Part shown: in pieces, positions 1-37,154 of the stretch
Numbering within the stretch: the stretch's first letter is position 1
Layout of the letters: every line of letters begins with the position of its first letter
IMG/VR virus record: IMGVR_UViG_3300009184_000013
Location: 1 to 37,154 of that record
DNA from: a virus
Length of the DNA: 37,154 bases
Strand: one strand, 5' to 3'
Position numbers and translations under genes: made by a program
Notes under the pieces: generated by a model
What the model was told of the DNA's origin: nothing
Databases searched by the model: none
Seen by the model: only the letters and a program-made list of their open reading frames with translations

Positions 1-123
1 CCGCGCCTTTAACATGGCGGCAAAACTTGGCAAACTTTAAAATGTGTTCGGCTTTTTCGGGAACGAACTCATAAGGCGCATCCAGCCGTTCCACCATATC
101 TAGGAATCGTTGGGCGGCTAACC
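1..123. repeat. Terminal direct repeat, left copy
   Basis: These 123 bases are identical to the last 123 bases of the window. The repeat lies inside the large terminase coding frame, and joining the two ends at the repeat gives one uninterrupted gene. That favours an assembly overlap from a circular or circularly permuted genome over a biological end repeat, which would more often lie outside a gene. Confidence 0.95.
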
Positions 124-208
124 TTACATCTTCGCAAGCGGTAATGTCGCCAAGGGTTACGCCCCTAGCATATTGAAAAGCGGGTTCAAGCAGTTGCGAA
201 TAACTCAT
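1..208 (-). CDS. terL: Terminase large subunit, N-terminal part (gene wraps the contig ends)
   Basis: This is the 5' end of the large terminase gene that continues at the right end of the window. Reading leftward from an ATG at 206-208, the frame stays open through base 1 and joins the frame ending at 35560. It adds 37 residues before the methionine at base 97 (the same base as 37128). The new N-terminus includes ACEDVRLAAQRFLDM, which fits the usual opening of Terminase_1 proteins, where an ACxxVRLACQR-type segment precedes the ATPase domain. The ATG overlaps the end of the small subunit gene (stop at 186), as expected for a terS-terL pair. The full protein would be 559 residues. The extension is read directly from the sequence; function comes from the remainder of the gene. 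Confidence 0.9.
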   Translation of the reverse strand, partial: MSYSQLLEPAFQYARGVTLGDITACEDVRLAAQRFLDMVERLDAPYEFVPEKAEHILKFAKFCRHVKGA

Positions 209-557
209 CTACTTCGGATGCCTTGTTTTTAATCTTTGGGCGACCCCTTGCCACTAATGCTAGTTCGGCAAGAATCTTTATCGCTTTGTCCATTGATTCG
301 GTTCTTATCTTGTAATAGGGGCTTGGTGCATCCCCCGCGTTGTAGTGGTAAATCGCGCCATTTTCCAATAATCCAATGTGCGCTTGCACCAAAGTTTCAA
401 CCACCAAAACCAAAGAACCAATTAGCAGTTCATCAGATGCAGTTAACGCACCCGTTGAATTTTCTACTTCGTTCCTGATGGCGGTTTCAAATGCGTCTGC
501 GTTCCAAGTGCTTGGATTACGCAAAAAGCCAATGATTTGTTTGGGTGCTTTTTTCAT
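186..557 (-). CDS. terS: Probable terminase small subunit
   Basis: The 123-residue product lies directly upstream of the large terminase gene and overlaps it by 23 bases. The small subunit recognises phage DNA and hands it to the large subunit for cutting and packaging. The body is mostly helical and ends in a basic RGRPKIKNK stretch. This and the length resemble P27-type small subunits, but the assignment rests mainly on position. The ATG at 555-557 has no clear Shine-Dalgarno sequence, only an A-rich tract before it. An alternative is a conserved protein of unknown function beside the terminase. Confidence 0.65.
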   Translation of the reverse strand: MKKAPKQIIGFLRNPSTWNADAFETAIRNEVENSTGALTASDELLIGSLVLVVETLVQAHIGLLENGAIYHYNAGDAPSPYYKIRTESMDKAIKILAELALVARGRPKIKNKASEVDELFATA

Positions 558-585
558 TTTTTTATATTAAACGCTTTGTTGTAGT

Positions 586-601
586 TTAGCAATCTTATAA
601 C
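586..601. promoter_or_regulatory. Operator-like element upstream of the terminase genes
   Basis: On the plus strand this reads TTAG-caa-TCTTATAAC. The control region holds TTAG-ttg-TCTTATAAC at 5605-5620, so 13 bases match with the same 3-base gap. It lies in the 116-bp non-coding gap between the endonuclease and small terminase genes. A five-base inverted repeat (CTTTC/GAAAG) lies further upstream in the same gap. It could be a distant binding site for the HTH regulator, or chance. Confidence 0.3.
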
Positions 602-673
602 CCCCGCTTACTTTGCCTTTCTACAGAAAGACAACCGCGCTTGCTTTCAAACCGTTCCAAAATAAAAGAGTTT

Positions 674-1249
674 TTAAAACAAAAGTCCACTATTATCGCC
701 CTTAATTTGACGTATTGCTTGATGCAATTCTATGTTGCCTTGCTTATGCGATTTGTATATGGCTTTAGCCTGTAAGTAGGCATCTTGCGCTTGTTCTTTG
801 GTATTAAAGTAACCCAATGTAATAACAATAGGGCTTATGCCTATCTGCGCCCGCCACTTACTGTATTTAGTAAACCATGTAACACCCGTACACTTTGAAT
901 TGCTATCTTTGTGCGGATTTCTATCTTTTGTAAATGGCTTGGGCTTTCTTGCCCTACGATGTACTATTGCTTGTTTATTAAGCAATGCGCGTTCTGTATC
1001 CCACCAACGGTTAGCCGCCTCGATAGGGTTATCTATCCAATATTTAATCCATCGTTCCCTATTGGCTATCCCACCCATCATGGTATCAACGGGCATACCG
1101 CCGCGGGCTATGTTGTAACCGATGTTGTTAGTGGGTCTTAACAACCCTTCTATGCGTTCGCAGTATTCACGGGTATCGGCTACTACTACTACTTCATAAA
1201 TTAAATCGCGATGTTTGCGAATAGCATGGTTAATTACCACGCAATGCAC
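674..1249 (-). CDS. GIY-YIG homing endonuclease with C-terminal AP2 DNA-binding domain (start unresolved)
   Basis: Homing endonucleases cut a specific site in related phages and spread themselves and linked markers. From the GTG at 1249 the frame gives 191 residues. The part up to about residue 50 is the later half of a GIY-YIG domain, ending in a typical NIGYNIARGG segment. Residues about 118-165 form an AP2-type domain, with GVTWFTKYSKWRAQI followed by LGYFNTKEQAQDAY. The signature half of the GIY-YIG domain (YWI...GYVGIT) is encoded upstream in the same frame at about 1310-1370, but no ATG, GTG or TTG is found there. The gene is either frameshifted near its start or carries a sequence error. 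It follows an HNH gene and precedes terS. Confidence 0.75.
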   Translation of the reverse strand: MHCVVINHAIRKHRDLIYEVVVVADTREYCERIEGLLRPTNNIGYNIARGGMPVDTMMGGIANRERWIKYWIDNPIEAANRWWDTERALLNKQAIVHRRARKPKPFTKDRNPHKDSNSKCTGVTWFTKYSKWRAQIGISPIVITLGYFNTKEQAQDAYLQAKAIYKSHKQGNIELHQAIRQIKGDNSGLLF

Positions 1250-1401
1250 ATCGGGATTTTTGCGTGATGACCTTCTATGTTCTGACCACCGTTCCCGCGC
1301 TTTTCCGTTTGTAATGCCTACATAGCCTTGTGTAAATATGTCGGTATGTTCGGGCTTGTGTATCCAATAAACAACACTTGCGCCTTTTGGTTGATGTTCA
1401 T
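1250..1401 (-). other. Upstream part of the GIY-YIG domain, out of frame with its likely start codon
   Basis: An ATG at 1399-1401 overlaps the TGA of the HNH gene as ATGA, the usual coupling in this genome, but its own frame stops after 27 codons. The frame of the endonuclease is open from 1417 and encodes VVYWIHKPE and, further on, QGYVGITNGKARERW, the two halves of a GIY-YIG motif. A one-base slip around the CCAAAAGG at 1383-1390 would join the ATG to this frame. It may be a sequencing or assembly error, a real disabling mutation, or rarely a recoding site. Confidence 0.6.
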
Positions 1402-1829
1402 GCCCTATGTTTATTTGTCACCATATACGCATAATCGTTCTTTGTGTAGTCTTTTGCACCATCTTGGGCGTAATGCCTGTAGATTCCCTGCTTTTCTAGC
1501 CCTGATTTTTGGCTATGGCAATTGTGGCAAAGGGATTGGAATATGTTGCGGCTAAACGCATGGCTACCTATGTGCTTCCAAGCAAACAAATGGTCTATAT
1601 GCTTTGCTGATGCCACTATGTTGCGTGATAGGCAACCTTGGCATAGTGGTTGTTTGCTTATCTGTACTGCCCTAATGCTTTTCCATAATGGCGTTTGGTA
1701 TGCACTATCTGTTTCGCGCCTAACCATATTGTCGATGCCGCCATGTTCTAAGCAGTAGGTGTTCAACTTACTTCTAGGGTTTTTACACCCTAATGATGAA
1801 CACTTACCGTTAGTGGGTACTGATGGCAT
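1398..1829 (-). CDS. HNH endonuclease with N-terminal zinc-binding motif
   Basis: The 143-residue protein has an HNH nuclease core: C63-x2-C66, the H77-I-D-H80 metal site, N95, and C101-x2-C104-H105. HNH enzymes nick or cut double-stranded DNA with one metal ion. An extra N-terminal cluster, C10-x4-C15...C26-x2-H29, probably binds zinc. The gene starts at an ATG overlapping the TAA of the upstream gene by one base (TAATG). It could be a free-standing homing endonuclease, or a packaging-associated HNH protein such as those often found beside terS/terL in HK97-like phages. The GIY-YIG gene between it and the terminase makes the homing explanation attractive. Confidence 0.85.
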   Translation of the reverse strand: MPSVPTNGKCSSLGCKNPRSKLNTYCLEHGGIDNMVRRETDSAYQTPLWKSIRAVQISKQPLCQGCLSRNIVASAKHIDHLFAWKHIGSHAFSRNIFQSLCHNCHSQKSGLEKQGIYRHYAQDGAKDYTKNDYAYMVTNKHRA

Positions 1830-2227
1830 TAGGCTAGGAATCGCAGTTTATATAGCGTACTGTTAATCAGGTTAGCAATGGTATCTACTTCGTTCTGTAG
1901 TTCGCTATCCTGTGGGAATCCTGATGCGCGGCGCAGGGTCGCTATTTCTTCTTTTAGGTAGGTTAGGTAGGTTACGGGGTTATTGTCGGGCAATTGGTAA
2001 TCCGATTGGTACTTGGTCAATAGCCCGTACTTACCTTGGAACGCTTCTACGAATCCATCTACTAGGTCGCTTACTTCATCGTAATACGCGCCCAATGCCA
2101 TGTGTTGCGAATAACTTAGGCTTTGGAAATGTAGGATATGCGCGTTGGTTACGCTATGCAATAGGCACATAACAAACTGCATTACGGGGTCGCTTTGGGC
2201 GGCTTCTGCGCGGAATTTAACCATCAT
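1829..2227 (-). CDS. DUF5856-like protein of unknown function
   Basis: The 132-residue product is helical and soluble, with no signal peptide. The pattern of an HxxxHF region followed by YYDEVSDLVDGFVEAFQGKYG and later YLTYLKEEI resembles the DUF5856 family of phage proteins, which have a ferritin-like helical layout. Its function is not known. The ATG overlaps the DUF1364 gene stop (ATGA at 2224-2227), so the two are translationally coupled. It belongs to the accessory genes between replication and packaging. The family assignment is from memory of the pattern. Confidence 0.55.
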   Translation of the reverse strand: MMVKFRAEAAQSDPVMQFVMCLLHSVTNAHILHFQSLSYSQHMALGAYYDEVSDLVDGFVEAFQGKYGLLTKYQSDYQLPDNNPVTYLTYLKEEIATLRRASGFPQDSELQNEVDTIANLINSTLYKLRFLA

Positions 2228-2550
2228 AGTCCTTCGGGTAGTGGTACATCATTAGGCCATAAGCCATATTCTTGCAATTTTCGCACCGTTTTTAAATGTG
2301 CGGCAAGCCAAATCTTTTGTCGTTCTGCTTTATCTAATTTGCCGCCTTGGTCTATTTCCATGTGACATGAATAGCACAAACTGCTAATTAGGTTGTCATC
2401 AGCGCGGATGCCGCGACCTTTGCCCCCTTGCCAATTAGTGTGGGCGGCTACTACCGTTCCATCATCTGCCCCGCAATGTTGGCATGGAATTTCGCGGGCG
2501 TTGCGTAATAGGTCAGAACTACGGATGTATTGGTGCTTTGGGAATCTCAT
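2224..2550 (-). CDS. DUF1364 family protein, predicted HNH-type nuclease
   Basis: The 108-residue protein matches the DUF1364 pattern. It opens with MRFPKHQYIRSSDLL, then has PCQHCGADDGTVVAAH (C23, C26, H37), a GGKGRGIRADD segment and LCYSCHMEIDQG (C59, C62, H63). The paired cysteines bind zinc and the surrounding His/Asp residues resemble an HNH active site, so a nuclease or Holliday-junction role is often proposed. No function is proven. The family is common in lambda-like phages of Proteobacteria, near replication or recombination genes. It is coupled by ATGA overlaps to both neighbours. Confidence 0.8.
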   Translation of the reverse strand: MRFPKHQYIRSSDLLRNAREIPCQHCGADDGTVVAAHTNWQGGKGRGIRADDNLISSLCYSCHMEIDQGGKLDKAERQKIWLAAHLKTVRKLQEYGLWPNDVPLPEGL

Positions 2551-3005
2551 TCAATTTCTACCACTAAGTTACCGTTTGATTTTATGTAATTTCTTGTTTT
2601 TTGCACATAGCGTTCAAATTCTGCGCGGGTAATGCTTCCCTGTTGCAAATCGGCATATTCCAGTAATTCCCGAATTGCCTGTATGCCAATGCCATCTAAC
2701 CCCATCTTTAGGGTTGTTTGGTAGCGTATAGCGGCTTTGTGTAGGCTTTCTTGGGCTTTCTCGCATACGGGTAATACTTCAGGGCCAACCCCGTTCTTAG
2801 CCATCATTTCCGCAAGGTTCATAACATCTACTAGGGTTCGCCAATCCTGTACCGTGCCATTGCCTTTAGTGATTGATTCCAAAGCGGCGTATTCGGTTAG
2901 CCTTAACTTGTCTAGCAAATGTCTAGGTGTATAACTAGCCCCAACAATGCCATGCGCGATTGGGTCTAGCAATGCCCAAAACTTTCGTTTAGTGCGTTTA
3001 CGCAT
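2547..3005 (-). CDS. Conserved phage protein of unknown function
   Basis: The 152-residue product starts with a basic RKRTKRK tail and continues as a soluble, mostly helical protein with no membrane segment. It resembles a family of unnamed proteins seen in phages and prophages of Burkholderiales, with the pattern WALLDPI, LTEYAALESI, VQDWRTLVDVMNLAEMMA. No catalytic motif is visible. Overlaps at both ends (ATGA with the DUF1364 gene, 8 bp with the upstream gene) place it in the leftward early operon. A nucleic-acid role is possible from the basic N-terminus but is not shown. Confidence 0.6.
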   Translation of the reverse strand: MRKRTKRKFWALLDPIAHGIVGASYTPRHLLDKLRLTEYAALESITKGNGTVQDWRTLVDVMNLAEMMAKNGVGPEVLPVCEKAQESLHKAAIRYQTTLKMGLDGIGIQAIRELLEYADLQQGSITRAEFERYVQKTRNYIKSNGNLVVEIE

Positions 3006-3180
3006 TTTTACTGTTTTGTCTAAAGTATTTGCCTGTTATGCGCTTGTTCCAACATGATTGGCAAATCCATTTATGCCCCATGTCTATGCCGCCTTCAGGG
3101 GGTTTATCAATATCGCATTTGGTGCAAAGTTTAAATTTGTGATTGGCAAACCGTGCGCCAATGTCTATTTGCGGCATCAT
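2998..3180 (-). CDS. Small zinc-ribbon protein
   Basis: The 60-residue protein carries CTKC at residues 19-22 and CQSC at about 40-43, the two knuckles of a zinc ribbon. The linker GHKWIC is typical of small phage zinc proteins. It probably binds DNA, RNA or a host protein, but the target cannot be read from the sequence. It overlaps the upstream gene as ATGA and the downstream gene by 8 bp. Confidence 0.65.
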
Positions 3181-3422
3181 GGTTCTTGCGCCTTGTCTTT
3201 TTCTTCTTGTAAATGCGTAGCCAACTTCATAATGCCAACCATTTCTAATTCGCTATATTGTTCATCAATTAACAAACCCATGATGCTAATGCCCTCATAG
3301 GTTACATCTTCAATATTTTCAAAAAATGTGCCGTGTTCATCCCGTTCGTATGACATTTTGCAAGTAACGGTTACACCGCCCGCGCCAGTTGTTGCGTTAA
3401 AGGTAAATTCGTAATCTCTCAT
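3177..3422 (-). CDS. Hypothetical protein
   Basis: The product has 81 residues and is acidic. Its first 60 residues are predicted beta-rich ([18 protein letters not shown]) and the end is a short helix with a charged tail. No known domain is recognised. The ATG at 3420-3422 has a good ribosome site (GGAGAAAAC) just upstream, and the gene ends in an ATGA overlap with the zinc-ribbon gene. Gene status is well supported by context; function is unknown. Confidence 0.6.
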
Positions 3423-3437
3423 AGTGTTTTCTCCTGT

Positions 3438-3770
3438 TTATTCAGTTGCTTTTATGCCGTTTCGTTCGTTAGCCGATTCGGTGCGCCATAGTTCCCCCTT
3501 AATAGTCGCCGCGGTCAATTTCCAACGTAACAATTCTTCCTGTTCCACGGCAACCGCCAACCCTTTTAACAATTCATCATATTCGGGATGGGCATAGGCT
3601 TCGCGTTCTTGTGCCGCCGCGCTTTCGTAACCCATTTCCATTGCTTGCTTCATCAGCAAAGCGCGTTTCACCCGTCTAAATTCATCAAGGTATATGCGTT
3701 CACTTTTAGCCTTGGCATAATTTGGCGCGTTTTCTAAAATAAAATCTACTGTTTTGTAAGGCGGGTTCAT
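3438..3770 (-). CDS. Conserved phage protein, helical
   Basis: The 110-residue protein is almost wholly helical and highly charged. Features are LKRALLMKQ-like basic helices, a SAAAQEREAYAHPEYDELL segment and the ending WRTESANERNGIKATE. The AAQEREA...P.Y and W..ESANER elements recur in unnamed proteins of other proteobacterial phages with a similar early region. No enzyme motif is present. It overlaps the nuclease gene upstream by four bases (ATGA at 3767-3770), suggesting the two are made together and perhaps act together. Confidence 0.6.
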   Translation of the reverse strand: MNPPYKTVDFILENAPNYAKAKSERIYLDEFRRVKRALLMKQAMEMGYESAAAQEREAYAHPEYDELLKGLAVAVEQEELLRWKLTAATIKGELWRTESANERNGIKATE

Positions 3771-4033
3771 TTAATAACTCCAATCATTCGTAGTGCGGCT
3801 TCAGGGCTATCAACGCGGGAAAGGGTACTACCGCCCCAATTCTCAAAGAAGTCGGCTTGTAGGGGCGTTAGCCGCCCTTTGTTGGTGCTTTTAATCTCTA
3901 CCAAGAATGTATGACCGCGGTAGCCAACTAGCAAATCAACGGGTAGCCCAATAATCCAAACATAAGCACCCGCGGCGCGTAGTGCGCTAACAATCTGTTC
4001 TTGATTGGCATCAACCCTTGCGGCGTATCGCAT
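3767..4033 (-). CDS. VRR-NUC / Holliday-junction-resolvase-like endonuclease
   Basis: The 88-residue protein has a compact PD-(D/E)xK nuclease core: E12 in the first helix, PVDLLVG with D33, then FLVEIK with E46 and K48, then LTPLQADFF with Q59. This order fits VRR-NUC and Hjc-like nucleases, which cut branched DNA and can resolve replication or recombination intermediates before packaging. It sits between the replication initiator and the terminase genes, and the ERF/YqaJ recombination pair is nearby on the other strand. It overlaps the next gene upstream by 23 bases. Substrate specificity is inferred from the fold only. Confidence 0.8.
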   Translation of the reverse strand: MRYAARVDANQEQIVSALRAAGAYVWIIGLPVDLLVGYRGHTFLVEIKSTNKGRLTPLQADFFENWGGSTLSRVDSPEAALRMIGVIK

Positions 4034-4226
4034 TTAAATCCTTTTGTTCATTCATTCTGCGCTTTAAATCTTCGGCAACCTTTTGCCCCCGTTTGGCGGC
4101 AATTTCTTTTATGGTTTTGTTCCACCATTCGATTGCTTCGCCCTTACCTTCTTCTAAATGCTTTTTGCGGTATCGGGCAACCCATTCCCGCGCTTCGCAA
4201 TCCTTAAAGTGTTCCATGTCCATCAA
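4011..4226 (-). CDS. Small charged helical protein
   Basis: The 71-residue protein is rich in Lys, Arg and Glu and helical throughout. It starts with MMDMEHFKDCEAREWVARYRK and has a basic end (RRMNEQKDLNAIRRKG). Short CEAR-x-W proteins of this kind occur near replication genes of other phages, without known function. The ATG at 4224-4226 lies within the end of the 40-residue upstream gene, and the gene runs 23 bases into the nuclease gene. Tight packing supports real expression. Confidence 0.55.
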   Translation of the reverse strand: MMDMEHFKDCEAREWVARYRKKHLEEGKGEAIEWWNKTIKEIAAKRGQKVAEDLKRRMNEQKDLNAIRRKG

Positions 4227-4326
4227 TATCGCCAGTTAGTTCTAAGGCTTTGCGAATTACCCATTGCGGGTAACTAACCCCATCCCGTACCCTGTCCAAT
4301 ATTCGCATCGCCATTTCGTGTGTCAT
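4204..4326 (-). CDS. 40-residue protein of unknown function
   Basis: An ATG at 4324-4326 overlaps the TGA of the replication initiator as ATGA and opens a 40-codon frame ending in TAA at 4204-4206. The product starts MTHEMAMRILDRVRDG and ends in a RKALELTGDIDGHGTL segment. Very short proteins with a W..(K/E)AL.LTGD ending occur beside replication genes in related phages. It fills a gap of 96 bases that would otherwise be empty in a densely coupled operon. No function can be assigned. Confidence 0.6.
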   Translation of the reverse strand: MTHEMAMRILDRVRDGVSYPQWVIRKALELTGDIDGHGTL

Positions 4327-5093
4327 GCTTTAGCCCTTAATGCCGCCATTTTTGCCAATACTTCTAACGGGATAGGTGCGGCGCGTTTTGCATCTTCTTT
4401 TATCTTTTCTAACGCGGGGTCAGGTCGATTGTTCATTGGTACGGTTACGCGGGCAATGTCGGCGGGGTTAGCCTTTGGTGCTACCCAATCTGCTTTAAAC
4501 CCACGCCAACCACGGGCGGCACATTCTGCTAATGCTTGTTCCAATGTCCAACCCGCTTTATCGGCTTCTTTTTGAATTGAAGCAATAACCGATGGGGTGA
4601 TGACCGCACGGCTTGCTTTTCTTTGTTTAACAAAAGTATCCCAAATTTCTTGTGAAACGCCTTCGGGCGCATCGCGTGTTTTAGTTACGGTTTCTGTTTC
4701 TGTTTTAGTTACGGTTAAAGGTGCATCTGTATTACTGTCGCATACAGTTGTATGCAGTTGTATAGCATCGTATTCACTTGCAGGGTATTTGCTTTCTTTT
4801 GCGCGGGGAATGTTGTCCCATTTGGTCATTTGTAAATATGGCTTGCCTTCAACCATATAAATTTCTATTAAATTATTTTCCGCAAGTTCTTTCATTAGAA
4901 CTTCAGTCTTGGCGGCATTGATTGAATCCTTTACTGGAAAACAAGCCGCTTTTATCATTGGGGGTCGGGCATCGTAACGCCCAAAATCATCTACCGTAAC
5001 AAGCAATCGATAGTAAAGGTTTTCCGCTAATGGGGAAAGTTTTTCAATGGCTTCGCTATCGCGAATACCTGATTTCAGATACCTAGTAGGCAT
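4323..5093 (-). CDS. Phage replication initiator (O-like)
   Basis: The 256-residue protein starts with a winged-helix-type domain typical of phage initiators: RYLKSGIRDSEAIEKLSP, AENLYYRLLVTVDDFGRY and PPMIKAACFP (residues 4-53). A variable, Thr-rich linker spans about 112-145. A C-terminal region follows (about 149-204: IWDTFVKQRKASRAV...EADKAGWTLEQAL...ARGWRGFKADWV) of a kind often found at the end of phage replication proteins, which may contact the host helicase or loader. No helicase or polymerase is encoded here, so host replication proteins must be recruited. Repeats inside the linker-coding DNA look like an origin. The gene is preceded by a 110-bp leader with two hairpins. Confidence 0.8.
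   Translation of the reverse strand: MPTRYLKSGIRDSEAIEKLSPLAENLYYRLLVTVDDFGRYDARPPMIKAACFPVKDSINAAKTEVLMKELAENNLIEIYMVEGKPYLQMTKWDNIPRAKESKYPASEYDAIQLHTTVCDSNTDAPLTVTKTETETVTKTRDAPEGVSQEIWDTFVKQRKASRAVITPSVIASIQKEADKAGWTLEQALAECAARGWRGFKADWVAPKANPADIARVTVPMNNRPDPALEKIKEDAKRAAPIPLEVLAKMAALRAKA
4678..4763. other. Candidate replication origin (iteron-like repeats inside the initiator gene)
   Basis: The linker-coding part of the initiator gene holds a direct repeat of GTTTTAGTTACGGTT at 4678-4692 and 4702-4716. It also holds a direct repeat of CAGTTGTAT at 4745-4753 and 4755-4763, and a perfect inverted repeat GCATAC-agtt-GTATGC at 4740-4755. An AT-rich stretch follows at about 4851-4880. In lambda, the origin iterons and AT-rich region lie in the same place, within the middle of gene O. 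Part of the first repeat could simply reflect the repeated TVTKTE peptide. Confidence 0.4.
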
Positions 5094-5141
5094 AATTTCA
5101 CCGCTTTAAAAACGCCCTTTGGAAAGAAACTGCGGCAGGGG

Positions 5142-5180
5142 AAAGGGTGAACCCTTTTCGGTTGGGTAATTAGTCCAACC
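5142..5180 (-). promoter_or_regulatory. Two tandem hairpins in the leader of the replication gene
   Basis: In the 110-bp gap upstream of the initiator gene are two perfect inverted repeats: AAAGGGT/ACCCTTT at 5142-5157 and GGTTGG/CCAACC at 5160-5180 with a nine-base loop. Neither is followed by a U-run on the minus strand, so they are not simple terminators. They could structure the mRNA leader, serve as a protein-binding dyad or belong to the origin. Confidence 0.4.
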
Positions 5181-5203
5181 TAGCCGTGTTTCAAAACATT
5201 GTA

Positions 5204-5401
5204 CTAAAGAACCATCATTGTTTGCAAATCTTTGCGTTCTTGATGGGTCATAAAATAATAATAACCTTGTGTGTAATCTTTGTGCAAGTGGTAGCAAATC
5301 AGTTGGTACAAAGAATCTTGCATCGATTGATTTGCATACGCAAATGCTAAGTGTTCCATCATCAAAGATTTGTGATGTAGATATTTTTCTATTTTTGTCA
5401 T
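5204..5401 (-). CDS. 65-residue protein of unknown function, coupled to the HTH regulator
   Basis: The ATG at 5399-5401 overlaps the TGA of the HTH gene (ATGA), so the start used here is this ATG and not the earlier GTG at 5410. The product is rich in His, Tyr and Gln (IEKYLHHKSLMMEHLAFAYAN, later YQLICYHLHKDYTQGYYYF) and probably helical. No domain is recognised. It is the second gene of the leftward early transcript, a position where lambda-like phages carry regulatory genes, so an anti-repressor or second regulator is possible but unsupported. Confidence 0.55.
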   Translation of the reverse strand: MTKIEKYLHHKSLMMEHLAFAYANQSMQDSLYQLICYHLHKDYTQGYYYFMTHQERKDLQTMMVL

Positions 5402-5550
5402 TTGAACCACTTAGGTTTGAGTAACTTTAATTGCCAAAGCCTAGCCTTGGGTATTTCTTTCCATTGGCTAATAGCAGATTGCCTAATGCCTAGCAATTCC
5501 GCTAATTCGGTTTGGTTGCGTACCTTGGTTAACAATTCTTTTTTTGTCAT
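5398..5550 (-). CDS. Cro/CI-like helix-turn-helix regulator
   Basis: The 50-residue protein begins at an ATG at 5548-5550. Residues 14-30 (TELAELLGIRQSAISQW) form a clear helix-turn-helix, and the remainder (KEIPKARLWQLKLL) gives the short Cro-type ending with no dimerisation or RecA-cleavage domain. It should bind operators in the adjacent control region and govern the divergent early promoters. A consensus -10 (TATAAT, 5561-5556 on the minus strand) ends only five bases before the ATG, so the message would begin at or next to the start codon, like lambda cI from PRM. It is the only HTH repressor candidate found in the genome. Confidence 0.8.
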   Translation of the reverse strand: MTKKELLTKVRNQTELAELLGIRQSAISQWKEIPKARLWQLKLLKPKWFK

Positions 5551-5561
5551 ACCTTATTATA
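5550..5561 (-). promoter_or_regulatory. -10 element and start point of a leaderless promoter for the HTH gene
   Basis: On the minus strand TATAAT occupies 5561-5556, followed by AAGGT and then the ATG of the regulator. Initiation six bases after the -10 would fall on the A of ATG. No good -35 is visible at 16-17 bp, which is compatible with a weak or activated promoter such as lambda PRM. Confidence 0.5.
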
Positions 5562-5653
5562 AGCCAACTTATACGATAAGTACATAGGGACAAACCCTAA
5601 CATATTAGTTGTCTTATAACAACACATTAGGGAAACTACCTACAAAATAGTTA
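5551..5653. promoter_or_regulatory. Divergent control region with operator-like repeats
   Basis: This non-coding stretch separates the leftward HTH gene from the rightward early genes. It contains a perfect palindrome ACTTAT-acg-ATAAGT at 5567-5581, an inverted repeat TAGGG-acaaa-CCCTA at 5585-5599, and copies of a TTAG-N3-(G/T)CTTATAA element at 5605-5620 (plus) and in reverse at 5556-5567. It also holds the first copy of a 23-bp repeat at 5627-5649. The same CTTATAA element overlaps the -10 of every early promoter, which suggests that one repressor controls them all. Confidence 0.6.
5627..5649 (+). repeat. 23-bp early-promoter repeat, copy 1
   Basis: It starts TTAGGGAAACTACCTAC and is identical to 6018-6040. 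A degenerate third copy lies at 6617-6639. Each copy sits just upstream of the -35 of an early promoter (4, 14 and 4 bases away). The first 16 bases contain a weak dyad, TAGG...CCTA. The spacing suggests an upstream activator or repressor site, or a leftover of module duplication. Confidence 0.7.
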
Positions 5654-5681
5654 TTGACAAATATATTAGTTGGCTTATAAT
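5654..5681 (+). promoter_or_regulatory. Early rightward promoter 1
   Basis: TTGACA at 5654-5659 and TATAAT at 5676-5681 are separated by 16 bp, a near-consensus sigma-70 promoter. The spacer and -10 carry the TTAGTTGGCTTATAA element shared with the other control sites, so binding there would block polymerase. It drives the gene at 5730. Confidence 0.85.
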
Positions 5682-5689
5682 TACATCAT

Positions 5690-5711
5690 GCCCTAGCAAT
5701 TCGCATGGGGT
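5690..5711 (+). promoter_or_regulatory. 5' leader hairpin of early module 1
   Basis: The RNA from promoter 1 should start at about 5687 and fold at once. G5690-U5711 closes a stem with C5691-5693 against G5708-5710, U5694-G5707, A5695-U5706, a bulged A5705, then G5696-C5704 and C5697-G5703 around the loop AAUUC. It is followed by GGTCTTTTAG-type sequence shared with modules 2 and 3. Confidence 0.6.
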
Positions 5712-5729
5712 CTTTTAGGAGAAAGCAAA

Positions 5730-5993
5730 ATGGCAAAACGCCTAACACTTAACCAAATTTATATTGGTCAATTGATTGTCCGCGGTGAACACCTAGATGC
5801 TCAAGTTTACACAATAGCAAAAATAATTGGTTTTAACATTTACGTCATTTGGTTTGAGGGTGAACGCCAATGTGGTCATTGGACAGATTACGGAGATTGT
5901 TACAAACCAACACTTGAGCAAATTGAATATAGTATTCAAGCCAATGGTAAGTTGGCATCAGGGCAAGACATTCAAGAATTGGATTTAGTTTAA
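5730..5993 (+). CDS. Early protein of unknown function
   Basis: First gene of the rightward early block, 87 residues. It has a strong ribosome site (TTAGGAGAAAG) 8 bases before the ATG at 5730. The protein looks like a small beta-rich domain (QIYIGQLIVRG...YTIAKIIGFNIYVIWFEGERQ) with an acidic end. No known family is recognised. Being first after the strongest early promoter, it is likely to be made soon after infection, the typical position for host-takeover or anti-defence proteins, but no activity can be inferred. Confidence 0.65.
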   Translation: MAKRLTLNQIYIGQLIVRGEHLDAQVYTIAKIIGFNIYVIWFEGERQCGHWTDYGDCYKPTLEQIEYSIQANGKLASGQDIQELDLV

Positions 5994-5999
5994 ACAAAT

Positions 6000-6016
6000 G
6001 GGGGGCTAGTCCCCCC
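6000..6016 (+). terminator. GC-rich hairpin between early modules 1 and 2
   Basis: A perfect inverted repeat of six G (6000-6005) and six C (6011-6016) around the loop CTAGT begins 7 bases after the stop of the first early gene. No T-run follows, so this is an incomplete intrinsic terminator. It may pause polymerase or protect the 3' end of the module 1 message. Confidence 0.4.
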
Positions 6017-6017
6017 G

Positions 6018-6040
6018 TTAGGGAAACTACCTACAAAATA
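6018..6040 (+). repeat. 23-bp early-promoter repeat, copy 2
   Basis: Exact copy of 5627-5649, located 14 bases before the -35 of early promoter 2. The identity ends sharply on the right, where G5650 is replaced by A6041. Confidence 0.7.
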
Positions 6041-6054
6041 ATTTTAAATAGTGC

Positions 6055-6082
6055 TTGCATTGGCTATAAGTTACCTTATAAT
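6055..6082 (+). promoter_or_regulatory. Early rightward promoter 2
   Basis: TTGCAT at 6055-6060 and TATAAT at 6077-6082 with a 16-bp spacer. The spacer and -10 contain a perfect inverted repeat TATAAG-ttac-CTTATA (6065-6080), probably an operator for the HTH regulator. The weaker -35 suggests lower activity than promoters 1 and 3. Confidence 0.8.
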
Positions 6083-6090
6083 TCACCCAT

Positions 6091-6109
6091 GCCGCAAACA
6101 TCTTGCGGT
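6091..6109 (+). promoter_or_regulatory. 5' leader hairpin of early module 2
   Basis: CCGCAA (6092-6097) pairs with TTGCGG (6103-6108) around the loop ACATC, closed by a G6091-U6109 wobble. It starts about 3 bases from the likely transcript 5' end and is followed by TCTTTTAG as in the other two modules. Confidence 0.65.
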
Positions 6110-6128
6110 CTTTTAGAAAGCAAATCAA

Positions 6129-6374
6129 ATGACACAAATTAAAACTCTCTCTGATGCAATGGCACAAAAGCGCAACGAAAACGATGCCTTTGAAGCGCGT
6201 TTTGCAAAAGCAAATGCCGCCCATGCCGCCAAGGTTGCCAAGTTCACCCCCCGTACAGATTTGCACCCTGCGGTTGGCGTTCTTATCAATGCCAAAGGCG
6301 TTCGCTACTACGCGTTTGTTGGCGGCGTGTACCGTGAGGGTACGCCCGAACACTTGGCGGCTTTGTTGGCTTAA
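6129..6374 (+). CDS. Early protein of unknown function
   Basis: The 81-residue product has a helical, charged first half (LSDAMAQKRNENDAFEARFAKANAAHAAKVAKF) and a second half with beta strands (VGVLINAKGVRYYAFVGGVYREG) that resembles a small closed domain. No family is recognised. It has its own promoter, a hairpin leader and only a weak purine-rich ribosome site (TTAGAAAG). A plus-strand neighbour follows 13 bases later and probably shares its message. Confidence 0.6.
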   Translation: MTQIKTLSDAMAQKRNENDAFEARFAKANAAHAAKVAKFTPRTDLHPAVGVLINAKGVRYYAFVGGVYREGTPEHLAALLA

Positions 6375-6387
6375 TTAGGGGGTTGCA

Positions 6388-6633
6388 ATGTACGACAAAA
6401 CAACCCATGCCCGCGTAGTTCCTGATAACTACTTTTGGAACAATATGACGGTTGAACAATTGTGGGATAACATTTGCCGCGTTATAGGCAACCCAAAAAA
6501 TTATGCGTTGTCGCATATCAAAGCAGGGATTAACCAACTTGAAAAACGCGGATTGTTTACGCAAGAACAAGCCGCAATTTGTCTTAAAGAAACTCTAAAA
6601 CTGAGAAAAAACAACACTAGGGAAAATACTTAG
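6388..6633 (+). CDS. Early protein of unknown function
   Basis: The 81-residue protein begins 13 bases after the previous stop and has a ribosome site in TAGGGGGTTGCA. It is soluble and helical (TVEQLWDNICRVIGN, SHIKAGINQLEKRGLFTQEQAAICLKETLKLRKN), with a pattern that could be a small winged or three-helix domain. No motif assigns a function. It ends immediately before the third promoter module, whose upstream repeat begins inside its last codons. Confidence 0.6.
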   Translation: MYDKTTHARVVPDNYFWNNMTVEQLWDNICRVIGNPKNYALSHIKAGINQLEKRGLFTQEQAAICLKETLKLRKNNTRENT

Positions 6634-6643
6634 TAAATAATTG

Positions 6644-6671
6644 TTGACCTGTGTATTAGTTGGCTTATAAT
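6644..6671 (+). promoter_or_regulatory. Early rightward promoter 3
   Basis: TTGACC at 6644-6649 and TATAAT at 6666-6671 with a 16-bp spacer. The spacer carries TATTAGTTGGCT, identical to promoter 1 over the last 12 bases. It probably drives the run of genes from 6716 through the recombination cassette. Confidence 0.85.
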
Positions 6672-6679
6672 TCACCCAT

Positions 6680-6696
6680 GCCCTAACTTCTAGGGT
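6680..6696 (+). promoter_or_regulatory. 5' leader hairpin of early module 3
   Basis: CCCTA (6681-6685) pairs with TAGGG (6691-6695) around the loop ACTTC, closed by a G6680-U6696 wobble. The downstream sequence TCTTTTAGAAAG is the same as in module 2, while the stem sequence differs. Confidence 0.65.
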
Positions 6697-6715
6697 CTTT
6701 TAGAAAGAAACCAAA

Positions 6716-6937
6716 ATGACAATCGCAACACCTAAGCAAACAAAGTTTTCCAACATTTCCCGCTATCCCGTTGGCACATTTAGCCGCACTAAGCCTACAT
6801 GGTCAGGCATTGGCAATAGCGGTCAAAAGTATTTGATTCAAACAAATGGAACTTGGTATTACGCCAATGTCAACTTCAAAAGAACTTCCCTTGGTTACAA
6901 GTTAGATGAAGTTTCTAAAGCATTAGAACAACTGTAA
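6716..6937 (+). CDS. Early protein of unknown function
   Basis: The 73-residue product is basic and Ser/Thr/Tyr-rich, with likely beta strands (QKYLIQTNGTWYYANVNFKR) followed by a short helix (KLDEVSKALEQL). No family is recognised. It is the first gene behind promoter 3, with a weak ribosome site. The remaining genes to 8822 follow with overlaps or very short gaps and may all depend on this promoter. Confidence 0.6.
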   Translation: MTIATPKQTKFSNISRYPVGTFSRTKPTWSGIGNSGQKYLIQTNGTWYYANVNFKRTSLGYKLDEVSKALEQL

Positions 6938-6950
6938 AAAGAGGCAAACC

Positions 6951-7043
6951 ATGAAACACAAAATCATTACAACTTTAATTGAATGTGCATTAGCCATCAT
7001 CATCTTTGGCGGCATTGGTGTACTACTGGCATGGCGGGGTTAA
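6951..7043 (+). CDS. 30-residue single-pass membrane peptide
   Basis: An ATG at 6951 with GAGG seven bases upstream opens a 30-codon frame. After a short polar start (MKHKIITTLIE) the rest is one hydrophobic helix (CALAIIIFGGIGVLLAW) ending in RG. The next gene starts two bases after its stop. Such tiny membrane peptides are common in phage early regions and may act on host membrane proteins. The assignment rests on the ribosome site, spacing and a clean membrane helix. Confidence 0.55.
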   Translation: MKHKIITTLIECALAIIIFGGIGVLLAWRG

Positions 7044-7045
7044 GC

Positions 7046-7246
7046 ATGAACACAATGGGTAATTTGTTTGATGAACATGAATCAAAACTTTTACAAGAAT
7101 TTAAATCAATAACGCCTGAACAATTTTCAAAAGAAATATTAGAAAGAAAAATTAAACGGGAATATGAAGCCTTACATACATCAATTGAAACTGATGCAGA
7201 TAGGGCTAACAAAGAAGAATACCCCGATGATGAAAGTGAATTATGA
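7046..7246 (+). CDS. Acidic helical protein of unknown function
   Basis: The start chosen is the ATG at 7046, which follows the stop of the membrane peptide by two bases; an upstream in-frame start at 6983 would overlap that gene. The 66-residue product is strongly acidic and helical (LFDEHESKLLQEFKSITPEQFSKEILERKIKREYEAL), ending in EEYPDDESEL. The acidic tail could mimic nucleic acid or bind a protein partner, which is speculation. The stop overlaps the next start as ATGA. Confidence 0.6.
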   Translation: MNTMGNLFDEHESKLLQEFKSITPEQFSKEILERKIKREYEALHTSIETDADRANKEEYPDDESEL

Positions 7247-7401
7247 ACACACGATTTCTTAAACGCGTTCGCGCTATGTTTGCATCCTACGATGCACCGC
7301 CTGAAGTTATCCGTTCCTACCAACGGCAATGGGTGCGTAGCGTTCGCCGCTTGGGTAATAACTGGCTAGTAGCAAAACCAATAGAAAGAATTGAACAATG
7401 A
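7243..7401 (+). CDS. Basic 52-residue protein
   Basis: A short frame from the ATG at 7243 (overlapping the previous stop) to the TGA at 7399-7401 (overlapping the start of the ERF gene). Both ends are ATGA junctions, so translation is coupled on each side. The product is rich in Arg (RFLKRVRAMFAS, VIRSYQRQWVRSVRRLG) and likely binds nucleic acid or membrane. No domain is recognised. Confidence 0.6.
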   Translation: MNTRFLKRVRAMFASYDAPPEVIRSYQRQWVRSVRRLGNNWLVAKPIERIEQ

Positions 7402-7943
7402 AAAACTTAGCAACCGCATTGGTCAAAGCACAAAAGGCGTTTGGCCCTGCTTTAAAGACATCTACAAACCCGCATTTCAAATCCCGCTACGCTGACCTTG
7501 CCGCTTGCGTTGAAGCGGTTATAGACGCGCTAAACGATAACGGCATTGCGCTTATTCAAAAGAATTACGATTGCGCTAACGGCGTAATGGTTGAAACTAT
7601 GTTTGTGCATGAATCGGGTGAAATGCTTGAATGTGGAATTCTTCATGTACCCGCCAACAAACAAGATGCCCAAGGCTACGGTAGCGCATTAACTTATGCC
7701 CGCCGTTATAGCCTTATGGCGGCTTGCGGCATAGCCCCTGAAGATGACGATGGCAATACCGCGGTGCGTAAAACTACAGTTGACGAAACAATCCTTATAG
7801 ACCACCTAGCCGCTATTGAGGCATCAACTGACCAAGATAGTTTAAAGAACGCCTACAAAGCCGCCTATACCGCTTGTAACGGCAATCCTGATTGGCAAAA
7901 GAAAGTTATTGCCGCAAAAGATAAAGTTAAAGCAAAACTGTAA
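7398..7943 (+). CDS. erf: ERF-family single-strand DNA annealing protein
   Basis: ERF proteins bind single-stranded DNA and anneal complementary strands, promoting phage recombination and genome circularisation. The 181-residue product matches the family: NPHFKSRYADLAACVEAV in the first 45 residues, a central beta region, and the characteristic GYGSALTYARRYSLMAACGI followed by APEDDDGN (residues 93-120). The C-terminal 60 residues form a helical tail. It is directly upstream of a YqaJ exonuclease, giving the usual annealase plus 5'-3' exonuclease pair, and the two genes overlap or nearly touch. Confidence 0.93.
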   Translation: MKNLATALVKAQKAFGPALKTSTNPHFKSRYADLAACVEAVIDALNDNGIALIQKNYDCANGVMVETMFVHESGEMLECGILHVPANKQDAQGYGSALTYARRYSLMAACGIAPEDDDGNTAVRKTTVDETILIDHLAAIEASTDQDSLKNAYKAAYTACNGNPDWQKKVIAAKDKVKAKL

Positions 7944-7966
7944 TGTGGCGCAAAAGGGAAATTCTT

Positions 7967-8599
7967 ATGATTGAAAAAGTTGAACAAGGTACACCCGAAT
8001 GGTTTGCCGCCCGCTTGGGCAATGTCACCGCATCTCGCGTTGCCGATGTAATCGCTAAAACAAAAAGCGGTTATTCAGCATCACGCGAAAATTACATGGC
8101 GCAATTGATTTGCGAACGAATGACGGGTACGGTTGCAGAATCGTACACAAATGCGGCAATGGCTTGGGGTACAGAAACCGAACCGCTTGCCCGCGCCGCT
8201 TATGAGTCCCTAGCCGATGTTTTGGTTGATGAAGTAGGGTATGTTCAGCATCCAACAATTGAACGCGCAGGGGCATCGCCTGATGGCTTGGTAGGTTTGT
8301 TTGGGTTACTGGAAATTAAATGCCCTAACACCGCCACGCACATTGACACATTGATTACTGAACAAGTACCGACAAAGTACATAACGCAAATGCAATGGCA
8401 AATGGTTTGTACGGGTCGGGCTTGGTGTGATTTCGTATCGTTTGACCCACGCCTACCAAGCGGGTTACAAATGTTTGTTAAGCGGGTTGAATTTGATACG
8501 GAATATGCGGCAACGCTTGAAATAGAAGTGGTTAAGTTCTTAGCCGAACTAGATACCAAAATTAGTAAACTGAATGAAAGATTAAACCATGTCAACTAA
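7967..8599 (+). CDS. YqaJ/lambda-type exonuclease
   Basis: This enzyme degrades one strand of double-stranded DNA ends, supplying single strands for the ERF annealase. From the ATG at 7967 the product has 210 residues: GTPEWFAARLGNVTASR at the start, WGTETEPLARAAYE (68-80), ASPDGLVG (D106), LEIKCP (E116, K118) and QMQWQM near 141, which is the complete YqaJ active-site order. This start has an AAGGGA ribosome site; an in-frame ATG at 7943 overlaps the ERF stop (TAATG) and would add eight residues unlike the family. It ends within the next gene. Confidence 0.92.
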   Translation: MIEKVEQGTPEWFAARLGNVTASRVADVIAKTKSGYSASRENYMAQLICERMTGTVAESYTNAAMAWGTETEPLARAAYESLADVLVDEVGYVQHPTIERAGASPDGLVGLFGLLEIKCPNTATHIDTLITEQVPTKYITQMQWQMVCTGRAWCDFVSFDPRLPSGLQMFVKRVEFDTEYAATLEIEVVKFLAELDTKISKLNERLNHVN

Positions 8600-8822
8600 A
8601 TTAGATTTAATCGCCGTAGTGGGCGAATACACCGATGCCCAAGGCAATAACAAAAAACGCTTTGCCAAGGTTGGTACGCTTTGGGATAAAGGGCAGGGCA
8701 TTAGCCTAAAGATTGACAATGTGCCGCTTAATTGGGATGGTTGGCTTAGTGCTAAACCGCCGCTAGAACCCAAAACAACTAAACAATCCGCGCCTGTATT
8801 TGATGACGATGCGCCCTTTTAA
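8589..8822 (+). CDS. Small protein with SSB-like acidic tail, possible ssDNA-binding protein
   Basis: The 77-residue product overlaps the exonuclease gene by 11 bases. Its beta-rich body (KLDLIAVVGEYTDAQGNNKKRFAKVGTLW, then GISLKIDNVPLNWDGW) resembles a minimal OB-like or DUF736-like fold. The C-terminus PVFDDDAPF closely matches the acidic tail of bacterial SSB (DDDIPF), which docks replication and repair proteins. Position after an annealase and exonuclease fits a single-strand binding role. No direct family match is certain. Confidence 0.55.
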   Translation: MSTKLDLIAVVGEYTDAQGNNKKRFAKVGTLWDKGQGISLKIDNVPLNWDGWLSAKPPLEPKTTKQSAPVFDDDAPF

Positions 8823-8919
8823 ATAATACGGGGGGAAAGTTATATCTGTAGCGACCTTTCAGGGTTTTGCGGCGAAATGCGGATGTGATTAGTACCCCCA
8901 CCTTATAGGACATTACAAA
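8823..8919 (+). promoter_or_regulatory. Structured leader upstream of the last early gene
   Basis: A 97-bp non-coding gap. A G-run at 8831-8836 could pair with the C-run at about 8893-8897, closing a domain that contains a small ACCT-ttc-AGGGT hairpin. A ribosome site (TATAGGAC) precedes the ATG at 8920. A possible weak promoter TTGCGG-17-TAGTAC is also present. Which of these matters cannot be told by eye. Confidence 0.3.
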
Positions 8920-9414
8920 ATGAACGATTTATTTGAAGAAGAATATTTGGCAAAGATTAGCGCAGATTATTTAAAAGTTTTGCAAAATGATGGCGGCAAT
9001 TGCCCATGTTGTAAACGCTTTGGTAAGTACAACGGGTTCACCATCACGCATAAGAACGCGCAAGCATTGATTTGGATTTACAAAAGTGCGGGCGTTGATG
9101 GTTGGGTAAACACCGCTAAAAATGCACCACGCGAATTTATGCGGGCTAAAACTTTTACCAATATGCGTTATTGGGGATTGATTGAAGCACACCCAAACGA
9201 TAGCAAAGAAGTTCGCGGGTCGGGCTATTGGCGCATTACTCAAAAGGGAATCAATTACATTAACGGGCAAATGCGCTTGCCAAAGAAAGTATTTGTTTAC
9301 AACCGCAAATTAGTTGGTTACGGTGAACAACAACTTTACTTCAAAGAATGTTTTAAAGAATATTTTAATCTTGAAGAAGCAATGAGTTCAAATTTCAATT
9401 TGGAATCAACTTAA
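8920..9414 (+). CDS. Zinc-binding, winged-helix-like protein, possible regulator
   Basis: The 164-residue protein has a CPCC motif at about residues 28-31 that may bind metal. The section that follows looks like a winged helix (AQALIWIYKSAG, FTNMRYWGLIEAHP, GSGYWRITQKGINYINGQ), as in some phage proteins related to host transcription or replication control. The last third is mixed and ends in an Asn/Phe-rich tail. It is the final gene of the rightward block and overlaps the end of the lysozyme gene by nine bases tail to tail. A late-gene regulator is possible but not shown. Confidence 0.5.
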   Translation: MNDLFEEEYLAKISADYLKVLQNDGGNCPCCKRFGKYNGFTITHKNAQALIWIYKSAGVDGWVNTAKNAPREFMRAKTFTNMRYWGLIEAHPNDSKEVRGSGYWRITQKGINYINGQMRLPKKVFVYNRKLVGYGEQQLYFKECFKEYFNLEEAMSSNFNLEST

Positions 9415-9882
9415 AAACAATGCGCGTTCATCGATGCGGCGGTTCTGTAATCCCCTAAGAACCTTGCCGCCCGCCATGCAATATTTCAGTAATTCTTCTG
9501 CCGCGCCTTCTTTATCGCCGCGTAATAACTTTTGGCGTAGCGTACTTCTTTGAAGTGTTCCCAAACCAACATTAAAAGCAAAACTGCATAGCCCGTCAAA
9601 CATACCTTGTGTAAGTGGTACGGGGCAAAACTTTTCCACGCCGCGTTCAAATCTATCAAGGTCAAATCTAAGAATTGCATTTACTTCATCCATTGAAAAG
9701 ATGCGTTCATCTTCAGGGCGTAACGGCAACCCTGCGCGTTCTTCAATTTTAAGTTTGCCATGTTCGGGGTACATCACATGACCAACCCCGATTGTCCAAA
9801 GTTTAGCAGGGCATCTATACGGGCGTTGCCTAACCCCTTCGTGATGCTGAATCATCTTTATGGCTTTGTCGGAAACTTTCAT
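9406..9882 (-). CDS. Endolysin, GH24 lysozyme
   Basis: The enzyme cuts the glycan strands of peptidoglycan to release progeny. The 158-residue protein shows the T4-type layout: catalytic E15 in MIQHHEG, then LWTIGVGH with T30, and a C-terminal helical lobe with CSFAFNVGLGTLQRSTLRQKL, LLKYCMAGG and LQNRRIDERALF. The triad spacing is E-8-C-5-T, with C24 in place of the Asp of T4 lysozyme, a variant known among phage lysozymes. No signal peptide or SAR segment is visible, so export needs a holin. It is the last gene of the late operon. Confidence 0.92.
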   Translation of the reverse strand: MKVSDKAIKMIQHHEGVRQRPYRCPAKLWTIGVGHVMYPEHGKLKIEERAGLPLRPEDERIFSMDEVNAILRFDLDRFERGVEKFCPVPLTQGMFDGLCSFAFNVGLGTLQRSTLRQKLLRGDKEGAAEELLKYCMAGGKVLRGLQNRRIDERALFLS

Positions 9883-10394
9883 TTGCCAAACGCCCTGCCG
9901 CCAAAGTGGAAAGCAATAATAGATGCAAACAATGCTTGCGTATCAGAATCCCAAAGCATTTCGGCAAGTTCTACAAATGTTGCGCCCTGATGCCAACCGT
10001 AGGCAAACAAACCTACATCAACAAATAACAACAAGAAAAAGAAACCGTAGGTAATGACGGGGCGAACCGATGCGCGTAGGTTACGCATCCATTGCGATGT
10101 ACCTTCATTCAAAGATGTATCGTGCGCGTAGATGGCTTGCATTTCCGCTTGTTGTGCGCCTATTAGGGCTTGCGTAGTATTTGCCGCGGATTCGGTTGCC
10201 AGTTGTTCACTACGGATATGTTCTACGCGTTCTTGCGCTTCAAATCCTAACTTACGCATTTCTAATTCGCGTTCAATCTGCAACCGCGCTAATTGCAGTT
10301 CGTGTAACTTGTCGGCTTTATCTTGAAAAAAATCAAGAATCTTAGGTAAGCCGCCCATCAGAAAAGAAATTAGGGTAGAAAGTAAAGTTAGCAT
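9879..10394 (-). CDS. Probable holin, GTA_holin_3TM-like
   Basis: Holins open the inner membrane at a set time to let endolysin reach the cell wall. The 171-residue protein has an N-terminal hydrophobic segment (LLSTLISFLMGGLPKIL), a long charged coiled coil (about 25-90), a strong membrane helix (VITYGFFFLLLFVDVGLFAYGW) and a final hydrophobic segment (ALFASIIAFHFGGRAFGK). This layout, including the RPVITYG and FHFGGRAF elements, fits the 3TM holin family first named from gene transfer agents. It overlaps the endolysin gene as ATGA. Confidence 0.7.
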   Translation of the reverse strand: MLTLLSTLISFLMGGLPKILDFFQDKADKLHELQLARLQIERELEMRKLGFEAQERVEHIRSEQLATESAANTTQALIGAQQAEMQAIYAHDTSLNEGTSQWMRNLRASVRPVITYGFFFLLLFVDVGLFAYGWHQGATFVELAEMLWDSDTQALFASIIAFHFGGRAFGK

Positions 10395-10402
10395 AATGTT
10401 CC

Positions 10403-10639
10403 TTAAACAAAAATCTGAAATCTGCGGCGGTCGGTGAACATTTCTAGTTCAAGTTGGTTAACCCGCGCCCGCTTGTTATAAAGTTCTACATCCAATTCGT
10501 GATTAACAGTTTCAACTTTATGCGCTTTTATCGCGTTGTCGTAATCTTCTTGTACGCGTTTAACCATCCTATCAAATGCTACAGTTTGTACATCATGCCG
10601 CGCTTGCACGGTTGGATACCATTTACTTGGGATTATCAT
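10403..10639 (-). CDS. Lysis-region helical protein of unknown function
   Basis: The 78-residue product is charged and helical, with a central stretch (FDRMVKRVQEDYDNAIKAHKVETVNHELDVELYNKRARVN) likely to be a coiled coil. There is no membrane segment or signal peptide. It lies between the putative holin and a secreted protein and overlaps the latter as ATGA. A helper of holin timing or a structural protein are both possible; no family is recognised. Confidence 0.5.
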   Translation of the reverse strand: MIIPSKWYPTVQARHDVQTVAFDRMVKRVQEDYDNAIKAHKVETVNHELDVELYNKRARVNQLELEMFTDRRRFQIFV

Positions 10640-10923
10640 TTTTTTTCACGCGCAATTGCATCTTTGTAACCATGAATAATTAACGCCCTAGTTTCTGATG
10701 AATCTGCCGTACCCGCCCATTCAGCAATGTTGTTCCAAATAACTACATAATCTGATGCTTTGCAATATGGCGCATTATTTTTTAGCCATTGAATCATTTG
10801 TTGATGGCGTTCTGATGGGTTATGAATTGTGTAGCCGATGCCATAAAATTCCCGCACATGGCATCCATCTTTGGCAACCGCACCCGCAATCACCAATACA
10901 AATAAAAGTATGAGCCATTTCAT
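10636..10923 (-). CDS. Small exported protein in the lysis region
   Basis: The first 18 residues (MKWLILLFVLVIAGAVAK) are a clear signal peptide or N-terminal anchor. The mature part is about 75 residues with two cysteines (about C21 and C54) that could form a disulfide in the periplasm, and aromatic helices (HQQMIQWLKNNAPYC, DYVVIWNNIAEWAG). It does not look like a spanin, since it has no coiled coil or lipobox. The gene is coupled at both ends. It could act in lysis or in exclusion of other phages. Confidence 0.55.
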   Translation of the reverse strand: MKWLILLFVLVIAGAVAKDGCHVREFYGIGYTIHNPSERHQQMIQWLKNNAPYCKASDYVVIWNNIAEWAGTADSSETRALIIHGYKDAIAREKK

Positions 10924-11651
10924 TCATTTGCCATATCCGTTGCGGCTAGATTGATTCGCGTTTTAAGTGCGGCAATATCTTCTACTTTGTCTTTAAATCC
11001 GATAGCAACATAACCCGCAAACTTACCCATGTCGGGCGGGATGCTACCGCGGCACATAAACTTAACGCCTTGTTTAACACCCCATTCACCAACCTTAGAT
11101 GACGGGTTAAATTCTTCGCATAGAACTTCGCCGTTCAGCATTGCAACCATCGCGCTATTTCTATCTGCGCTTGCGTTAAACAATGATGTAACAGTTCCTT
11201 CTATTTTCTTTTCACGCGTTCCATCGGCATTTAAGGCTAAAACAGTTGTGCGGGAATTGCTTGCCAAGTTTGCTTTGTGAATTAACAAAATTAACCCGTC
11301 AACATCTTTCATCAATGATTGTGCGGGCGGTATTAAATCTTCTTGCTTTGCCAGTTGCGGCATCTTATCTTGCGTAGTAATCGCGTGTAGGATTACTTGC
11401 CGTGAATCCCAAGCAAAGTAACCCGCAAAGAAAAGAAACGATAAAAGGATTACCGTAAACAATTTAAACGGATTATCAACCCATTCAATCAAGCCAATAA
11501 TTTTGTCAACATTGGTTTGATTTTTAGGTTTGTGTTTGGGTTCGGGTTTAGGTTCAGGCGCGGGTTTAGGTTTTGGGGTAGAACGCTTAACGGTGGCTAC
11601 CTTTGCAGGGGCTTTAACGGGTGTTTTAGCGGTTTTCTTAGCCGTGACCAT
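10920..11651 (-). CDS. Membrane protein with Lys/Pro-rich cytoplasmic tail
   Basis: The 243-residue protein starts with about 45 residues of Lys, Pro and Ala repeats (KKTAKTPVKAPAKVATVKR, PKPKPAPEPKPEPKHKPK). One membrane helix follows (FTVILLSFLFFAGYFAWD, about 63-80), then an external domain of about 160 residues with two cysteines, the second in VKFMCRGSIPP. Charge places the N-terminus inside. The Pro/Lys stretch recalls TonB, but here it lies before, not after, the membrane helix. Function is unknown; its site among lysis genes suggests an envelope role. Confidence 0.55.
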   Translation of the reverse strand: MVTAKKTAKTPVKAPAKVATVKRSTPKPKPAPEPKPEPKHKPKNQTNVDKIIGLIEWVDNPFKLFTVILLSFLFFAGYFAWDSRQVILHAITTQDKMPQLAKQEDLIPPAQSLMKDVDGLILLIHKANLASNSRTTVLALNADGTREKKIEGTVTSLFNASADRNSAMVAMLNGEVLCEEFNPSSKVGEWGVKQGVKFMCRGSIPPDMGKFAGYVAIGFKDKVEDIAALKTRINLAATDMANE

Positions 11652-11667
11652 ACCAAGCCCTTATTCA

Positions 11668-11829
11668 TTACTTTAAGTGTATCAAAGATGAATAAATCAC
11701 GCCCGCCATGCCAAAAAGCATAGCCCCGCAAGCCTTAATAATAATGCCTTCTAATCGCTTAATACGCGCACAAAGCATTTCATAACGCAATGTGCATATT
11801 TCTTCATGGGCTTCTAACGGTGTCGGCAT
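11668..11829 (-). CDS. XhlA/holin-like small membrane protein
   Basis: The start used is the ATG at 11827-11829, preceded by AAGGTCGAAA, giving 53 residues; longer starts would run deep into the upstream gene. An amphipathic helix (LEAHEEICTLRYEMLCARIKRLEGIII) leads to one C-terminal membrane helix (CGAMLFGMAGVIYSSLI). This matches the layout of XhlA-type lysis proteins. It overlaps the glycosyltransferase gene by 26 bases. A holin partner or antiholin is a fair guess. Confidence 0.5.
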   Translation of the reverse strand: MPTPLEAHEEICTLRYEMLCARIKRLEGIIIKACGAMLFGMAGVIYSSLIHLK

Positions 11830-12916
11830 TTTCGACCTTATCAAAGGTTTTGTAATCGGCATCCATAAATTGCATATTGTTTCGCAATCTTTGGTCATCA
11901 GGGGCTAATTTTATGGCTTCTTGTAAAAGTTGTGTTGCTTCTTCTTTTAGCCCAAGATGCCATGCTGAAATGCTACCTAAATCCCAAGGTTGTGCGCCCC
12001 AAACTTCAGGGTTCATTGTGTACACCAATTGTTTATCTTTTATTTCAAGTGCTGATTTCGCCGCAGAATAACATTCGACCCAAAGGCTACGGCGATAGCA
12101 GAACATTGCCAGTTCGCACCAAGGTTCGCGGGTGTTAGGTGCTTCAGCAATGGCTAGGCGATACCACTTATGCGCTTCTACCGATTGCCCTAGTTCTTCA
12201 TGCGCTTTACCCAACAAACGCATTGCATAGCACCGTTCGTTTTGCCAAGTGGCTTCGGGCATTGCAAGGTATTTATTCAGGGCGGTAATAGCATCATGCC
12301 AACGGGCATAGAAAGTTAGTTCCCGTGCGTGATAGAACGCATTACGGGGGCAATGCACATCTTCTTTAACCGCTAGTTCAAGCAAGGGCATATATTGCCC
12401 GCGGGATTTACTATTGTCGGGCAAGTGCTTAACCAATAACATATCGGTATGCGCGTAGATTTCTGTGATGCGACCATCAGGGCGCGGGTACTCATGTACG
12501 GGGTGATGCCAATGGTAGCCACTACGGTGATGGATTTTTTCGTAGAAGAAACTTATACCGCAACCCCAATCAAATTTGTATCGTAGGCGGGTTGTGTTTT
12601 CTTGCCATACGCGTTCGATTTCTTTGCGCCAACCTTCCATTAACACTTCATCTAAATCTAACGAAATGCAAACATCAATGTCACGCGGCAACAAGGCTAG
12701 GGCGGTATCACGCGCTTTATCAAAACGCCAAGGGCTAACGCAAATGTCGTGAACTACCGCACCGTTTTCTATTGCAAGTTCTACCGTTCTATCAGTAGAA
12801 CCCGTATCGGCAATTAAAATAATGTCGGCATCTTTAGCCGAATCGCAAAATCGGTTTACAAATTCTTCTTCGTTTTTGCTGATTGCGTAAACTGCTATCT
12901 TGAGTTGTTTTGTCAT
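11804..12916 (-). CDS. Family 2 glycosyltransferase with TPR-like C-terminal half
   Basis: The first 230 residues form a GT-A fold: ISKNEEEF (12-19), ADTGSTDRT (36-44) and the metal-binding DLDE (87-90), as in GT2 enzymes that move a sugar from a nucleotide donor. Residues about 205-350 contain helical pairs of the tetratricopeptide type (YHARELTFYARWHDAITALNKYL, LLGKAHEELGQSVEAHKWYRLAI). Such proteins occur in phages near tail fibres and may glycosylate virion or host surface structures. It sits between fibre genes and lysis genes on the late strand. Confidence 0.85.
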   Translation of the reverse strand: MTKQLKIAVYAISKNEEEFVNRFCDSAKDADIILIADTGSTDRTVELAIENGAVVHDICVSPWRFDKARDTALALLPRDIDVCISLDLDEVLMEGWRKEIERVWQENTTRLRYKFDWGCGISFFYEKIHHRSGYHWHHPVHEYPRPDGRITEIYAHTDMLLVKHLPDNSKSRGQYMPLLELAVKEDVHCPRNAFYHARELTFYARWHDAITALNKYLAMPEATWQNERCYAMRLLGKAHEELGQSVEAHKWYRLAIAEAPNTREPWCELAMFCYRRSLWVECYSAAKSALEIKDKQLVYTMNPEVWGAQPWDLGSISAWHLGLKEEATQLLQEAIKLAPDDQRLRNNMQFMDADYKTFDKVENADTVRSP

Positions 12917-12930
12917 GTCTTATTTGTAGT

Positions 12931-13425
12931 TTAGTTTGATAGTGCTTGCATCAATTCTTCAATGCTTGTTGCCGCAGTAATAGCCGCTTCTTTTGCCGTG
13001 CAATCAGCAATGATTTTTGCCCGTTCAGCAACAACATCAGCAGGAATATCTACATTGCGTTCTGCTTTGCGAATGACCATCCAATCAGTTGCCGCTAACA
13101 ATGAATTAGCCGTAACTTTGCTTTGAGCAATCCATTGTGATTTCAAACCTTTGTTTGTTACTGGTTCTGTAGAACCTTCAGGCGTTTCTGTTACATCTTC
13201 TAAAGCCTTTGGAGTATTGACATAAGTTCGTGTAACGACATTGCCAGTTACTTCATACTTGTCAAAAGTCACCCAATAAAAGCGTTGGTCTTTTTGCTCA
13301 CCTTCAACCACTTCTAAAGCACCTTGCTCAATAGCAAATGCGTGATTAGGGTTTGATGTGTTTGGAAAGAGAATCGCCAATTCACCGATTTGGGTGACTG
13401 CGTTGTTTTGGATGAGTGCGTACAT
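12931..13425 (-). CDS. Probable tail fibre assembly protein
   Basis: The 164-residue protein lies immediately after the large fibre gene, where chaperones of fibre assembly usually sit. The N-terminal half resembles the tip-binding part of such proteins (MYALIQNNAVTQIGELAILF, then YWVTFDKYEVTGNVVTRTYV). The C-terminal helices contain SQWIAQSKVTANSLLAATDWMVI and ERAKIIADC, a pattern common in phage fibre assembly proteins. It would help fold or attach the fibre. The family is suggested by pattern, not by a proven motif. Confidence 0.6.
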   Translation of the reverse strand: MYALIQNNAVTQIGELAILFPNTSNPNHAFAIEQGALEVVEGEQKDQRFYWVTFDKYEVTGNVVTRTYVNTPKALEDVTETPEGSTEPVTNKGLKSQWIAQSKVTANSLLAATDWMVIRKAERNVDIPADVVAERAKIIADCTAKEAAITAATSIEELMQALSN

Positions 13426-13433
13426 ATTGAGTC

Positions 13434-15815
13434 CTATCGTGCAAGGGAATATTTAAAGGGGTTTTCAGCAAATGCCATGTAAATGTAGGTTGAACCACTA
13501 TTATTTATCCAAGTTCCAGTTCCTCTAAGTTTAAATCCATTAGAGTTTGCATCTGCTCTTGTATCTGTTGCTTCTGCATCTGATGCGTTAGCATAAAGAT
13601 TAACATTCATTGCGTTATATGTGTTTCTTTTGACATCCAACATAACCCATGCTCTGTCTGCGTCTGATGAACCCTTAATCAAAATAAAAGCAGGCCTAAA
13701 TCCTGTAAACACAAATGGCCCATCAGTAGAACCATTGCCTGTGTAAGAGTCAAACTTGCTATACCCTGCTACTTCAGCAAAGCAGTAGGCGACAGATGCC
13801 GCACCATTTTGAATGATGTTAGTGTTTGTATAAATAACACTTGAAGTTGGATTGCCGCCTAATGTAATGCCAGTTGCTACTGCATCAGTAAGATTTAATT
13901 TCAAATAGTAGTTTGACATATTTGTCAAAGACTGATGCAACACAACCCAGTTTGTTACATTTGTTCTGTCTTTGTAAATCACCATTGCGGGTGCAACACC
14001 AAGACCATGCCCAACAGTACCAGATGAAGCATTAGTATAAGTCACCACACTAAACCCACTTGTAGTGTTTGCGCTTACTGTTGAAGTAATAGAGCCTGAT
14101 GTGTTGGTTGAGCCTGTACCATTGGCTTTCCATTGCCAACCAACATAAGTGCCTGATGATTGGTTTACATCGTTATCATTGCCAACACTAAACCCTGTAG
14201 AAGTAAATGCAGTCAATGCCTGTGCATTTGTTCCTTCAGCAGAAGTTGAGTTTGAAAACAAATACTTGGTAGCACCACGAAGCACATCATATAAATTGTG
14301 AAAGTTTGTACCACTACTTCTTGATTTCAACCAAACCCAATCAGGTTGAAAACCGCCACTATTTGTAAGTGTTTGGCTTGTGCCGTTACCTGTCCAAAGA
14401 TTTATATCAAAATACTTGTTTGCCAAAGTCGCACTTGTTCCACCAATGGTAGGCGTAGGTAAGTTCTGTGTGCAAAGTGCTTTGAAGCCTGATGGGGCTG
14501 TGTAGGAAAATGGGCGTTGACCCATGTTTATGGTGCATGAGCCAGACCCTGATGATGAACCATAACTTACTGCAGGGAAAAATGTTCCGCTTAAACTGCT
14601 AAATGCAGTTCCTTGACTTGTGTTATTTTTATAGAAAACCAATGTTCCAGCATCTGCGTCATAAGCAACCGCAATTACATCGTTGGTTGTATAAGATGCA
14701 CCATAAGCGGTGGAACTAGCATTGTTATATTTAACGGCATTAGCAGAATAAGCATACGCATCAGAAGATGAACCCAAATAGTTTGTTCCAGATGAAAGTG
14801 CGCCACCAATGCCTACTTGAAAACTATTTCCAACTGCCGTTACAGTAACTTCCCAATACCATTTTCCAGAAGTTGGAAGGGCAATGGTTGATAACGATGT
14901 TTTAACACCACTAGCGGCTGAAAAATCTAAGTTTCCATTTGCAAGTGTTCCACCAGTAAACAAAGGGTTAAATGTGCAATAGTTCCCCCGCACTTCACCA
15001 CCCGCACCAGTATCCACACCATAAGGTGTAGGCACATCAACCATACTGTCATTACCCGCACCCGCAGTCACGCTGAAGTTATTAGGTGTCCAGTTGTTGC
15101 CGTTACCTGAATAGTCCTTACCCAATGTTGCGGCGGTTGTATTACTGTTGTCGCTAAAGTTTAAGTAAAAACCGTTAGTGCCGTATGAGCCTGAGTAGGC
15201 TTTAGGTTGCCATACGCCTGTTTGTGCGTTGGTTTCACCGAATGATGATGGGGTTAACTGAGTGCCATCAATATAATTTATTTCGGTCATGTAGCCATTT
15301 AAATATTGGCTTGATGTTCCATCCCATGCGCCACCAATAACATTTGCCCCAACATTGAACATGAAGTTGTAAGTGGCGTTTTGTGTTGGATAAGTGCTTG
15401 ATGCAAATGTTGTTACTTGAACACCATTTACATACAATTTCATCCTATCTGATGATGTTGCCTGAGTTGAATCAATAGACGCAACAATGTGATACCAAGC
15501 CGATGGGTCACGATATACGGCAGAAGTTGTTAATTCTGCTGTGCTTCCACCACCAAATGCCAAAATAAGTTGATTATTTGTAACCCTAATATTGCTAGAT
15601 GTTCCAGAACTCCCGTTGTAACAATCAACTAATCTATATTGACTTGTGGATACGCTTCCTAATTTAGCCCACAATGAAATTGTGCAAATTCTTTGGCTTG
15701 TTCCATTTGTTGAAAAAGCACGATTTAAATAAGTAGAGTCGGGCTGATTAAAACGCAAACTGCGTGAGATTTGATAGCCGCTAGAAGCGGTAGATGTTTT
15801 AGATGCGGCAAACAT
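13434..15815 (-). CDS. Lectin-like tail fibre (LamG and SPRY-like domains)
   Basis: The 793-residue protein has a concanavalin-A/LamG-type jelly-roll near residues 20-190 (WAKLGSVSTSQYRLVDCYNG, WYHIVASIDSTQ, MKLYVNGVQV). A middle SPRY-like part follows (KWYWEVTVTAVGNSFQVGIGG, then VIAVAYDADAGTLVFYKNN). The last 350 residues repeat units of the type QPDWVWLKSRSSG...GWQWKANG and APAMVIYKDRTNVTNWVV, seen in many environmental phage fibres. Such folds bind carbohydrates, so it is the best candidate for host recognition. The fibre assembly gene follows. Confidence 0.75.
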   Translation of the reverse strand: MFAASKTSTASSGYQISRSLRFNQPDSTYLNRAFSTNGTSQRICTISLWAKLGSVSTSQYRLVDCYNGSSGTSSNIRVTNNQLILAFGGGSTAELTTSAVYRDPSAWYHIVASIDSTQATSSDRMKLYVNGVQVTTFASSTYPTQNATYNFMFNVGANVIGGAWDGTSSQYLNGYMTEINYIDGTQLTPSSFGETNAQTGVWQPKAYSGSYGTNGFYLNFSDNSNTTAATLGKDYSGNGNNWTPNNFSVTAGAGNDSMVDVPTPYGVDTGAGGEVRGNYCTFNPLFTGGTLANGNLDFSAASGVKTSLSTIALPTSGKWYWEVTVTAVGNSFQVGIGGALSSGTNYLGSSSDAYAYSANAVKYNNASSTAYGASYTTNDVIAVAYDADAGTLVFYKNNTSQGTAFSSLSGTFFPAVSYGSSSGSGSCTINMGQRPFSYTAPSGFKALCTQNLPTPTIGGTSATLANKYFDINLWTGNGTSQTLTNSGGFQPDWVWLKSRSSGTNFHNLYDVLRGATKYLFSNSTSAEGTNAQALTAFTSTGFSVGNDNDVNQSSGTYVGWQWKANGTGSTNTSGSITSTVSANTTSGFSVVTYTNASSGTVGHGLGVAPAMVIYKDRTNVTNWVVLHQSLTNMSNYYLKLNLTDAVATGITLGGNPTSSVIYTNTNIIQNGAASVAYCFAEVAGYSKFDSYTGNGSTDGPFVFTGFRPAFILIKGSSDADRAWVMLDVKRNTYNAMNVNLYANASDAEATDTRADANSNGFKLRGTGTWINNSGSTYIYMAFAENPFKYSLAR

Positions 15816-15824
15816 TAAAACCCC

Positions 15825-16520
15825 TTATGGCGTGTAGTTCTGACCGACAACGACACCGTACCAATTTGTTCCATCAGCAAAGAAACTTAATATGTCTTGT
15901 CTGCTTGCAGTTGATGTAATTGTTGGTGCAGTACCACCCGCCCATTTAACAGTTGACCAAGTAACGGTGCGTGAACCCGTTGCATCTTGCTTTAAATACA
16001 TGATAAAAGATTTGCCGCTTGTTGCCGTTGGCATTGTGATGGTCGCGTTACCCGTCAGCGTAATAATTTGAACCGTGCCGTTGGTAAGAGCCAAAGTAAT
16101 AGCAGTTGAACTGTTTGCAGAAAACGGGGTTTCTACATAGTTGGTTACTGTTGGGTTTGTCAATGATGGCGTATTGTTAAACACCAAAACGCCTGACCCT
16201 GTTTCATCGCTTACAACTGTAATTAAGTTTGCGCTTGTCGGTGTTCCAAGCCAAGTCGCTACATTAGTTCCTAAACCCGATACGCCAGTTGATATTGGCA
16301 AACCAGTTGCGTTAGTCAATGTTGCGCTTGTTGGTGTTCCAAGAATAGGTGTAACAAGCGTTGGCGATGTTGACAACACCGTTGAACCTGAACCCGTAGA
16401 AGTTGTAACGCCTGTGCCGCCATAAATAACGGCTAATGCGGTTGGCAATTGAATACCATCACCCGCTTGGGTTTCTTGAATTGTTGTTCCGTTAAGAACT
16501 AATGGGTAACGAGTTGCCAT
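15825..16520 (-). CDS. Tail fibre or spike protein
   Basis: The 231-residue protein is rich in Thr, Ser and Gly. It starts with a short segment found at the head of many phage fibre proteins (YPLVLNGTTIQETQAGDGIQLP...YGGTGVTT). Several TPTSATLTNATGLP-like repeats suggest a beta-helical or trimeric stem. The end (GKSFIMYLKQDATGSRTVTWS...ADGTNWYGVVVGQ) is a common fibre tip module. No enzymatic residues are seen. It is a likely accessory fibre working with the collagen-like and lectin-like proteins either side. Confidence 0.7.
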   Translation of the reverse strand: MATRYPLVLNGTTIQETQAGDGIQLPTALAVIYGGTGVTTSTGSGSTVLSTSPTLVTPILGTPTSATLTNATGLPISTGVSGLGTNVATWLGTPTSANLITVVSDETGSGVLVFNNTPSLTNPTVTNYVETPFSANSSTAITLALTNGTVQIITLTGNATITMPTATSGKSFIMYLKQDATGSRTVTWSTVKWAGGTAPTITSTASRQDILSFFADGTNWYGVVVGQNYTP

Positions 16521-16528
16521 ATTTCACC

Positions 16529-18664
16529 TCAATAAACTGGAACATTTGTTGTGACTGTGCCGCCAAACTGCAAAATAGGAATGTAACCGCCGCTAATCAA
16601 AACTTGAATAACAACGGTTGCATAATTTAAAACGGGCAAATAAGTTGCAGGGGTTGCGCCCGTTGCGCCAGTTGGGCCTGTAGGCCCTGCTACGGTACTG
16701 CCCGCACCAGTAGGTCCTGTAGGTCCTGTAGCACCCGTAGAACCCGTAGGCCCGACCACGCCTTGAACACCTTGAATTCCCTGTATGCCCTGCGGTCCTG
16801 TCGGGCCTACATTTCCTTGAATTCCCTGTGTGCCTGTTGGTCCTGTCGGGCCTTGAACGCCTTGTGCGCCCGTATTGCCCGTAGGTCCAGTTGGCCCGAC
16901 ATTACCTTGTGCGCCCGTATCGCCTTGCGGTCCTGTAGGGCCTTGGATACCCTGTACGCCTTGGATGCCCTGCGGTCCTGTTGGCCCGACCACGCCTTGC
17001 GTTCCTTGTGCACCAGTAGGTCCTGTTGCACCGACATTGCCTTGCGGTCCTGTAGGCCCTGCAACGGTTGAATCTGCCCCTGTCGGGCCTGTCACACCTT
17101 GGATGCCTTGTGCGCCCGTTGGCCCTGCTACGCCCTGAATACCTTGAATACCTTGGTCACCCTGTATGCCCTGTGGCCCTGTCGGTCCTACCACGCCCTG
17201 AACACCTTGGCTACCAGTTGGGCCTGTATTGCCCTGCGCCCCTGTAGGTCCAGTTGGTCCTACTGCACCTTGCGTTCCAGTTGGGCCTGTTGCGCCTTGC
17301 GCCCCCGTAGGCCCTGCTACGGTGCTTGCCGCGCCCGTTGGACCTGTTGGGCCTGTTGCCCCCACTACGCCAATAGATTGAATAACGGCAATTAAATTGT
17401 GATTGTTTGCAAAACCAGTTGTTCCCGTGCCGCTAGATGTTGACAAAGTAACGGGGCAAGTAATTGAACTATTTGGAACAACTACGGAATCTGAAGATAA
17501 AACCCATTTTTGATAATTGTTTGAATTATTTGCATCTTGCAAAATGACGCTATCGCCCGTTTTCAAAAATCCCAAGAACAAATCAACATCAATGCCGTTA
17601 CTTGTTAAGTGGCTAAAGGTAAGAGTAGTTGCTGAAGTTTGTGTAGCGTTATTCCAATAGACATGACCCGATGTAGGTGTACCTGAAAATTGATTTGTGT
17701 CGGCTTGATATTGGTAATAAGAAGATGATTGACCATCAGCACCCGTTGCACCCGTAGGGCCAGTTGGCCCTGCTACTGTAGATGCCGCGCCCGTTGCGCC
17801 TGTAGGCCCTGTTGCACCCGCAACGCCCGTAGGTCCTGTTAAACCTTGTGCGCCCGTTGGTCCTGTTGCGCCTACCGCACCTTGCGAACCAGTTGGCCCT
17901 GCAATGCCTTGCAAACCTTGTTCGCCCTGAATTCCCTGAATACCTTGTGCGCCAGTTGGACCTACCGCACCTTGTATGCCCTGCGCCCCTGTCGGGCCTG
18001 TAGGCCCTGCAACCGTGCTATCTGCACCCGTAGCACCCGTTGGACCTTGTGCGCCATTGCTTCCCGTAGGACCTACAACGCCTTGCGTACCCGTTGGGCC
18101 TGTTGGACCTTGTGCGCCAACATTGCCCTGCAAACCCTGCGGGCCAGTTGGCCCTGCATTACCCTGTACGCCTTGCGCCCCTGTTGGACCTACCGCACCA
18201 GTTGGGCCTGTACTGCCATTAGCACCATTAGCCCCCGTTGGTCCTGTTGGGCCATCATTACCATTAGCACCTTGCGCCCCTGTTGGGCCTTGTATGCCCT
18301 GTATGCCTTGAACGCCTTGGATACCCTGAATACCTTGTGGGCCTGTCGGCCCGACATTGCCTTGTGCGCCTTGGCTTCCCGTTGGTCCTGTAGCACCCGT
18401 AGGGCCTTGAACCGTAGATGGCGCACCTGTTGCACCTGTTGGTCCTGTCGCACCAGTAGCCCCCGTTGGGCCTTGCACCGTGCTTGGCGCACCAGTAGCA
18501 CCAGTAGGGCCAGTTGCGCCCGTAGGCCCTTGGTTGCCTTGTGGCCCTGTTGGGCCTGTAGCCCCGCTAATCGCCCTATCAATCCTTAAATCAATGCGAG
18601 GTTGCGGCGTTACTTGTAGATTTACATTGTTGCCATCTTGAACGGAAACTTTGATGTTGCTCAT
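16529..18664 (-). CDS. Collagen-like tail fibre protein
   Basis: The 711-residue protein has two long blocks of Gly-X-Y triplets (about 34-310 and 432-670), mainly [12 protein letters not shown] and GVQ, which form a collagen triple helix in phage fibres. A non-collagen domain of about 120 residues lies between them ([16 protein letters not shown]...[15 protein letters not shown]). A short hydrophobic domain ends the protein. The triplets are broken seven times by a four-residue STVQ/STVA insert. No proline hydroxylation is needed in bacteria. DNA is repetitive here, so assembly errors in repeat number are possible. Confidence 0.85.
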
Positions 18665-19149
18665 AGGACAATCACCCCATCGCTACGCACCAAGAACAAC
18701 AAGAAAATAATGGAATCATCCGCAGGGGTTGAACCCGATACGGGAAAACTTACCTTAACGCGACCTGAGTAACCCACGGGGTCAACGGCGTTAATTTCTA
18801 ATTCGGGATCATTGCTCATTAGCGACCATGCACTAGCATCAATTACCAACGTACATGAACCCGCGGCGGCAACAATGTTAGTAATCGTTAACGGAATCGC
18901 GGCGGGCGCAGGGTTGTAATCAGCAATGTCAAAAGTTAAGCCATTGCGCGTATCAATGATGTTTGATAGTTCACGGCGAACAATTTGTGCGTTAAGGGTT
19001 GCGCCTGTTAAATCAACGGGCAAGCCATTAGCAGAATTGGTAAATGTCAGATTCCAGTAGGTTTTCTGATTCCATACCAATTCGCCCGCAAGAATGGGGT
19101 TGTCGAACCCGCTTACTTGTGCAAGGGTATTCTTGTTAAAGATGGACAT
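18661..19149 (-). CDS. Tail-associated structural protein of unknown function
   Basis: The 162-residue product is beta-rich ([35 protein letters not shown]), resembling small immunoglobulin-like or baseplate-attached domains found between a J-like hub and fibres. It has no signal or catalytic residues. It overlaps the collagen-like gene as ATGA, so the two are likely made in step, perhaps as base and shaft of one fibre. Function is inferred from position. Confidence 0.5.
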
Positions 19150-19223
19150 AGCCGTTCCCTAAACTTAGTTAGAACTTCCGCGATTCCCGCGGGCTAGTTG
19201 TATCTTGTATTTTGGCTATTTTA

Positions 19224-19499
19224 TCAAGATTGATTTAATAAATCAATAAAATGCCACAAATCTTCGTTGTAATAAGTTCCCGCGGGCTTGCTTGTATTCC
19301 AACTAGGATTTGCCGAATTTAATTCGGCGTACATATCGCCAGTAATTTCATAGGTTTTAAATTGTTGTGGCACAAGAAAAACACCATTAGCATCAGTTAC
19401 ACCAACAATAACCCTAACAATTTCTTGTTCGGGAAATTCATTTAACGATTGTATTTCTTCGTAAATAGTTTCTGCGGGAATAGTTATTTGTCTTGGCAT
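19224..19499 (-). CDS. Small tail-region protein
   Basis: The 91-residue acidic product has a beta-rich first part (EEIQSLNEFPEQEIVRVIVGVTDANGVFLVPQQFKTYEI) and a short helical end with many aromatic residues (TYYNEDLWHFIDLLNQS). It lies two bases after the J-like gene. The 74-base gap that follows holds a CCGCG/CGCGG stem without a T-run. No family is recognised; a tail-tip or fibre-attachment role is plausible from position. Confidence 0.5.
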   Translation of the reverse strand: MPRQITIPAETIYEEIQSLNEFPEQEIVRVIVGVTDANGVFLVPQQFKTYEITGDMYAELNSANPSWNTSKPAGTYYNEDLWHFIDLLNQS

Positions 19500-19502
19500 A
19501 AT

Positions 19503-22500
19503 TTAAGTCCATGCGGGTATGTAAAGGGTTGTACCATCAATTGTTATTTCAATCCACACATTTGTGGAATTGCTTGCGGGTTTATTTGAAGCATTAAAGG
19601 TTGCAATTCCTGTTCCTGTAACCGTTCCTTGAACAAATCTTAATACATTTGTACCCGCTGAACCATTTAATCGATTAGCGGCATAAGCATCAGTTCCTAC
19701 TGCAACAGTTGCAAATGCACTTGCAAGATTACCTTGCAAATAGTTTGCATTTAAATTTGTAACCACGGTGTTATTAGATGTGGTCATAGTCCCATTAGAA
19801 ATATCAAGACCAACACCCGCTGAATTGTTTGTAGCCCTTACGCCATAACCGCCGACATTATTTGATAAGCCTCGAACACCACTTGCACTTGCGCCATCAG
19901 CAACACCGTGTACACCTGAACCAACATTTGATGCCGCAGTTGAGTTATATCCATAGACACCATATCCAACAACTGTGGGTTGCGTAAATCCAGTTACACC
20001 AATTGGTTGCGATAAAGTATTGTTGCCAAGAATTGCAGAATTACCTGCACTTGTTGAATTTGCACCATCAAATTGGGCAACACCTCTAGCATAAACGCTA
20101 TTTAAATACATATTGCCGTTTGATTGCTTTATGTAGTAACCAACAGTTCCAGTAGGTGCGTTAGTTGTTGGAACGCCGCCATTCCAATTATCTGAACGAA
20201 TATCTTGAAAAATGCTTGCCGCTACTGGCCCTGTCCAAGCGGTTTGCCCTGCGGGTACACCATCTACAGTTACGGCATTAGCGTTGTATCTACCTTGTAT
20301 ATACCAAAGCACTTGACCTACTGCTACTGCGGGCGTAGTTAATGACCATCCGCTAGGCGCAGTTGCCCCTGTTGTTGGGGTTGTAAATGTAGGTGTGGCA
20401 AGATTTTGCGCTTGCACTAAATAAGCGGTTAAAGATGACAAGCCAACCAATCCGCTAGGGCCTGTTACGCTTGCACCAGTTGGGCCTGTTGCACCATTAG
20501 CACCATTTTGAAAACTGAGTGTAGGCGTACTCCAAGTTAACGATGAATCTGTACCAGTTGTTCCTTGAATAGATGCAACTGCCCTTGATGTATAAACGGG
20601 GTCAGTTCCACTTGGCACATACGAAAACCAACTTGTCGGCGCAGTTAATGTTTGCGTTGTAAAGTTATAACTACCGCCAGTTGGTGTAGATGGTGTAGAT
20701 GTAGCCCTGATATAAATTAAAAGTTCGGCAACCGACAAACCATCAGTTCCATTTTGACCTTCAATTAGAAGCGGCGTTTGCCAAGTGTAATTTGTGCCAG
20801 TTCCCGTATTTGTTCCTACTGATGACCAAATTGGGTCAGTTCCCGCGGGTACGGAATTAACATCTGAATACCAAGTTGCGGGTGTTCCTACTGATGGTGA
20901 TGGTGTTGCGGGTTGCGTTGCAGAACGCTTAAAAATAATATCAACTGAATCACCGCTACCGCCAGTAGCACCAGTTGGGCCTGTAGTTCCTGCCGCGCCT
21001 GTTGCGCCAGTAGGCCCTGCACCTGCTACGGGATTCCAAACCAATGCCGCGCTAATAGGGCTTAATACTGAACTTGTTACATCATTACCAACCATATAGG
21101 CAAAGTAATAAGTTCCAGTATTTAGCGTAATGTTTGAAAAGGTGTAATAAGTACCATTGGTAACGGGTTGCCCATCGGTTGTAGATGCGCTAGTTACTAA
21201 TTTCCAATCAGCGGATGTTGGCGTTGCGCTTGTAGTCCAAAACAAATTACTAAATGTTACGCGACCCGTTGTAGGAATAAAAACTTGAACATTGATATAT
21301 GGAATTGTTGCGCTTGGAAATCCCGTAACCGTAGGTGCGGCTAATGGTGAAAAATAACTTACCGATGGCAAACCCGAATTAGGCACGGGCGTAAATTGCG
21401 TAATGTCTTGGTCATCATAAACTTGCGCGTTGTATTCTGACATTTCCAACCGTGCGCCTAGCGAACCATCGGGCAAAGATGCTTCGTTAACTTTCATCAC
21501 GCGGAAAAGTTTTGCGTTCCAACCGTAATCAGAATTGGTAACGCTAACTACATCGCCCGCATCAACTTGGATGCCGTAATATGTAGTGCTGAAACCTACA
21601 ATTAAATCTTCCCGTGCTTGTTCTAACAAACGATTGGCAAGGTAACTTGCTTGCACCGAATCATTAACCATATCGTAAGTAATTGAATACTTGTTAACGG
21701 GTTCGTTTGGATACAGTAAACCGCTAGGTGTTTCAATGTTGACAAATGCGGCTTGATCGCGGTTATCTTTAAACGGAAAACGCGCTTCAACTTGGTTAAT
21801 AGATGAAGTAATGTCGGTTGCACTAACGCGGATTTCGCCAATGATGTTGTTGTCATTGAACGCATAAGAAGTTGATTCCGCTTTGTTTACAACCACCGAC
21901 CATTGACCCAATGCGGCGTTATAGGTCATCCAAGAATCACACGCCGACATAATGCGGTCAACATTAGAAAGAACCGATTGCCCTGCATCTAATACGCCGT
22001 TAATTCGGTAACGCGCTTGTGTAGCGGGGTTGCCGCTTGAATTTGTAAATGTAATTGTTTGGTCGCCGTAAGTGTTTAAAGCGGTTGCGCTTGTGCTATT
22101 AACAAACGCGGCATCTACTGCACCGCCATAAACCGCGTTGGTCATGTAGTCATACCAAACATCACCCGCTTTGGCTACACCCGTACCATTTAATGTATGG
22201 CTAACTTTAAATGTAATGGGTGAAAGTTGCGTAGTATCAGCATCGCGGTTGTAAATCAATTTAACGATTGCAAAGCCCAAACTATTCATTTGGCGCGTTC
22301 CTGTCCATCGTTGTGCAACGGCAATATCAGAACCGCCCATAATTGTGCTAGGTGCTGATGCCCCATTGGTAGATGTAATTACACCGCCCGCGGTAGATGT
22401 ATAAAGATTGATGTAAAGATTGCCGCTAATCTTTGTGTTTACATTGCCCGCTTCATCTGTAAGGCTAATTACTTTTGTTGAATCTGCGCCAGTACCAAAA

Positions 22501-22844
22501 GTAATTTTTCTATCGCCAAAATACATATCAGCGGTATCGTATGTAAATTGACCATTGGGGCTAATGCTTGAAATAGCCAATACATAATACATTGTCTTTT
22601 GGTCTTCGGTTAATACCGCATCAACAAATGTGCCGCCCATGTACGCCGTACCATAAACAATGGGAATAGCATTAACCGCGCTTGGCGGTACTTGTTGCCT
22701 AACGCCCATGTCTTGTTGTTGTTCGGGATTTTCTGCAAAGATTCGGGTAACAATTAACGATAGGGCAAAGTTAACGGCAAAGGTTGCCACGGCATAACTC
22801 ATGCCTAATTCCATAATCGCAAATGCAACTAATGTGCTAACCAT
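19503..22844 (-). CDS. Tail tip hub protein, lambda gpJ-like
   Basis: The 1113-residue protein is the largest in the genome. It starts with a hydrophobic segment (about 1-36) and the conserved IPIVYGTAYMGGTFVDAVLT, then a hub domain (VKLIYNRDADTTQL, DVWYDYMTNAVYGG, LGQWSVVVNKAES, GDVVSVTNSDYGWNAKLFRVMKV) as in J-type tail tip proteins that bind receptor and pierce the envelope. The second half holds two short collagen-like bits (about 605-630 and 781-795) and repeated DPIW/DPVYTS modules. It ends in a head-like tip domain. It follows the distal tail genes in the expected order. Confidence 0.8.
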   Translation of the reverse strand: MVSTLVAFAIMELGMSYAVATFAVNFALSLIVTRIFAENPEQQQDMGVRQQVPPSAVNAIPIVYGTAYMGGTFVDAVLTEDQKTMYYVLAISSISPNGQFTYDTADMYFGDRKITFGTGADSTKVISLTDEAGNVNTKISGNLYINLYTSTAGGVITSTNGASAPSTIMGGSDIAVAQRWTGTRQMNSLGFAIVKLIYNRDADTTQLSPITFKVSHTLNGTGVAKAGDVWYDYMTNAVYGGAVDAAFVNSTSATALNTYGDQTITFTNSSGNPATQARYRINGVLDAGQSVLSNVDRIMSACDSWMTYNAALGQWSVVVNKAESTSYAFNDNNIIGEIRVSATDITSSINQVEARFPFKDNRDQAAFVNIETPSGLLYPNEPVNKYSITYDMVNDSVQASYLANRLLEQAREDLIVGFSTTYYGIQVDAGDVVSVTNSDYGWNAKLFRVMKVNEASLPDGSLGARLEMSEYNAQVYDDQDITQFTPVPNSGLPSVSYFSPLAAPTVTGFPSATIPYINVQVFIPTTGRVTFSNLFWTTSATPTSADWKLVTSASTTDGQPVTNGTYYTFSNITLNTGTYYFAYMVGNDVTSSVLSPISAALVWNPVAGAGPTGATGAAGTTGPTGATGGSGDSVDIIFKRSATQPATPSPSVGTPATWYSDVNSVPAGTDPIWSSVGTNTGTGTNYTWQTPLLIEGQNGTDGLSVAELLIYIRATSTPSTPTGGSYNFTTQTLTAPTSWFSYVPSGTDPVYTSRAVASIQGTTGTDSSLTWSTPTLSFQNGANGATGPTGASVTGPSGLVGLSSLTAYLVQAQNLATPTFTTPTTGATAPSGWSLTTPAVAVGQVLWYIQGRYNANAVTVDGVPAGQTAWTGPVAASIFQDIRSDNWNGGVPTTNAPTGTVGYYIKQSNGNMYLNSVYARGVAQFDGANSTSAGNSAILGNNTLSQPIGVTGFTQPTVVGYGVYGYNSTAASNVGSGVHGVADGASASGVRGLSNNVGGYGVRATNNSAGVGLDISNGTMTTSNNTVVTNLNANYLQGNLASAFATVAVGTDAYAANRLNGSAGTNVLRFVQGTVTGTGIATFNASNKPASNSTNVWIEITIDGTTLYIPAWT

Positions 22845-22846
22845 TT

Positions 22847-23293
22847 TTATTCCCTAACAAAAGTTGCGCCAAGTGCTTTATAGCCCCTGCGCGTGTAATC
22901 AATCAACGGGCCATTAGCAGAAATTGATGTGCAAACAATATCTACATCACCCATTTTTAACATGGCATTTGCGCGTTTATCAAACGCTTTCCAAAGCCTA
23001 CCGCCAACCGTTCCATTGCGATATTCAGGTTCTACCCACCACAATAGTTCGTTTAATTCTTTCACTTTGGGCGACCAAATGTTAGAACTTTTATAAGCCA
23101 CAATCGCGCCGCGCAAATGCGTATCCACATAAATGAACCCACGCCCTTGAATAATGCTAAACAATAGTTCTTCAACATAGCGAGGAAAGTGATTACACGG
23201 TTCGCCAAGTTTTTTAATTGGGTTTTCATAGGCGTATGCCTCCACTATTTCTAACAGTCTAGGTATATCGTATCTTGTCGCTTGTCTTATCAT
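22847..23293 (-). CDS. GNAT-family N-acetyltransferase in the tail module
   Basis: GNAT enzymes transfer an acetyl group from acetyl-CoA to an amine. The 148-residue protein follows the fold: an opening IRQATRYDIPRLLEI, strand GFIYVDTHLRGAIVAYK, strand LLWWVEPEYRNGTVGGRLW with the acetyl-CoA loop R92-N-G-T-V-G-G-R99, and YTRRGYKALGATFV at the end. It sits between the J-like hub and tail tip genes with gaps of two bases or less. The substrate is unknown; it may modify a tail protein or a host target. Confidence 0.85.
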   Translation of the reverse strand: MIRQATRYDIPRLLEIVEAYAYENPIKKLGEPCNHFPRYVEELLFSIIQGRGFIYVDTHLRGAIVAYKSSNIWSPKVKELNELLWWVEPEYRNGTVGGRLWKAFDKRANAMLKMGDVDIVCTSISANGPLIDYTRRGYKALGATFVRE

Positions 23294-23941
23294 TTAATCG
23301 CCACCAGTTGAACTATCATCCATTGTTACTGTAGTTTCGCTTGCTTGTGTTTGTGTCATTGGCGGTGAACCAAAATCAAAATAGGTGTTTGAAATTTGAG
23401 CAACCCTATTCATTGATGTGTCGCTAGGATAAAGAAATTGCCAATTATTCTGATTGGTTTTAACGCCCGACAATCTGTTTTCCAAAATGCGGCGCATTGA
23501 TGAACAAGAAATAGAACAAGTTGCAATTCGTGTACGGGCTTCAGAATTAAAATCTTCTGTAATTGAAACGCTATTGATGATGCCTTGATAGCGTTTAAAA
23601 AATTGGGTTGTAGGCGTAGTAATGATTTGGTTGTTACTGTCAAAGAAACCGCGCCAAACTTCTACCAATGAACCTTTAATATCATTGCCTAAAATGATGC
23701 CTACATTGGTTGGGTCAATACCCGTCAATGCAATTGTCATGTCATCCGATGTTGCTTTAATGTCGCGCTGAACATCACCAACATTAAGCAAAGCACCAAG
23801 GTTAGCAAAGGTAATGCCGCCAACTGTAATAGGTGCGGCGGCGTTGCAGAATGTGTAAACTGTAGCGGCATTGCCTACGGTAAGTTTTACAAATTCCGCA
23901 TGATTGATTTGTGAGCCAGTTACGGCGTTAATTGTTGTCAT
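23294..23941 (-). CDS. Tail tip protein, DUF2163-like
   Basis: The 215-residue protein opens with a beta-rich region (AEFVKLTVGNAATVYTFCNA) and contains MTIALTGIDPTNVGIILGND and LVEVWRGFFDSNNQI, a pattern found in baseplate or tail tip components next to J-like proteins (DUF2163-type). The second half (RTRIATCSISCSSMRRILENRLSG...TDTSMNRV-like) resembles the membrane-docking part of these proteins. It overlaps the next gene by four bases. The role is inferred from position and pattern. Confidence 0.6.
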   Translation of the reverse strand: MTTINAVTGSQINHAEFVKLTVGNAATVYTFCNAAAPITVGGITFANLGALLNVGDVQRDIKATSDDMTIALTGIDPTNVGIILGNDIKGSLVEVWRGFFDSNNQIITTPTTQFFKRYQGIINSVSITEDFNSEARTRIATCSISCSSMRRILENRLSGVKTNQNNWQFLYPSDTSMNRVAQISNTYFDFGSPPMTQTQASETTVTMDDSSTGGD

Positions 23942-24534
23942 GTTATGTACTCACGGAAAACAAACGGCGCATCCCATTGCACAAACGCGCCATCCGTCAT
24001 TGGGTTAAGTGTATAGGTTGGGCAAGATTCTGCAACCACCGTAAATGTGCAAGCATTGCCAATGCTAACCGTTGTGCCTGATGCGGGCGTACCAATCAAC
24101 GGGCGATTGATGCCTACTGATGAACCCGCGCTATCGGCGGTTATCTTGTAGGTGTATCCGTTAATCATAATGAAATCGCCCGCTTTAAATGTTCCGTTAG
24201 AAGTTAAAGCAAGTGTTTGCGTATTAGCCGCGGGCGCACCGTTCAAGGTTGCCGCGGTAGCCGTGCCACGCATTTTATTAAACCAAGAAAGATTAGTAGT
24301 ATTAAAAGTAATTGTTTCGGGCAATTGCCTATCTTTGTTATCAATGGCTTGGATAATATCCCGAACTTGCGGATAGTAAAGATAGGCATGGGGTTGAATG
24401 GTAAACACCCAAGGCACGGCGGTTAGATATTGCGCTACGGTGATATAACCCGAACGCGCTACTTGTTGTCCAACCATACGGCGGTTGTTAACCGTCATTG
24501 ATTGTTGTATTTCAAAGATGGTTTGGAAACTCAT
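23938..24534 (-). CDS. Distal tail protein-like
   Basis: The 198-residue product follows the tape measure gene directly, the usual place of distal tail or tip proteins that begin the tail tube. It begins with a helical segment (FQTIFEIQQSMTVNNRRMVG) and continues with strands (VPWVFTIQPHAYLYY, TLALTSNGTFKAGDFIMING), a beta sandwich-like content. No catalytic motif. It is coupled at both ends to its neighbours. Assignment is from synteny with lambda-like tail operons. Confidence 0.55.
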   Translation of the reverse strand: MSFQTIFEIQQSMTVNNRRMVGQQVARSGYITVAQYLTAVPWVFTIQPHAYLYYPQVRDIIQAIDNKDRQLPETITFNTTNLSWFNKMRGTATAATLNGAPAANTQTLALTSNGTFKAGDFIMINGYTYKITADSAGSSVGINRPLIGTPASGTTVSIGNACTFTVVAESCPTYTLNPMTDGAFVQWDAPFVFREYIT

Positions 24535-26501
24535 GCCCGACCCCTATTTACCGCCAACGATTTATTGGCGTACTGATTTGCCGCCCAAATCGCATTAGAA
24601 CTACCGTATAGGCGTTCTTCAAACGATTTGGTATCAATGGCGTTAATGTAGTTGTTTGTAACGCTTGTAGAGCCGCCCATGCCGCCTAACGCATGGTTTG
24701 GAATGATTGTCCCTGCGGTGCGGGGTACAAAGATTTCAGGGCCGCGTTCACCAACAATTGCGGGTTGTCCTACGGCGGGGCTACCACCATCAGCATACCC
24801 TGCAAATCCCATTACCGCGGCGGGTTGGTACGGGTTTGATTTCATGCCAAACATAGACCCAAACAAAGAACTTAAAAATCCCGATGCCGCGGCTTTCATT
24901 TGCATCGCCAACATATCTTGAATAATGCTACGCGCCAAATCTTTAAAACCAATTTTTCCAGTTTTAACAAAACGGTCAATTGCCGATTCCATATTTCCTA
25001 AAACTGATTCAAATGCTTTTGCGCCAACTTCTAATTCTGTTGGCATATCACGCAAGAATTTTTGCATTGATTTGCCAAAGCCTTGTTCAAATGAACCTTG
25101 CCGTTGCGCTAATGCCGCGTTGTATTGCGCTTGAACATATTTATTGCTTGCTTCTGTAAGTTGATTTTGTTGTTGAATTAAATAATATTTGGCTTCAATT
25201 TCTAAATCATTGTTGTGATTTATTTCTTTAATTGCGTCTAACCTTTGTTGGTCAAGCAAATAAAGTTCTTTATTTAATTGTATTTCTTCGGGTCGCAAAT
25301 CTTTTGTTTGTTGTTCAATTTGAAATAAACCGTTTTTAATTCTCAAGGCTTTTTCTTCATTTTCAATTCTTTTAATTGAATCTGTAAACGCGCTATTTTC
25401 TTTACCCGCAACATCTAATAAAATTTTATCTAAACGCTGAAGTTCGTGAAAATACTTTTGTAATGCGCGTAGGCGTTCGCGTTCTGCGCGTTCCGCTTCA
25501 GGGTCGCGGGCTTTAGTTACTTTTCTTCCCGCTACTGATGGCGAACCTTTTGTTTCGGGTGCGGTAGGATTAAAAATTTCATTAGTAAATGTATCTAATT
25601 TAGCCCTGTCGCGTTCTGCGCGTTCTGTTGCTTCTTTATAGATTCTTCCAATTTCGGCAAAATCACCGCGAAACAAAGCCATTGCCGCTTTACCAATTGC
25701 GGAAAAATCTTCTATTAGTGTTTTAATAATAAAAGAAACATGACCCGCCGCCAATGCAACGGTTTCAAAAGCGGCTTTAAAAATTACGCCAAATGTGTTG
25801 CCTTCTTTATTTAGGCTTTTTAAATAATCCATTGTGGTTACAAGTTTTGGCCCTAACTCCGTAGCCAAAGTAACCATGTAATCACGCGTTCTTTGCCCCA
25901 ATATGTCGTACACATCTGCGGCTTGTTGAATTGCTTGTTCTTGTTCTTTTGTAACCGTATTGGCTTTTGCCATATCTTCGGCAAGCGATACAAAATCTAC
26001 ACCTTTGGCGGCTTTGCCAAAAACATCCATTGCTTTAGCATTGCGCGTTACTGAATCTTCCATTGAACCAAGATTTTTAACAACCTTGTTTAACAATTCT
26101 TCTTCGGAAAGTTTGCCCAAATCTTGTAGGCTTACGCCCAACATAGTTGCAGTTTTTTGCGCTTGTAAAGAACCGCCCGCGGCTTCATCAATAAACTTTG
26201 TAAACGATGATAAAAGTTTTCCTGAATCACCCGCTTTGCCGCCCGCATTGGCTAAAGCATTAGAAAGTTTAAGAACCGTTCCAATAGCAACATCATTGGC
26301 TTTGGCTACATCGGCTAAATCATCGGCGTATTGAAGTGCGGCGGCACTAGCGGCAACCAAGGCGGTTGCGCCTATCTTTCCAAACCTTTCTGCGGTTTGG
26401 CTAAATTGTTCAAGTTTCTTACCCGCGTTTTCAATACCTTTATTGAATTCTGCGGTATCAAGCCCTAGCACTACGCCAAGGCGGGCAATCATATTAGCCA
26501 T
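24531..26501 (-). CDS. Tape measure protein
   Basis: The 656-residue protein sets tail length and is ejected with the DNA. It shows the family features: a start of the type IARLGVVLGLDTAEFNKGI...AGKKLEQF, long helical coiled coils from about 60 to 480, an Ala-rich hydrophobic part near 540-570 (LAMQMKAAASGFLSSLFGSMFG), and the usual Gly-rich end with YADGGSPAVGQPAIVGERGPEIFVP. Using the common rule of about 0.15 nm per residue, the tail would be near 100 nm. It overlaps the chaperone gene by eight bases. Confidence 0.93.
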   Translation of the reverse strand: MANMIARLGVVLGLDTAEFNKGIENAGKKLEQFSQTAERFGKIGATALVAASAAALQYADDLADVAKANDVAIGTVLKLSNALANAGGKAGDSGKLLSSFTKFIDEAAGGSLQAQKTATMLGVSLQDLGKLSEEELLNKVVKNLGSMEDSVTRNAKAMDVFGKAAKGVDFVSLAEDMAKANTVTKEQEQAIQQAADVYDILGQRTRDYMVTLATELGPKLVTTMDYLKSLNKEGNTFGVIFKAAFETVALAAGHVSFIIKTLIEDFSAIGKAAMALFRGDFAEIGRIYKEATERAERDRAKLDTFTNEIFNPTAPETKGSPSVAGRKVTKARDPEAERAERERLRALQKYFHELQRLDKILLDVAGKENSAFTDSIKRIENEEKALRIKNGLFQIEQQTKDLRPEEIQLNKELYLLDQQRLDAIKEINHNNDLEIEAKYYLIQQQNQLTEASNKYVQAQYNAALAQRQGSFEQGFGKSMQKFLRDMPTELEVGAKAFESVLGNMESAIDRFVKTGKIGFKDLARSIIQDMLAMQMKAAASGFLSSLFGSMFGMKSNPYQPAAVMGFAGYADGGSPAVGQPAIVGERGPEIFVPRTAGTIIPNHALGGMGGSTSVTNNYINAIDTKSFEERLYGSSNAIWAANQYANKSLAVNRGRA

Positions 26502-26847
26502 CTTTTACCCCAAACAATGTTTTATCAAATCCTTGCGCCTGTTGCATAAACGCTAAAAGGCTATTATTTACTGCCGCTTTTTTATGTTCATCACTTAAAG
26601 GCGGGTAGATGTAATCATACGCACTACCCAAAATGTTGGCTAGTTTATATGGGGGCGAATTTGCCGTTCTCATGTAATTAAACACCCCGTTAGTCAGGGT
26701 CGCCAATTGCGTAAGAACGCCGTAATTCCCAATCATTCCATCGGCATACATTGTTTGAATGTTTGCCAAAGTTACATCATCTAATTCTGCTATTGTTTCT
26801 AGGGTATGCCCGTTGAAAATCATTGCGGCTAGGCATTGACTTTTCAA
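26494..26847 (-). CDS. Tail assembly chaperone, frameshifted second frame (lambda gpT-like)
   Basis: The 117-residue part is read in a frame -1 relative to the upstream chaperone gene. Its best independent start would be a TTG at 26847 with no good ribosome site. The frame is open upstream through the slippery site at 26859-26865, so it is most likely made only as the C-terminal half of a fusion, as in lambda G-GT. The domain includes TLETIAELDDVTLANIQTMYADG and a helical, hydrophobic middle. The fused product would be 281 residues and bind the tape measure protein. Confidence 0.75.
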   Translation of the reverse strand: MKSQCLAAMIFNGHTLETIAELDDVTLANIQTMYADGMIGNYGVLTQLATLTNGVFNYMRTANSPPYKLANILGSAYDYIYPPLSDEHKKAAVNNSLLAFMQQAQGFDKTLFGVKDG

Positions 26848-26855
26848 CGAGCCTA

Positions 26856-27338
26856 TTAGTTTCCCCGCGCTTCCCTGTAGGTTGGGCTAATTACTTCACC
26901 AATCTTTTCTACAATTTGCATCTGCACGGAAATAGGGAATTCTTCTTCAATATCCGCGTAGGTTAAATCATCAAGGGTTACGCCTTCCATTTCAGGAACA
27001 AGTAACTTAAAAAATTCAGTAATGCGGGCTTCGGTAATGGCTTTATTTTTAGCCGCTTCACGCATAGAACGCCCATCAACCAAAATGTCGTTATCCGTAA
27101 ATTTAAATTCTTCGGTTTGATTGTTTTCAAATTGTCTTAATGGTGCGGTAATTTCTTGGTATATTTTCTCTATTATTTCTTCGGCGGGGTCAGAAACCTT
27201 TTTATAGATTTCATCCGATTCAGCAACCAAAGGGATGCGTACTTTAAAAGTATGCCCACCCAATTCAAATGAACGAATTAAAAGGTTTTTTCTATTTGTT
27301 TGGTATTTATCGCCAAACGCTGAACTAAATTTTGTCAT
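26856..27338 (-). CDS. Tail assembly chaperone, lambda gpG-like
   Basis: The 160-residue protein lies upstream of the tape measure gene, where the first of the two tail chaperones is expected. It is acidic and helical, with FKVRIPLVAESDEIYKKV and LLVPEMEGVTLDDLTYADIEEEFP, and ends in YREARGN at the frameshift site. Normal termination gives the short form; a -1 slip at the last codon joins it to the next frame. The ratio of the two forms controls tail assembly in lambda. Confidence 0.8.
   Translation of the reverse strand: MTKFSSAFGDKYQTNRKNLLIRSFELGGHTFKVRIPLVAESDEIYKKVSDPAEEIIEKIYQEITAPLRQFENNQTEEFKFTDNDILVDGRSMREAAKNKAITEARITEFFKLLVPEMEGVTLDDLTYADIEEEFPISVQMQIVEKIGEVISPTYREARGN
26859..26865 (-). 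promoter_or_regulatory. -1 ribosomal frameshift site GGGAAAC
   Basis: On the minus strand the heptamer reads G GGA AAC in the frame of the upstream gene, and TAA follows immediately. It fits the X-XXY-YYZ pattern of slippery sites (lambda uses GGGAAAG at the same place). A slip of -1 continues as CTA ATA GGC TCG TTG into the open frame that ends at 26494. Confidence 0.85.
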
Positions 27339-27883
27339 TTATTTTTCATCCTGTATTGATTTATTCGCCTACCTAAAATTTCCCCTAGCCGCTTGGCGGT
27401 TTGTTGGCTTTGGGATTCCATTGCAGGGCGTAGGTATGATTTTGCACCATTTCTAGCCGTACCGAATTCTTGTGCTATTGCGCGGGCATCACCTTGTACG
27501 CCCATAAATTTATCAGCATTGGCAACGCCCATCTTGGCTAATTTGCGGCGGGCGGCTAACAAGCCTTTTCCCTCACTCATTGCTTTTAACTTTTTACCCG
27601 ATGCGGTAGTTACTGCCGCTATCACGGTATCATTATCAGTAATGTATTTAGAACGCCTATCGCGCTTGGTTGGTCGCCGTGCTTCCACTTGCAAAGAAAG
27701 GCGCAAGCCGCCAGTATCCATTGGGGCGTTTGACATTGCTTGGGATAAAACGGGTTGCATTGCTTCCCGTGCGGCGGGTACAAGAATTTTGCTTTGCGCT
27801 TTCTTGTCGCCAATTTCCGCGGCTAATTCTTCAAATGCGGCGTACACATCTTTCAAACCTTCAACTTTGAAAGTAACGCCCAT
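27335..27883 (-). CDS. HK97 gp10-like neck/tail completion protein
   Basis: The 182-residue protein has the family start (VTFKVEGLKDVYAAFEELA), a central NAPMDTGGLRLSL motif typical of gp10-type proteins, and the end pattern IAQEFGTARNGAKSYLRPAM. Such proteins help join the tail to the head or finish the neck. In HK97-like operons this gene usually precedes the tail tube gene; here it follows both tube genes. It is coupled to the chaperone gene by an ATGA overlap. Confidence 0.82.
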   Translation of the reverse strand: MGVTFKVEGLKDVYAAFEELAAEIGDKKAQSKILVPAAREAMQPVLSQAMSNAPMDTGGLRLSLQVEARRPTKRDRRSKYITDNDTVIAAVTTASGKKLKAMSEGKGLLAARRKLAKMGVANADKFMGVQGDARAIAQEFGTARNGAKSYLRPAMESQSQQTAKRLGEILGRRINQYRMKNK

Positions 27884-27885
27884 GA

Positions 27886-28113
27886 TTAGCCCATCGGTTT
27901 AATAATCTTTTGGTACAACGCATTGTTTAGCGTATGTACATAATCTACGATTTCATCGGGCGTAAACTTATCCGCATGGTTTGCGGCAATGTCATGCGCC
28001 AAAGAAATTGCAGTTAATTTTTGTGCGGTAAACCCAAACCAATCCTTACGCGAATCGGATTGGGCTACCAAGAAGTTCAACAAATCGTTACTATCTTTTA
28101 TTGTCGTTTGCAT
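27886..28113 (-). CDS. Small tail-region protein
   Basis: The 75-residue helical product (DSNDLLNFLVAQSDSRKDWFG, QKLTAISLAHDIAANHADKF) lies two bases after the gp10-like gene in transcription order and follows the 57-residue gene. No family is recognised. The location between tube and chaperone genes suggests a role in tail assembly, but nothing in the protein shows it. Confidence 0.5.
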   Translation of the reverse strand: MQTTIKDSNDLLNFLVAQSDSRKDWFGFTAQKLTAISLAHDIAANHADKFTPDEIVDYVHTLNNALYQKIIKPMG

Positions 28114-28114
28114 A

Positions 28115-28288
28115 TTATTTATTGTATTTACTTAGAACTTTTAAACATACCGCTTCTACAGAATCCGCATCAGCGGCGGCAATGGCATCTTCTAGTTCAT
28201 CGGCATCTACTACCATGCCTTGTGCAACCGCATCAAGTGATTGGTAGGTAGTGCTAAGAACTTCTACGGCTTCATCTACGGTCATCAT
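28115..28288 (-). CDS. Acidic 57-residue protein
   Basis: An ATG at 28286-28288 overlaps the stop of the tail tube gene (ATGA) and opens a frame ending at TAA at 28115-28117, two bases before the next gene. The product is acidic and helical (MMTVDEAVEVLSTTYQSL, ADELEDAIAAADADSVEAVC) with a single Cys and a basic end (KVLSKYNK). It fills what would be the only gap in this part of the operon. Function is unknown. Confidence 0.65.
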   Translation of the reverse strand: MMTVDEAVEVLSTTYQSLDAVAQGMVVDADELEDAIAAADADSVEAVCLKVLSKYNK

Positions 28289-28806
28289 GTGTTATTAGAC
28301 CAACCGTATTGGTTGCCCCTCGGATGAATTGTAAAGTTGCATTTTGCTTCTGCGCTTGGGCTTGAATCAATTGTGAATTGAGAAACGCGACCATTGAACG
28401 CATACGCAACCGTATTAGCACCGTCAACCGCGGCAACCACAAAAGTGCGGTCAACCGTACCGTTGTAGGCATCAGAACGGATTTGCAATAACGCGGTGTC
28501 GCTTGGATTCCAAGCCGCGGTAATGCTTAACGATGTAGGCGCAGATTGCGTAGGAATCTTATCGCTTTGGCGTGAACCCGCAACGCCAAAAGATGCAACC
28601 GCATCATCCTGACCAAAAGCGGGTACGGCTTCCACGGGCAACAAAACACCCGCGCCGCCAGTACCGTTAGCCGCCGTGCCTACGATGGTTGTAACTTGCC
28701 CTGTCCATACGGAAAGGTTTGCCGTTGTAAGTGGCGTAGGCGTTGCCGCGCTTTGCATATACAACGATGCACTAAAACCCGCTAAAACTTTATTTGGTAA
28801 AGCCAT
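28285..28806 (-). CDS. Major tail protein, second copy
   Basis: The 173-residue protein is a tail tube subunit paralogous to the product of 28816-29310. Both start with MALPNK(V/I) and share AFGQDDAVASFGVAG, SDKIPTQSAPTSLS and AEAKCNFTIHPRGN almost exactly. They differ in the loop around residues 20-55, where this copy has an extra TAANGTGGAG insert. Tube proteins stack as hexameric rings. Many synonymous differences between the copies show that the pair is not a recent assembly duplicate. It may be the main subunit or a minor variant. It has an AAAGGAATATC ribosome site. Confidence 0.8.
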   Translation of the reverse strand: MALPNKVLAGFSASLYMQSAATPTPLTTANLSVWTGQVTTIVGTAANGTGGAGVLLPVEAVPAFGQDDAVASFGVAGSRQSDKIPTQSAPTSLSITAAWNPSDTALLQIRSDAYNGTVDRTFVVAAVDGANTVAYAFNGRVSQFTIDSSPSAEAKCNFTIHPRGNQYGWSNNT

Positions 28807-28815
28807 GATATTCCT

Positions 28816-29310
28816 TTAGGCGTTGTTAGACCAACCGTAGAGATTTCCACGGGGGTGAATGGTGAAATTGCATTTGGCTTCAGCACTAGGGCTTGAATCA
28901 ATCGTAAACTGGCTTACGCGGGCGTTAAAGGCGTAATAAACAATGTTTGACCCTTCGGTAGCACTAACTACAAAAGTACGGTCAATCAAGCCGCTATACG
29001 CATCGCCGCGCATCAACAAAAGCATTGTGTCGCTAGGATTCCATGCGGCGGTAACGCTAAGTGATGTTGGTGCGGATTGCGTTGGGATTTTGTCAGATTG
29101 ACGCGAACCCGCTACACCGAAACTAGCAACTGCATCATCTTGACCAAATGCGGGTACTGCTTCTACTGGAATCAGATTACCCGAAATTGCAATACCCGAA
29201 ACATTGCCAAGGGTTGAAAGTTGGGCAAGTGTTAGTGCAGTAGGTGTTGCGCCTGATTGGGCATACAACGCCGCGCTAAAACCCGCCATTATTTTGTTTG
29301 GTAATGCCAT
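28816..29310 (-). CDS. Major tail protein, first copy
   Basis: The 164-residue tube protein precedes its paralogue by nine bases. It has the same core, with a shorter loop near residues 30-45 (STLGNVSGIAISGN). A strong ribosome site (GAAGGAAC) lies in the 33-base gap upstream, the longest gap in this part of the operon. Both copies look intact, with conserved glycines and aromatic residues, so both are probably built into virions or used in a ratio. Tube identity is inferred from size, content and position between the neck and tape measure genes. Confidence 0.75.
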   Translation of the reverse strand: MALPNKIMAGFSAALYAQSGATPTALTLAQLSTLGNVSGIAISGNLIPVEAVPAFGQDDAVASFGVAGSRQSDKIPTQSAPTSLSVTAAWNPSDTMLLLMRGDAYSGLIDRTFVVSATEGSNIVYYAFNARVSQFTIDSSPSAEAKCNFTIHPRGNLYGWSNNA

Positions 29311-29343
29311 TTTAAAAGTTCCTTCAAAAGTTGTAGGGTTGTC

Positions 29344-29763
29344 TTATGTTGGAATATCTAGGGTGCAATCAAGAAAAATTTGGGCTAACTTTTCATCATT
29401 ATCATAGGTGTTGTAAAGCCAAAAAACATCTGCTTTAGCAATCTGAAAACCATTAGTTGCACCGCCAAACAAACCACTATATCCGTGTAGCGATTGTAGT
29501 ATCTGATTGGAAATAGTGAAACCATCTTCTATTACTTGCGTGAAAATACTTATCTGAAATGTTGGGCGGTCAATACCCTTCACGGATTGAACTGGCCCTG
29601 TGTAAACATCTTGATGGACATTTCTTAGCATCCAAACCAAAAACTTGGGTTCGGTAGCAAAGTTACGGTTAAACGCCGCATACACGGGTACGGGCGTAAC
29701 AATGCTTTGCAGTTGGTACTGAATCGCTTTGCCGTATTGAACTGGATTTTGTTGCGTTGCCAT
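29344..29763 (-). CDS. Tail terminator-like protein
   Basis: The 139-residue product lies between head closure and tail tube genes, the usual place of the tail terminator that caps the finished tube and binds the head. The pattern VYTGPVQSVKGIDRPTFQISIFTQVIEDGFTISNQIL followed by a beta end resembles DUF3168/gp17-type proteins. No other feature is seen. The gene ends 33 bases before the first tube gene and starts next to the head closure gene. Confidence 0.65.
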   Translation of the reverse strand: MATQQNPVQYGKAIQYQLQSIVTPVPVYAAFNRNFATEPKFLVWMLRNVHQDVYTGPVQSVKGIDRPTFQISIFTQVIEDGFTISNQILQSLHGYSGLFGGATNGFQIAKADVFWLYNTYDNDEKLAQIFLDCTLDIPT

Positions 29764-30108
29764 TTACACCGCCGTAACTGGGTCAGTTCTGTAAGCCAAG
29801 ATAACCACGGTCATCCTATCATCGGATTCGCGGATGTTATCAATGCGCCAATCGTAACCGTTGTAACTGATTGAATAAAGGTTTTGATTGCGAACCATTG
29901 TTCTTGTATTTGGCGTGTAGTTCAAAATAAAATTAACAACATCTTGGTAAAGGCGGTACTTTTCCGAAATCTTTAAACTATTGGCAACGGATTGAACACG
30001 CGCACGGGAACGAAACCAAACAGTTTGTGCGGTAGTTTGTTCGCCAAAACTACTTTTAGCAAACGCCAAATTGTTTACAGTAATTTGTTCAAACCGTGCA
30101 ATTGCCAT
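29764..30108 (-). CDS. Head closure protein (SPP1 gp16-like)
   Basis: The 114-residue protein has the small beta-barrel pattern of head-tail joining proteins: QTVWFRSRARVQSV, TRTMVRNQNLYSISYNG, WRIDNIRESDDRMTVVILAYR. These proteins close the connector after packaging and receive the tail. It is one base from the terminator-like gene and abuts the adaptor gene, the conserved order of connector genes in HK97-like phages. Confidence 0.75.
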   Translation of the reverse strand: MAIARFEQITVNNLAFAKSSFGEQTTAQTVWFRSRARVQSVANSLKISEKYRLYQDVVNFILNYTPNTRTMVRNQNLYSISYNGYDWRIDNIRESDDRMTVVILAYRTDPVTAV

Positions 30109-30780
30109 TTACATCACCAATGGTTTGTATGGGCGTAGCAATGTAGATACGCCGAACGGAATTTCTTTTAACTGATTGTCAGTTGTATTGCTACGATTGT
30201 TATACAAGTGCGTAAACAACAACAAACCCGCTTGCTTAATAACGGGATAGGTTTGCAACGGATTAGGTGCGGTTGTGTACTCGCAAATAATCGGTGCGGT
30301 CATTTGGCTATTGATGGTTGTCGGCAAAGATTGAATAATTACCTTGTTGCCGCTTGCATCGTAATAATATTGCGTTGAAGATACAGTAGTTAAAACGGGC
30401 GGTGTACTGTTATCCCAATACGCTACGCGTTCAATTGTTACGCCCGCCATGTCGGGGTATTGGTTTTGCGATACTTCGGGCAAATCCAAACATACGGGCG
30501 ATGCGGCTAGGTTTTCAGCACCGTACCAAACACGGTAGGTAACTGAAAAAATAGATAAGCCTAAATAATCTTCAATGGCTTGTCGAACCGCAAGTTCTAA
30601 TGATTGCAAATAACCATCTTGTGATTCATCTTCAAACAAATTTATTTGATTGGTGATTTCATCCAAGGTTAACCAAGGCGTAACTACATCGCGGTCTATC
30701 TGTTCTGTTTTTACATAACTGAACGGATTGCGGGTAGATGCCCCATAAGGCGCACCTAGTAAATCGCTATTTACTGACAT
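30109..30780 (-). CDS. Head-tail adaptor (HK97 gp6-like connector)
   Basis: The 223-residue protein follows the capsid genes, where the adaptor that attaches below the portal is encoded. Its central part (WLTLDEITNQINLFEDESQDGYLQSLELAVRQAIEDYLG) is the helical pattern of gp6-type adaptors, followed by beta segments and a hydrophobic C-terminal helix (VIKQAGLLLFTHLYNNRS). It is longer than typical gp6 (about 110 residues), matching the larger adaptors in other phages. Confidence 0.75.
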   Translation of the reverse strand: MSVNSDLLGAPYGASTRNPFSYVKTEQIDRDVVTPWLTLDEITNQINLFEDESQDGYLQSLELAVRQAIEDYLGLSIFSVTYRVWYGAENLAASPVCLDLPEVSQNQYPDMAGVTIERVAYWDNSTPPVLTTVSSTQYYYDASGNKVIIQSLPTTINSQMTAPIICEYTTAPNPLQTYPVIKQAGLLLFTHLYNNRSNTTDNQLKEIPFGVSTLLRPYKPLVM

Positions 30781-30792
30781 TCAAGCCCCCTT

Positions 30793-31809
30793 TTAGGCGG
30801 CACTCATACGAACACCCGCGAACGGGTCGCGCACGGTGCTTACCATACGCTTTTCGGCGTACATCGTTACAAAACCCGCTTGTGTTTGTTCAAACATTTG
30901 GATGCTCATTTGTTCTGTATCGCCGATTGTCAAAAAACGATTCCAGTTTGCCAAGTAAATGGGGAAATCTGCGGAAAGGTATGCGTTAGGGATAACGGGC
31001 CAACCAAAAATATGACCAATCGCGCAACCATCTTTTTCGCCCAATTCCAAGAACAAAGGCAAACCCGCAGTATCTTTTAATTGACGCAATGTTTGAATCA
31101 TTGCAGGGCTAATGTGCCATGCAGTTGAATCTAGCGACCAATATTGCGGGGGCAACGCGTTAGCCATGTTTACAACCTTGTTGTAAGTTACCGCAACGCC
31201 GCCGTTACTAACCGTAGCGATAGTATGAATACCATTTGTGATAGCCGTGCCGCTAGTACCAAAAGCACTACTAGCCCCGCTAGTGTAACTATCCAAACCG
31301 CGCAAACCGCTAGTAGCACCAGTTGATGTAGTTGTGCTACCCGCTTGGTCATTGTTAAGCACCATTGATTGACCTTCAAGTTGTGCAAACTCAAGTGCCA
31401 AATCTTCAACAAGTGTTGCATCAAGTCCATTAACATCACTTAGCACCGCCGTTCTGATTGGCAATTGTGCAACCAATACGCGCACGGGTAATTGCCAAAT
31501 AGAAGTGTTCACATTAGGCGAACCGCTATCAGGCGTAAATGTGTAACCCCAAGGGTTTGTAGAATTTGCGGCGTTACCAGTTTTGGCAACGAATTGGGCA
31601 TCAGAGCCTTTAACCGCAATTTGACGTGAGCCTTGACGCAATGGGTTTGCTTGACGCAAAGCCGCAAATGCTTCATCAAAAACAACATTACCACCGACAC
31701 CCGAACCCGAACCAGTAATTGCGCTTGCTTCACGCAAATCGATGTTTACTTTGCCGCCTTCGGTGATGGCTTGTTTGATTCCGTTCAAGATTTTTTCGGT
31801 GATAGTCAT
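30793..31809 (-). CDS. HK97-fold major capsid protein paralogue without delta domain
   Basis: The 338-residue protein is a paralogue of the 448-residue capsid protein encoded just upstream, sharing about half of its residues by eye across the shell domain (AFAALRQANPLRQGSR / VFAALRLANPMRGLSR; SIWQLPVRVLVAQLPIRTA / SIWQLVLQDLNVQFPIRTA; GFVTMYAEKRMVSTVRDP / GFITFFGEKRLATSVRDP). It starts with only about 30 residues before the shell fold and lacks the long N-terminal scaffolding domain, as if already trimmed. A terminator lies between the two genes. It has a good ribosome site (CAGGAATTC). It may be a vertex or minor shell protein, as gp24 is for T4 gp23. Confidence 0.8.
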   Translation of the reverse strand: MTITEKILNGIKQAITEGGKVNIDLREASAITGSGSGVGGNVVFDEAFAALRQANPLRQGSRQIAVKGSDAQFVAKTGNAANSTNPWGYTFTPDSGSPNVNTSIWQLPVRVLVAQLPIRTAVLSDVNGLDATLVEDLALEFAQLEGQSMVLNNDQAGSTTTSTGATSGLRGLDSYTSGASSAFGTSGTAITNGIHTIATVSNGGVAVTYNKVVNMANALPPQYWSLDSTAWHISPAMIQTLRQLKDTAGLPLFLELGEKDGCAIGHIFGWPVIPNAYLSADFPIYLANWNRFLTIGDTEQMSIQMFEQTQAGFVTMYAEKRMVSTVRDPFAGVRMSAA

Positions 31810-31824
31810 TTTGAATTCCTGTTT

Positions 31825-31854
31825 AAAAAAAGCGGGGGATTTTCGCCCCCCGCT
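31825..31854 (-). terminator. Intrinsic terminator between the two capsid genes
   Basis: On the minus strand AGCGGGGG pairs perfectly with CCCCCGCT across an eight-base loop (31831-31838 with 31847-31854) and is followed at once by a run of at least six T. This is a textbook rho-independent terminator, 14 bases after the capsid stop and 16 before the next start. Since no promoter fits in between, the second capsid gene must depend on read-through. Confidence 0.92.
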
Positions 31855-31867
31855 AATGGCAACGCAA

Positions 31868-33214
31868 TTAAGTAGCAGTACCAGTTGAACGATAACGAAT
31901 CAACGCGTTAGGGTCCCTAACTGATGTGGCTAATCTTTTTTCCCCGAAAAATGTTATAAATCCTGGGGCCGTCTGATCGTAGCGGCGCATAATCATATTC
32001 AATCTGTCAATGATTGTGTGACCGCGTGTGAAATCACCAAAGTACATTGGGTACAAACTTGTTGTAGCCGCAGAACCTGCCGTTGTTTGCGATGGTGTAT
32101 CGCAATACTTGTTTACGACAACATCAAAGCCCAACAATGAACCCACGATGCCTTCAACTGACAAACCTTCGTTACGGTTAAAGATAGGTGCGCCGTTGTT
32201 ATCCTTCAATGCACGAATCGCGTTCAACAAAATTGGGTTAATCATAAACTTTGTTGATGGTGTCCAATATTGTTGTGGCAACTGATAAATCGTATTGATT
32301 ACATCGTTGTAAGTAATATTGTTTGCGCCAACGGTGTTAGCGTTAGTGGTCAATTGGTCATAAGTAGCAAGGCTATGCAAACCGCTTGATGAACCAGTAC
32401 CGCTTGAACCAAATGCCGCCGTAGTGCAAGTACCACCCGCGTAAGTGCTATTAGCACCGCCGTAACTATCTAAACCACGCAAACCATTTGTGCCGCCGTA
32501 GGGGTTAGTTGCTGATTGTGCCGCTTGGTCGTTGTTTTGAACCATTGAAAGGGCTTCACTTTGTGAAAACTCCATCAACATATCGTCAACAACATTGGCT
32601 TCCAAACCATCAATGTCATCCAAAGCCGCGGTACGGATTGGGAATTGAACATTCAAGTCTTGCAGAACCAATTGCCAAATGCTTGTATCTTCAGTTGTAG
32701 TCGCGCCATTGTTTTGAATGGTGTAGCCCCATGCCGCACCCGCATTACCAGTTTTGACACGGAATTGATAAGAAGAACCATCGGTAGCAACGGTGCGTGA
32801 CAAACCGCGCATGGGGTTAGCCAAACGCAAAGCGGCAAACACGGGGTCATAAGCGGTACGACCACCTTGATTGTTACCTGAACCTGTCAATGCTGATGCC
32901 TCAAGCATATACGCATCGCGTTGGCTTTCGTCAGCAAAAATTTGCAGTTCTTTTTCTACGCGGGAATTGCTTTTGTAGAAAGAAGAAAGTTGTTCCTTAA
33001 CAGAACGGTTTACATCGCCGCGCACGGTTGTAGCGGGCTTGATGATTGCGGGTGCTTGAATTGATGCTACTTTGGCTTCCAAAGCAGAAATGGTTTCTTG
33101 CATTTCTAGTTTGATTGCTTCAACGGCGGCGGGAATTTTTGCTTCTACGGCGGCAATGCTTTCGCTTTGCTTGGCTTCGATAGCATCCAGTTTTTCAATG
33201 ATTGCTTGTGACAT
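31868..33214 (-). CDS. HK97-fold major capsid protein with N-terminal delta domain
   Basis: The 448-residue protein begins with a coiled-coil scaffold region (residues about 1-100: QAIIEKLDAIEAKQSESIAA, ISALEAKVASIQAPA) that the prohead protease, encoded next door, would remove during maturation. The shell domain follows (ASALTGSGNNQGGRTAYDP, FRVKTGNAGAAWGYTIQ with the E-loop, DDIDGLEANVVDDMLMEF, GFITFFGEKRLATSVRDPNAL). It builds the icosahedral head. It is three bases downstream of the protease gene and is likely the main shell subunit, since it lies before the terminator. Confidence 0.93.
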   Translation of the reverse strand: MSQAIIEKLDAIEAKQSESIAAVEAKIPAAVEAIKLEMQETISALEAKVASIQAPAIIKPATTVRGDVNRSVKEQLSSFYKSNSRVEKELQIFADESQRDAYMLEASALTGSGNNQGGRTAYDPVFAALRLANPMRGLSRTVATDGSSYQFRVKTGNAGAAWGYTIQNNGATTTEDTSIWQLVLQDLNVQFPIRTAALDDIDGLEANVVDDMLMEFSQSEALSMVQNNDQAAQSATNPYGGTNGLRGLDSYGGANSTYAGGTCTTAAFGSSGTGSSSGLHSLATYDQLTTNANTVGANNITYNDVINTIYQLPQQYWTPSTKFMINPILLNAIRALKDNNGAPIFNRNEGLSVEGIVGSLLGFDVVVNKYCDTPSQTTAGSAATTSLYPMYFGDFTRGHTIIDRLNMIMRRYDQTAPGFITFFGEKRLATSVRDPNALIRYRSTGTAT

Positions 33215-33217
33215 GAT

Positions 33218-33997
33218 TTAACCTTTAATTTTGGTATCAAGAATTTTAAGAAGTTCACGGGTTTCTAAAGCCGCGAGAATTTCCGCTTCGGTAGCCTCCG
33301 CATCTGATTCACTCAGAATAGGCGCAATTTCAATAGGCGTTGTAACTACATCGCGCAGTTCTAACACCTTTTTGAATGTAGATGCGGCGGCTACCGCATC
33401 CTTTTTAGATAGCCCAACTTCACGCAAGGCTTGTTCTAAAACTTTTAAATCCGCAGAACCATCAGGTCGGAAATATTCCAACTTGCTAACTTCTGCTTGT
33501 GGGTTGTTGGGATACATAACTACGGATACTTCGCGTAAGCCGCCTTTAGTAATTTGGAAATATGCTTCATCAGATTGGTCGGGTTCGCCATCAGCATTTA
33601 CCATTTGGTATTGTTCGGCATAAGCACCAACGGAAACGCCGCCAAACATAGCGGGTGATTCTTGCATTACTTTGTAAAGGTCAGAACCCATCGTTGTGTT
33701 TGTGTACAAACGCCCTTCGGCTTTCATTCCTGTATCGTCAAACTCGAACGCATCCCATTGACCAACGGGGATTGCATCCGCATCGTGATTTACAAACATG
33801 GGTAGGGGGCGACCTGATTTAGAAAAATCTTCTGCCCATTGCATAAACCCTTCGGGTTGATAATTAAACCGCCTACCATCTGCGCCTTCACGCGCACCCC
33901 AAGTAGTTACGGTTGCTTCAATTTTTCCTGTGCTTTCGCCCTGCTTTTCCAAAACTAATTTGGCTTCGCAAACCATCATCAGGTTTTTTACGGTCAT
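33218..33997 (-). CDS. Prohead serine protease (S78, HK97 gp4-like)
   Basis: This protease cleaves the scaffold domain from the capsid protein inside the prohead. The 259-residue protein shows KIEATVTTWGAREGADGRR near the start, H71 in PMFVNHDADAIPVGQWDAF, S122 in MFGGVSVGAYA, and E156 in GGLREVSVVMYPNNP, the His-Ser-Glu catalytic set of this family. A basic and then acidic C-terminal part (about 200-259) is probably involved in capsid targeting. GATGAGG seven bases upstream supports the ATG at 33997. Confidence 0.92.
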   Translation of the reverse strand: MTVKNLMMVCEAKLVLEKQGESTGKIEATVTTWGAREGADGRRFNYQPEGFMQWAEDFSKSGRPLPMFVNHDADAIPVGQWDAFEFDDTGMKAEGRLYTNTTMGSDLYKVMQESPAMFGGVSVGAYAEQYQMVNADGEPDQSDEAYFQITKGGLREVSVVMYPNNPQAEVSKLEYFRPDGSADLKVLEQALREVGLSKKDAVAAASTFKKVLELRDVVTTPIEIAPILSESDAEATEAEILAALETRELLKILDTKIKG

Positions 33998-34130
33998 AGA
34001 TTACCTCATCGATTTTAGTTCGGTCGATGTCATATATTGTTTTAGGGGGTCGCCCTCTTTTGGGGGGCGGTTCTGTATTTGGCTTATATGTTGCCAAGGA
34101 TGCTATCACTAATTTAAAAATAGTGGACAA
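33918..34130 (-). CDS. Possible AT-hook-like small protein between portal and protease
   Basis: A 70-codon frame with a TTG start at 34130 or an internal GTG at codon 8 fills the 140-bp gap between portal and protease. It contains EPPPKRGRPPKTIYD, whose RGRP core is an AT-hook-type DNA-binding motif. It overlaps the protease start by 80 bases, more than any other pair here, and has no ATG. DNA in the gap also holds a CGCCC/GGGCG stem. It may be a real basic protein or a chance frame. Confidence 0.35.
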   Translation of the reverse strand: MSTIFKLVIASLATYKPNTEPPPKRGRPPKTIYDIDRTKIDEVIYDRKKPDDGLRSQISFGKAGRKHRKN

Positions 34131-34137
34131 TTTATTT

Positions 34138-35535
34138 TCACTTGCCGATATTCATTTTGCGGGTTTGATTTCCACCCCCGCCGCCCGTATCTTGGGGGGA
34201 TGTTCCCGCAATCGGTTTATCTTTCCCGCCTTTATCAATCAATTCATCTGCCCCATCCATATTTGGCATACCCAAATATTCACGCGCTTCGTTGGGGGTC
34301 ATAATCCCGTTTGTAACGCCCGCGGTAGCAAAATTCATTTGGTCTAACGGTGCGCCTTTTAAGAAATTGCGCGTATCAAATTCAATGCACAAATTAGGGT
34401 AGCCAACAAACAAATGTTGCTTTAATTTTTGTTGAATGTTAATTAAAGTTGGGTACATTGTGGATTTATAGAATTCATCCATCATTGTTTGGGTATTGTT
34501 GTACTTAGAATCCCCGATACCAATCATTGCCGCGGGTACGCCAAACAAACCGCAAATCCGCTTCATGGTTTGTTCTTTTAACTTAGCCGCATCGGTATCC
34601 TGTAGGGTCAACATATCCAACGGGGTGTACTTCATGCCCTGATCTAGCAACATACCCTGACCCGCTTTGCTTGGGTCGCTTGGGCGGCTAGAAACCATTG
34701 CCGACCATGCCTCTTTTAAGCGGGCGGCGATTTCCTTATATTTGCCATCAGGAATAACGCTTTCGGTAGTGAACATTCCGCTTGGCTTTGCGCCGTTCTG
34801 CATAATGTAGTTGGCGTAAAGGTCAATATCTTGGTCTAGCGAAACCAGTTCTGCCGCCAAAATACCTTTGTTAAAACCCGCAGAACCTTGCCAGTTCATT
34901 TCCTTAATGTGCATCACTTGGTTAAAGTTAAGCGGTTCATCACGGTTAAAACCGTAAGCGGGCGTACTCAAACGATACGATGGGTAACGCGCAGGGGTGA
35001 TTGTTACGGCAATCAAGGTTGAATCCAAAAGGTACATTTCTAACGGGGTTTCCGTTGTACTTTTTTGGTCTTTTCTCCACCAAAGGGTAAATGCTTCGCC
35101 CGCAAGTTCGTACCACATTAGCCATTGATACCAAAATTCGTATGTGCTTTGGAAATGGTTAGGTTGCGCCAAAAGGTTTGCCACTTGCTTGGCTTTTGCC
35201 TTATCCCGTGCGCCTACCAAATCGGATTTAATGGCATCCACATAAGTACCATCTTCCGATTGGCTTACCACGCGAATAGGCAATTGGGATAAGGCGCGGG
35301 CTTTAGCCGCAACGCAAGCCATGATTGTGCTATTGCGCGTAAGCAATGACATATCCACGGGGCGACCCGCGTTATTTGTTGCGCCTGTGGTTACATAAAG
35401 AATCTGAGTATTGACATTAGGGTTTTTACTATTGCCCTGATAAACGATGTTATTGCCTAGTGCAGATTGCCCAAACAATACATTTGATTCGTTTTTTTGG
35501 TCTTTATTGCGCTTGAAAATGTCGAAAATAGCCAT
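34138..35535 (-). CDS. Portal protein (HK97 family)
   Basis: The portal forms the ring through which DNA enters and leaves the head. The chosen ATG at 35535 gives 465 residues starting MAIFDIFKRNK; a TTG 12 bases upstream would add four. Family features are RNSTIMACVAAKARALSQLPI, FWYQWLMWYELAGEAF, KEQTMKRICGLFGVPAAMIG and LNNTQ-like SKYNNTQTMMDEFYKSTMYPTL, and the end contains a Gly-rich tail. It stands between terminase and protease, the HK97 order. The C-terminal VTNGIMTPNEAREYLG is typical. Confidence 0.93.
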   Translation of the reverse strand: MAIFDIFKRNKDQKNESNVLFGQSALGNNIVYQGNSKNPNVNTQILYVTTGATNNAGRPVDMSLLTRNSTIMACVAAKARALSQLPIRVVSQSEDGTYVDAIKSDLVGARDKAKAKQVANLLAQPNHFQSTYEFWYQWLMWYELAGEAFTLWWRKDQKSTTETPLEMYLLDSTLIAVTITPARYPSYRLSTPAYGFNRDEPLNFNQVMHIKEMNWQGSAGFNKGILAAELVSLDQDIDLYANYIMQNGAKPSGMFTTESVIPDGKYKEIAARLKEAWSAMVSSRPSDPSKAGQGMLLDQGMKYTPLDMLTLQDTDAAKLKEQTMKRICGLFGVPAAMIGIGDSKYNNTQTMMDEFYKSTMYPTLINIQQKLKQHLFVGYPNLCIEFDTRNFLKGAPLDQMNFATAGVTNGIMTPNEAREYLGMPNMDGADELIDKGGKDKPIAGTSPQDTGGGGGNQTRKMNIGK

Positions 35536-35559
35536 GTTTTTACCCAATTTCTTGATGGT

Positions 35560-37154
35560 TTACCATTCAAAACTTCTAAACCCAAATGTATCAGAAACAA
35601 AAACATTGTCTAGATGGCAATGCAAAGCCATAATCATTGCAATAATTCCGTCAACTTTTGCGGATGTATCGGCTTCATTCTTACGAACTTTGACATTTCC
35701 GTTTACATCCGTGTAAACCTCCGCGTTTGCCAGTTGCCAACCAACAAAAGGGTTGCCATCGTGCATAATGCCTTTTTTCAAAATCAATTGTTCAGCGGTT
35801 TTAGACGGGTTAGATAGAACCGCCATTCCCTGCCCAACCTTCTTTACGGGTAAACCCTCGGAATACAAATTAGCAACCAATGAAGCGGCGTTGTACGGGT
35901 CATAGCCGATTTCTTTAACATTGTGCTTAATACATTGTTGTTTAATGTAGGTTTCCACTTCGTTAAGGTCGGTTACATTGCCTTGCGTTAGCCGCAATAT
36001 GCCGCTTGCATGGGCTTGCAAAAAAATTGATTTATAGTGATTTGGAATTAGGTCTAAACTTTCTTCTGGTAAGAAAAATTGAAATTCTGCAAAAAACTTT
36101 TCTTCCGAATATCGGTGCAAAGTGCAAACCGCGTTTAAGTCGCGGCTATATGCCAAGTCAAACGCAATAAAAGTTGATTCGGGTTTATCTTCGGGCATAG
36201 GGCAAACTGAATCATCCCAATACCGTCTATCGACCCACGCGCTATTTGCGCTTACATAGATGTTCAGTTGCTTACAAAGAAATTCGTTAAGGCTTGCGGG
36301 CTTAGATTGCGCTTCGTGCGCCATGTGCCTAATGTGTTCGGTAGTAACCGATATGCCAAGCATAGGGTTGGCTTTAGCCCAAGTTTCTTCGTTTGACCAT
36401 TCATCACCCGCATCGATGGAATAAAGTAAACCAAACCATCGGTAGTTATCTTCTGCCGTGCCGCGTAGCATCGTGCGTAAATGGTTTAAATCTTCAAAGA
36501 ACTTTGTTTCGCGGGTAAACGATGCCGTAGTTAAATACATCCGCAAAGGGTTTTTTCGCGCCCCCATACCCGAATGTAAAACCTCAATAGATGACCGTTC
36601 TGTAATCTGCGCCGCTTCATCAATCATCGCGCACGATGGGTTTTTACCATCGCCTGTTTTTCTGTTATCACGGGATAACGCACGGTAAGTAGAAGTGGAA
36701 TCACCCGCCTTCTTTAGTTCGCTACGGTAAACAACAAACTTTTGCTGAAACTCATGCACCATATTTTCAATGATGGCTTTAGATGAATCAAAGCAAATAC
36801 TTGCCTGTTCGCGGTTGGTCGCCAAGGTAAAAACCTCCGCGCCCGCATCCCCAAACTGTAATTCGTAAAGTGCAATGATTGATGCCAAAGTTGTCTTGCC
36901 TGATTTACGCGGCACAAACAAAATTACATCTGTTACCCAACGAATTGTTTTATCTTTCCTATCCCTAAACCCATAAATAGCGGCAAGAAACAAAATCTGA
37001 AACGGTTGCAACTGAATTGGCTTGCCCGCTTCCGCGCCTTTAACATGGCGGCAAAACTTGGCAAACTTTAAAATGTGTTCGGCTTTTTCGGGAACGAACT
37101 CATAAGGCGCATCCAGCCGTTCCACCATATCTAGGAATCGTTGGGCGGCTAACC
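35560..37154 (-). CDS. terL: Terminase large subunit, main part (Terminase_1)
   Basis: The ATP-driven packaging motor and nuclease. The frame is open to the right end of the window and continues at bases 124-208, giving 559 residues in the joined genome. In that numbering the ATPase shows a Q-like QLQPFQ (76-81), Walker A PRKSGKTT (110-117) and Walker B CAMIDEA (203-209). The RNase H-like nuclease has D361 (FIAFDLA), D447 (IGYDPYN) and D530 (KVDGIIAMIMAL). The N-terminal start at 37128 would cut off 37 conserved residues and is not the true start. Confidence 0.93.
   Translation of the reverse strand, partial: LAAQRFLDMVERLDAPYEFVPEKAEHILKFAKFCRHVKGAEAGKPIQLQPFQILFLAAIYGFRDRKDKTIRWVTDVILFVPRKSGKTTLASIIALYELQFGDAGAEVFTLATNREQASICFDSSKAIIENMVHEFQQKFVVYRSELKKAGDSTSTYRALSRDNRKTGDGKNPSCAMIDEAAQITERSSIEVLHSGMGARKNPLRMYLTTASFTRETKFFEDLNHLRTMLRGTAEDNYRWFGLLYSIDAGDEWSNEETWAKANPMLGISVTTEHIRHMAHEAQSKPASLNEFLCKQLNIYVSANSAWVDRRYWDDSVCPMPEDKPESTFIAFDLAYSRDLNAVCTLHRYSEEKFFAEFQFFLPEESLDLIPNHYKSIFLQAHASGILRLTQGNVTDLNEVETYIKQQCIKHNVKEIGYDPYNAASLVANLYSEGLPVKKVGQGMAVLSNPSKTAEQLILKKGIMHDGNPFVGWQLANAEVYTDVNGNVKVRKNEADTSAKVDGIIAMIMALHCHLDNVFVSDTFGFRSFEW
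37032..37154. repeat. Terminal direct repeat, right copy
   Basis: Identical to bases 1-123. It marks the point where the circular assembly was opened, so the non-redundant genome is about 37,031 bp. The terminase frame is open through the whole repeat in both copies. Confidence 0.95.

Follow-up and report, generated by a model that had tools for sequence, protein, structure and literature searches.

Frameshifting that yields G and GT is textbook phage biology. In lambda, a -1 shift at G_GGA_AAG, where the stop codon lies 15 nt after the heptamer, gives gpG and gpGT of 140 and 279 residues, and the second gene, T, runs into the tape measure gene, H, with an overlap of 8 nt. In a 2016 review (PMC5009743), HCTV-1 and -2 are said to shift between g and t at G_GGA_AAC and A_AAA_AAC, E. 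coli dnaX is described as combining a slippery heptamer with a downstream stem-loop, and in some bacteria the dnaX stop codon is reported to lie directly after the shift site. The same text has the IS1222 transposase slipping on A_AAG (G_CGA_AAG), and names 5-9 nt as the most studied distance between slip site and stimulator. It further describes E. coli tRNA-Lys as able to slip singly and tRNA-Asn as capable of double slippage only. Since, according to that text, E. coli ribosomes shift far less readily on A_AAA_AAC than on A_AAA_AAG, an AAC second codon is not ideal in bacteria.

The window, by which we mean the whole analyzed stretch of 37,154 nt (IMG/VR virus record IMGVR_UViG_3300009184_000013), carries a pair of this kind on the minus strand. 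The predicted 0-frame tail assembly chaperone gene, G-like by its open reading frame, relatives, and predicted fold, spans 27338..26856, encodes 160 aa, and ends in ...GAA GCG CGG GGA AAC TAA, with the stop codon at 26858..26856. The -1 frame is without stops from just after TAG 26889..26887, upstream of the slip site, up to TAA 26496..26494. The T-like gene in this frame (26494..26859, minus strand) would contribute 121 residues after the slip, with base 26859 read twice. Its stop codon overlaps the ATG of the tape measure gene (24531..26501, minus strand, 656 aa; phrog_339, 8.5e-17; Tape_meas_lam_C, 1.7e-13) by 8 nt. An earlier note on this DNA had placed a -1 frameshift at GGGAAAC, described a -1 frame open down to 26494, and predicted products of 160 and 281 residues, as in lambda. 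The heptamer G GGA AAC does stand at 26865..26859 (minus strand), in register as X XXY YYZ and with zero bases before the stop, the frame is open as described, and translation (0 frame through AAC, then -1) reproduced both product sizes and the junction EARGN-LIGSLK. The comparison with lambda held as a similarity in size and failed as an equality.

The locus shares with lambda the -1 shift that we propose, a second gene that runs into the tape measure gene, an 8-nt overlap at that point, and a similar fusion length (281 versus 279 residues). It differs in a heptamer that ends in AAC instead of AAG, in a stop codon 0 nt rather than 15 nt after the heptamer, and in a covarying 12-bp hairpin. 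Lambda, although present in the phage collection, was not matched in protein searches with G or T. By the description in that review (PMC5009743), HCTV-1 and -2 have the same two heptamers in the same gene pair as the window's family, but their hosts differ. The dnaX gene has the heptamer and stem-loop in common with the window, but it is an unrelated gene with an AAG site and another role. On comparative evidence, the window is well supported as a new member of the lambda G/GT kind, and the basic mechanism is not new. The new point is the covarying hairpin 6 nt past the heptamer.

We next considered the identity of G and T. The pair sits between tail tube-like and tape measure genes, just upstream of the latter. 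Two tail-tube-like genes were found at 28285..28806 (phrog_158, 8.4e-07) and 28816..29310 (phrog_158, weakly, 0.013), the product of the second being 75% identical to that of the first; between them and G come two small genes, one of 75 aa and an HK97-gp10-like one of 182 aa. No tRNAs were found in the window. The G model (pLDDT 87.8) gave no match below E 0.66 in a Foldseek search of the PDB. When the 775 chains that Foldseek had ranked were re-aligned, a scope in which absent families are still possible, the best match was 2ob9, an HK97 tail assembly chaperone (Z 6.2, rmsd 4.1, 90 residues, 11% identity), although a Z below 8 can reflect coincidence or a common arrangement. We take 2ob9 to be HK97 gp13. 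The next matches were 5ir0 (Z 6.0) and 3fgx (Z 4.4), both titled as proteins of unknown function, and all others reached at most 2.9. Among the BFVD viral models, three unnamed phage proteins matched G at E of 0.001 or below, and proteins named as chaperones appeared from E 0.11. The T model was helical (pLDDT 78.7), with no Foldseek PDB match at an E below 3. Pfam and PHROGs did not name the window's own G and T, and phrog_344, 'tail assembly chaperone', matched 3 of 49 G relatives weakly (best E 0.0029). The label of tail chaperone in the earlier note is thus supported by the neighboring tape measure and tail-tube-like genes and by the best re-aligned match of the modeled fold, with weak family HMMs. 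Because the Z 6.2 match coincides with this position and with the frameshift, G is likely, though not proven, to be a tail assembly chaperone.

Relatives were then collected. A DNA search of 50,697 phage records gave no match, and a protein search of the same records returned one relative, Methylophilaceae phage P19250A, with 49% identity in each gene. In this isolated and cultured phage the pair is annotated as two separate hypothetical proteins, and its junction, GTCAAAG, is without a canonical heptamer. From IMG/VR we took the best 80 relatives each of 205, 130, 563, 403, 450, and at least 570 confirmed, and two MAG contigs likewise bear the G/T pair. Among the matches listed, 439 sequences were analyzed, 436 of which, the window included, had both genes (L150 and L151 were without G and L263 without T). 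As many loci are second views of one contig, we counted per distinct sequence or per change on a tree. The 125 distinct 73-nt junctions represent 433 sequences; L295 and L366, which are one contig, were left out of this set and of the set of 128 distinct sequences used for codons, L176 was likewise left out of the junction set, and L001, which shows the window in the opposite orientation, was excluded as well. In the first junction table, the rows of L001, L100, L150, and L151 were invalid.

Among the matches listed, 435 of the 436 sequences place T in the -1 frame with respect to G. In the lone exception, L176, the best matches to T and G are 1.9 kb apart, and this locus was dropped; its own G junction looks normal. 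A single gene divided by transcriptional slippage or by a sequencing or assembly error could be envisaged, as a one-base change would bring both frames into phase. However, the slip site has no runs beyond GGGG and AAA, and the split recurs across 180 distinct 200-nt cores among the matches listed, including the genome of an isolated phage. Such an origin, to which we give practically no credence, is already contradicted by the compared sequences.

The hairpin begins after a 6-nt spacer, TAATAG (26853..26858, minus strand), which includes the stop codon of G. Its 5' arm, GCTCGTTGAAAA (26852..26841), pairs over 12 bp with the 3' arm, TTTTCAACGGGC (26819..26808), around a 21-nt loop (26820..26840) that includes ATG 26823..26821, all on the minus strand. 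The minimum free energy (MFE) fold has -22.2 kcal/mol (z -4.07), with additional pairs predicted within the loop. In 102 distinct rows, 97.9% of the 1,224 stem cells were paired, and pairing fell to 31-58% when the partner was shifted by 1-3 columns. Double-change stem cells numbered 89 against 26.2 in shuffles (0/500), and the covariation score of the stem was 0.257 against 0.149 (0/500). Two of the five covariation measures did not exceed shuffles, namely the pairs with any double change (4 versus 3.5; 234/500) and further pair types (9 versus 9.5; 492/500). In a structure-free scan of 13,519 column pairs, for which 305 sequences supplied 160 distinct stretches of 261 nt, the top three couplings were +11/+47, +14/+44, and +8/+50, all stem pairs, and a fourth stem pair, +17/+41, ranked eighth.

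The same pairs were followed on a 124-sequence tree from which the tested columns had been left out. Double switches outnumbered single ones at +8/+50 (9 versus 0), +11/+47 (16 versus 2), and +14/+44 (16 versus 1), giving 41 paired and 3 single switches for the three strongest pairs together. The inner pair, +17/+41, was looser, with 5 double and 12 single switches, and was unpaired in 19 of the 125 distinct junctions. A further analysis of 168 sequences gave the same picture. In 125 of 126 distinct junctions, the MFE fold contained at least six of the eight outer pairs, and single stem pairs were broken in L014 and L197. In both arms, the covarying bases are the third bases of -1-frame codons (3/17, 4/16, and 5/15), and the hairpin is conserved through paired synonymous changes.

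The window had no Rfam match at gathering thresholds. An H-type pseudoknot between the loop sequence ATGCCT and GGGCAT was rejected, since GGGC belongs to the stem and the loop is variable; weaker or tertiary contacts may still occur. Among the 25 strongest column pairs listed, there was no run of pseudoknot-like couplings between the loop and downstream sequence.

Covariation demonstrates pairing and not function, and the start of the tape measure gene overlaps the stop of T, so a real hairpin might have another role, for example, in mRNA processing or in control of the tape measure gene. By contrast, the distance from slip site to hairpin is 6 nt throughout the aligned set and also in L295, where the stop codon lies one codon later, and this spacing falls inside the 5-9 nt range most studied for stimulators (PMC5009743). 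We consider another role improbable, and it is likely that the hairpin stimulates slippage.

Next, the coding of T near the slip was analyzed. The residues at T codons 4, 5, 15, 16, and 17 (Ser, Leu, Phe, Asn, and Gly) and Gln8, in the loop, were fixed in all 128 distinct sequences. Codon 3 was less fixed (Gly in 99, Ser in 25, and Arg in 4). The U-G pair at +9/+49 was never C-G or U-A in the 125 distinct junctions, as a requirement for Ser4 and Gly17 would predict. These fixed residues show coding in the -1 frame within a few codons of the slip. The earlier note had seen no good start in the second frame, which is supported, although not absolutely, because the T frame does have start codons. 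T could then be made separately by re-initiation after the TAA, at TTG 26847 (codon 5) or at the loop ATG 26823 (codon 13), tuned by the hairpin; the P19250A T gene is annotated as separate, and codon 13 is ATG in 115 of the 128 sequences. However, codon 13 encodes Leu in the other 13 (one of them TTG), codon 5 is TTG in 44 and TTA in 84, and the invariant Ser4, Leu5, and Gln8 all precede the ATG. Moreover, the heptamer and the 6-nt spacing would then serve no evident purpose. The invariant residues before the ATG and the variation at codons 5 and 13 make a separate start unlikely as the main route to T, and we regard re-initiation as very improbable.

The stop codon of G adjoins the slip site directly in all 125 distinct junctions, which read AAA followed by C, G, or A before it. 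Codon 1 of the -1 frame was GTA, CTA, CTG, or ATA in 128 of 128 sequences while codon 2 varied, which suggests that the stop is being retained. The L295/L366 contig is the exception, and by it the adjacent stop is the rule yet not indispensable. The distance from slip site to stop averages 26 and 36 nt in two phage sets in the PRFect paper (PMC10885494). The stop may help slippage.

The heptamer itself varied among the 125 distinct junctions. GGGAAAC, which occurs three times in the window on the two strands together, was the most frequent (44), followed by GTCAAAG (28), GGAAAAG (13), CTCAAAG (12), TTCAAAG (9), GGGAAAG (5), TGCAAAG and CCAAAAG (3 each), and TTTAAAA and TTTAAAG (2 each), with AAAAAAC, GTCAAAA, AGAAAAG, and TCAAAAG found once each. 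Where the second codon was AAC (Asn), the first triplet was a homotriplet in 45 of 45 junctions, whereas with AAG or AAA (Lys) it was one in only 9 of 80. In the other 71 Lys-type junctions, the first codon was GAA or CAA in 18, where partial re-pairing is possible, and TCA or GCA in 53. On the tree, which includes 44 of the 45, the AAC sequences group as a single clade (split support 0.999) that arose by a single G to C change at the last base. The pattern is consequently one evolutionary contrast resting on that change. Inside the clade, L153 has replaced GGG by AAA and retained a heptamer as AAAAAAC. The conserved heptamer exceeds chance; GGA accounts for just 14% of the 1,185 Gly codons counted elsewhere in both genes of the AAC-type sequences.

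The AAC/AAG pattern is what would be expected if two tRNAs slip at Asn sites and one tRNA at Lys sites, in line with the single slippage of tRNA-Lys and double slippage of tRNA-Asn in the review (PMC5009743). The N TCA AAG and T GCA AAG relatives, P19250A among them, resemble IS1222 in that only the Lys codon can re-pair. A second codon of this type, AAG or AAA, is present in 80 of the 125 distinct family junctions; in the window it is AAC, which sets the window apart from IS1222. A putative Shine-Dalgarno-like AGGGA lies 6 nt 5' of the heptamer (26872..26876, minus strand). AGGGA, AAGGA, or a similar motif was found at most 18 nt away in all 45 AAC junctions and in 30 of 81 others, in a set of 126 distinct junctions that counts the L295/L366 contig among the others. 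With only 30 of the 81 non-AAC junctions bearing it, an internal Shine-Dalgarno was rejected as a general feature and kept as suggestive.

The frame relation in 435 of 436 sequences, the heptamer, and the covarying hairpin at a usual spacer length together support the -1 frameshift put forward in the earlier note. We are highly confident, on this comparative basis, that a programmed -1 ribosomal frameshift yields G (160 aa) and GT (281 aa), as in lambda. We infer that shifting takes place at a rate at which most ribosomes would read GGA AAC and then terminate at TAA. Some would be held by the 12-bp hairpin 6 nt downstream, where both tRNAs would slip from GGA AAC to GGG AAA, after which the ribosome would read CTA ATA GGC (Leu-Ile-Gly). 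On the lambda model, G would be expected to attach to the tape measure protein, with T bringing in the tail-tube subunits.

The family may further form a natural series: the hairpin and, with one exception, the position of the stop would stay the same, and the slippage mechanism would change. Both tRNAs would slip in the AAC clade, and tRNA-Lys alone would slip on A_AAG in AAG relatives such as P19250A, possibly once the stop codon occupies the A site. In these relatives, the first codons are mostly TCA or GCA, which are unable to re-pair, or GAA or CAA, which are partly able. We put this series forward tentatively, with slightly less than even confidence.

Among the papers listed in the open-licence PMC literature, no title or start of an abstract described the hairpin or the frameshift of this family, which does not imply absence from print. 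Taken by itself, the window is ordinary; to the G/GT systems, the family adds a likely stimulatory hairpin in a tail chaperone gene, backed by dozens of paired synonymous changes. It also adds a slip site with the stop immediately behind it, compared with averages of 26 and 36 nt in PMC10885494, and a natural AAC/AAG contrast that matches the finding on tRNA-Lys and tRNA-Asn in PMC5009743. As 70S studies have used AAG-ending heptamers almost without exception, according to a 2023 review (PMC7618472), a natural phage AAC site would be a useful test case. If the proposed series is true, the tail chaperone gene of the AAG relatives would shift frame by stop-assisted slippage of one tRNA, and annotation by canonical heptamer would miss such one-tRNA sites. 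Of specialist interest are the covarying hairpin, the zero-distance stop, and the loose first slip codon at Lys-type sites, and the family offers a clear record of the evolution of a frameshift site.

In the cultured relative Methylophilaceae phage P19250A, T (locus L002; KX815270.1, 10407..10715) was deposited as a separate gene, with its annotated start at T codon 13, and no frameshift annotation was found in the deposited record KX815270.1. The same pair of genes, with its junction and hairpin stem, was also observed in L438 and L439, MAG contigs that bear the labels Gammaproteobacteria and Crocinitomicaceae and are probably phage contigs binned with their hosts.

The genes described next all lie on the minus strand of the window. 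An HK97-gp10-like neck/tail completion gene (27335..27883) separates the tail tube genes from those for the tail chaperone, an arrangement that is not common. Two neighbouring tail-tube-like genes share 75% identity; the first (28285..28806) matched phrog_158 at 8.4e-07 and the second (28816..29310) at just 0.013. At this position P19250A apparently has one gene, judged from gene length and order. The pair in the window looks like a tandem duplication. Two adjoining genes (30793..31809 and 31868..33214) both matched the Phage_capsid family PF05065, which may point to a second capsid protein or to a role in decoration. Furthermore, a 711-aa protein (16529..18664) containing eight collagen-repeat stretches (PF01391) is probably a tail fibre.

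The T stop codon and the ATG of the tape measure gene, which comes next after T, overlap by 8 nt (26494..26501, minus strand), and in lambda the T stop overlaps the start of the next gene in the same way. Because of this overlap, translation of the tape measure gene may be coupled to shifted ribosomes.
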